In this document: piece by piece, positions 1 to 64,000 of the stretch | How positions within the stretch are numbered: the first letter of the stretch is position 1 | How the letters are laid out: the number at the start of each line of letters is the position of its first letter | From: Agelaius tricolor | Taxonomy: Eukaryota > Chordata > Aves > Passeriformes > Icteridae | NCBI GenBank assembly: GCA_023055355.1 | Contig: JALJCS010000002.1 | Location: 7,712,001 to 7,776,000, forward strand | DNA length: 64,000 nt | Direction: 5' to 3' | The notes under the pieces: model-generated | Told to the model about the DNA's origin: nothing | Seen by the model: only the letters and a program-made list of their open reading frames with translations | Database searches by the model: none | Program-made: the position numbers and the translations under genes

Positions 1-2804
1 AGGCCATGCCCACTGTGACAGCAGCGTAAGGAAGGCTTTTCAAAGTGTTGTATTAAACCAGAAACAACTGTACCTGAACACTGGAAAACAAGCTTAAAAA
101 TCTGCTCAGATTTCTCACATTTAAGGTTACTCATGAGTTGGAGAGTTGTGGGAGGTGGTATTAAGACACCAGAATGTTTATTACTTGTTAAACAAAAAAG
201 GTATTTCCATCCAGCAAGAAGAAGCTTTCAGAAGTCAAAGTCCAGAGAAATCAACTTTTGTGAATGCATAGCACAACCCCAACTCTATACCAAGCCAGTC
301 TGTGTGTGACTTACAAGGCAGTTTTTCACCACTGAAAATAAGCTTTAGCACATTTTGGTTATCCATATTGGCAAAAACCCAACTAAACTAGCAAACTAAA
401 AGTGAACATAAAGTACATGTTCCCAAAGAAGGAGTATGTAGGGAGACAAGATTTTTTAATTGAAATAGAACATACATTACAGCTCACTTGAGCAGGCTGA
501 GAATGAACCCGAAGCAGTAGCTGCTCACAAAATTACTGGAAGAATCCAAATAACAGAAAATAGAATTTTCCTCAAACTAAAATATATTAATTACTTTTTT
601 TCCATAAAGAAAAATATTCCATTCATTGACAACGAGAAAAATTAGCAGAAGCAGCTATCAGATACCAAACTGTACCTTCTGAACCTGCCTACCTGCCACC
701 ACATGCAAGTGACCTTGCTAGGCTGACCTAGAAGACATCTGTAGAATGTTTCTAGAAAAAAGAAAAAAATTACTAATACACAAATTATTCCTTTTTATCT
801 AATCTAGTGGTAACTTGATTGCTGTGATGGGGAATTACACAGCTAAATGACACCTTGTTCTTACTTTGACTGGAAAAAGAGGAGGCTGGTACACCTTACT
901 AGCTACATGGGCAGGATCATGGGAACAAGCTCAGGAGAGTGTTTTTTCTTTTTCCCCTTTTTCACGTATCAGGCAAAATAGAGGGCACATACTTACTCAT
1001 TAAAAAAATATGTCATGCTCTCTGCTCAGAGCGTGCCACTTCCTCCACACGGCCCTAGTTTGGCTCTCTCCCACACAGACATGCTGCACCTTCACAGTTT
1101 TCTCCCACTCTGACTATGCCACTCTGTGGCATGGGGTCCCCCCCAGCAAAAGCAACAAGAGCACCATCATAATGGAACTTCCTGCCAGAAGGTACATTTT
1201 TAGAGACACAGGAACTACAGCACACCTAAGGGTCCTTCTGGCATATGACCTTGAGCACAAGACAATTTGCTTCTCGCTGTGCATCACCTCAGGCAGTAGC
1301 ACTGAAATGAACTCTAGTGTAAATATCACCTCCCACTGCCCTACTCAGAGGGATTGTGGTCAAATGGCAATATGATCTTGGGAAAGGTAAGTAGATACAT
1401 TAAAATCTTACGGTAAGTTAAATTGTGTATTGTGTTTCTGGAAAACATTTCATGCCAATCTCATAGAATCAGTTATTTCAACTGAGCCCGCTGATCTCAG
1501 CCTTGGCTCAGCTGGGTCTGTGCACATCAATAGTGGTGGCACACAAGAACACAATTATGTGACTGACAATCACACACCTCAATCAACAGCTATTATACCA
1601 CTGCTATCAAGAAACCTAGAGTTCCTCAAACTGTTCAAGAATGGGTTTTATGATAAGGACACTTGAAAGTTTTCTAACACTAGTGGAATTACTATGCGAC
1701 ATTTATTAAACTAGGGTGCAGGTATACTTCACCATTAATTTCAGACTTGGATGCAAATTGCTGTCACTAAAAAGACCTACACTGAATTCAGTTGCTATGT
1801 AATCAAATTAAAGTTCCAAATTATTCACATTATTATTCTGATTACCATTTCATCCACATTCTTATCGTTCCCAGCAGGACTACTGTTTTTTTAGGAGAGG
1901 AGAAATATTGTAAACTATATCAGCAGAGACAACCATTCAACTCGCTCCAACCCTTTCTTCAGCATCTCCTGCAGCTTTGCTTAGGTTGCCTGCAGGCCAG
2001 TTAGTAGCTCTATGTGAATAATATTCTTGTCCATTCCACTATACAACAAGTGCATGCAATGAGATTCAAGTATTAGGACTCCTGTTCAAAGCAGATTGCA
2101 CAAAACATGCATTTGGAAAGCAAGAGCTCCAACACCTATGCAGTACTAAATGGCTTTATCAATATATAATTCCACTCTTATTTCTGTGAACTTTCCCCTA
2201 CATATTGTTGAAGTCTAAAACTTTTTGCCTTTCATACTAAAGGCCTCAAAGTTTATCTGGGAGCATGCTGTAATTCTTTGTCGATCTGAACTAGATGTTT
2301 TCCATTTCACTCTGAATTAAATTTTTAAAGGAAGTTATCATGGAACTTGAAAACTGTGAACTGCTTCAGGAATTGAGTCAGTTGTCCTTCCCTATACTCC
2401 AAGGTAGTGGCAAAATACTTAGGATAAAGAAGAGAAACAAACTTCAAAGATAAATGTCAAGTCTTATGGATGCAGGATACACTCACTGTAGCAGTACAGT
2501 TATTAAAAATAAAGTTTTCCTGAGTACGTTTAAAGATACCTAAAAAACACTACTAAGTCCTGCCACAGGGCAATTTACCTAAAAGTTTACTCTAAATGCA
2601 CTGTTAAGCCTCTCTCTCAACAAACAAGATTTACTCAAACACAATGTCTTCACAGCATTGAGAACTCACTTGTTTTTGTTTTTTTTTTGCTTGCTTTATG
2701 TGGAGCTAGCACTTATTTTATTTGGTCTCCCCCCAGTCTTGCTAAGTGCAGGTAGGGTATTGACATCAGAAATACACTGTCCTCCTGGGTAGGGCCCCCC
2801 AGTA

Positions 2805-2844
2805 TCACATCCAAAATGCACTGCTCACATCCAAAATGCACTGC
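2805..2844. repeat. Two-copy 20-base tandem duplication
   Basis: The unit tcacatccaaaatgcactgc occurs at 2805-2824 and again immediately at 2825-2844 with no difference. It is most simply a recent replication-slippage duplication. Confidence 0.9.
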
Positions 2845-3140
2845 TCGGCACCTTACTCTCCATTTCCATACATAACATCAAATTAGAGGGAAGGAAAAAA
2901 ATAAAAGAAGAAAAATCAACCAACCAAATGCCCCACACAACTTCAAGACAAGGAAAAAACCCCCAAATAACTGACAAAGTAATAGGAATAAATGCATAAA
3001 TGAAGACAACTGCCAGCTATTGAAATAGTTAGTCAAAAGACTGCAGTTATGCTTTACAGTACCTCTGAAGGCTTAGTGTGCCATTATGTCTCTGCAGAGG
3101 CTGTGTCAGAGCAACAGCTGTGGAGATTAAAATGCATGTT

Positions 3141-3154
3141 CTCTCTCTCTCTCT
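3141..3154. repeat. CT dinucleotide microsatellite
   Basis: Seven consecutive CT units, followed by a short pyrimidine-rich stretch. Confidence 0.85.
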
Positions 3155-4187
3155 TCCCCCTCCCAAAATACTGTAGAGGGGTAAGCCCAAAATCAGAGCA
3201 ACAGGCCCTCCTGGTGCCCCCTAAAGAGAAGCAGTATTAGGAAGGAGCATTAGAATCCCCATCTCACTTGATGGCTTGCAGCATTAGCTATACACCCTGC
3301 ACCTAGCAATGATTGCTTCCTGAGCAGATGCAGTTAAGAGGAAAAAGGCTTTTCCCTGCCCTCCTACACCTGCCTACAAACCTGAGTGACCTGCCACTTG
3401 GCCTCTCTCTCTTGGCTGAATGATCCTAGCCTCTTTATCTATTTGTAACCAACATTTTTACCATTTGTGTGGTGTTAAAGAAAATAAGAGGTGGTCTCCC
3501 TGTACAAAAAACCAAAAAAAGAAACAAACAAAAACCTACCAAAAAACCCCAGGCGAGAAATATTTATTTTCATAAATTACCATATCCTTATGAAAACCTG
3601 AAATTAATATTAATGGAGGGGAGGAGTACTTGTGCTAACAGCTTGAGGATGATTTTTTACTTTCACTTGAAAGCACTCTTCTAAATCTAACACAAATTCA
3701 GAAAAAGGGGAAAAAAGTTAGTGATTGGTTCTTCTCTATGAGACTTTAAATGAAGTTTATCTGTGCAATTATAAATGGCATAAATTACAAGTTTTCCTCA
3801 GTGAAGGTTCATTTTCCAAGATGCACCCTGTCAAAATTAAATGTAATAAACAGCATTTTTTTCAATTCCAGAGAGAAATAAATTAGAATTTGGCATGAAA
3901 TTACAACTTTCCATGTGAAAAAAATGACAGTGTTTGAGCCTCTAACCTTTCCCTAATGAAAGCTGTATTACATCATCCTTAAATCTATATAGAGGCAATA
4001 ACATATTTCCCTGGCATTTTTAATGACATTCACATGATGTTTCAGTTCCCCCGTATTATTTAAGATACGCAGAGAACGCTTCAGTCTCTGAGAAGGGCCA
4101 GGCTGGCATTTCTGCTCTGGTATTTTGGTTCAAGTGATCATTTTCGTTTTGATAAAACACATATTGATGATGATCCCTTCCATACTT

Positions 4188-4448
4188 CACAGAATATGCT
4201 CAGTTGGAAGGGACCCACAGGAATCACTGAGTCCAACCCTTAGCCCTGAACAGCACCATCCCCAAGAATCACACCATGTGATTCTCACATGTGGACAATG
4301 TGAAAGCATTGTCCAAAAGCTTCTTGAACTCTGTCAGGCTTGGTGCTGTGACCACTTCCCTGGGGAGCCTGTTCCAATGCCCATCCACCTTCTGGGTGAA
4401 AAACTTTTCCTAATGCCCAACCCAAACCTTCCCTGACACAACTTGTAG
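4188..4448 (-). mobile_element. CR1 LINE fragment, 3' end
   Basis: It starts at the left with cacagaatatgctcagttgg, the reverse complement of a CR1 3' terminus. It continues through gggacccacaggaatca, gagtccaaccct, the ttgaactctgtcaggcttgg block and cctggggagcctgttccaatg. This is the usual order of the CR1 3' region read backwards, so the element is on the minus strand. It is 5'-truncated near 4448, as most CR1 copies are, and has no coding capacity. Confidence 0.85.
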
Positions 4449-7400
4449 CAGACTTCACAGCAGTAAAGGACTGGTCTCAGCAGAAATAGGTTGGTGTCCA
4501 AATGTAGTTAGTTCTTTTTAAAGAATTCAAACTTCCTCTTCAAGGACAGCCCTTGGGGCAGCTCTTGAGCTCTTCAGAAAAGGCAGCACAGGTAATTGTT
4601 ATGACATCCAGAGAGAATTTCCCAATTCCTGGACAAGGAGTGCATGGAAATGTCCTCTCAACTACTCATCTGTGTGTAACACTCATCAAAAAACACGCTA
4701 ATGAGGAGTCAGAGACCATCAGTATTTCTCAAGTGACAGTGGCAACAGGTACAAAATTGAGTGACAGAAACAACAGCTGTGCGAGAGGATGTCCTCCTAG
4801 AGGGCAGCACATACACACACTCCTAAAAGCTGCCAAGAAAATGACATGGAAAAGGTAAAACACCTTGGTTATTAAATATAATCTGGGCTTTATTTAGTTT
4901 ATAATCACCTTTGCTGGAGATTGCACCCGGAATATGAACGATTTCTTCATGGTACACCATATGTTCCCGGACTGTACTAAGACCCTGATATGGTGGATCA
5001 GGATGAGAATCCAAGATGAGCAGATGAATGCTGAAAGGAAGACAGATTATAGCAGCCCGCTCTCTCAGAACATGACATTATGAGAAGCAAGTAATTTTTG
5101 TCACAGGTAGCAAAAACATTAACTCTCAGGGGTAGAGGAATGAAGATCGAAATATTAAGATCCAAAAATAAACCCAGCATGAACTAAACCACAGAGATAT
5201 TGCCAAGAAGTTAGTTCTACTTTACACTGATATTTCTTAATTTGCTTAAGTTTATCCAATGTCCTGAGTAAACAACTTTGATCATATACATTGTGCAAAA
5301 GCTGCTTACCCATGTGATTAAGTTTTTTGTAGTATTTCTCTGCTTCCCTGCTGAAACTTTTTATAAAACCAGATGGAAAATCTAAAGATTTATTTATATT
5401 ATAAATTGTTATTACATTGAAAAGATTATTGAAGAATTGCCAGAGAAGGTGGAATTCTTGCTAAGAAAACATTGCTTCTGTCACTGCTCATGAAAAATGA
5501 CTGAAAGAGTTCATGAATACATCAAAGTGTTCTGGCTCCTGTTTTCTTGATGATTTTTTGCATGTTCCATTCCAGACTCAACTTCATTTCCCCAAATCTT
5601 TTTTGACTGATAGCAGTCTGTACAGTTTAATAGATATAAGTTTTTTTCCTCAAAGAAAGTGAGTATATGTAGACAGCTCTGCTGGAAAACAAATCTTACA
5701 TATCCAGAACATTCAGGTTATTCAAGCCAATAATCAATGATGCAATATCATACTTCAAGTTATTTACTTGACATAATTAGAACTATTAGTATAGTCTGCT
5801 CGATCTTTTAAGAAAAGTCACAGAACAGATATTTTGAAGCTGTGAAATATCAAGGAAACACAGTTTCTGAAATAGACTTTTATCTTTTTTTTGGTGGGCA
5901 ACTAGTGTGAATAACTAGAACAAGAATAACTACAGAGCTTTGAGGGAAAAAGCAGAAAACATGAGAGCCCAGGGGATGACCTCATTGATGGGAAAAGCCT
6001 GGATAGGTGTGGATGCACATTGAGAATGAACAACAAGCTCTGCAGCCAGTGTTACAAGCTGTGCTTTGGCTTTCACAGCCCAGGATCCCTCTTTAAGGAA
6101 GAAGAGCTGAAAGACAGAATCCATTTGACAAAGTAGGGTAAAAGGACCTTTGCCAAAAGGCTTGCAGATCGAGTGCAGAGGATTTTAAGCTGGATACATG
6201 TGGGACACTGAGAATAGCCTGCAGGTCAGTGAAAGACTGGAAGTAAAGGGGAGTTAAGTTACATAGGGCAGGGTGATGGGAGCCAAAGAGCCCTCAGTTG
6301 GGGTAAAACATGTTGAAAGGGGGCCATCTCATATGCTGGTACACAACTGCACAGTGCCTGTGTGCCACAGCTCTGCAAAGGATGGGTGTAGGCAAATGAA
6401 TACAGCAAATGAATCTGAACCTCCTGCAGTTTGATTGCATATTCAAAGAGAAAAACTCAATTTTTAAGTATAAAAATGCATAAAGTAGAAAGTGCACCTA
6501 GGTTGAACTTTTGCAGTATATTCAAGTTTGCATTTGTCTATCTTGATATGGGCTCTCCTTTATGATGCAAATGTTTGCAGCCAAATATTCTTCAAATATT
6601 TCCCCCTTTCTTATTCACCTTAGCAGTCATGAGATCTCATCCCTAAGCTTGACTTCATGATGAACTGTTATCTTTTCTTCACTACTCAGTAGATTTTTGC
6701 CTTTAAGAGTGGGCTAACGTACATGAATTTGCAAAGGCGTGCTATCCCCAGCCTCTGATTCAGACTAAGGAGGTGTTACTTTTGTGTTCATTAAACCACT
6801 TTTTTTAAAATTAATTTTAATTTATGTACACATGGTCTTCTGCTGTGGATTCCAACTGCCAGAACATAAATTTACCAAAATTTTGTTACAAGTTCTTCTG
6901 GTAATGAAACACAAACAAAATCAAATGCACAAGAAAAGAAAAATCTGACATTTTACCATGAAGGGATCCAAGCAAAGTAAGAGAGAATTATTTAATGAGA
7001 GAACTCTGTATTCTTTCTTCTTGGAGAATACAATTCTCTGCACACTTTGATGAATTAGTGAGAGTTTATGCATGGTGAATGGACAGAGATGAACGTGCAA
7101 ACAGGATTAATGAATCTTCCGCAAAGGGAAAGCACAGAGATCCCGAAAGCTTTACCATGTCAGTTAGGGAAGACACACATTATCACATTGTACTTATAAT
7201 TCATACTCTCTATGCTCAAACCCATCTTGGCAGTCACAGCAGGAAGCTTGCCTGGCAGGTAATATATGAGCTCTGAGATGGCACCTGAGACTCTCTGGAG
7301 ACTTTTGCTCTCCTTAAAGGAAATGCAAGCCTTTTTTTTTTCCCCCCAAAAGAATACTGGAAGCATGAGAGCAGGGATCACTCAAAATGAGCAGAGATTG

Positions 7401-10400
7401 CTCCCCATGACCACAGAAGATAATGCCAAAGCATTTAAGCATTAGAGATGTTTAACTTTGCAAGGTGCTTTCTGGGGGTGTAGAGGGTGGAGCAGGAGAA
7501 GAAAGGGAATGAGGAATATGCTTACGTTTCAAGCTTAAAAATTACTGATTCAATCAAATATCTAAATTTGGGGATTCTGAAGCATACTGTATGGACATAT
7601 GTGCTGTCAGCTGCAAACTACTCCTACAGCACTAGGAGTTGAGCGCAGCACCATATGTTATGCCAAGATTACTGATCTTCATTAAATATGAAAGAAGATT
7701 TCCAATTTTAATCTTAATTTTCAATCATTATTTTATTTGGCAGTCTAAACACAATGATGACAGCCAGTATCTTGATTCTATCTCTGCACCTGCTGCAGGT
7801 ACATTCACTCTCACATCCTCCCTCTTCCTTTCAAAACTAAAGGGGAAAAAAAGAGAAACCTTGAGACTGAGCAAGCCCTAAGGATTTTGCTAGGCACGAA
7901 CACTGAGGTCATAAATCCCTCTGCTTCCCTACAAGAAGCTATGATGGATAGTAGGCTGCGACTTGAGGACTTTAAAGAAAGAAGTCAGTCTTTAAAGTGA
8001 AAGTCGTGAGTAAAGTCGTGACTGCGTTAGCAGAGGTTATTTATTACCTGTATCAAGCAGGGCAATCCTATGAAAGAGCTGGCTAACCCACCTCTTCTCA
8101 CATTCTGACTAGCAAAAGGATGAGAGAGGAATGGGAAATCTGTGAACATTCATTGGCCTTCTTGTATCTCCCCAGGGATGGGTAAACAGGCAAGGTGAAA
8201 CATGTAAAAGAAGATTGCAGTGTCTCAGCTCCAGGTCCATGTGTGCCAACACCACAAAACATGATGGAAATTACTTAATCCCATCCCTGAACAAATAGTA
8301 GATGTGAAACAATGGTGTGAAAAAGAGGAGAGTTTCCTCTGCTCCCTATGTAGCATGGTGGGATTGCTATCTTTGGTTGGAGCAATGTGAGAAGTTGCAA
8401 TTCCAGTTAATTTTAAGAGACCAGACTAGTGCTACCAGTCATATTTTATATTTTATTACTTACAGGAGACTGAATTTTCTAAATTGTTAAAATGAGGAAC
8501 AAAAAATGATTGCAGCAGATAAAGCCTTTACAAGGACACACAAGTAAGTATTTACAATAGGGATTTACAATGAAAAAAGCAAACACACAAGAGAGAAGCA
8601 CCTAAGGCCGCAGTAAATGGTTACCCCTTCAAAATGAGTCATCTGTAGAGAGACTAAGAAGCAATGAAGTTTCAATGGAAGCAATGCAAGTCATGTTCCA
8701 CTAAGAAACAAATATGAAACTCAGCTGTAAAAGTGAACATGACTTTTCCTGTGAGGTGGAGACTGATGCTTGTCTCCTGGTTGCTTTCACCTGTATAAAC
8801 AAAGAGGGTATCATTCTCTGGGGGTGCCTGTACAGCAGCTCCATGGCCACTGCAACTTCTCCCACAGCAAAATCCCAAGCCACTCATTACTTGTCCACAT
8901 GTACATGTTCCGTACTTGCATGAATCCTTTTGGATCTATTTCCACATCTTCTGTGAGTGTCACACTATTTTCTTTTCCTAAGAGAAAGAGCCCAAAACCT
9001 TTTAGTCTTTATTACAAATAACAACTCCTAGGTGCGCAGGAAACAGTGGGAATGTGTATGTACATAGCAGAGCAGCTGGCAGTACAGTGCACAGAATGCC
9101 AAGGTAATGCTCATGTAGTCACTGGATCTGAGGAAGGGCTTCTGCACCCCTACTTCAGTAACCACTCTGCCCTTCCCATTTCCCTTGTCTCTGATGTCTA
9201 AAGTAACCCCAAGCAATCAACCATATCTAATTATGTTTTGGTTTGTAACCAGCCTAGATAATTCATGTAGTCTACCAGATTAATGGCTTTCATTCTCTTT
9301 CACTCTGAGGTGCATAGTTTCTGCAGTTGTATGATCTGTCTCCCTAACATAATTTTTACTTCATTTAGCAGAAGATTTAAGACATCTTCCATCTTCCATT
9401 TCTTATGAAACCTCCTCTCAATTTACATGTAATAGCCTGCATTTCAGAATGTCAAGATCAGCAGCAAAAGAGTACATTTTTCTATTGGAAATTATGTAAC
9501 ACCTGCTAGTAACAGTGAAGGCAAAGGGATGTATACATCCACAAACTTCTTGTTTATTTTCTTACCAGCTCCTCAGGATTCTTCAGGTAATAATACCCAG
9601 ACAGAGCAGCACCAGGTTATGAAACATCACTGTGCGTCCCAGCCTTCCATTCAAAACAAAACTCACTTTTTAATACAGCTGGGTCATTAGCCTACTGTAA
9701 CTGGAGTCACTATCAGGGTCCTGTTAACAGTATAGCCAGGGCACTGCTAGCCAACATACAACAGCTGGCAGTGCAAGGTCAAATACAGTAAGCACTGAGC
9801 TGTGAAGAACCATTTATTCTATTTGCTTAATGACATGCTGAGCTTCTGGTACCTCCTGGAAAGTGGCATCCCCTTTTCAGTCAGTTTGTGCTAGCTCTAC
9901 CACTGTGCAACTTAATTAGAGAGCAATTTTGCATGAAATAGCTCTTGCAGCTTAGGCAGGGCTGGAGTGCAGGTAGGTCAGTAGCTGCTGTGCCACTTGG
10001 AAAACCAGCCATGACAGCTACCATCAACCCAAAAATAGCGCTGCTGGGCCAGCACCATGCCTTCTTGGTGGCAGTTGAATTATTCCACACTCTTATTTTA
10101 CTTGTCATAAAGCAAAGCAGGCAAATATTTCTATCCAATATATCTCAGACTGTCAGACCATTAAGGTGCCTGCACACACCTGACATCTCAGACAGATGTA
10201 ATTTCTAAGAAAGCTGCCATTTTGCACATGAATTTAGGACATTTGTGTGTGTTTGTACACAGGCAAAATGCAACTTAAGATGTACATGGCCAACTCCTCC
10301 TGCTTTTTTAGTGCAGTGAGAAAACTCAATGTTTTAGCAAAGCCTGACTAGACCAGAGCAAGGAGCCAGTTCAGTTCTAAAAGTGAAAATCTAGCTGAAC

Positions 10401-11938
10401 TTTTATGTTGGATTCTTGATGGCAAGCTTGTGTGAAGAGATGAACATCTTGTTCAGTGAACACTGATTGGAGCTTTTGAGCTCTGCATGTCCAAATCACA
10501 TACAGGGCACTCTGGTGGTGGTGACTAACAGGTATTACATTGCCTGAGGGATGCTGCATCATGAAATCCACAAGAGAGATGCCACAAACTGAACAGGCAA
10601 AGACATAAAATAACACTACAGGCAATTTCTTCTGGTTGGAACTGAAGCATCACACCACTAAGGAATCAGACCATCACTTCTCTGGTCTGTTGAGAAAGAA
10701 AAGTCTCCTTTTCTAGGTCTGTGTTTTTGAGCAACCACACTGGTTTGAGTTGGGGTTTTTCTTTCGTTTTAAATCAAGCACATGCTGTATGCTGCTTCCT
10801 GATGTCTTCCAGGCATAAAAGTTGCCCAGTGGGATCAGACGCAGCAATTCTAAGTATAAGAAAATTTTCCGGGAAGAACATGACAGGAATATTAATTTTA
10901 AGTAACAATTATATGCACATTTTCTAGCAGAGGTGACTGTGGGAACAGACAACAAAAGCATTCCTGATTCTCTAAAGTCTGTTTGTTGAGTCACACATGG
11001 AGGGGGAAGGCTCTCAGATGTGTTTTTAAGTAAACTATCACTGTCATATTCCCTGTGAGAAGACTAAAAATATGATTATATTAATAATGAGGATGATAGC
11101 AAAGACAACAAAAACAATGGTCTGACCCACAGCTTTTGATGCCTGGCTGTAGTCATAGAGGCTCGAGCTCTGAAGGGTCTGGTGGGTGATATGGCAAATA
11201 TTTGTGCAGTACAGATGTGATCATTTGGTTTCTATACCGGAGCACTGACTCCTTTGATTTTAGCAGCTGGAGACAAATCGCTAAGCACATTGACACGCAC
11301 TGTATCTTTGTAGTAAGATCTTCAAAGGACTCCTGCAGGTTAGTCTGGCTTTTCTCCTCTCAGCTTAATTCTAGCATTTTTGTAATCAGTCTGTGTTTTT
11401 CCACATGGCTTCCCAGCAGATCAGCTGAAGACAGATGCAAAGATAATTCTCAAACAGGCTGACCGACATGCAGTATGCAGGCTATGGCTCTAGATAGGGC
11501 TCCTCAAGTAAGCTTTTTAACACTTTGAGAAGAACAGAGACTTATCCCAAATTTTCAATTCTCCTTCAAAACTACAGAAGTATGTTGAATAAATCCAAAG
11601 GATGAATCTACTCTCTCTCCACCACTGCCTTTCCTTCATTTTCTATTGACAGTCTCAGATGATGGTTATCCAGTTGAAAGGCTTCTGCTCCCTACTGAAA
11701 CTTTTAATCATCAGCTGGAGTATTGTCCTACCAGACAACTCATTTTCACAGAATGTGTTTACTCTGTAGCATCAGATGGATGACACCCACATTTCCTCAT
11801 TCCTATTTTTAAACATATTTACTAACACTTCAAGGTAAAACAGCAATCCAGGAGGACACACTTAGACTGTCAGAATCACAGCAGATATTATGCTTGTACC
11901 TGGTGTTTCCTGTGTAACACTTTGCAAAAAGTCAAAAT
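4449..11938. other. Intron-like sequence, no gene recognised
   Basis: AT-rich non-coding DNA. The open frames are short, have no recognisable domains and overlap on both strands, as expected by chance. A small 12-base-spaced repeat of aaagtcgtga is present at 8000-8021. No RNA gene, transposon or exon could be supported. Confidence 0.45.
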
Positions 11939-11988
11939 TCATAGAATCATAAAATATCCTGAGTTGAAAGGGACCCAGTCAACTCCAC
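11939..11988 (-). mobile_element. Very short CR1 3' remnant
   Basis: It reads tcatagaatcataaaatatc, then ctgagttgaaagggaccca, the minus-orientation terminus of CR1. The block that normally follows (ggatcatcgagtccaac) is reduced to gtcaactcc. Only about 50 bases remain. Confidence 0.7.
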
Positions 11989-12349
11989 AGCAACCATTTT
12001 TTCTGTGGCATCCCCATTATCATGGCAATCTGCTGGTTCTTGCTAATTAACTTTTTAATTAAAGTAGATGATTTTCACTTAGCCTTCTTCCTCCACTTTG
12101 AGTTCCAAGATGATTGTTCCCCCCTTGGTTCAAGCAAAAGCAGCCTCAGGACTACCTGCCTTGGTCTGCTGGTAGTTATGTGTGATCAGGGATGCAGCCT
12201 CCATCGGAAAGTCACTTTAGCAATCTTTGTTTTGCTCCTGCAGGGAGAGCATCAGCATAAATACCTTGAAACCTTGCACTAACTGGGACTTGGCACAGCA
12301 AAATCATGTCTTCTATAGGTGAAAGTCTCTGCACTATTCCAGCAGCACC

Positions 12350-12420
12350 GAATCACAATAGTTTGAGTTGGAAGGGACCTTTAAAGGTCAAGAAGGATCC
12401 TTTAAAGGTGCTGAGGTCAA
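12350..12420 (-). mobile_element. Short CR1 3' remnant with internal duplication
   Basis: gaatcacaatagtttgagtt followed by ggaagggacctttaaaggtc is the reverse of a CR1 3' end. The segment cctttaaaggt occurs twice (12378-12388 and 12399-12409), which suggests a small duplication after insertion. Confidence 0.65.
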
Positions 12421-15400
12421 CACATATTTCTAAACTGATCCTTTAATATATAATAGCTTTACCACTATTTCTTAGTGGGAAGGAAGAAGGAAAAAAGAGA
12501 ACAAGGGACTCTGTCTTCGGGAAATAGTCAGCTCCTTGACAAACATGATGCATTGAACTACCACCATTGCTGTCCCCATACAAAAGCTCCTCTCTGATTC
12601 ATCTTTCTGAGTAACCATTACTACTTCTCAAGAGTTCAAAAAATATTCTGCTGCTGCAAAAACTAAAACACAAGCATATTAAGTGATTCCTTCCTCAGGG
12701 TCTGTGGTATTCTCTAGCTACTATTCCAATCACAAGCTCTTTATACCTTGTACAGTAATGGCCACACACTAACCAATAATAAATGTCATTGTACTCTCTT
12801 CAGACCTGCTCTGGATGCTGAGGAAAGGGAACTTGGCAGCCAACAGCACTTTTTTTATTCAGGCAGGATCAAGTTCCCTGGGGTTCCCTTGTTCAACTCT
12901 CTGCCTCTTTCATCTTCTGCTCATACATGCAGTTCTTTTTCTGTCCTACAGAGGATCACTCTATGCTAGTACTTTACATGAGTATCATCACAAGTTATAA
13001 CAAAAAACAAACAGCATTTATTAAATGAGCAAAGTTAATTTCCTTATTTCCTTAAACAGCATGTTTTGACTCTGCAATTTGCTGTGTTTATTCACACGTC
13101 CAATGATGAATATTTCATTACTTCAGAACAGGCTTCCTAGTCATTGTATCAAACTAATCTCCAGGCCATTAAAACATTCAAGCAAGTGCAGGACATAATT
13201 TTAGGAGTGTGGATGATTCTATTGAAAGAACTGAAGCAGAATCAGCTGCACTATCAACATCTGCCCACAATGCAGAATACGAATGTAAGAAAAAGTTAAT
13301 TTCTACCCTTGAACATCCGCAAAACACGGTCTGTTTTCACAGTACTTAACAAACACATTCCTCCCCAGGAAAGGAGGTTGCACATTAATTGCCAGGAACT
13401 GTATGCCTAAAAATAAAGACACAAAAAAGGAGTCTTACGATACTGATGAAGTGAGAAGAATCTCAGAGCTTTGAGCTAGATTCTTGACGGCAATAGAGAG
13501 TGCACTAAGAATAGCAAAAGAGTAGGAGTAGTCAAGGCTGAAAAGTTTCTAAAGTGTTTTGATTGCCAATTTCTTCATGAAGCTCTTAATCAGGCTACCT
13601 CTTATGGGAGAAGGTTAAATCTTCTGTGGAGCTTCAGTGCGTTGAAAGGTAGTTAGGAAACATCTAGTTCTGGCTTGAATGTCATTCAATGGAGAGCCAA
13701 AACATCAGTAAGAACAGTAAGTGTCCTGGACTGGTCAACAGAGAGTTGCTCTAGCTACAGAAATTAGAAATTATTTTAACAAATAACATGGTGAAATGTT
13801 AGAGCCAAGGCCAAAAGACACCTGTGAAGTGTCCCTCTCCCCAGGCACAGCACTGCACAGTTCAAGAGATGTATAACAGAAGAGTTATAGAAATTCCAAT
13901 CCCACAAAAAACTCAATCTTTGCTAGGCAGGTAAAAACCAGAATGCTTGGTTAGATGAGTCAAAACCTATTCTGACACAGCTCAACCAGAATCTCTGTTC
14001 TCCAGAAGAATATACATATTATTTCAGAAACTGCATTTCATAGTCAGTCAAATCCTTGACATAAGAAAGTCACAATAAAACTTTTGATGAAACTCTGGAG
14101 TGCACAAATCTAGAACTGGCCCCAAGAACTTACTAGGTCAGAAAGAACTACAGCAGAGCTTCAAGCTCTGAGCCTTTTCAAAGACAAGCCAACACTAACA
14201 CCATGGGCACCAGGACTCTGACACTACCTAAAGACCAGTGCCTAACTCTCTTTTTGAGAAGGCACATTATTACCTGACCTGTGCATAAGACTTGTTTTTG
14301 GATGGATAAAAGGTAGGTGGGATTCTATGTTGACAGAAGGTTTAGAGGGAAAGCGAACAAAGTGGACTTGACATAAGGACCACAGCAACGGAACAGGTAA
14401 GAATACTAGGGATCATGTGCTCTTTGGAAAAAAAAGGGTGTTCGTATTTCCAAGTATTGCAAAAATAAGCTCACAAGGACAGTTTATGTAGCTGTATTAA
14501 CACTGTGGTCTTGAACAGCTCTTAGATCACAGAGTAATCACTTGATAGACATTAACTTTAGAAAAGCAGAAAAATTGTTTTATTTTAAGACTATTACCCT
14601 TGTTCTCAACACCACTGATTTCCATCTGGAATAGATATCCTCCCCTTATATCCTTTCTGTAGCAAAAATTTGCACTTGGAGCTAAATATATTATAACATT
14701 ATGGCTGCAACTTGAAGACCTCTGTGAAGCTGCAGCATCCTAGGACTGTCACACATCACCACCACCCTGAAGACAAGCAAATAGATTTTCTACATAATCC
14801 TGTTTCACAAAATCCAGGAATGAAGGCACCCACAATATCACATGAATGGACCCTGAGCCGGCATGCCATACAGCTGACTGCTGAATAGAACCTGCTCACC
14901 TGTTTAGAAATGTCAATAGAACCATAAGAAAGGTAATTTTGTGAGGATTATTATTTTAGACCGGCAATAATAAAAGCTGGAGTAGACGGGGATTTCACTT
15001 TCTTTTCATTCTGGGTCACTAGTTTACAGCTTTCTGCAGCTTTGCTTTTGTGCACTAGACCAAATTGCCTTCTGGTATTACATTAAAAATGTTATGTCAG
15101 AAGGGCTGGTTTTTTTCCTTTTCATGCCCTCACCTTTCCTTTATTTAAACAACTGATTCCACTGTCCACAATAAATGAAATACTGCAACATCTCAACAGG
15201 TTAGTAGACTTTCCAGCTGTATTTCTGCTCTGAATTGTAGTTACTTGAAAGCATGATGGTACCATGGATAATGCTCAGATCTTCACCTCCCAATACATAA
15301 AAGGATTTTTAGGTGCAGGAACCATGATGCTCCACTGAGCAGCTCTCATTTCATGCCCTCAATAACCTGACTTCCAGGCCAGTTTTCTAGTATATTCATA

Positions 15401-16734
15401 AAAATCTTTATTGTAGAAAGGCTGATGTTTAAAGAGAGTTAAATCATTTATATAAACAACTTACTACAATCAAAAGTACTGCATTAAACATCACTCTCCT
15501 TACTCTTATTCTCACTGACAGCATTACATGAGAAGATATAGTAACATTCCTAGTTGATGTTCCAAGGCAATGAAACTGGACAAATGGCAAAGGTCTTATT
15601 GTTTTCAGCGTATCACAATGTAATTTTAAATTTAATTTTGTCTTACTGCTAATATTTAAACTCCTTTCTTGTCATCTAGAGACTTAAGCACTGCCACTGT
15701 GGGAGCTCATCATTTAACATTCCTCACAGAATTCATAGCAACAGCTTGAGTCATCGCCATTCCGGTGACTCACTCCTGCCACTCAATATGCATCACATTA
15801 ATTTTAAGTCACACAAAACCATCTGAGTGACAGCCAGCAGCAGCCCTATGATTTTCTGGCTTCTGCATCATTAAATTTCTCTTCTTAGCACTTTTTAGTG
15901 CTCACATGTCTTCGCTATACAAAAAAAAAGTAATTAAAAGAAGTAATTTCTATTAACACAACAAAAAAATCCAGATCCTTTACACACACATAGAAAAAAA
16001 AGAAGCGTCTTTCCACCTGATTGTTTAAAAGCACTGCAGAAATGGTCATGAGAAGTTCTCATTGCCACCATAAGGGATTTAAAGCTGATGTTTGCAAACC
16101 ATTTTCAGAGACTGACAATAACCTAAGCCCTAGAGGGGCACCTCAAAACATTGTAGAGAGCACTGTAAGCCCCCCACTTACAATAAGACCTACCGCCTCA
16201 TTGTTTCATATCTTCAGGGCAAAAGAGGGAAAGAAGTAAATATGTAGAAATGACATCTAAGTTCCTTTGCTTTCACACCAGGGATATGGTAGTCTCCTCC
16301 CAAATTTAAGCACATATCAATGGTTTGTCTATGGTGACACTGAGACCAAGATAAGCACATTAATTGATCCTTCTCTGATGATAGAGACATTCTTTAAACT
16401 GTAGAGGCTGAAAGTTGCATCAAAGTAGCTGGAAAGTGGAGCCAGGCATCCATCTGCTTCCATCTATCTCTTTTTGAGGAAAGCATTGAGTACACATGCC
16501 TGGTGTAATGGCAGCAGTGGAGGTTTAGGTCAGCCCAGATGGGCTTGTTTGGGGAGCCACCTGCCAGGCTTGAGATGGCCACCTGGAAACAAGAAGTGAA
16601 GTAGGTGGAGGGGCAGCTATAAATGTTCAGGAGATGCATGTGCTTTAGCACTTTGAAACCTACTGCTATGCATCTTTGTGGTTACTTGATAATTCATCCA
16701 ACAAGAGGCTGTGGAATTTCCATGCACAGAGCAG
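12421..16734. other. Intron-like sequence, no gene recognised
   Basis: AT-rich, with frequent stops in all frames. Open frames are especially sparse between 13000 and 16000. No repeat family or exon was recognised. Confidence 0.45.
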
Positions 16735-16850
16735 TTCAAACCCCAACTTGACAAAGCCCTGAGCAACCTGCTGCAGTTGGCTGTCATTTGAACAAGGTGA
16801 GATGATCTCCAGAGGACCCTTCCCACCTCAACTCTTCTCTGAGAATAACT
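16735..16850 (+). mobile_element. CR1 LINE fragment, 3' untranslated region
   Basis: acaaagccctgagcaacctg, ctgcagttggctgtcatttg, then gatgatctccagaggaccct and ttcccacctcaactcttc follow the forward order of a CR1 3' end. Only about 115 bases remain, and the terminal 8-mer repeat is degraded. Confidence 0.75.
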
Positions 16851-18019
16851 TACATAGTGCACACAAGTAGACCATTGCCCCCTGCATACAATGCCTCGAG
16901 AATACAACATGCAAATGCATTTCATACTCTTCAGGAGTGGTACTTAATTGTCAAAGGTATCAGTAACTGCTGTCAGCAACTCAGCAGGAGTCTTCCAGCT
17001 CCTAACAAATGGCCAGTGTCACTCCCCAGTTACATATTCTCTGCTAAATCAAAATTTTCAGCTTCTACAATCTCTTGGTTTGACTCAGGATTTCTTGAAT
17101 TTCAAAAAAACACACAAATACTTAAATGAAACACTGAGGAACCACTTGGTTTGGTTTGGCAGCTGACACTACAGACTATATTTCAATCCTATTGGGCATA
17201 TTTTGTGACATATTTCAAAACAGGATAGCAAGATGAGACTTTTAGTAGATGAAGGATGTGTCTGCTTTTTGTCCTGTGGTCTTTCCCCTAGACAAAAATG
17301 AACAAGCACTGATTTTAACAGACAGTTTATCCTTTCCAGGGATAAACTGGATAAATTTAACCTAGCTAAAGATTGTCCTAAGAACACAGTAACCCTAATT
17401 CTTTCCTTTGTCTTGCTGCTCAAATCTAAATAGTGATGGTCATATTTAGGGAGTGGAGAGCTAGCTAATGGTTCCTATTTTTAAGTTATTAACCTTATTA
17501 AACAGTGAAAACGTCCCCAAAATTTCCTATAATCCTCTCATGTTTGTTTTCAGTATGGTATTAAAAGAAAAATTTAAGTGCAAGGCTAACATTTGCTTGC
17601 ATTTTTCATTTGCAAGCAATGAAAAACATGCAAACAGTGCTTGGCTTTATAACCAAAAAGAGACTTGGCAGGATATTATCCCTCTGAAATACTGGCAAGG
17701 GTCAGGATGTACCGGTGGGCATGTGTTAGAATGAAGAAATAGCTCCAGAGAAAGAAAAAGGGAGGTGTGGAAGGAGGAGAGAGGGATAATTTATAGAAAC
17801 AATTATCAAAACAACAGTTCTCATATCATTAACAGAGCACTAATTATTTCACAGGACTACTTCAGTGGCTGTAAAACTGCAGAATATTGCTATATTGTGT
17901 GGAAAGTCAGAAGCCATTGCTCTCATCACTGGCAATAACTGGGCAAGCTGAGTTCAGGGAACTCTTCCAAGAGTGAAGGGAGCAGATCTCTCTTTTCCTT
18001 TCCTTTGCAAGAATGATTT
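16851..18019. other. Intron-like sequence, no gene recognised
   Basis: No known element or exon was seen; only short chance open frames are present. Confidence 0.4.
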
Positions 18020-18440
18020 GTGTTGTAACAGACTTTAAAGATCATTCAGTTCCAACCCTCCTTCACTGCAGGGGCAATTTGCACTAGACCAAGTTGCTAA
18101 ACTCTCATCCAACCCAGCCTTGAACACTTCCAGGGATGGGGCACCCACAGCTTCTCTATTCCAGTGCCTGCCACACAGCAAAGAATTTCTTCCTTATATC
18201 TCATCTAAACCCACTCTCTGACAGTTTTAAGCTGTTCCCCCATGTCTTATCACTATATACCCTCAAAAAATGTCCCTCTCTAGCTATCCTGAAGGATCCC
18301 TTTTGGTTGGACTCAATCTAACAGGTCCATGTCCTTATTATGTTTGGGATCCTAGAATTGAACACAGTAGTCTAGATGGGGTCCGATGAGAACGGAGAAG
18401 AGAGGGAGAGTCACCTGTATCCCTTTGTTGTACAAAGCAT
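18020..18440 (-). mobile_element. CR1 LINE fragment, older copy
   Basis: Minus-orientation CR1 landmarks appear in order: cattcagttccaaccctcc, catccaacccagccttgaac, acttccagggatggggcacc, ttccagtgcctgccacac and agtctagatggggtccgatg. The 3' terminus is eroded at the left edge. Substitutions and small deletions indicate an old, inactive copy. Confidence 0.8.
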
Positions 18441-21210
18441 TGTAGGAGGCCCCTTTGTACACACAGGCACAATCCTTGGTCTTCAGCTTAGTCTCCACAC
18501 CACAATAGCTAGAAAAAACACCACATCATCTTTTCAGTACCAAAGCTTCACTACCAGCTGAATTCTCCATGCTGAGCCACATAGGAAGACAAAGCAGCAA
18601 AACCTCTTTGTCTTCAGCTTCCTGAAGTTGAAACCTAAGTAAAGTCTGGCTTGTTAATGATTATTAAAAATTGTTAGAAAAGTTTATACCATGATATTTT
18701 TCTCTACAGGTTTTCCAGTGAAATAACTTTGCAGGTCAGGGAATGCATAGAGACAAAAACAATGTTAAAGTTCACTCAGGCAAGTGACCTGTCTTCAGGA
18801 GGCACCTTGTCCAGGTGAAGCAAAACAACAGTGCTCACAGTGACAGTTTTTAGAAGCACCAGGAGCACACAAAAATGAGCCAAGCTGAACAATTACTTCT
18901 ATTCTGAACAGCATTTCTGCAGCATATTTTCTAAACAACATCAAGTCAACTTTGCCAATTATACAAGTCCAAACAAACATGAATGAAAAGACTACTTTTA
19001 TGAAAACTTAATTGGAAATTCTTTTTAAATCCTCTATCCTTACAACTCTGACATACTGAGAAATAGCTCCTATTACAGCTTCTTTTGAAGATTTTCTAAA
19101 GCACTAATCATAGACCTAGCTGATACTACTTAAGTGAATAGACATTTTATTTGTCAGGCTCATCCCTATTATTGAAAACCACAAATTTGAAAATCCATCC
19201 CTTAAGTAATAACTAAAAAGTAACAGTATACATTCAACAGCAAATTGCTACAATAAAGAATTCCCAGAAGAAAAAAAATATGGCTGAATAGATACTGTTA
19301 AAAAAAAAAAAAAGGGAAGTGACAGTTTAGAAAGCAAATTAAATGCTCAGTGCCTGAAGAGCTGATCTTCAGGATTTCCATAGCATGGTTACTGTTCTAA
19401 CTTGTACAAGAGAAATTGCTATGGTTGAAATCCAGCTGCTGAAATCTTAAACCAAGTTGCTTTCACAGGTGAGAACCGTCACAATTAACTGAAGCAGGGA
19501 CTGCTCCAAGAGCATTCCTTAGGTCACAGTTCAATGAAATACGAAAGTACGGACAAGCTTTTAAGCTTACATTTATGACTTCAGTTGCTCTAGCTGGGAC
19601 AGAGTCAATGGATAAAAGCAACAAAATTCTTGAGTGGGGATATGGATGTACAAAAAAAGTGTAAAAGCTGCAAGTACAGCTTGTTTCAGTTTTGGGAAAC
19701 AATGTTTGTACATCAATAACAGTGTCCCACCATATGAGTCATGTTTTCACATATGTTTGGGAAAACAAATGCAATACAAACAAAAAAACTCATACACCTT
19801 TATCCAATATAATGCTGCCAGTAACACTACTGAAGTATAGAAGAGCTCAATGTTCTTGAACTAAGCAGACAATAGATCAAACATCAGACAGGCTACATGA
19901 GCAGAGAATTGGGCACTTTGGCTCTCAAAGCCCCTCCTGGTCCTGAATAATGATCCTTTGTTGAAGAACACAAGTACAAACTTGATTGATGCTGACAACT
20001 CTTGGAAATTGGATGTCAGAGCAGCCATCCTCAAGTTGCTCTTGCTGTGGCTTTAGGTGTGGTTCCACAGTAAGATAATCCAATTTGAATACAAGATGAT
20101 ACAGGATTTTTCCCTCCTAGCTCTAAACACATGTACGCTCCCTAGATGGTCCAGAAAACTGATGTAACAAAACCAGTTGGGACCTATTATTTTACTAGAT
20201 GGTTTTCTATGGAAGCCCTAGCTCCAGCTAGAGTGAGGAAATAGGTGGACTTCACGCCTGAAACAAATGATGTCACACCATATAAGGCAATCATATTCCT
20301 GAAACCTCCTTTCCACATTCTGTAAGGGTCTTTTCCACAGCCATCACCCTCTCTCAAATAAGAGCCTTTATCAGATACAAGTTTTTGTCAGAATACAAAC
20401 AGCATCTATTTTCAGTTCATCACCACTCTAACTCAAAAGCTTTTCATTACAGCCTCCTCCCATTTTGGCCGTTCTGCTTTTCCCCCGTGTTCTGGAAGGT
20501 CTTACAGTTCTAAAATTTTCATACATGTTGCATCATGTATGAAATTTTCATACATGTTGCATCACTTTCGCATCTAGAAATGTCCTGTTTGACAGATAAG
20601 ACATAAATCATAAAGACATAGTGATAAATCCAGATTTGTACAAAAAAAAAAAAAAAGAAAAAAGAAAGTAAAAAAGAGATGTTTGTGAATCAGTTCAGAT
20701 TTCCTGCCTGACAATTCTACTAATTCTTGTTCAAAGGTTGTTTCTCTGGCTTGTTGTGAAACGTGTAGAAATCACAACTGTCTGCTGCATTTGCTAGCAA
20801 ATGCAAATAAACCTACTTGGTTTGCTCAGAAAATAAAATTTTGCTAAAAAAAAAAGAAAGGCAAACTGGTTAAATGAAAAGTTTCAGCACAGTCTATAAA
20901 ATAATTTCAAAACATATTGTTTCAGAAAGAAAGGTACAGATTTAAGTTTAGATTTAAGAGTGTTCTCTCAGGCAAGAGGGAACCCATCTGATAGGATGAC
21001 ACACAAGTATAAATAAAGCACAGCTGATTTGTAGTCACTGAAATATTAGGAAAAATGCAAGCTCTAGTCAGCATTTGAATAATTTTTATTTGCACTTCCA
21101 TATGGCAAGGATTTGAATTGACAAGGTGGTCACCATTTCTTGGAGTTTTGTTTTGGTGATGGTGGACTTTTTCATTTTATGCATTGGTTGGTATCATCTC
21201 CTTTCCCCTC
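18441..21210. other. Intron-like sequence with A-rich tracts and a palindromic duplication
   Basis: No exon was recognised. Poly-A-rich simple sequence lies near 19301-19314 and 20642-20690. A duplicated palindrome is listed separately at 20513-20564. Confidence 0.45.
20513..20564. repeat. Duplicated 23-base unit with a palindromic core
   Basis: The 23-base unit that begins aaattttcatacatgttgc occurs at 20513-20535 and 20542-20564. The copies are separated by tgtatg, giving a 29-base period. Within it, catacatg and catgtatg (around 20520-20541) are inverted, so the first copy plus spacer can fold back. Confidence 0.85.
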
Positions 21211-21723
21211 TATCAATCTCTACTCATCCCTGGTAAGGCCACATCTTGAGTGTTGTGTCCAGTCTGGGCTCCTCAGTACAAGAGAGACCAGCAGCTCCTG
21301 GAGAGGGTCCAGTGGATGGTCACAAGGATAATTAGAGGCAGCATCTCTTATGAGGAGAGACTGAGGGAGCTGGGCCTGTTTAGTCTGGAGAAGAGAAGAC
21401 TAGAAGGGATCTCATTAAAGCATACAAATATCTCAGAGGCAGGTGCCAAGAGGATGGTGCCAAACTCTTTTCAGTGGTGCCCAGTGACAGGATGAGGAGC
21501 AATGGCCATAAACTGAAACACAGGAATTCCAGCTCAACATGAGGAAGAACTTTGAGGGTGGCAGAGCACTAGAACAGGCTGACCAGGGAGGTCGTGGAGT
21601 CTCCCTCTCTGGAGACCTTCAAAACCACCTGGATGTGTTCCTATGTCACTCTGCCTTAAAAGAGGGGTTGAACTGGATGATCTCCAGAGGTCCCTTCCAA
21701 CCCCAACCACTCTGTGATTCTGC
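21211..21723 (+). mobile_element. CR1 LINE, 5'-truncated copy with end of the reverse-transcriptase frame and 3' UTR
   Basis: The forward CR1 3' region is well preserved. Translated pieces read VRPHLECCVQ and then [18 protein letters not shown], the conserved C-terminal end of the CR1 second open reading frame. The 3' UTR follows (gatgatctccagaggtccc, ttccaaccccaaccactctg) and ends at tgtgattctg near 21723. Frameshifts break the frame: the coding blocks lie in different frames. The copy is 5'-truncated and cannot move. Confidence 0.92.
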
Positions 21724-24700
21724 AGTCCACCTCAAGATTACTCGTATACAGAATTACCTTGAAAATTAAACTCTAAAAGCCACTAGAAAGGAAAAAAAAG
21801 TGAGGGATGCATGGAAACCAGCTGTATTCTGTTTTTTTAGATTAAGAAAAAAAATAATGAAACTATTCAAAGATACCCTTGGAGGTTCAACAAACACTAA
21901 AAAAGTATATACATAGAAATGTAAGTATATGGAAGGTATTCAGCACTCATTTCACATGAGATGCATCTATTTTTTCTTTAGATGACTAGCTCATAAATCA
22001 GCACTATGCTTCAGGAAACCACTCAAGGACACCACATCAATTTTTAAATGACTACAGGCAAATGTATGCTTTGCCACATGGAAAGTTTTGTCAGAAAATA
22101 TTCAGGTTGATATTTTCAGAGCTTACTGTCAATATGAATTATCAGCAACATACATTACCACAGAAGTTCAATTACACTAAATATATTACTAATTTTTTAT
22201 TTGAAGGAATGGCCACAGAGGCATTCCTTAATATGGGATCTGCTACACTGACAGCAGATGGTGGTACCTAACTTGTTTGCATTTGGTAACAGGAAAGTAT
22301 TTCTTTTCTAAAAAGAGGCTTTGTGAAGAGAATTATGTTTCCTTTTTCCATCTCTAGAATGGTTCTCCAAACCATTCCAGTGCTTCTTCCACTGCAGTCA
22401 CATCCAGTGACTAAAGCTGGTTAAATCCACACAACCGAAATAATGAGAGTATCCATCTGAGAACTAATTTCCAAAATCTCTCCCTCAGAAAGAAAAAGAA
22501 TTTCCTGGAATTTCATGTTCTTATTACACTCTGATGAACCAAAAAACCCAGAATAACAAAAAGGGAGGAAACTGCACACTCCCCTTCCCACCACACACAG
22601 GTACTTGAGTTTCAGATGCAATGCAAGGTTGAAACACTACAGCAAGCTGAAATGAATCCTTAGCTAGCAAGGGCTTTTCAGCAGACATTGCTGGAGCAAT
22701 ATCTCAAAGACTCTATCTCTTTTAAAAATGACAATTAAGGCTAGAAATGGCATTTCAAGAACAGGGTCATAGATTGGGAAGGATTTGGGGATGTGTGTGA
22801 ATGCATGAATGAGAGTGTTTTTTCACATATTCAAGATATACTTGTACAGCAAATCAGCAGATTAAATCCAGGTCTAAGAGATTCTTTCTGTGTTTCTCTT
22901 GTCTGGTTGAATATGACTTTTCCATGGCAATGGAGTGGAATCTGGCATTAGCTACCTTATGAAGCAGCATCAAAAGAAAAGCATGAAATTAATAAAGGAC
23001 AAGGATAATTAGATGATACTTTACCAAGTTGTAAAGACCCATAGGAAACAGCACAATGTTTCTGTTTTAGCTGAACCATACACCAAGACCAAAGGAAACC
23101 CTAAAAGCCAACATTGCTTTACCTACAAATGAAATATCACAAGCCTAATCCGTTGAGTATTTTAAGCTTATCCTTAGGGTAAATACTCATATTTCATTCA
23201 CAAGGCTGTTGAAATATAAATAAAGCTACCTCTCTTAACTGACAACCCTACTGGCCTGAGAGATGGTGAACTATGACTGGCCCCAAACTCCATCTTCTCT
23301 CTCCTCACCTCAGATTACCCTTGACTAAATCATCGAAACTTAATTCTGTGTGTGCACACTAGGGCTCTCCTAGGAGGTCACTTATTTCTGCACTAAGAAG
23401 AATAAACATGTTCTGACTCTTTGGTTTACATGACCTCTTCCAGCAGAGCAGCAGCTGAGTAGCTGTGATTGGGGTCTTCATCACTTCAGCTTTCAGCCTC
23501 CAGCCAAAAGAGTTGAAAGGGGGCAGAGCAACATGAAACTATGAATGCACTAGCTGAGAACTAGGAAGTAGACAGAACAGTATAGGCCTGGCCAGGGATT
23601 AGTATTCAGATACAATAGGGAGAATTTAAATGATGCTCATAAAGATCACATACTGGATTTTCAGTCACTTTACTTGCCAAGACTAAACAACTCCCTGGAG
23701 ACAGCTTAAAAACTGCACTCAGAAGAAAGCCAGAGCAGGCTCCTGCTGATGCCAAAGTCTGTGGGGTTCAGGACCACAGATATTTACTAGACAGTATTTA
23801 CAGCAAGCTGAAAAATGCATGAACTTTATTCTCTTTCAGCTTTGAGTAGAACTGATGTATTGCTATCCCCCATTCTGGATTACTCAGTGAAAGACCAACC
23901 GGATCTATCAATCACCTCACCCACAGACCAGCAAGGCAAAGGGTGGAAAAAACCAGATAATTTTAACATAAGGACTTGCATTATTTACATCTCCTTCACA
24001 CTGGGTTTACAATCACTTAGCTCACAGGCATTCCTTTTCACTGACACAGACCTAAACAGGAAAGGAAGTATCAGTGCTTTTCAGACAAATATTGAGGGAC
24101 ACATTCTCCTGTCTTCAAGGGATAGCTCCACATTGGCAGCAGTACAGAATGGCATCACAGCATGGAAGCCCTGAAGGGCAGATATCTTCCCTGACACATG
24201 AGTAGAACATGACTGGCACAGAGACATATAAATGTTCCTTGGACTAAACATCTATCCCAGCTGGACACATCCCAGCAGGAGCACAACTGCTCAGCAAGGT
24301 CAGGACTGACCACATGGGCAAAATAGGTCTTCTCATCCTGTGAAGCAGGAAGATGAAACAGTGACCCTCTGCTCTGGGAGGCATGCTGCAGAGTGCCTCT
24401 CCCTCCCACCTTCCCCAAGACAGAACAGCAGCACAACAGAGCTGGGTTTTGATGCAGAGTTCGGTTCTGCAGCCCTTCCTCATTTTGTCTCAATGCCATA
24501 AACAGGGCTGCTCCAGCCACTACCTGCTACTTGAAGTGTGCTACCTTTGGACTCAGCATAAAGCCTCAGATTTTGAGGATTAGCAGTTTTGTGATGATTC
24601 ATATAATAACCAGTCCGTGCAGTAGCAATACAAAAATTCTGCTTTAGCTTTTTTTTTTTTAAGCAGTATTAAAGCAAAAAGCCAAACGTCCTCAGCACAC

Positions 24701-27700
24701 TTTCTCAGCTTTAGATGAGAGTTTTCCTCCCTCTCTTTCTCCCCACAAATGGTTTTGGGTGTTTTTTTAATGTTTACATTGCATTAAATGAAGATAACTG
24801 TAAATAAAAATTTGATTATTAGAGGTGATTATTATTTTCTTCTTCTCAGTACTGTTCTGGGTCTTTAGATCCTAAGTTGTTTTATGAACACCAGAGCAGG
24901 AGCATATTAAAAATTTTAAAAGTAGACAAGAAGAAACCATGAATTAAAATAAATCTTGTAATTTATTTATTACTCATAATTACTTAAGTTTAGTATCTGT
25001 CATTCTTCTTTAGATAGAACATTACCTTACCTTTCACATTCCACCACTAACTCATCTCTCTGTGAAAAAGGAGATTCTGAGTACAAAGGCAAAGCTTGGA
25101 TCTCCAGTTTCAGCTTCATCTCTTACCAACATGCAGAGTATTTATGACAACATTTGGCTTTTTCATTTCTTGGCATTTAAGATTCTAGTACTAGGCCCCC
25201 TGCTACTCTGTTAACTGCCAGATAATGCATCATCTGACAGTCATTACTATTTCAAAGGAACCCTGCTAGTATTCTGACCTCCACTATTATTTTCTTCATA
25301 ATAAATATAGTTTTGGATGTGCATTAATATTTGGGGCTTAAAAGCTTTTAGAATGTGTCTTTAAAAGTGAATGGAGCTTAAGACAGAAGATATTCCATAT
25401 TTCATAAACTGGCTTTTCCATTCAATACTTCAGTAACAAACCATTTGTGCTAGATTCCTCCCTCATCCCTCCAAGTCCTTCTACCCACAAAGTCCACTTC
25501 CCAGTAGCCATCCCAGTTCAGATCCATGGCACCAAGCAGAAAAAAGCAAATGTGAACATGACTGTCATACTTTCTACTGATTTTCTATCAAATTCTGCCA
25601 AGCAAACCAACAGTAGCCATGCCAAAACCCCCAAGACATTAGTCTGCTTCCATGAAAGCATGCAATTAATAAAACTACAAGCAGGTAACCCAGTGAAGAG
25701 CAGTGTTGAATTAGGGAGCAGGATACACTCTTTCATAATATTGTGAAAAGCTAGCATACACCAAAGTAAGCTCTCTGCCACACTAAGGCTACAATGGAGT
25801 GTCTAAGTATTCAGTACCAAGCCCAAATTGAAGCAACCAACCATCTATCAGGAGAAAAATCCACCTTTGTGTGTATTTCAAATAAGCTTCTTGCTAGGAG
25901 CTTTTGGATTTTTTGACATCAAGTGGGCCACATTATTCTAAAAAAATACAGAAGCAGTGAAAACTGAATCCATCACTACCACCACTCACCGGTAAGCCTG
26001 ATCTAGGAGAACCCAAATCCAGTTTTCACTGCTATACAAGTTTAAGCCTACAGGCTCTTGATTTGCCCAATGAAACAGAATCACCACTAGCTGTTACATC
26101 CATTTCTTTTGATCCCCTCCATAAATTCATAAGACCTAATGTTTTAAAGATGTTGTTCAGCAATGAAATAATCACTCTGAATTCCAAAAGACCACAAGGA
26201 ACTGTTTCAATGACCCAAAGAGATCATGTTGTTCTATTATTCTGCTGACCTTCTAATGAGTATGAATATTTTCTGCAACAATTAAGAACTGCAACAGTAA
26301 CAACACTCTGTCCCTAAGAGACTGACACTACAAAAGAACAAGAGCTCAATGCTTCAAAACAATACCTCAGAACTCATTCAGTGCATAATTTGCCAGTATC
26401 AACAGAGGATCCATCTAATGCTGCAGCATCAACTAATGTTTCAATATAGTAAATTATTATTAGCTAGCACTTCTAAGATGAGAAACACTAAAAAGCAATT
26501 TTTTCACCTTACTAGTACACCAGTGGGAAAACACAATGAAGTATATAGCACATCAGCACCCTTTCCAGGCCAGGAAATTCTTCTAGTGTTGCCATCTCAT
26601 TGCAAAAGTGCCATACCTTCTTGGTGACTTCTCATAGGTCACCCCCTCATAACACCACCAACCAACTCCCACTACACCCAGCTAACCCACTCTTTTATAT
26701 CACTCATCCTTATTAGACACAGCTGTGGCCTGTTAAGGGCAGGCTGTTCCTAATCTTTGATAATTAGTGCAGCTGCAACTCCTCAGGAGTGAGATTACCT
26801 CTGCATTACCTTTATTTTCTTACATTCTATTCCCTCACACTTCTAGTGCGTGCACCCTGAGGTCATCTGCAAATTGCTTCCCAGAGAGCATCCCAAGCAC
26901 AATAGTAATGTGGGATGTGTCGCTTTCCTTGGGGTATAGTTTTTCTTAGATAGAAATACACATATTTCTAGGATGTGCCAGATGGGCCACGCATGTTCTG
27001 TGGAGATGCTCTCTGAATGCCAATAAAAGTACAGAGACTTACAGATATCCAGGGACAGGCTTATACTACTGCTCTGACTGGGTTGCTTCAGATCTGGAAT
27101 GATCTGGCAAATGTTTGGCAGATTTGGCTTTCATGCCCATAGAGAAACTGTGTATGGGCAGAAATCACAAGCAGCCCAGCGCATCTGGCAACCACAAGTC
27201 TCTCTAACTTAAGAGCTGTTATGAGGCTGTGTCGATCAGCAGTCCAAGGCAGGTGGAAGACACCAGCAAAATCAGTGACTTTCCATGATGAGGGACCTGG
27301 GAAACACTCCTGCACTCCTAAAACTGGTGCAACCCAGCCAAATATTAGGGTACACATCCAACACACATATCAGTGACCCTAGTTTCCAAAAAGTTGGTTT
27401 AGTAAACCAAATTTGACCCACCTGTAACTAATTGTGCAAGCAGGGAAAGCATGAGGTTCTGAAGAATATCTGTGAGTAAGAGCAGGAAGCCCTATTTGAG
27501 TTGATGTGATGAAATCTTCCCCTTTCTCTCCAATGTCTGATCCCTACAGGCTTCTGTGCATGGACACAGCATGGCCCTAACCATGATACTTTGCAGAACC
27601 ACAAACAGCTCTGAAGAGGTGTGCCAGCACTTCAGGGTCTGTGCCTCCCAAGGCAACACAGAAGTCCTAACAGCAAGGTATGAGAAGAACCTCATCTACT

Positions 27701-27780
27701 CCACATCCTGCCAACACTTTTGCTGAGATTGGTGCTGGTTTACTGTTTTCTGAAACATACAGACAAAGCAAGAAGGTGCT
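21724..27780. other. Intron-like sequence, no gene recognised
   Basis: AT-rich DNA with short chance open frames on both strands. The only part with a repeat-like feel is 26640-26850, listed separately with low confidence. Confidence 0.4.
26640..26850. mobile_element. Possible solo-LTR fragment (weak)
   Basis: The segment contains a TATA-like cttttatatcac, the palindrome-rich cacagctgtgg, and ggcaggctgttcctaatc. These resemble motifs I associate with avian endogenous-retrovirus LTRs. I could not define both ends, a target-site duplication, or any internal retroviral sequence, so this is a suggestion only. Confidence 0.22.
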
Positions 27781-28600
27781 GAAAATATTAGGCACCTGGA
27801 CAAGCTTGTAAAGTGGATTCATGGGAACCTCATGAGGCCCAACAAGGCCCAGTGAAAAGTGCTGCACCTGGGTCAGGGCAACCCCAAATATCAATACAGG
27901 CTGGGGGAGGCAGGGAGAAGGACTAGGGGTATAGGTGGGTGAAAAACTACACATGACCCAGCAATGTGCACTCACAGCTGAGAAAGCTAACTGCATCCTG
28001 AGCTGCATCAAAGCAACGTGGCCAGCAGGTCAAGGAAGGTGATTCTGCCTCTCTACTCCACTCTCACGAGACTCCACCTGGAATACTGCATCTAGCTCTG
28101 GGGTCCTCAATACAAGACAGACACAGACCTTTTAGAGCGTGTCCAGAGGTGGCCCACAAAACTAGTCAGAGGGATGGAACAGCTCTCCTATGAAGAAAGG
28201 CAGAGACAGGTGGGGTTGTTCAGCTTGGGGAAGAGAAGGCTATGGGGAGATCTAATGGCAGCCTTTTGGTACCTAAAGAGAGCTTACAAGAAAGGTAGGG
28301 ACAGACTTTTTAGCAGGGCCTGTTGTGGTAGGACAAGAAGCAATGGTTTTATAGTAAAAGATGGTTGATTTAGACTACGTAAAAGGAAGAAATTCTTTAC
28401 AATAAGGGTGGTGAAACACTGGAACAGGTTGACCAGAAAAGTGGTAGATGGGTGCCCTGTCCCTCGAAACATTCAAGGTAAGACTGGATAGGGCTCTGAG
28501 CAACTTGATCTAGTTTAAGATTTCCCTGTTCTTTGTGGAGGCGTTAGACTAATTGATATTTAAAGGTCCCTTCCAACAGAAACAATTCTATGATTCTATG
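27781..28600 (+). mobile_element. CR1 LINE, longest copy in the window
   Basis: Forward CR1 landmarks: tgggaacctcatgaggccc, gtgctgcacctgggtcaggg, caatacaggctggggg, and a translated block reading LSYEERQRQVGLFSLGKRR. It continues through gaacaggttgaccag and ggtcccttccaacag to a clear terminal attctatgattctatg at 28585-28600. About 820 bases of the C-terminal coding part and 3' UTR remain. The coding part is frameshifted and has stops. The intact 3' 8-mer repeat suggests it is one of the better-preserved insertions here. Confidence 0.92.
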
Positions 28601-31600
28601 CTGGTCTCCAGAGAGCAGAATTTCCTCTGCAACTTAGAGAAGAATTCAGAACATATTTCTAATGTTTATTAATGACAAATCTTGATGCATCAGTGTTTTC
28701 CTGAACTGGGTCCTTCCAGAGTCACAGTAAGCCATTTGTGAGGCAGCAGTTCTTTTCCATGGCTACAGAACTGTAATAGAGTATGTATCTATTTGAACAA
28801 GGATGCTGTAATGTTGATCTATCAGAAGCTAGATTATCTGTGCAATAGAAGCTCAATTTGCAGAAAATTTAAATAATAACCACACTGATCATCAAGTTCC
28901 TGTAAGACATTTCATTAATATCATCAAAGAGTATTTCAAATATGATGCAGCAACTCTACTTTACAGAGAGACTAATTAAATATAAAATCTAGTTACTGTT
29001 GTACCAATGAACCCTAATTACCCTACAACCATTTAAGGGTCGTTTTGGGAGACTCATTCTGAAAGAGTGTAAAAAGCAAGCAGAGCTGCAGATAACTATT
29101 CCCTACCCATCTGGGACTAAAAATCTTACATAAGAGGGCCATAGGATAGACACATTATTTAAAAGAACAGGAAGACAGACAGACATACTTTTCAGAACAC
29201 TTTTCATTTGTCTTCAAGCCACTGTGAGCTACTCGAGAACTTCTTTAAAAGGAAACTTACCTCTCATATTTTCTATTCTTTTCCTGAGGGGAGAGAGAGG
29301 AAAAAGAAGCCTGAAAAATTTTCAAATACATAATTTTTCCTTAATTTTGAAGATGCCACAAAAGGTTTCTAAGACAAGGTGCATGTAATAGCAAACACAA
29401 CACAAATCCTCACAGGATATATCATGTAAGTGCAGCAACAAGATATGGCAATGACATAAGAAACTTCTGTGCACAAAATGTATGCATTTTCCTTTGCTCT
29501 GGGCCCAATGTAGTTTCAGGGTACTGTTGAGCCAGTACACACAGGGTTGAAAAGGAACTTTTTACTGGATTTTGAAGTCACTTCTCTATCCAGTATGAAT
29601 ACCAATACAGAGAAATCTGTTACAAACATGTTAGTTTTCCAATCTCAAAAGAAAGATGACTGTGACACAGACTTCAGAAGGGAGGATAAACCCTTCAGAG
29701 TCAGCATCCCCCTTACCACACAGAATGGCACAGAATTAAGGAAGGGGATTCCTAGGGGAAAAGCATCAGAGGATTTTGTCAGAAGAAAGGGATTAGCACT
29801 CAAGGTTTTCAGCCGCAGATGAGAATAAAAATTTCTAAGGATATATATAAATACCCATGCAGCTGGACAGCAAGGTGCAAAAAATATATCAAGAAAAAAT
29901 ATCTTTGTCTCACATAAAACACTCTGTGCACAGAGATTTATAGAAACTGGTTTGGTAATGTCCTATGGGAAGCACTGTGAAATATTACATTTAAAAAATA
30001 CAGTCCTCTAGGCAGAAAAACCAAAAAACATCACATTGGATTCTAGCACAGAGAAACGTCTTTCTTCAGTCCAAAAATCCTTTGCAGGGAAAAAAGTGTA
30101 TCTGAATGGTCAAAACCACTTTGGCCATCCTCCCCCTTACACTGTAAATACCTGTTCTTCCCAGAAAATGTCTCAATCAAAATTTGGAAAGGAAAAATCA
30201 TTAGCAAATACAATTATTAAACTTACTTATTAAAGCCCCTGTGATTGAAGACACAATACAGGTCCTCCTCACCACCCTAATCCTTTCCTTCTGTATCCTT
30301 TCTAGGTCTTCTGAGCTTCTTCCCCATGGAAAGGATGTACATGGAGATTGGAAATTACTCATCCTGGAGTCTTCAGGGCACGTTTGAAGGCAGGGAAAAG
30401 ACAACAAACATGCTCTTGCATTCACTGAATGATGGGGTCATGCTAAGTGTTAATACTGTGAGTAGCAGGAATATTATACCTCCCACCTAATAAAACAAAC
30501 AGATGAGAGCCACCTTTATATACAGTCCTAGATCTTTTTCTAAGGCAGCAAACCAGCTAAACCAAAACATGAAAGTTGGTCTAAACTACTAAGAACACCT
30601 TCTTCAAGAGCCAACCTACATTTCCTTGATTAATCCACTTTCAAATTCTGCCTTAAATTCAGTGTAAAATCCTTGAAGGGGTAAAACAGCCAGTTCCCAC
30701 AGGCAAACCACCCACAACATACCATTCAACAAGGGAAATTGGCCATACTTGAGTGACTGCAGTACACTAAAGCTCGCTGCACGCATACACATAATCTCAT
30801 AGTCCCATGTAAGTGAACCAACGGGACCAAACGTTTTCTAACACAGTAACAGAAAGTTGCATGGAAGTCAAATGCTTTGGATGATGTTCTGCTAGAACAG
30901 CTCTGGATTTTATGTATGGCTAATACTGTCACCACATTCACTTCCTCAGTATATCCCTCTACCCCTTGCTGATAACAGTCTTTTTCTTTCTATTGGGAGG
31001 TAATGAAAGCAAAGTGCTGCCTTATTAAACACATTGATATATAGCAGATACAATGTTTTATTTTAGCCACAGAGGGAAGAATGAGATTTAAAAGCAGAAT
31101 TTATCTCCAAAATGATAAAGAAGCAGGCCCTACATTTTCCTCCCTCTCAACACTAGGTGCTTCTTTAAATCACAATTGGCTACAAATGTCAGTAAGCCTT
31201 GCCAAAACCCATGGAAGAAACATCCCCTGAAACAGCTACAATGCAGGAAGGAACACCAATCACTGCTTGGGACCTGTCTACTTGCCACTGACTTGCATAA
31301 CTGGGAGAGTAAGTTGCACAACTTGTAGAGTCATCCCTCTGCTGCCCACTTTAAGCCTTTTAGACTCCTGCTGATTAACAGATGGTCCCTGCATGCTCCT
31401 CAGGCTGCTGGCCACTCTGGTGAGTACCTGCTAACATCATGTTTCTGCTGCCTAGGGCAGCACTAACCACGAGCAGTTAAGTTCAGTAAGCCCTGACATG
31501 TGTTAATGACATGTCCTGCGTTGCCATAATTCTAGTGATTCTTTCCCCTGGTTTCCTACTATTATGTCATGAAGCATGTTAACAAAAAGCTGTATTCCAT

Positions 31601-31774
31601 CTGTGTAATGATACTTCCCAACCAAATATTTTTACCACTCTCCCCTAGGGTCTCCTTTAATATTGACAAAGTTGTTAGATCAACTGCTTCCAGAGGGGAA
31701 AGCTTGCAAGGTCAAACCCCAAGGTTATTCAATGATGCCTATCTTGTTTTCTTTAAAAAGCAAATAAAACTTAT

Positions 31775-31975
31775 CAACTAATTAGCTCAAAAAAAATATT
31801 ATTTGAAGCAATCTTGCAAAATTTATCTCACATAATGGTTTGTTCTTCTGAGCCTTGAGATAAGACTAAATTACAAATTGAGCTTTATATTGATTTCTTC
31901 TTGCCTTATAATTATAGGCTATCATTTTACATGTAATTAGTTAGCCCCAGCTAATTTTTTATTATTAGCTTTCAA
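31775..31975. promoter_or_regulatory. Candidate regulatory segment with clustered TAAT cores (weak)
   Basis: It contains taattag at 31779-31785 and again at 31934-31940, agctaattttttattatta at about 31950-31968, and other TAAT/ATTA cores. Homeodomain factors bind such cores, but they are common in AT-rich DNA by chance. Confidence 0.15.
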
Positions 31976-33983
31976 AGATTTTGCTGTTCTTCCACACAGA
32001 GAAAATTAAAATGATGATTTACTTTTCATTTTTTTATTTGCTATTTCAACCTGGTAAGTCATTGTGAAAAAAAATAATATTGAAAAAAGTAATTTTTGAA
32101 GAAATCTTTTAACAATTTTTGGAAAAATATTCAGAAAATCTAAAAAGAGCCTCAATGTGTAGTGTAAGTAATAAAGGATGATGAACAAAGAAAGTGTTAA
32201 GACAAAATTAGATTTTTCATGAATGGATGAACATGCTAAACTGCTTTAAATATAAACAGTGACTACTCATTAGCAGCTTAATGCAATTTATTCCTAACTC
32301 TCCACCTCTACCCACAACCAGAAGAGCAGTCTCTATGCAGAGAGCAGGAGTGATCATTGCTCTGGGGAATGATTGCCTTAAGCGGGTTCACGGAAGCACC
32401 ATGCAGATTAATAGCTCTTTATCAGAGCTCCTAAAGATGCAAGGTGACCTTTTAAAGTCATAGTTCCCAACGTACCAAATGCTGGTATGGCATCTCTGCC
32501 AAGACAGCAGGCACAGCCCTCAAGAAGCTGCCGGCCAACATATTGCTGCTCCCCACATACATGGCCCTGATAAACACCAGAGAATGGAAAAGGCAACAGG
32601 AAAAGAGAGATGCCAACAACAACACAACCCCACAGAAGCCAGGAGCTGAGAGCTCACATGGGACAGTCAGCTACACACCTCTTCACCAGCACACTGCACA
32701 ACATGACCTTTACACCCTGTGCTCCTGCAACTGAGGCTGGGCATGGGGAAGAGCCATTCTCCTCCAAACCTTACAGATGCCTCATGCATCAAACACAGCC
32801 TTGTCAAGGTCTCCACATTTGTTTCTAGCATTTCTCTAGTGCAAGAAAGCAAAGAAAACAGAAGAAAAAATGATGTATGAAAACTGCACTATCAGTGATC
32901 TCAGCAAGGAAAACAAAAGACCATTACAGATGTCAGATGGGAGTAATCTCTTTCTCAAGGAATATTGCAATATAACTAATAATTTCCCATTTCTTCTTAA
33001 GTGGGAGGGATATTTTCTGTTCTGAGAGAGATTCCTATTACTTATTGCAAAGCTATAGCAAAATGGGACTAGCTTAAAGGGAGTCTTTTAATACTGTTTC
33101 TGATGGCTTAACATCATTTCAACACTTGACTGACTGAGGGAACCTAGGAACATTCTTCCCAATGACATGCACCCCAGTCAGTCATCAAATCTGTCAGTAG
33201 ACTCCTTGTCCTTTTACCCATAGAACAGAAATAAGCACACACTGGTAGGTAGACAAGTGCCACAGTCAAAACAGGTCCTCCCAAATTTGGGGCATCAAGC
33301 TTGAATCAGGCTTTAAACAACTTTCCAACATTCTAGCATAGAATTAGATTTAGCCCTGATGAAATTTCTCTTTCATTTTAATAATACATCAAGTATTTAA
33401 TTTGCTTATAAACTATTAACCAGATGTCTGTCTGTCCAAGTACTGTATTCACTAACCATAAAAATGATATTGCAACATAAATTATGCATAGCAAGAATGT
33501 TCTGATTAACCAAAATATGCACTGCAGTTCTTATCAATCACTTAAAATGGCATGTGTTCACAGGGTATATAAAAACATAAGTATATGCAAACTCTTGTCA
33601 CATGTTCCCCCAGTCTTATGTACTTCATAACCAGAATGAAACCACAGTGAATCTGGAATGCAGAAGAAACATGAGCACTTAACTTTTCAACTCTGCCTCC
33701 CTATTTTCTTGCTGAATTTGCTACTCATTAAATTCTTGTTTGGATGTCATCTTCACATTCTTATACACTGAACTGGAATTTCAAGATAAGAAAATTATAA
33801 TAGAGTTTGCAGTAAAGGCGCTAATTATTTTATTTTAAATATTGAGGAACATTGTCTCTACAAATGAAAGGGAAGCTAGGGACAGTGACCAGGGTCTAGC
33901 TATGGCTTCAGCATATCAATATAAAATGAGACCACCAATGCATTATAAATGAAGGCAACAGAATTGCATGATTAAAAACGGTT

Positions 33984-34011
33984 ATTGCATGATTACAAAT
34001 AATCATGCAAT
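33984..34011. repeat. Perfect 12-base-pair hairpin with 4-base loop, plus an extra direct copy
   Basis: attgcatgatta at 33984-33995 pairs perfectly with taatcatgcaat at 34000-34011 around the loop caaa. A further direct copy of attgcatgatta lies at 33963-33974. The palindrome is short, and its function is unknown. Confidence 0.85.
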
Positions 34012-37000
34012 ACCTAACAGTATTTACCCTAATAGTATTCTGAATGAAGAAAACATTTTAGTGGACTACGTCAAGAAGTTCTATTACTATGTAAAATACA
34101 TCACATTAATATGATTAAAATGTTAAAAGTGACATTTTTTGCACCTTATCCAGAAGAGATACATTGTCACAAATATTCATCCCCAAGAAAGCATGAAGGC
34201 AGCCAAGTTTTATTTCACTATGGAAATACAACATTTCATACTGACTCTATGGTCTAAAGCAGAAGCACAAGAAATAACTTCTAATAACACAATATTTCAT
34301 TAACATTGACATTTTATATTTGAAAACAGACAGCCCAAGACATTCTTTCTGGACTAATGACTTCAGTCACATTGCAAAAACTTACAAACAACTTTAAGAT
34401 TGATTCTGAAGACACTTACATGCCTAGCTCTGAGAATTACTCTGAGTAGTCCCAATGAAACCAAAGTTGACTCAGAGTAATTAAGTATTAAAGCTAATTA
34501 TACCTGTTACTGAGGATTAGGCCTTTTCTTTTTACTAGATTTTACAACTAATAATTCTGAACAGGGCTGTCAGTTTTGAAGTTTTGGAAAAATGCAATTT
34601 CCTTGAACATCTAGTTCCAAGAAGAAAATTACGGTTCCTGATGAAACAAAAAAATAAAATTATTTTGCATCATCCCAGCTTGCAGGAATATACTTGGTTG
34701 TGTTAACCTAAAAAGCTCATCAAGCAAAACACAAATATAGAGTTAACTTCTTATCCAGGCAAATTCTGCAACATCAATTTTCCTGAAGGACCAGATTAAT
34801 AACAAAGCACTACAGCAGCCTTAAAGTCACACAAACTGCAGAGAGTTTTGCAAGGCATCAGCTCTGCATATTCTGATCCCAAAGTAAGCACATACTTTCC
34901 TTCCTTCCATCTCCTGTCACAGCTGTTTCACAGCAATGTTGATGCCATTGACTGCACGTGTATCAGCTACCCCAACACAGAAAAGTGATGCATATGTGCA
35001 ATGCCACAAGAACATCATAACATGAGAACATCTCCGGCATTCAGAGAAATGCATCTTCTATCATTTTACTCTTGCCAGCTCCATCACTTAGACTGACTTC
35101 GCCCTTCCCTTCAAACTGTCCTCAGTCATATTTGTTCATTCAAGTCTGCATCAAAAATTCCTATTAGATGACAGCTGGTGAAGCAAGGACATCTCTCCCG
35201 TTTAACAAGACTTGGGGAACATATAAACTCATTCCTATCTGGCACACAGTGAAGGTCACAGTGTGACTTAAGTCTCCAAAGTCAAGTACAAGAGTTAAAA
35301 TCTCAGTTGCTGATAAGACCTCTTCCCCTCCAAACTGCCTGTTGATACAGAGGTGCTTTCAGCCACTGCACTTAGCCCTGGGAAGGGCAGGCTATCTCAA
35401 ATGGCCTATCCTTGCCACATGAAGGGTGGCTTTCAGCTTGGATGTTCATTCTTCTCACTATGTGTACTCATGCTCTCAGGGCTGGAAAACAGCCAGGAAG
35501 TGAATGACGGGCACACATCTGATCTCCAGCTATACTCCAAATTAAGCAGCATTAAGACTATCAGTCATCAGTCAGTTAAAGTGCAGGCACAAGGCTTTTT
35601 AAGGCAACATCTGATGGCAAAGGAGGCCATTTCTCCAGGCCCCTTTATAAAGGTATTAAGAAATGCTTTGCCAAAACCTGTGATTTTGGTTCCTAAGTAT
35701 GACAGGATCTCCATGACAATAATCTGAGGGAGTGATTAGAGCAGAGCAAAAAGTGGAAATTTTCCAGGCAGGCATTTTTACTAATCTTTCTCCAAAAAGA
35801 AATAAAACCTCCCACACATATTAGAAAGCCTACTACTGCCTATTTCTCTCTCCCCTGTTCTGCTGAGATCAATCTTTTCTACCTGAAATCCTAAAGCCAC
35901 CATAATTTAAAAATATTTTTTACAACACTATTATGTCCTTCCAATTAACCTTTCCACATTGTTTCTAATCTATGAGGTCCATAAATCCAAAGTCGTTGAA
36001 ATTTGTATATAGTTTTAGGGAGCATTTATTCATATATCATGAAACCATGCAGAGTATTTTATTACAAATATATTGAAACATATACTGAATAAACAGGGAA
36101 GAAATAACTCAACTCCAAATGTGATAGCATTTCAAATGACTGCAGAGATGATTAACTGTGTTAAATCATTTGTAAGGATGACCAGGGGCAAACTCAGAAA
36201 CTTCAAAACAGACTTTAAAATAAAATTATGGGATTTAGAGAAAATTAGACATTAATGGGATGGAGATTTCCTGCAGAAAATCCAGTCAAGTAATTTCACT
36301 TTATTTTCACCTATTTACAATTTACCCACCTCAGTGAGCTATATAAATATTCTTTCTTATTTTACAAAGTAACAAAATTAAGTTCATAAGCTCCTCCTTG
36401 TTCACTGCAGCAAAATATATCATATCCTTCCAGACAAATCAACATGTATGAGGCTAATACACAAATAACATTATCTTTCCATTAGAAAGCAAAATCATAC
36501 ATCATTTTGATCCCTGAAAAGTATTCTGCATAGCTCCAGAGCTGTATAACGCAGCAAACACAGCAGTACAAACAGGAACAGTGAGGCAGCCTACCATGAA
36601 GGCTGTAAGAAACCCTAGGGCCCAAACAGAGCGTGGAAGGTGCCAGGACACTGAAAATATAAGACACTTTTGATTTCAACTTTGTGCCTGGTCCAGAACA
36701 AATAAATTCCCACATGTAAAACTAACAGTCACCCTTTGTGTCCTGGCTTTTCCCCACCAGCTCTGCATGACAGAAACCGCCGACCATGAACATTTCCCAG
36801 CTTGCGAACATTTGTCTCAGCCATTCAGCAGTTTCTGCCAGGATCCTCCTCCCTCTTTACACCCTGTGAATTAATTCTGCTTGCAGCAGCACTAACACAG
36901 GCTGACGTAGATTTTTTCCTCTCCCCAGTGTGATTTATTCGTCACTGCTTAAGAACAGTAAATGGTACCAAATTCATTTGCCTTTCCAGACACGAGGACC

Positions 37001-38714
37001 CTTCTTCTGTACCCATGGCAAAATTATTCACAGCTATTAAGTCCTTTCCCTCTCAGCTTTGCTTTCCCAGAACACATTCCAAGACAACATGTGGCTCCAC
37101 ACCACAAAGAGATAAAACAGGTCTTTCATCATTGAAGGGGAGCAGAGATGTATATTTCTACAGTCTGGCTGAGATCCCTGGCTGAAGTCAACAAATGACT
37201 TAAATCACTTGAGGATCCAGCTACTTCAGTGAGATTACTCAGTGACTTCAGTGCACTAAAAATCTGTGCTACACTCCAGGGCTGAGTGAGCCAGCTGGGC
37301 TCCATAGCTTGCACCATCTCTATTGAGTTCTTTCTGTCACCACCTCTTTCCCCCTTCTCTCCTCTCTCATCAGAGGCCAGCTCTTGCACTCCTCCTGCTG
37401 CTCCTCTGGCTTCTGTTTGGTTGCACCGCTGGTACACACTTTGAAATCAGGGTGGGAGGAATATATTCACATTCAAAATCTCCCCTCTCCCCATTTCACA
37501 GCATGGAAGCTAATTCTTTCTGAAGGAACATCCCCTCTTTGCTGACCCCTAGTACAGCTACTCTAGTCATTCTGGCCTTACACCTTCTCCAAGGCATTGG
37601 CTTGCTTTCTCCCTGAGTCTCCATTCCCTTGCTCAAACAAAAGCTGACATCTGGTGACTTCCCTGAATGACTGAGGAGCTGAAACAAAGACAGCTTCTTG
37701 CACCACTTAACAAGAAGTCAGTCTGTTAGAATCAGCTTTGCAGAGGATTGCAGTACCAAGCTTACTCTTTTTTGGCTAGGGACGAGTAAGAGTACCTGTA
37801 TATAGAAATAGCTTCAATAACAACTAACACTTGAAAGGCTAAAAGAACCTGACCAGATCAATTCAGTGCAGTAGCCCCCCTTTCCCTAATAAACACCAAT
37901 AAAATTCTGACAGGGATTCCCCAAGCAGCTTCATGAAGGGGGAAGGAGAAGAAAAGCTCATACATCTTGGATCACTTAGTAACTTTTAAGCAATCTATTT
38001 CCTTATCAGTCATCACCTCTGCCAATTTATCAAGCTTGAAAGCTACCTACCATGCATTGCTATTTAAAAAGTACAGTATTTTGCAACAGGAAGAATAGAA
38101 ATCAGCCAAAACCTGTAATAGGTCAAAACTGACAAAAACCACTTGAACTTATCAGCTGGCACAGGACCAGGAAAGTGATTATGCTATTGTCACAGATGAA
38201 CAAGTTTTCAGAAGTAATTTGGGATTAGCCTTTAGATGCCTGAATCAGAAAGTCAGAAAGACAATCTGAAAACTGCTTTTAAGAAGATGTGTATGAAAAG
38301 CCAAAGATGGATGTTAAGAGATGGAAACATGCCAGATTGCTAATCATAATAAAGAAAACAAAAGACCACCACCCAAAAGTGAGAGCACATTCCACATTCC
38401 TCTAGTGTTGCACTGGAGGAAGTTGTTGAGAAAATAAAAAATTAATTTCTGTAAGGAACTGATTTAGTATCAAATATGGAAAAAGAATTTATAGCTGCCT
38501 ATAGCTTTACAATATTATGTAGGTACATTAATTTTGGCAGAAGAGGTAATTTTAATCCTTTGGGAAGTATTATCCTCTTGATATGAGCACATAACTTCAA
38601 TTAATAGGATTTGCATATGTATAATAATAGAGAGAATAACCCTGGGTTTGGAAAACAACGGGGTATTTTAATCAGTTTGGGAACACCAGACAAAAAACCA
38701 TACCAGGCACAACT

Positions 38715-39060
38715 AATCGAACAGCATTTGTCAACTCATGCTAGGTAATAATTGTGAGTTAATTGATCAATATTTAGAAGCAAACATAATAAACTGGTAT
38801 GTTTTAGAAAATCAAACAATGCAAAGCTGTTAATATAATCGAAAGACAAGGGGAGATAGAAGCTGCGCTGTTAATCACTTGCAAATTGTATTTTTTAAAG
38901 ACCCAGACCAAATACATGCTACACCCAAACTGTATAATTGACTCTGTGTTTGCAATCTCAGTTGTTCAACAATATAGATAACAGCAGTAATGGTATAATT
39001 ATAACTCACAGCTGAAGTAGATAAAAACCTGATAGTTCTTAACTAATGGTTGCAATTAAG
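38715..39060. promoter_or_regulatory. Candidate AT-rich non-coding element upstream of the small CpG island (weak)
   Basis: It contains gttaattgatcaatattta, agctgttaatataatcg and gttaatcacttgcaaatt, which carry homeodomain-, HNF1- and POU-like cores. It lies directly beside the CpG island at 39440. The resemblance is by eye only. Confidence 0.15.
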
Positions 39061-39439
39061 GGTGGAGAAGAGCAGTATTCACTGTATCTGGTTATGGTTC
39101 TTTAATAAAAGTGGATTTGAAGTTCCAATGCTGCAAAGCAGATCCTGCATGCTGCAGCGAACTTTGACCGTGTCCTGACAGAAGACAGTGACTGGGGAAT
39201 GCAGCTTGACTTGTAACAGCTGTAGCAAAAATAGCTCTGTAAGCAATGGTTGAGCAGCAAGTGCAGATATGGCATGCACTAAATGGAAAGCAAGCAATGA
39301 GCACACAAGGAAGAGGTTCCTTCCTGAGCCCCGAGCATCACTTTAGCTTCAAGTGCGTCCGTGGGCTGAAGAAACAGCTTTACTTCCTTCCTACCACCTT
39401 ACTCCTGCACAGGCAAAGAGATACACACACCCCTGTGCA

Positions 39440-39700
39440 CACACATGCGCTGCCAGCCCACGGACAGACAGGGAGAACAAGGCAAGGCGGGACAGGCGCT
39501 CTCCACCCCTGGCGGAGCGGCTTCAGCACCGGGGGCAGCGGACAGCGCCCTGGGCAGGAGGTCGGGCCCCTCCGCCCGCAGGGCACGGCGACACCAAGGG
39601 CGACCCGGACCCCCTGTGGCACAGGGCAGAGACACCAGCAACGAGACTGGAAATGGAAACCTGGTCGGCTTAGAAACAGGGTGCTTCGCCCCCCTCCCCA
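39440..39700. promoter_or_regulatory. Small CpG-rich island
   Basis: About fourteen CpG dinucleotides fall within 39484-39615, a burst against CpG-poor AT-rich sequence on both sides. No recognisable coding module was found on either strand. It lies about 2.2 kb downstream of exon A in transcript direction, within the presumed next intron. It may be a minor or tissue-specific promoter, or a non-coding RNA start. Confidence 0.45.
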
Positions 39701-41559
39701 CACACAGAGCCATAAAAATAAGGGCAAGAACACTGCACCCCACAAGCAAAGTAAGTTTCAAAGGAAAGCCCGAGCTGCACGGCATTATTAAGTATGAGCA
39801 AAAGTGGCCAAACACATTTTCTAGTGGCTTTTTCCTCAGACTAGAGAGTTCCCATACCCAGGCAGCTTGGTTTGTGCTTTCTGAGCAAACAGAAGAGTAA
39901 ACCAAACAGCTCAGAAATGAAGCGGGTATCAGCGGCATGTTTCACTTGCTTTTTGGCTCTCTCACTCAATACTGGTTGCTTAGCAATTTTATTTTTTTTA
40001 CTACTCACTGCCAGATGGATTAATGAAAACACATACTTGCATTACTTACAACATTTTTCCTTTATATTTCTTGATACACCAGTACAGTTTCTTTTAATTA
40101 TTTCTTTTTTAAGGAATTCCATTCCCAGGTTTGCAAGTAAAGACCCAAATTATAGAGAGCCAGGGGGAGGGAAGGAACAGAAAGAAGCTAAGTGTAATTA
40201 CCAAATTATTTGGTGGATTGCAGGAAAGAGGTACCTTGAGACTTGCACATCCTCTGGGACTTGTAGCAAAGACAGCATGTCTAGCTCAGCATAGAGATGT
40301 GAGGCACCAGGTGACCTGAAGGTGCCTTGCTCTTAGCTGGTTTATCTATTTATAACTACATGTCATAACATTACCTGAGAGAACACAAGTCAGCACAGTG
40401 TTATTTCAGCAGTCAAATAACCATACACAGCCTTTTTTTATTTACACCTTACAGCGATGCTCTTTCTATTTTCACTTCCAGTTCTTTATAGAGCTGAAAC
40501 CTGGCACTTGGCACAGTCTTCCAGCCTGTGCCCTGCAATGCCACCCAACTTACCCATGGTTTGGCAATTTTTTAGAAGCTGTGATCAGAAAGAAATAATG
40601 ACACGCCATACAATGTAACCAACCGTTCTGCCAGTGGCAAAACCAAACTGCGCATCAGCCATTACCAAGGGTGTAATTGCAGCAGGGATAACAGGAGGGG
40701 GGAGGGGAATCTGTTCCATCCCCAAATGGAGAAGAAAATGCATCTCTGCCATCTCCAACTTTCTGCCAGCTGAAAGGGGGAGGAGGGATGGGAGAGACTG
40801 CAGCAGGGCAAGCAGCAACTCCAAGGCAGTTCTTTTCCCTTTACAGCTGGCAGTGAGCTCACAGGCTCAGCATCAAAGATGTTACACAGTTGGGTCATTT
40901 TGTGTGCTACTGCTGGGACATGAAGGGAGGCTGCAGTACCGCTGGCTACAGATCCTCCCTCATGCTGTTCCCCTTCCCAAATAGAGGAAGTCTGGTTTGG
41001 TGCAGAGAACCAGCAGAAAGAACTTTCTTTTGTTTTTGAGAGCAAGTAAGATCTGGTGTGGTTAGTTTGCTGTTGATAGAGCTCATTAGGAAAGGTCAAA
41101 AAAGGAGGGAAAACAGAGGCCTAGTAGAAAAGAAACAGGATAGTTTCATCATGTACAGGATGAACTGAAGGGGACAGCTTAAATCTCAAGGGAGTCATGA
41201 GGAAGAGGTGGCAGAGAGGAAGGCACAGGAGTGGAGAAAGGGGAAGGAAAGGTCAGGTGGAGAACTGCAGGATGTTCATCCCAGTAACAGGCAGAAGGAG
41301 GTGAATGCAGGGAGCTGGAGGGGTGTTGGTAGGAACCATCAGGCTGTAAACCCATCAAGAGTCCCAAAAGGCAATGCTGAGACAATCGGGGACCTCATGA
41401 AACTAAGCGGACAACGTAGGAGCAAGTTTCCTTGCACTTCTGAGGCACAAACCCATCAGGGGAAGAAGGCAAAGAGCAAGCCAGGGAGAGACTTGCAGAA
41501 CACCAAGGGCAGCATCGCCATGAGGGATGCCAGCACCTGGCGAGGGGGGACAGTGCAGA
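39701..41559. other. Intron-like sequence between the two CpG islands
   Basis: No transposon was recognised. Open frames of up to about 180 residues on both strands near 39246-39938, and of about 145 residues near 40662-41099, show no known domain and overlap one another. I do not call them genes. Base composition becomes GC-richer approaching exon A. Confidence 0.4.
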
Positions 41560-41875
41560 AGCCTTGAGGGGATGCGCCACAACGCTGTGCAGGGCGAGAG
41601 GGCGGCGCTCTGGGACAGGGGAAGCTTCGAGGGGCTGAACGGAGAAGGGCAGCCGGTCCCGGCTCACCCAGGTGGGAGGCGCGGGGCAGGGGGAGCCGGT
41701 CTGCGGTCTGCGGGCCAGGGGAGGCCGGCGAGGTGCGAAGGCGCGGGCAGCGGGGCAGGGCCGGGCGGCGGCGCCCGGGGAGCCCGCGGGCGCAGGCAGG
41801 GGCGGAGGGCGGGGGCGGCCCCTTCCCTCCCTGCTTCCCCCGCCGCCGGTCGCGCCGGGCCGGGCCGCCTCTCAC

Positions 41876-42022
41876 CTGTGTCGAGGTTTAAGGAGATGCG
41901 GGCCTCGGCGAGGTAGGGGGTGTCGCTCTTGGAGCGGACGCGGCGGATGGGTCTGCGGTCGATGTCCTCCTCGGAAGATGCCGCCATTAATGTGGGCACG
42001 GTGAGCAGCGTGGCCCGGCGAG
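41876..42022 (-). CDS. PHACTR1: PHACTR1 internal coding exon, copy A (downstream member, inside a CpG island)
   Basis: Seen: a 147-base segment with an acceptor (gccag, ending at 42023) and a donor (CACAG followed by gtgag, 41875 down to 41871). It has the same length and 1-1 phase as copy B. It encodes [12 protein letters not shown], then [19 protein letters not shown], then [17 protein letters not shown]. This copy is closer than B to the mammalian PHACTR1 residues I remember ([23 protein letters not shown]), so it is probably the orthologue of the canonical exon. GC at third positions is 41 of 48, against 26 of 48 in copy B, in keeping with the surrounding CpG island. The Met codon at 41987-41985 could start a short isoform; it has G at +4 but T at -3, so the start context is only moderate. 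The reading frame stays open upstream of the acceptor to about 42275. That could allow an alternative first exon, but low-complexity GC-rich DNA often lacks stops by chance. Confidence 0.88.
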
Positions 42023-43632
42023 CTGGCGAGGGCGAGCGGCGGCGCGGGGCGGCCGGGCGAGGAGGGGGCGGAGGGGGAGACAGGGGAAGGGAGGAGGGAG
42101 AGAGCCGCGGGAGGGGGAGGGGAGGACGGGGAAGGAGAGAGGGAAAGGGAGACAGGAGCGCAGGGAGGGAGGGGGAGAGACAGGGAAAACCCGTCAAGGA
42201 TCTGCGGACGGGAGCGGCCGCTGCGGCCCTGCCCGCTGCCCCTGCCGAGTCCCGCCCGCCACCGCTGCGGGGCACGGAGCGCTGTCCCCGGCCCCGGCGC
42301 TGCCGGCCCCCGCCCCGGGCAGGGTCCGGCCGAGCGCCTTTCCCACCCCCAGGGGAGGTCCCGGCTCAGGTGCCGAACGCCGCCGATGGGCCTGGCCGGC
42401 AGAGGTACCACCCCGCAGCAAGCCCGGAGCCCCGAATGCTCACTTCTAGCCCAGGGCCTCCGGAACTCACAGCACCGCTTCATTGGGACTTGGTGGGATG
42501 TCTAACGGTGCATGCCTTCACCTCCTTACCCTCGCTCCTTGGGCAAACCCATGGCGTAAAGTGGGATGGTGTGCCACACCTTGGCAGTTTAAAATGCCAA
42601 GGGGACTGAGGAGCCTGCATTGAACGTTTGAAACTGACCAGCCCTCAAAGCCCGGGGCTCACCTTCCTAAGGGCTTCGGCAGGTCTTTGAGAAAAATGTG
42701 ACCATCTGCAAAAACCAGAGACTCCATTCTCCAGCTGCAAACTGGGCTTGGTGTTTTGTGGAATCTCTGTTTCTCTCTTTAGTAATCAGCTCTTTATGTA
42801 GACGTTGTTACCCTGTGGTTTATAGGCTGCCTGCCACATTAGGGCTCCAATTTCGGTTGGTGTAATATAAATAATTAAAAATGTTATTAAAAAGTGGGTA
42901 GCACAAAAGTACTGCATTACTAAAAGTAAAGTTAGACAGTTAAAATATGCACCTAAGAGTGTACTAGCTCATGTAATTTAATTCAGGGCTTTTTAGAAAA
43001 AATACCAAAACCCACTCTGCTTAAAGTCACTAAGCTGTCAGTACTTCTAAAATCTCTTGTGTTGGTCAGCCTCAATGAGAAAGAAAGACCAAGGAAGGAA
43101 TGTTGGATCTCACAACTCTGAAGGCAGTGATAATAACACTAGTTGGTCTGTATTTTGAAGGACAGCTCTCTTATTCATTCCTGCAGCCAAGAATTTTCTA
43201 TTACATGTTTGCCAATTAGTCCTATTGAGGTTTTGGGTTGTGCTGCATTGGCTGTAACATTGGGTTTAGCTCAAGTCTGCTGTTAGCTGTAATCCTTCCA
43301 TAAATGTTCTCAAGAACTTTCATGCTTCTGGATGCCTGGAATGGATAAGATATATTTTGTTTGCAAATCAATTCTATTTTGGTGTGATCTCACTAGCTCA
43401 CCCTGGCTAAACCAGAAAAAAAAGTTTTAGTTAGCACTTGCAGGAGAATTTTGAAAACAATCCCTGTTCATACATATGCAGGTGCTTGTAGTTAGACAGC
43501 CATGGCATCTTTGGATGTCTGGTGAACCACCACATCGCTTGTGAACGAGGAGGTACCATCTGGTCCATCTGCATCTCAAAAAAGAAGTCTTTAATTAACA
43601 TCATATGCTGTTTAGGGAAGGTGTGGTCTTAC
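42023..43632 (-). other. Intron between the two paralogous exons (1610 bases)
   Basis: In transcript orientation it starts with gtaagaccacac and ends with ccctcgccag. The part next to exon A is GC-rich and pyrimidine-rich on the sense strand. The remainder, about 42600-43600, is ordinary AT-rich DNA in which I saw no repeat or further exon. It is long enough that steric hindrance between splice sites cannot by itself force a choice between B and A. Confidence 0.75.
42031..42186 (-). promoter_or_regulatory. GC-rich polypurine (+) / polypyrimidine (sense) tract before exon A, G-quadruplex-prone
   Basis: The + strand has closely spaced runs of three to five G separated by one to five bases, for example around 42061-42100 and 42108-42131. 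Read in transcript direction this is a C/U-rich stretch ending near the exon A acceptor. It could be an extended pyrimidine tract, a template-strand G-quadruplex region, or simply CpG-island low complexity containing GC boxes (ggggcgg around 42036 and 42065). These readings do not exclude one another. Confidence 0.5.
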
Positions 43633-43779
43633 CATTATCAAGGTTGAAGCAGATCCGAGCTTCTTCCAAGTAAGGGGTGTCACTCTTAGACCGGAGCCTT
43701 CTGATGGGTCTCCGGTCTATGTCATCCTCAGAAGTTGCTGTCACCAGAGTGGGCACAGTGAGGAGAGTTGCCCGACGAG
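43633..43779 (-). CDS. PHACTR1: PHACTR1 internal coding exon, copy B (upstream member of a tandem exon pair)
   Basis: Seen: a 147-base open segment with an acceptor (cttcttaccag, ending at 43780) and a donor (G followed by gtaag, 43632 down to 43628). It begins by completing a split codon and ends with one base of the next, so it is phase 1-1. It encodes 48 full codons, starting [12 protein letters not shown], with [19 protein letters not shown] in the middle and ICFNLDN at the end. Known: PHACTR1 binds protein phosphatase 1 at its C-terminus and G-actin through RPEL motifs. This module lies in its N-terminal region before the first RPEL motif. The basic stretch [11 protein letters not shown] resembles a basophilic kinase site and a nuclear-targeting patch (inference). 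It is 81% identical in protein to copy A, about 1.6 kb downstream. Copy A's Met is Val here, its Ala is Glu, and its Ser-Leu is Cys-Phe. GC at third positions is 26 of 48. The gene assignment is from memory of the family; the exon itself is very likely real. Confidence 0.85.
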
Positions 43780-43780
43780 C

Positions 43781-43913
43781 TGGTAAGAAGAAATAAATGA
43801 AGATAAGAATAGGAGGAGAATAGAGAAATAGAAAGGGGAAGAAGGAAGTAGAAAAAGAAAAATAATAATAATAAAAATTACTAGAAAAGAGAAAGAAAAT
43901 CACTCAATAGAAG
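43781..43913 (-). promoter_or_regulatory. Long G-free pyrimidine-rich tract before exon B
   Basis: The + strand has no C from 43781 to 43880, so the 100 sense-strand bases before the acceptor contain no G. They are mostly U and C with scattered A, including several UCUU-like and CUUCUU runs and an ATT triplet repeat around 43861-43874. Purine-rich + sequence continues to about 43913. This is much longer than a normal polypyrimidine tract. Pyrimidine-tract proteins such as PTBP1 and PTBP2 bind tracts of this kind at regulated exons; binding here is inference. Confidence 0.5.
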
Positions 43914-46900
43914 AGATGATCTGAACAGGCTGTTTGCTGTAAGGTCATTGCCTTGTATTACACATGCTGCAGAATTTATGGGCTGGACTAAATGATACCA
44001 AGAAAAGATTGCTGCCTTTTGTGTCCCAAAGACACAGCTTATAGCTCTGTTGCTGCTGCAGATTGCTTGTTCTAAGTTCCTACTTACACCACTAAAACAA
44101 TCCTTTTCTCAACTTCTCAATAGCTCAATAGCTGCAGTCTCTCTTTTTCTGAATGCAGTTTTTGAGGCTGTGATACCTGAGGAGTGGAAATATTTAAGTG
44201 GTCAATTAATTTGCAGATATCAGTGAAAGCCGATATTTGCAGATATCAGTGGAACACATGATGTGATTATTATTCTTGACAAGATGCAAACTATTCCAAA
44301 ACTCAGTTTCTTGTTATCTCATCTTGAGCATTTAAAATTAACAGCTACTTTTTTTTGCTCTTGATCACTTTATGTCTTAATTTCTTAGTTGTGGAGCAGG
44401 GAGAAACATAATTTTCATTTCAGTAGGAATTTTGTGAACATATAATTCCATTAATATTGTAAAGTATTCATATACTTTAGTGAAGCACCAATGAAAAACC
44501 CATAAGGAAAGTATCTTCTGAGCAGGATTTAAATGGCTTGGGGCCATGCATTCAAGGAGGAGAAAGCAAAATATTTAATACTGGCTCATTAAGTGAGCAT
44601 TGCCTACTCCATGCACTGATGAAGCAAATTGTAGGATAGTAAAAAATTGTTGTCATCATGCAATTAGAAACCCTACTATAATCCATACATATAAGGAGAC
44701 AATTAATGTTGGAGAGGCAACCTTCATTTGGGCCTTGCCTAGGTATTTAGCTCCCTTAAATGTAGGTGTTTTATATGTGAAATGTAATTATGAGTGGCTG
44801 TTGATTACTTTGGGCACTGAGCCTATAAATTACAAATCACAAAGAGAAGACCCTCTATAAATATATCCACCTAAACTCTCTGTCTCTGAGTAGATAAAGA
44901 TTATCACAAATGCTAGTTGGGATGTGGCTGATCACTGAAATCATGAGGACCATCCACAAGTACTTTCTCCTCCACCTGATATGTACTCAGAAAGAGAATT
45001 TCTGCTTGAAAGCCCATCCTTACCCAGAATGTGGACCTATAAACATTAACTACCATGTGGGACCCTGTAAGAGCCTAGGAGCCTAAACCCTAAATGTTTC
45101 TTGCTGTTGAGACATTATCTAGCATAAGAGACTTTATCTCAGGGCTTTTGTAAAGCATCACACTTCAAATAACTAACAATGAACTATATTCTCCCATTGG
45201 GACTAGAGAACATGACTGATAGTGACTAAGAGCATATTCTGCAACCTACTAACTAAGATTCTTAATTTTAAAAGTTTTTTAGAGTTTCAAATGAGACTTG
45301 TCAATCAGTAGCTTTCAGATGCCTAAGATCTGACTAAGGTGTTAGGTATGATAGCATATAATTAGTATGAGTTAACAAAAGCTGTCATGCTCTATTTTTC
45401 AATCTGCAGTATTATGTAGTTTACTAAACAAGTAAATCTGTGCTGCTGAAGGTAGAGGTTATTTCTGGTCTAACTTACGTTTTTTCTGTTTTTAAATAGA
45501 TTTTTTTTTGGTGTTTTTCCTCATTTCTAACCTAGCCTTTGAATTTGAAGTAAAAACAAAGGGCAGGAATTAAAATTGATTTAATGGGGTCAACTATTTA
45601 GATTAAGCTAAAGTAAACACTGCAAGTAGGCTGTAAACCATTCCTCCCTTGTAATAGGGAATAGTAATGAAGATAAAAGAGAACAGAAAATTTCTGCTAT
45701 GTAAATTTTGCATCTTCAAATTTACACTTAAGGAAGATTTCTCTATACAGGAAGTTATTATTGTAAAAGTCATCTCATAAAACAACCATGTAAAAGATTT
45801 GTCTTTTAAAACTGGCATGACCTAGCTGTAGTTAAAGTCAGAGAAAGGGCACCCATGCATTTCAGCTGGATCACAGCACAGAAATATATCTGAAAAAAAT
45901 CCCAACACCAAACTACATTTACATTTTTGTAAACAGGGAATCAGAGTTAGCTTTTCTATATAATTGTTTATAAATAATTTTTACCTTTTGGGTCAAAATA
46001 TTGGGATCTGGCATGTATTCATTTTGACTGCAGGTAGGTGGATGCTAGAAAATGTTTCTTGGAGTAATCATTATGTATTACTTTGACAACCATCATTATC
46101 TACCCTTTGTGTATATTACCAAAAGGAGTTTTCAAGAATGACTGGAAATTTTAAGTAAACACTGAAAACATTTCAGAGTAGGCTAATAAGTACTAAAACA
46201 TTTTGCAATAAAAACCTAAGATCAATTCTAGAACTGAAAAATATAGCTGATGACATTCTGGTATCCACAGAGTGACAGTGAATGTTTAATGCTTACCATG
46301 AATATAACTGTACACACTCTTTTCCTAATCCACAGCAGTCTTTATTTCAAGAATTACTCGCCATACATTTTTTAGTAAAGCTGTCAATGTATGCCCATTG
46401 TGAGTCTTGGGTCCATCACAGATAACCCACCAGTATCCCTAGCTTCAGCTGCTCTCCACAAACCAGCTGAGTCTCTGGGACACACTTTTAGGAGGTAGTT
46501 TTTCAGGAAAATTAGGAGGTATCCTCTTGAAGGTCTTGGAGCAATGGAATGACATTACACTACACATCAAGGGACCTGCTTACTTTGCAAATAGATTTGA
46601 GACCAGTGTTAAAAAGCTCAATTTAAGGAGCCATTTTAACAGCATGTGGAAGGGCAATAAGTAATTTTGTTAAATTCTTTCATTCTATTTTCATTGTTCC
46701 TTATAGGCTTACACTTCAATTAGCTCATTGTGGCAATGTCTCATCTGGTGTTTGTTAGAAAGGGAAAAAGTTGCTTATGAAGAAAAAAATACTTCAAAAC
46801 TATAAATGCTGTAAAGTACATCATGTGACATGTTATAATTGATTATATATAATCTCCCATTTGTTTGTCTTAAAATATCATATATTACTGAAGTGCAACA

Positions 46901-49900
46901 TAAGTATGTCTTTGGGAGAAGGGAAAGTAAAATATGTAAATTTTTGTATTACAAGTTCAGAGGCATTTTTAACATATAATTTCAACATGTTTAGTTAGAT
47001 CTATAGCTGGTCCCAATTTTTGAATACTCCTTAAAATCACTGAAAATATGAAGGGTGGTTTGCAAAGAATTTTTGATGCCTTCCATTTTTTCCTTTAAGA
47101 TACTGTTCCACATATTTTAATAAAAATATTAGTAGTAATTTTTGTTCGCCAAGAACTACCTTCATGTTTTGAAGAGTTATAATATTGATTTTTTTAAGAG
47201 TTGTGTTACTTAGAAAAAAAAATTAATTGGAAAAATTTCAGAGGTGAAATGGCATCTTCCTAAAAATTAATTGGAGAAAACATGTAATATTCATTTCGAT
47301 TTTTCCACCCACTTTTACCAATCAGCCTTTACTAAAATAACTCATTGGTGACACAAGTACCTTGGTAATTTTTGACTCAATAGGGTCTTCACCAAGAAAC
47401 CCTAATTTGCAGAGTACATTTTGACCTCAAAATGGCAAATCTTTGAAATATGATGATTTTTATCTTAGTACAAGTGAAGTGCTGAAATGTTTCTTGCAGA
47501 TGTCTAGATGTAGAAAGGCTGTGTTCCTGATGCATAGAATCATCAAGCAGCTTCAAATAATACTGATATAGCCACAAGGGGGATGCTGGTTTACATCAGA
47601 AATCTCAAAGGCTTTTCTGAGGAAAACCTTGTTTCTCAGGGCAAATTTTTAACAATTTTTGTAAAATCCCTATAAAAATATTTTAATTGCAGTCCTTCTA
47701 TTGCTGATTGAATAGGATTCTTCTTCCTTGCTACATTTTTCCGCTAGAGAAACATATGGGATCTTACTCAGTTCTCCTTCATTGGAGAGGGCTCACCATG
47801 GCATAAAATATCTGCATGTGAATAATGCATGCAGAAATATATTTTTGGCTAAATGGAAGCTTTAAAAATATGAGTTCGGGTACATTTTGATTCATCTAGC
47901 ACATGATACTCCTTTTGTGCTAAAGGAACATTATTCGGCTGTGAATATTCTTCCTTAAAGACAAACCAGGCAGTGGGTTCAATTGAATGTTTACCAGGAA
48001 AAAAATCTTTTGGTCTGGTTTAATGCCACTTCACTTTATCAGCTGCATTTAAAAGAAGGTGAAAGGACAACATTTGGAGGATTAGATTTGGGAAATGGAG
48101 TATGAGTTGCAGGAGAGGCAGAGAGTGGAACATGTGGAGAGGACATAATTTGTCATTTATGAAGAAAGATTTATAGGCTTGTGTCTCCCACATAAACACA
48201 GAAGCACATGCATATGGATTGCTCCATGTCTCTAAAGCAAAGCTGTTGAAATCTGTCTTGATGGACTTCAGTAATCTGAAACAAAGTACATGGATACATC
48301 GTATTCGACCACAGTCCCAAGGATTGCAAACAACTGTACCCATGTGAAAGGATATCCACATTTATGTGCATGTTCGTTCTGCTGGTTTGTGGAATTTGGT
48401 TAAAAAGTATGCACAATACACCTAACTAGCATTTTTTGTACATTTTAGGTGAAGCTTGCTTATTTCTCTATGTCCAAAGGCATAGGCTGTTCTGAAATTC
48501 TCAATAGTGGGGATATGCCAGAATAGCAAGTAGGAAAAGAATTCTAAAAAGGATGAGGAAAAGGTTGATGTTGATCAGTTTCTTAATGTTATTTAAAGGT
48601 AGGGACATTTTATTAAGAATGCACATTTGATATTACTAATTCTTCTGATATTGATGTCAGTCTAAAAACTAGTGATATCACATAGATAAAAGAGACCTGG
48701 AAGCTATCATAACTTTGAAAATACATTAACATATTGGATGGATTAATCATAACATTTTGGTGGATAGAGGATATCCAGAGTAGAATAATTCTGGATTAGG
48801 ATCTGAGGATTCTGCAGCAATATGTTTTTATAAAACACTGGACCCAATTTAATATGAAAAAGCAGAAGGAAAGTAGCAATGAAGAGTCAGCAGTGATTAA
48901 ATCAAACATCTAGAATGAATCAGCACTAACTGAATTAAAATAAATGAGCAAAAAATAAAGCACAGTGAAATAAATATTGTGGAAACATAGAGTAACAGAA
49001 AAATGTGGAATTAAAACTATACCTGAGAGTACTTTATTAAACCTTAACAAGAAGAATGATTTCCTGAAATCTTTTAAGTAGTCATGGCCTAGGTGTCTAT
49101 ACAAACTTGTTACCCTTGGCGGTATGTACTAGATTTTTATTTCTATATTTTTTTTACTTTCCATTTTTTATTCATTCATGCTCCTGATGAATGTAAATTA
49201 AATTAAGTAAATTACATGAATGTTGCAACCAATAAAAGCATACCTAATGTAAGTCTGTCTGTAACTTATTTATAGGTACAATGGATAGCTTGAGATAAAC
49301 CTGCAAGAGAGTTTTGTTCAGTTATTTAAATAGGTGCAGTGTATCGTACTGAATGGCCGAGCAAGAAACTTCAAGGAATGTAGCAGAATCTTCAAAATAA
49401 TTAACATAGTTAATTTTAATTAAATAGTTAATTTTAAGTTGGTGTGCCCTGCTGGTATGAAAGGATATAAGATATAAGGTTATAGGATATAAAGGGATGC
49501 ACAGCTTTCTCACAGGAAATTAGAAAGTATTTTATTGAGTCAGAAGTCACGTGAGAGCTGAACCCAAACTCCCAGCAGGGACCTGAGAGTCACACTGTGG
49601 TGCAAAGATGGATGCCTGCATCCCAGAGTGGCACCCTGACACTGCACTGTCAGCCCATGCTGTCAGACTGGCATGCTGTTGCTAGAGGCACTAAGAGAGG
49701 GTGAGTCTTGGGCCCCATTCCATCAGATCATGCCTGCGGAAAAGTGCTATGTGCTGTCTGTGATGGGCAAATCCCCTTTTACGGCAGTACCTAAAGCCTT
49801 CACTTGCAATGTACATGGGCAGGAATTATTCTTCTCTCTTAGAGTTCATCCAGGTGCTCAGCTCCCCTGGTATACAATGGTGGGGAGGGAGGGGTTTCTC

Positions 49901-52900
49901 AGTTCTTAATCCTAGGTGATGGAGCCTAGGTGAAAGCCAGGTACCAACAGCTCTGTGTGCACTCCTTGCACAGAGTTTAGTTGGCTGTGGCTCAAGGCAG
50001 GCTCTTTGACATAGTACAGCTGTTGGAAAGAGTGGTTTAAGAGGCCCTGACCAGCTTTGGAGCTTCTTGAGAGAGAAGCAAGAAGCCTCAACATCTGCTT
50101 TCTCCCTGATTTTGGAGTTACACTTACATTGTGGCCACTGCCCATTTGCTGAGCAAGGCTTCAGCTATGCCTGTGGCTGGCTACATTCCTCACTGATCCA
50201 CATCCAGACTGCTGACTTCATGTCCTGCTTAGTCTCATGCCTGCTTCATCATCCATGGACTTGTCTGATGGTCTGGACTCCTGACTAAACCTGATGACTG
50301 TCACCAGACCTGCTTGGCTCGCGTGCTGCCATGCTTTACCTCTCATAGGTGAGGCTGCTGCCTCTGCCTGTTTCAGTGACTCTGGGTTTATTTTCCCTTA
50401 CAGAGCTGCTCACTTCTGCTGCTCCTCAGTGCCTGCCTGCTCAGCTCTGTCAAATGTGAAGTCTTTCTTTTCAGGCCCAAAGGCATAATTTTTATATAGA
50501 ACTTCAAGATCAATGATGCCTCTCCAAAGCAGGCTACAGCCAAGATGAAATCTTCACATTTACAGCTTTGGATTACAGCTTTACCCATTTTGGGGAAGTT
50601 ACTCCCTTTTCTGAATTAGATTCTATCTTGCCATTCCTCTATGCAAACAAATGCCATTAGCACAGGCATCTTTCACTCAAGTTCACTGTCTAGGCTTTCA
50701 TAATCAGTATAGAGGCAAGACTTACCTTAATCCAAGGAAGATATCTAAGATTAGGTGAATCCTGCTTTTAAAATGACATTTTTTCTGATACATGCTAAGC
50801 TAGTTAGAACTCTTAGGTAAAAACATCTTCACTGAGGCCACCTAAGGAATAAGTGAACCAAATCCTATTCCAGGTCACATTACATATTTTCAGCCCTTGC
50901 AGCTGAAAGCCATGATAGATTTGCATTTAGAATACATTTGCAGCCAAGAATAACCGGTATCATCCAGACACTTCAGAAGGAGAAGGCTTTTTTGAAAATG
51001 AAAGTCCAGCTTCATGCTTAGATTTCAGATTCAGGCTTTCCAAGGGCAAGAGGCTGGATCCAAAGGATCACAGTCCTTTCTTTCCTGTTTCTGATTTGCA
51101 GATGCGTCACCAGGCATTACGCACTTGGCAAGGACATCCCACCAGCTCCTAGATTCCAACATACAGTACAGAAGAGACAGTCAGGAGGGCTGCATAGCTT
51201 AGGATATTTCTGGCTTGTGTTTGAAGACTACAGCCAGCTGGCTTCATTTACCAAGTTTTCTAAATCTAGCTAATCCTACTGGCAGATCCAGTTTTTGTGA
51301 CTTTTCCATCCCTCCTGCTTCACTTTCCTTGAAGGAAACAGGGAACAGCTGTTTGAACAGCAGAACAGCCTGAACGGGCAAGCATTTCTCTGCTCTGTGC
51401 TCAGCACATGAAAGTGAGGTGATAGCTGCTCCTGCAGAGGAGAGGATGGGAGAGGTGGCAACTCATGAAGTAACACCTCTCTCCTCCTACCCTAAAACAG
51501 CAAAGGCAGTTTGCATCTTTCTGCAGGAGCAGGGACAAGGTGTGGATGTTAGTGCAGGCAGTAAGGTGCAGAGAACCGGTGGGTTAGTTGCTGGAGGACA
51601 AAACCCTGTCTCAGTCTATTTGTTGAGGTCAGAGTATCACACATTCAACTACTTAAGACCCCAGGCCAGGTAGAATTTTATGTCATCAGTTGTCAATGAC
51701 ATCATAGCTCTTTAAGTTCCTTCCCAACATTTTGCATCCTATTCCTTCCCTTCTCTTCCACCCACAAGGAATGACTAGAAATGAGAATGAGTGCTTTACA
51801 GCTGCCATTTGTAACATTGTCATGTCATTAATGTGAAAACAGTGGAAAGACTTTTTTCTTGATCTGGAGTACTAAAGGGCAGAGACCTTCAAATCTCATG
51901 AAAGAGTTGAGTGGGTCATAAACCCCCATTCTACATTTTGTAAACAGAGCGCTTTGTAATGCAATAACTAACAATATAACTACACTACTAATACATATAC
52001 TGTTTTCTGATGTTGTTTCTAATTAAATGGCAGAATACTGTAGTCTTCTTTCACTCAGTTCTTATTGCAGTTTTAATGCATATACACATGCTGTTTGATA
52101 GTGTGATTTGCTAATAGTGTCATGCTATAATATCAACATCAAATAGTTACTTGCAATCCCATTAGGCAGATCTGTTGGCAATGCTTTCTTGCAGACCTTT
52201 TGTTCAGTTCCATCCTAGCTACTTGAGCTATGCTATTTATTGTGGATGAGTGCCTCACATTCAGTGTGTTTTGGGGGCGGTTTCAGAAAGTTAAAGCTTA
52301 ATGCAGTTAGCCTGTTTCTCAGAAGGTGGAGAAGGAAAGAAATATGATGATTTTGCCCATGTTTGGAGATATCATGCCATTACCTCATATGAAAGGGCTT
52401 GTTTTTTGGAAGACAGCCTTAAAATTTGGCATAAGGCAAAAGGGCAACAGGAGTTAGCAGAGTTGTATAGGCAGCATGAATACACACTCAATAGGTTTGA
52501 GTTGCTTGTTCTGTTCTGGGGGTAAAGCAGCTGAGAGGAAGGGGTTATTTAGAAGTTTGGGGCTAAAGGTAGTCATAAAGGCATTTACTGCAGAAAAGCT
52601 TGATGACCATAATTCTTCCAGAGGCTTATTGTTCGGCCTGCTAAAGTAGTCTGTGCACCTCAGAGAGGCTCAGTGAAAGCCTCCTGAAACTCCTGTCTGC
52701 ACAGGCCACATTTCATCTCACATCCTATTGCCACTGCAATTGCTCATCTGTTCTTCCCCTCAAGCACCTCTCCTGTTGCCAGGGGGCTGCTGTGTTGCAG
52801 CATTTGAGAATGTAAAGCAGAAGCATTGTCTCTTCCGTGCTCAGAGCAATTTCCCTGCTGGCACTCAGCTTGTTGGAGAGCAGCTGACCTCAAGCACAGA

Positions 52901-53654
52901 AATAGGAAGAGATGGGGAGGTTACTAGAGTTTGGGGAAGAGGCCTCACCTCAAGCATGTAGAGGCAAGAGATGCAAAGGGCAGGAGCTGCGAGAAATGCA
53001 GTAAAAAGAGCAATGAGAAAGATGAAAAGTGGAAGGGGACAGAGCCTAAGTGCAGCATGGTTTTTCTGTCAATGTTTCCAGTTGTGGAGGTAGTTAGGGT
53101 GTGAGACACTGGCGCACAGGGGAAGCATGTAATTGGTAACTTTCATAAAACATTCCTAAGCAGGGCAACAAAAAATCTCCAAGTCTCAGTGCTAGCTCCT
53201 ACTTGTTTTGGCCAAGGGATAGAAGTCCACATGACAGACCTAGAGGTCAGTCCCCTGCTGATGACATTTGTATCAAAGAATACAGTTCTGCATAATGAAT
53301 TTTTTTCCTTGTTTTGGATTTAATAACTGATCAGCACAAGCATTTCTATATCTGCTAACAATATAATTTCTCCAAGTATGGGTCAGATAATAATGTTTTT
53401 TCAACCTTGCTTGCTTGGATATAGTTATAGCGAAGTTGGCCTGAACAACCCTTACGAGTCACCCTGTGCACATGAGTGTAATAGACTTTCATTGCATGAT
53501 CACATGTTCTTTCTTTGAAGTTGCCTCTGTATGTTGCAGTGCACAGGGCATTGGGATGCTGTTGATAATTTGCTATAGTTTGTAAAGCAGTGAGATGTAT
53601 ATTCCTGAATTTTAGTTTCGATGGAATAGAAATGATTTGTTCCCATAGAGATAT
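43914..53654. other. Intron-like sequence upstream of exon B, no gene recognised
   Basis: AT-rich DNA with no CR1 copy in nearly 10 kb. A 17-base direct repeat lies at 44209-44251. The 49540-50480 part is less AT-rich and could be an old repeat, but I cannot name it. The exon that should precede exon B in PHACTR1, ending in an N-terminal SQGAQ-like segment in mammals as I remember it, was not found. Confidence 0.4.
44209..44251. repeat. 17-base direct repeat, 26-base period
   Basis: atttgcagatatcagtg occurs at 44209-44225 and 44235-44251. The two identical copies are separated by nine bases. Confidence 0.85.
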
Positions 53655-53735
53655 CACAAAATTGTTATGGTTGGAACTGGTAACAGGAGGTCATCTAGTC
53701 CAACCTCTCTGCTCAAAGAGGGTTGAATAACATAT
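53655..53735 (-). mobile_element. Short CR1 3' remnant
   Basis: ttatggttggaactgg, then aggtcatctagtccaacct and ctctgctcaaagaggg, is a minus-orientation CR1 3' UTR. About 80 bases are left, and the terminal repeat is nearly lost. Confidence 0.75.
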
Positions 53736-56700
53736 TTCAAAATTACTTCTTAGCAACACCCAGGTGTTTGTTGTATTTTAGAGATGGAGGGAAAAAACCC
53801 ATCAAAATCACTCATTGCCCTCAGTGGTTTTTCCCCGATTTTGTGGTGCTTAGTATTTGCTTCTCTAGTTCAATGCAGGAAGCTGTGTTGTGACAAGAGA
53901 GGCTTTCTACAACTGGTACAGATGAAATTGTATCACAACAACTGAGACAGCAGCTAAGCAACACAGCATGTGTTAGGCAGCAGCACCTCAGCTGAGCCAG
54001 AGGTCAGAGGTGGTACTGCTCCCCATTATCCTGGGATGGTGGTATCCTGTGGGTGGATTATATCTTGCTCTGGGAGAATAGCCTCCAGAGGGAAGTCCAA
54101 ACTCTATTGTCCAGACTTTGCATTTGATTAGCAACCAGTGAAATTAATAGTGGAAGAAAAATGGATCCCATTTTCAAAAAACAGGCAGTGTGTAGAAACA
54201 AAAATGGCTGAAGAGCTACTTGGCTCTTACAATTTTCTTGAATTTAATATGGTGTTTAAAGTTTAAGGAAAAAAAACCCTTCTCTCTGAAATTGCAAGTT
54301 TTCTCCAAATATAGAGCTGGTGAGAAAAATGTGAACTGACTTTACCAAAAATATCATCTATGTTGTGAACAAGTCTCAACTACATTAAAGCAGTGGATCT
54401 TGGTTACCCTTCCCCTCTCACCCTGCTGCTGCTCTGTGAGGGCCAGTATTTCACAGGGGATGATGAAGACCAGTGAGAGCTGCTCTGTGCAAACCGGGTG
54501 GGGGACTGCCTCAGGGCCTTCCCAAACCAGTTTTTCCTGAAAAACATCACCTTATTATCCTGTCAGCACTGAGAAGAAAGAGGAGGAAGGGAAAAGACAC
54601 CACAGGCTTACTCAGCAAGCTGCAGGCCATTGCTGTCTCCTCTGTCGTGTCCATTTAGGTTCTGCAACACCAGAACCTGTGTCTTGGCAGCTCTTTTTGC
54701 TCCCGCAGCACATGCAACAGCTCTCACACCTCCTCCTTATCCTCTGAGAGGGCAGATCAACCCCACCATTACTCTTCTTGTAGTCCCTTTTAAAGCCCAT
54801 GCATTTTGAAGGCCCTGTGCCCTCTCAACACTTAAGTATGTTGGTCACTGGCCCCTATCTGGCCATATACATTTTAACTGTACAGTTATACTAGTAATTT
54901 TCTGAGTCAGTGCCAGAGTTTCTTACCTTGGGCTCCTTGACTGTAAAACAGTCTGTGAGCAGACTCGACATCCAAAAAGTAGTCCATTTTGAAGGTGCTT
55001 TGTGTACAATACTCCGGTATGAACGATCAGTCAGATTCCTAGAAAAGATTACAGAGATGTCAGAGAAAAAAGCTGGTGGAAAGTATTGTGTACGCAGTCA
55101 CTAAAGTACTTCATCTGGCATATTAGGGTCAAAGTGTTTTCAAGTCACTATTCATAGAACTTCATAAGCATCCTTTTCTATTTTAGAATGTTTGGTTCAA
55201 AACCTTGTTTTGAAAACAGAAAAGTGCTACTGCAGTATTAACAAGATTCCTTGTATCTTCCTAGTACAATCACCTGTATTCTAGTCACAGTCTCCATTTC
55301 TTAAGACACATATTTGGATTCATCTGCCTGTTACATTTGCCCTTAAAAAGAAAATCAGAAAAGCTCAGGACAGGGACCTCCTTTAGCCAGATTCACAGCC
55401 AGTGCCTCTGAGTAGGCACTACTATAACAGTCTACATTAAAGATTACATTCTTGCCACTTATGCCAAAATGCTGCACTAGAAAGGAAGAGACAATATTCT
55501 GGATACTTCACTCCACCTAAATAGACCAGAAGCCAACCTTGCCTTTCCTCTCTCCTCTTGCTGACCAGAAGTAGCAACAGAACATTCCACCATCAGTTTT
55601 AAAATATGTGGTAAGAGCAATCATTAAGAAATGGTAGGATACTCCTAGCACTGTTTTGTAGCAAAGGTTCATATTTTTGGCATCCTTTTGAATCGTAGAT
55701 CTGCTGTGATCCTGGATTACAACTCTCCAAGCTGTACACTGAATTATGTTTGCCTGTGCCTGGCAGAGTTCCTGGAAAGATATTGTGACCCTTCTCCAGC
55801 TTCATTAGTACCTTCTGCATTTTATTTTACTTTTAAAAACTCACATTAAAAAATCGGGATTTGCCGAGAACACACAACCCTGTTCTCTCACCCACATCAC
55901 AGTTCACCACAGCATGTAATCATAAGCATGCAAACAACTCTGAACAACATGTATTTTAAGACAGACAGACAAAAATACCTCTAGTCCTTTTCCGTGCAAA
56001 CCTAACAAAAAGGTTTGAGACGGGGAGTCTGATTCTTGCTTCAAGTAATTCCTTCAATTTTGTTGTGAAAAGTCACGAAACTAGGTTTCCAAAGCTTTAC
56101 CTTTTTCCTTTGATTCAGTTCTCATCAATCAACATGCAGTCCTTTTAAAATTCAGAAGTCTGTCCTGATGAGAAAACTTTTACATTCCACAGCAATTCAC
56201 TTTACTGTAGCATTCCCAAACCAGAAATGATACTTACTGCAGAGTATCAAGGGCTGTCTGGCAGTGGTGTAAGCTCCAGTAGTTTCAAGGAGGGTTTCTT
56301 TGATCTTACTAAATGTCCCCAGTGTAAGCAAACAATTTTGATTGTTTGATTGGAACTCTGATGAATAATGCATAACGTCAACTGGACTTCCTTTATCAGA
56401 TAAAAATGGCCAGGAGATGTTGTTACTTAGCAACAGGAGGTGACACTATGTTCATCTCCCCCACTCCCCCTCGCCCTTCGTACTAAAAAATTAAGCCCCT
56501 GGTTTTGATTTGATAAAAACTTTCCCAAGGAAAAAAAAAAATCTGTATCAAGTTTCCTTAAGAATTTGTTTTACATGTCGATCTTCCTTGTTGCATCTCA
56601 GATTCTGAGATATTTTTAATGTTTCATAATGGTTAAATTTAAACATAACATTATGTTTTATCTAATAGTTTGCTTTCACTAACGAAAATATCTGCTTATT

Positions 56701-59700
56701 CCATCATTAACCATAAGGGTAATGAGATTGTTTTGCTATGAATATAATGCAAATAACATCTTGAGAAGAGATTCATTTCTTATCTGGTACTGCTTGTTGG
56801 ACAAGGCAGACAGAAAAAGCAACATACAAAATGTTCCAGTAATGAAATATGAAACATATAGAAAAATGAAATATATAGAATATTGAGAAACCTTTCCTAT
56901 TACAGAATTCCTACTGTAAGGAATTCGTTCATTCTTGAAGGAGCTCTAACATCTGATATAAGCATTCTAAAGGAATCATTGCATTTTTGCTTAAGATACA
57001 GCCTTTTACAAAATACACAATGTAGCTTTTTTTAGGAAATGCACATTGACAAAAAGCCAAAGCACTGAAAGATTTTAAAAATAAATAAATAAAATCAGAT
57101 GCAGAAGTACTTACCAGTGTTACTGACCTCTTTCCATCCTACTGTCATGGAATAAGACTAAGCAAATGCAACCCAGTCTGTGAGCCAGAAAGAACAGCTT
57201 CTAATTTTCACTTCAACCTCGAAATCAAGAGTACTGAATAGAGAAAGGTGACGGATCTGCTGTTTTATATTATGATGAAATGAAAGCTCTTAGCACAGAT
57301 CTGAGTAGAACTGATTTTTTTTTATACTACATTAGCCTGCTAATTTGAGGAAAGTGAAAGGCTTTGTTTTACTGTCTTTTATCTGTTCTCTTTGCTACCC
57401 CCACAATTTAATTTGCATTTAAAATTATTCTTATGTCTCCACTGCACTCCAAGGTATGGAGCATTTTCTAATCACGATGAATGTTCAGTGTGGTTTTTTT
57501 GTGCAATGCCACTTTTATTCTGAGCCAGAAACATGGTGAGTAATTATAATTGCCAGCTATTTTCTAGAATGAAATACAGAGTGGTTGTCTGATGCAGTTT
57601 TTGATTTTTCCTTCATTTAGCAGTACATTGCAACAAACTACTCAGTCAAAGCATCAGTAAAAATATAAATCAAAGAGCACAGTGTCATGGCATGATAGCT
57701 TAAACATGCATATCCATAGACCATGAAAGCAGAATATGTTTCTACCGAGATCTTTTAAATTATAATTTGCCTTTTAAAAGTTTAAAAGTGAGCTTGAATA
57801 GCTAATAAACTGAAATATAGCAGTTATCTCTTTGTGGCTTACAGCTGATCTAGTTTAGTATTACTGAAGCTGCAAATAGTTTGGAATCCTGATCAAGCCA
57901 GGCACTAGGGGCTAAGAAGGGCCATGCTATTAAGTTGCATGGGCATCCCTCACAAGAGAATCATGACCCTGCTTCTTCCAGCAGGTCTCTGAGAAGTTCC
58001 CCAAAGCCTTTTTGGAAGTGAGTAAGAAATTGAAGAAGCTAGTGATAAAATGATCCTTTGATAAATTTAAACTCAGGAGTGCTGGTCAAGAGAAGTGACA
58101 ATAAGCAGACAGACCTAGTCTTCTCATTTTTGCAGATATTTTGCTCAAAAGGTCAGATATAAATATCTTCTAAAATCCATTGCCACCAAACATTACTGGT
58201 GCTCAAATCTGGGGCTTTTCAGTATCAGAAAACTCTATATCAAGTAGCACAGGATTTTTTGTTTGTTTTTAAGAAGAAACCCAAGAAGATGAATAAACCC
58301 TCAGAGTACAGGGATTTTTTTGGAGCAAGTTAGAAAATAAGAATCCCCATGATGAGATTACTACACGGCTTCCCATTCCTAAGACTTCTTATATTCTTTT
58401 CCAGAGCACCCAGACAGCATCAAAGATAAGGAAAAGCTACATGAACTCCGAGTCTGGTATGGCTGTTCCTATACTGGTACTCCACTAAATATAGTTGGAT
58501 TGAGTAGGTGTCTCCCTGTGCCACCTTAGTGGTAGATGAGGTTTACCAAACTGTGTTTCTGTTTTCAGAGATGTGACAAACATTTTCATTCCTTAAGACA
58601 AATTAAAGCAAAAGCAATCCACGAGAACACTGCAAGCTGCTTTATTTGCATTTTGGAGAGTTGCTAGCACCTTCATCTTTGCATTTTGGAGGGTTTGTAT
58701 TTGCCATGGTGACTATTGAACAGTAGCTGTATAGCTATGGAGTTGTATAGCTGTACCTCCAAGCTGGCCTCTAATAATAGTTGGATCCATTATCTTATGG
58801 AACAGGGGCCAATTGCCTGTTTAGGCAAGCTGGCTTTCTTTAACATAAAACCAGGAAAAATAAGAAAGACTGGCAGCACAGAGATTCAGAAGAAAAATGG
58901 AAGACAGGAACATCACTCACTCCAAGGATTATGCCTGTTTGCAAGCAATATGGAATACTTTTGGTTTTTCCTCGGGACACAATCTCTCAGTCAGAAGGAA
59001 ATTGAAAAAAAACTACAGGCTTGCAGGCTGGAGAATGTTTAATAGCACCTATCTTTTAGCCTTTGACGTATCCTCCTGATCCTCTTTGCTGTGTCCCTTT
59101 CAATATGCATGGTCATCCTCAATCATGACTGGCAAGAAAAGTCATTGAAATCACCAGCAGCCTCTCTACTGACCATTGCAAGATCATCCATCTTGATACT
59201 TTCATCCATCTCAGGGATTTACAGTTTATTTTAAATTATAGTGCAGCATTTCTGACAACTGTTAAGAGCTCTTTCTGACTAGGGAGCACTTAGCAACAAG
59301 AAAGGTAACAGTGCCTATGTATTTATATGCTTCTGTAGCATTCATCATCATGAGGGAAATCCTTGCCTGCTTGATTAGAAAATATCTAGGATTGTGGTGT
59401 GGGCTCAGATTTGACCCACAGGCCAGGAAGGGCTCAGCCCTCAGAAACAGAAATCCAGTACATCCAGTTCAGTTGAAAAGCTTACATGTCTAGATCTGTT
59501 TTAAGGATGATCCCCAGATCAGTCTTCACATGCCCCTGAGGCTCAGTGGGAAAGTTCTGCACAACTCTTGTGCTAAAGCACAGTCCACTGAGATGTGTAC
59601 TCTGACTTGGTTTCCAAAGAACAGCAGAGCATCTCAGAGGACAGGACAAGGAAGGGCAGCAGTAGCCAGAACCAGAAACTGTACTCTCTAGCTCTCTGTT

Positions 59701-62038
59701 TTTCCTCTGCTCTGTCAAGGCCCAAAGCCAAACTTGCAAAACTTCTGCTACTGACTGAATTATCAGCATAGATCCCTCTTTAGGATAACGGGTGAAGTGA
59801 TTTTGTAACATACACAGGTATCTATATAGGACTAGACAGAGACTGAATGCCTTGTGAGCTAGACCATAATACCAACCAATCAAACTCTGCTAAAGAAATA
59901 CTTGGAAAAAACCTATCACACTTAGGAAAAATCTGAAGCCAAAATTCCTCATAGTGAGCTTTAGTAACCTACTACATCACATTTGACTTTTTCCCAAATT
60001 AAAAAAAGAAAGCCAACAAAAAACCCTCCCAAATCTCAAGAGGAACGTAATTGAACACTTGGCATTTAAAAGGAGTGAGAAAGGAGTGAGTAGCCTTCTG
60101 GTTCTCTAACAGTCAGATACTTGTAGGCATTGGGCTGAGGTTTTTTCCTACCCTGAACTCTCTATTGAGAACATAACTGTTACTGTAATGACTCAGAGCC
60201 TTGAAAAAAGAGTCTGCTGCTGACAAACACTAATATTAACCTGAAAGAAAGTGGGAGAGAGAATGTAATGTGTGACTGAAGAAGTGTAGGCAAGGTGATT
60301 ATTACAGAGAGTTGTTTCCTGAGGGATACATTCAGAATAAAGGAAGAATATAAAAGTTTAAGCCCCTAAGCTGTGAAGAATGGTTTTTTTTTAATTATAA
60401 TGATTAGTCTTGTGCTTAGATATGTTAAAAAGAGAGGATTGCTACCAAAATTAGGACACAAATGTGTTCTCTATTTCTTATTTGTAATGCAAGACAGATA
60501 TTATGATGCACATAACAAACAGCAAAAGACAAAAATATTCAAATGAGGTTTGCAGATTCTTTACGGAGATAGAGACTAACATTGATGCTTTCAGAACTTC
60601 CTACAAATTTTGTACAACTCCATTTTGGGATCCTTAGGCTGAAATCACATAGGAATTTAATGGGAGATGCCCAGAAGAAGGTGCTTCCAGTGCCAGTATT
60701 TACTTTTAATGCTTCTGCCATAAAAGTTACCAATATCCAGAAACATTAAAGACAATGTAAAGCTAGCTCTGGCTCTTGAGATCAGTGGAAGGTTTGGGCA
60801 GTGCTTTCATAGCATCAAGGTCACATTCTTGTTATTTAGGTGCAAAGCAAGAACTGCATGGATTCCATTGCAGAAGAGATGAGCTTGAAAGGAGGCAGCT
60901 CCAGCATCACATGTCATGAACAAGAAGTTCAAGAAGTGGCAAGTTGAGAAAATCTTTAAAGTGCTGTCATTGAGAACAAAGGTTAGCTATCCTGCATAGT
61001 AAAAGCTTATTCTAAGATGATGTATGGCAGTTTGATACGCCTTCATTTGAGGGAGGAGAAGTTGAAGTCATAATTATATGATAAACAGAGAAGTGTGAAT
61101 TTGGGAGAGCACGTATGTTAAAGCCTATTTCCTCTAAACCTTATACAGGCAGAAATTCTTCTACTTTAATAGACCCTCATCATTTTCCTCAATTACATGA
61201 CTGGATTTTTTTTTTCCTGTAACAAACTACACAGGAATGGAAGAAAAGGAACTTTCTCTAGTTCTCTCCCACGGGCAACTTAGTGGAAGTAGTGAAACAG
61301 AGAGCTATCTACAGCAAGGAAAGTGGAGGAAACTAGTAAAATAGATGATTTGGATAAGCCTGCCTTCACTGCCCCACCAGCATTCAGCAGTTAAGAAGGT
61401 GAAGGCTTTTGACTTCCTCCTCACTTTCCAAGGAGTTCTGGCAAAGGAACTTCAAAAGGATCTAAATCAGCTGCTGGAAACAAAGACAACAAAATCATCC
61501 ATCCTGCTAGGACTCAGCAGTCACAAAAGCTTGAGCTATCCCCCTGCACAAGATAGTGTGGCTGGTCAAATATGTAAGAGGAAATGCCTTTATTTTGCAC
61601 TAATACAGGTACTATCTCAGTCTTAACCTTCCTTGGAATAAAGGGAAAACTAGCACTGGGAAACTAGAAACAACTGTATGCTTAGAGTCTCCTGGTGGCA
61701 TTTGAGAAATGGCACCAAAAGCAGATTGTTCATAAGCCTGGTTTTAGTTGGTCAGTGGTTTAAATGGGATCAAGAATTCCAAAGTAACTGAGCAGCTGGA
61801 CATAAATACAGTAACATGATTATATTAAATAAAAATTTGAGACTTGCATTCTGGCTAGAACAAAATCAAGCAACTTTTTGCCAACTGCCTTTATGTAAGG
61901 CAAAGACATAATTATGAAGTATTAATGAATCTACAAGGTAGTAGTTCTAAATAACATGATTTGATTTAATATTCATAGGGAACTGTGCATACATAGAGAG
62001 ATGATACATATCAATGCCAGTCTCTGAATAATTTACTG
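53736..62038. other. Intron-like sequence, no gene recognised
   Basis: AT-rich DNA with short chance open frames. It contains an AAAT microsatellite at about 57076-57093 and an 8-base inverted repeat of gaattcct at 56905-56926. No exon or RNA gene could be supported. Confidence 0.4.
57076..57093. repeat. AAAT microsatellite
   Basis: About four tandem AAAT units in an A-rich setting. Confidence 0.75.
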
Positions 62039-62502
62039 TAAAATCATAAAATGGTTTGGTTGGAAGGGACCTTAAAGATCATTTAGATCCAAGCCCCCTG
62101 CCATGGGCAGGGCACCTTCCAATAAATCGGTTTGCTCAGAGTTGCATCCAACCTGGCTTTGAACTTTCCCAGAGATAGGTCATCCACATCCAGTGCCTCA
62201 TCAACCTCACAGTAAAGATTTTTTTCCCAGTATCTAATCTAAACCTTCCCTCTTTAACTTAAAGCCAATTCCCCCATCCTATCACTACATGCCCTTGTAA
62301 AAAGTCCCTTTCCATCTGTCCCACATGCACCCTTTAGGTACTGGAATGTTCAGAATTCTCCATGGACCCTTCTCTTGTCCAGGCTGAACAATCCCAACTC
62401 TCTCCACCTGTCTTCACAGCATAGGTGCACCAGCCCTCTCAGTATCTTTGTGGCTGTCCTCTAGACTTGCCCCAACAACTGTGTCCTTCTTATGTGGGAT
62501 GC
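62039..62502 (-). mobile_element. CR1 LINE fragment, 3' half
   Basis: It starts at the left with aaatcataaaatggtttgg and ttggaagggaccttaaagat, the reversed CR1 terminus. It continues with gcatccaacctggctttgaac, cccatcctatcactacatgc, ccaggctgaacaatcccaac and ctttgtggctgtcctctag. All landmarks are in minus-strand order over about 460 bases. The copy is 5'-truncated and inactive. Confidence 0.9.
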
Positions 62503-64000
62503 TCCTAACCTCCTTTCCTGTTTTTATACTGTATTATCCTCCAAAAAATCGCACCATTTCCTCTTATGGTTTGGTCTCCTGTTTTTAAGATTAACCTCCC
62601 TGGTAAGACAGATCAACAATGAGAGCTTCAGGGAAAACAGCCTTCTGTCTTATATTTCCTACCTTATGTTGCTCTGGAGCTACTGTGGAGCTGTGTCTTT
62701 CACAGTGGGAATATTTACAGGAATTGTAATGAAACAGGTGAATATAACTGAAAAAATTGTCCAGATATCTTGAGAAGTCTGGACGAATTTTACTGTACCT
62801 CACTATTAAAGTTATTCCAAAGCTTACCTGTACCTGTAACTTAGTTTGCATGCAATTTTTTTAATGTGCACGAGTATTTTATATATGTAAGTATGTCCAA
62901 CTACATATTGCTGTGTTCTCTGTGCTTTTTTGAAGAACTTGATCCTGCATAATGCAGGTCAAAAATGAAAGTCTGAAAACAGGCCAGAGGAACCTAATAC
63001 TTTCTTTATTGTAGTGAAACTGTAGTGCTGTCAAGTTAGTTCTGTCTGATATCAAAAGTATGGCTCAAAAGAAGAATATGTATTGCAGCTACATATTCCA
63101 TTAGCATGATGGGGGCTACATGACTTCTCCTGTCTCTTCAGACATGCCTTTCTGCCCACATCCTCCTCCTCCTTAACCATACATGGCAGGCTCAGGAGAG
63201 TACTTAAAACTTTGTGTTGTTCATTTTAAAGAATTTCTTCTTTCCTTTGAGCAATCCTTCTTTGCACCTTCAGCAGGAATTTGTAGGACTAATACCAAAT
63301 TTGCATTGTATTGTGGAACAGCTAATGCAGATCCTCTTCTCCAGCTTCTTCAGCTTGACAAAAGAGGAGATCTTTTAATGGAACACAAACCTGGAGATTG
63401 TTTCTAAAACACTACAGGCAAGGACAGTCCAGCGTTTCATGTTTGTTGTACTTGTTTTCTGTCAACTCTGTTGCGAAGAAAAATTGAGCATTTTTTTCTG
63501 TTGCCCAAGTTTTACTAATTATTAGAGACACTAGAGCCACATCAGTGAGGTGTATCCCCATGAACTGACACAGCAGTGTGTCAGGCAGACTACAAACAAC
63601 AGCCCTGACAAATGACATTTCACCATCTATGAGTGGTCTCCTCAAAATAGCATTCAGTGTCTGCTCAGTGCTCCACAGGGTGATGAGTAATAGCAATAAA
63701 ACATTGCCCTTGAGAGAATTAAGAACAAAGGTACTTTTAACACAGTGTAGAAGTCAGATTAAAAAATAATTTCATGGTGCTTCTTTAAAAACTTACCAAA
63801 AATCAATGGAAAGTGAACTTAGATTATAGACAGTAAGACGCTTCCTCAGTTTCAATCCTTATAAAGCAGGTTCTTCTCTTGTAGACTACCTTCTGAAACA
63901 CAAAGTTGTATTATTTAGCCACTTGGTTGACTCTCATCTGCATATTGTGTAGTAGTAATTTATAAAGCATTTTCATTTTTCAGTTAGTGAAGCCAGCAAG
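62503..64000. other. Intron-like sequence, no gene recognised
   Basis: No repeat family or exon was recognised to the right end of the window. Confidence 0.4.

Follow-up and report, generated by a model that had tools for sequence, protein, structure and literature searches.

The DNA analysed here, referred to as the window, is a stretch of 64,000 nucleotides from Agelaius tricolor (contig JALJCS010000002.1, positions 7,712,001 to 7,776,000). It carries exons of PHACTR1, the gene of an actin and phosphatase regulator, on its minus strand, and the features relevant to the discussion below are the following.

54927-55038, minus strand: upstream PHACTR1 exon with the start codon; its coding part, 54927-54987, encodes MDYFLDVESAHRLFYSQGAQ and ends with the first base of a split Ala codon; the intron begins GTAAGA
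43633-43779, minus strand: exon B, 147 nt, phase 1-1, 49 residues counting the split codon; marker residues L, E and C; apparently a bird-specific copy
42023-43632, minus strand: intron between B and A, 1,610 nt, GT-AG
41876-42022, minus strand: exon A, 147 nt, phase 1-1; marker residues V, A and S; apparently the ancestral PHACTR1 exon
42021-42365, minus strand: open stretch directly 5' of exon A, 115 codons in frame, no in-frame ATG
41251-42750, no strand: CpG island around exon A, GC 0.62-0.76 and CpG observed/expected 0.53-0.91 in 500-nt windows; candidate internal promoter

A search of the window with a human query did not reveal the next coding exon downstream of A. The available part of PMC5994109 gives the human intron between exons 5 and 6 as 207,613 bp.

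Exons B and A are adjacent and homologous, share the same phase and have AG and GT borders, with reading frame and splice sites intact in the window. The coordinates, lengths, phase, borders and similarity given in the preliminary description were all reproduced: the exons are identical at 109 of 147 bases and at 39 of 48 full codons on the residue level, with different codons used for 22 of the 39 common residues. The best ungapped match of exon B elsewhere in the window reaches 60 of 147 bases on the minus strand (mean 36, standard deviation 5.3) and 59 on the plus strand, so that the identity between B and A lies far beyond chance. When the flanks of the two exons were compared in register, no residual intron homology around the duplicates was found. 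The tandem duplication of a PHACTR1 exon proposed earlier is real and both copies are conserved, with pS 0.66 and pN 0.12 (Nei-Gojobori) between them. The large number of different codons had also been taken to mean that the duplication is old. This argument is confounded by base composition, because GC3 is 0.85 in exon A, which is inside a CpG island, and 0.54 in exon B, which is outside it; among the 22 synonymous codon differences the A codon is richer in GC in 16, the B codon in one, and five are equal. Dating by synonymous differences was therefore rejected, and the age of the duplication rests on its distribution among species.

To describe this distribution, 162 proteins were fetched from a protein database clustered at 90% identity, where isoforms may be hidden; for two sets of matches, 120 of 307 and 120 of 912 were listed. 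They comprise 54 bird-named proteins (46 species) and 108 that are non-bird or unnamed. In 44 of the 46 bird species the annotated PHACTR1 protein includes exon B; the 46 are not an unbiased sample, since the queries were drawn from B. Of the 44, 43 are recognized by the L-E-C markers and the remaining one, Numenius, has RFC. The second copy, suspected earlier to be lineage-specific or unannotated, is therefore present in public models, and it is lineage-specific, to birds, among the proteins examined. The birds covered are ostrich, chicken, quail, ducks, geese, pigeons, swifts, cranes, shorebirds, parrots and songbirds, and Struthio (ostrich), Gallus (chicken), Anas, Apus, Grus and Corvus are among those that have B. 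In the other two species the fetched model starts inside A (Gavia stellata) or is an A-only isoform (Phaethornis). All 108 non-bird or unnamed proteins have a single A-like core (V-A-S in 105, V-S-S in two, V-T-S in one), and none of these 108 contains exon B. A single A-like module occurs in crocodilian, turtle, squamate, mammal, caecilian, ray-finned fish and shark proteins, and the expectation of only one module in mammalian PHACTR1 agrees with the mammalian proteins examined. In two bird-like unnamed records (P0065 and P0095) the models surround exon A only. Exon A, which shares 42 of 48 residues with the bonobo protein, is the orthologue of the exon present once in other vertebrates. Judged by these sequences, A is the ancestral exon and B the added copy.

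With B found in 44 of the 46 species of birds, among them ostrich and chicken, a single origin on the bird stem is most likely. All 12 B modules sampled in a small, unrooted module tree form one clade (support 0.975). An older B, already present in the ancestor of sauropsids or of amniotes, would have to have been lost in crocodilians, turtles and squamates; such a history is compatible with a tree that, being unrooted, cannot firmly place the B branch. It would also fit the absence of B outside birds, which, for crocodilians too, is known from annotated proteins. Ostrich B differs by 7 residues from lizard A, by 6-7 from bird A and by 8 from gharial A, so these distances alone do not date the duplication. 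We nevertheless regard an origin before birds as very doubtful, because it requires at least three independent losses. A still earlier, pre-amniote origin is argued against by the motif IDRR, in which B has the I of amniotes (V in one gecko) instead of the T or A seen in the fish, caecilian and shark rows. A single origin of B on the bird stem is the reading followed below.

Both copies are conserved. Exon B varies at only seven of 48 positions (12, 13, 14, 15, 17, 18 and 48) and is invariant at positions 19-47 among 42 bird species, a count that omits Numenius (RFC for RIC, I to F at position 42) and Porphyrio, the model of which starts inside B. Exon A varies at three positions in 40 bird species, and its core is largely invariant across 23 aligned proteins, shark included. 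Residue 44 of the A module is changed from F to L (ISLNL) in the window and in four of the 40 bird species, namely Taeniopygia, Lonchura, Ammospiza and Onychostruthus. The inclusion of B is known here from gene models, and B could in principle be the leftover of an old exon, no longer expressed, which gene predictors retain only for its coding-like appearance. Such a silent relic would not keep positions 19-47 unchanged from ostrich to songbirds, nor would intact frame and splice sites be expected of it in this genome, and we consider this reading very improbable.

The arrangement of B and A had been called the classic layout of mutually exclusive exons, in which each mRNA would contain one of the two, for example according to tissue. 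The equal length and phase of the exons and their close spacing are what such a system would have. However, 47 bird proteins from 39 species, out of the 162 fetched, contain B followed by A in series; these are gene models, thus predictions, and prediction software might string two convincing coding exons together where the cell would not. NCBI gene models usually make use of RNA-seq data. A further tandem model, in Strigops, has a garbled A. Full-length models in which B alone is joined to the downstream exon were found only for Charadrius and Nipponia among the 120 of 912 matches listed, and there is an A-only hummingbird model (P0071). The Columba and Irena B-only records are odd or partial. 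The two full-length B-only models fit mutual exclusion, but they may derive from draft assemblies that lack the GC-rich exon A. Three usual ways of enforcing exclusion do not apply to this pair. The intron of 1,610 nt is too long for steric exclusion, the donors (ATG/GTAAGA and CAG/GTGAGA) are both U2-like, which rules out a clash between U2 and U12 sites, and 147 nt corresponds to 49 codons, so that double inclusion preserves the frame. Mutually exclusive use of B and A thus appears quite improbable. Inclusion of both exons in series is what the gene models indicate and what we would expect in the transcripts. The acceptor tract of A has T at two of 17 positions and that of B at 10 of 17, and with so T-poor a tract A is perhaps the weaker of the two as an internal exon.

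Exon A might also serve as a first exon. The CpG island around it contains nine GC boxes and no TATAAA, and exon A itself has an in-frame Met (MAASSEED). In mouse PHACTR1 isoform 2 (P0139; Q2M3X8-) and in P0140 a different, Leu/Ser/Pro-rich N-terminus runs into A; the 115-codon open stretch in the window is a possible counterpart of this alternative N-terminus. Six models start at a Met inside A (Gavia, two from Rhinatrema, Scleropages, Amia and Stegostoma). In view of the CpG island and the mouse isoform that enters A from another N-terminus, A may start its own transcripts, and it could then act both as first and as internal exon. No CpG island is present at B, which would therefore be an internal exon only. 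If A does start its own transcripts, the choice of promoter alone could give a protein with one or with two modules.

Three further observations concern the surroundings of the pair. In a Corvus model (P0008) the N-terminus is lengthened by 26 residues, partly by use of the 5' part of the upstream exon (54976-55038, minus strand); the frame has a stop in the window, so an extension of this type is not open in this genome. The segment 27044-27145 (minus strand) is similar to an additional exon, in frame and about 35 residues long, that PHACTR1 models of chicken, gull, auk, flamingo, a snowfinch and others include after A and before the next coding exon. Its frame contains a stop here (SLWA*KPNLPNIC), and the full exon therefore looks broken in this genome. 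In mammal proteins such as P0096 an internal nine-residue repeat, LDVESAHRL-LDVESAQRF, occurs in the exon that precedes the module (residues 1-35). The sequence LDVESA occurs twice in 43 of the 162 fetched proteins, the named ones of which are all from mammals, and once in 84; this is a second, separate small duplication beside the module.

The residues of the module point to a possible function. Each copy contains RRAT and RSKSDTPYL, with basophilic sites at RRAT and RSKS. The module serines correspond to S67 and S78 of the bonobo protein, and we take their equivalents to be listed phosphosites of human PHACTR1. Exon B keeps the equivalent of S67 and has a cysteine in place of S78 in all 52 B-bearing proteins (RIS to RIC). 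The invariant core of B, together with this exchange, points to the residues that may be important. According to the available text of PMC7599070, the substrate core of PHACTR1/PP1 consists of S/T-x(2-3)-hydrophobic-L after the phosphosite. The sequence SDTPYL in both A and B fits this core, which is a loose motif: the zebra finch protein has six matches, compared to a mean of 7.5 in shuffled sequences. Only the two module sites of the zebra finch protein also have R or K at -3, and at least two such sites occur in 29% of the shuffles. IRSp53 pS455, a PHACTR1/PP1 substrate site, is described in the same text as belonging to a set of sites by which 14-3-3 is recruited, which hints at a possible 14-3-3 role for the PHACTR1 module. 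Pfam searches returned no family for either module at E values up to 10, and a search of solved structures with B as the query yielded the molecule FI18195p1 twice, each time weakly (E 1.2 and 2). In an AlphaFold model the block covering both modules has a pLDDT of 26-40, which is weak evidence for disorder since the whole model, made from 23 sequences, is poor (mean pLDDT 43); the module is probably a disordered stretch.

In view of the above, we consider it probable that the PHACTR1 exon was duplicated in tandem on the bird stem lineage, with B added before A, and that birds thereby obtained a two-module N-terminus that is made via the upstream promoter, and a single module otherwise. In transcripts from the upstream promoter B would be included as an extra symmetric exon before A, giving the order SQGAQ-B-A-EEVERL. 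One module would be encoded where B is skipped or where transcription begins at A, in the CpG island. Double inclusion would place a doubled candidate phospho-switch near the N-terminus, in which the B module would differ by the loss of the A-type serine (RIS to RIC). A more far-reaching possibility is that the upstream promoter is a neuronal one that yields two modules and the CpG-island promoter at A yields one, and that the two RxRSKpSDTPYL sites could form a bivalent clamp of the 14-3-3 type that is removed by PHACTR1/PP1 itself. In that case a graded response would have been converted to a cooperative switch in birds only. This proposal is speculative and we think it rather unlikely as a whole.

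The duplication can be compared with three known systems. The mammalian long (brain) isoform of PHACTR1 is the product of the same gene, and the bonobo match of the window's exon A was given above. This isoform contains the module and differs in having it once in the proteins examined, to which birds add copy B. The human long transcript, with its start codon in exon 4, is described in the available parts of two papers as confined to brain among the samples tested (PMC5994109; PMC4917897), and we infer that A corresponds to the human coding exon after exon 4. In TGFBR2, also a conserved signalling protein, the coding exons of the ligand-binding domain were likewise duplicated in tandem in particular lineages, namely in chicken and horse. 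According to PMC13187141, the two-copy form is predominant and single-copy forms arise by splicing at a marginal rate. TGFBR2 differs in that an exon pair encoding a folded receptor domain is duplicated, with RNA-seq support, whereas PHACTR1 has one duplicated exon, a probably disordered motif and evidence from gene models. Mutually exclusive tandem exons, as described in the accessible text of PMC9741552 and PMC9013439, are likewise adjacent, homologous and equal in length and phase, but B and A of PHACTR1 are annotated together in one transcript. On the basis of the gene models, B is grouped with cases like TGFBR2, in which tandemly duplicated exons are retained in series.

No paper on the PHACTR1 exon duplication of birds was found in the open-licence literature among the matches listed. 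The available parts of PMC9746689, PMC7350591, PMC5453576 and PMC8629116 contain nothing on the module, and no function is stated for it in the portions of the PHACTR1 literature examined. As far as these sources extend, PHACTR1 is studied in relation to coronary disease (PMC5994109) and infantile epilepsy (PMC8629116). The predicted PHACTR1 of birds contains a conserved phosphorylation-type motif twice, and that of the other vertebrates examined contains it once. Birds thus offer a natural experiment in which a PHACTR1 module was doubled and both copies were retained through the whole radiation, which suggests that conclusions drawn from the chicken protein's N-terminus may not carry over directly to mammals.
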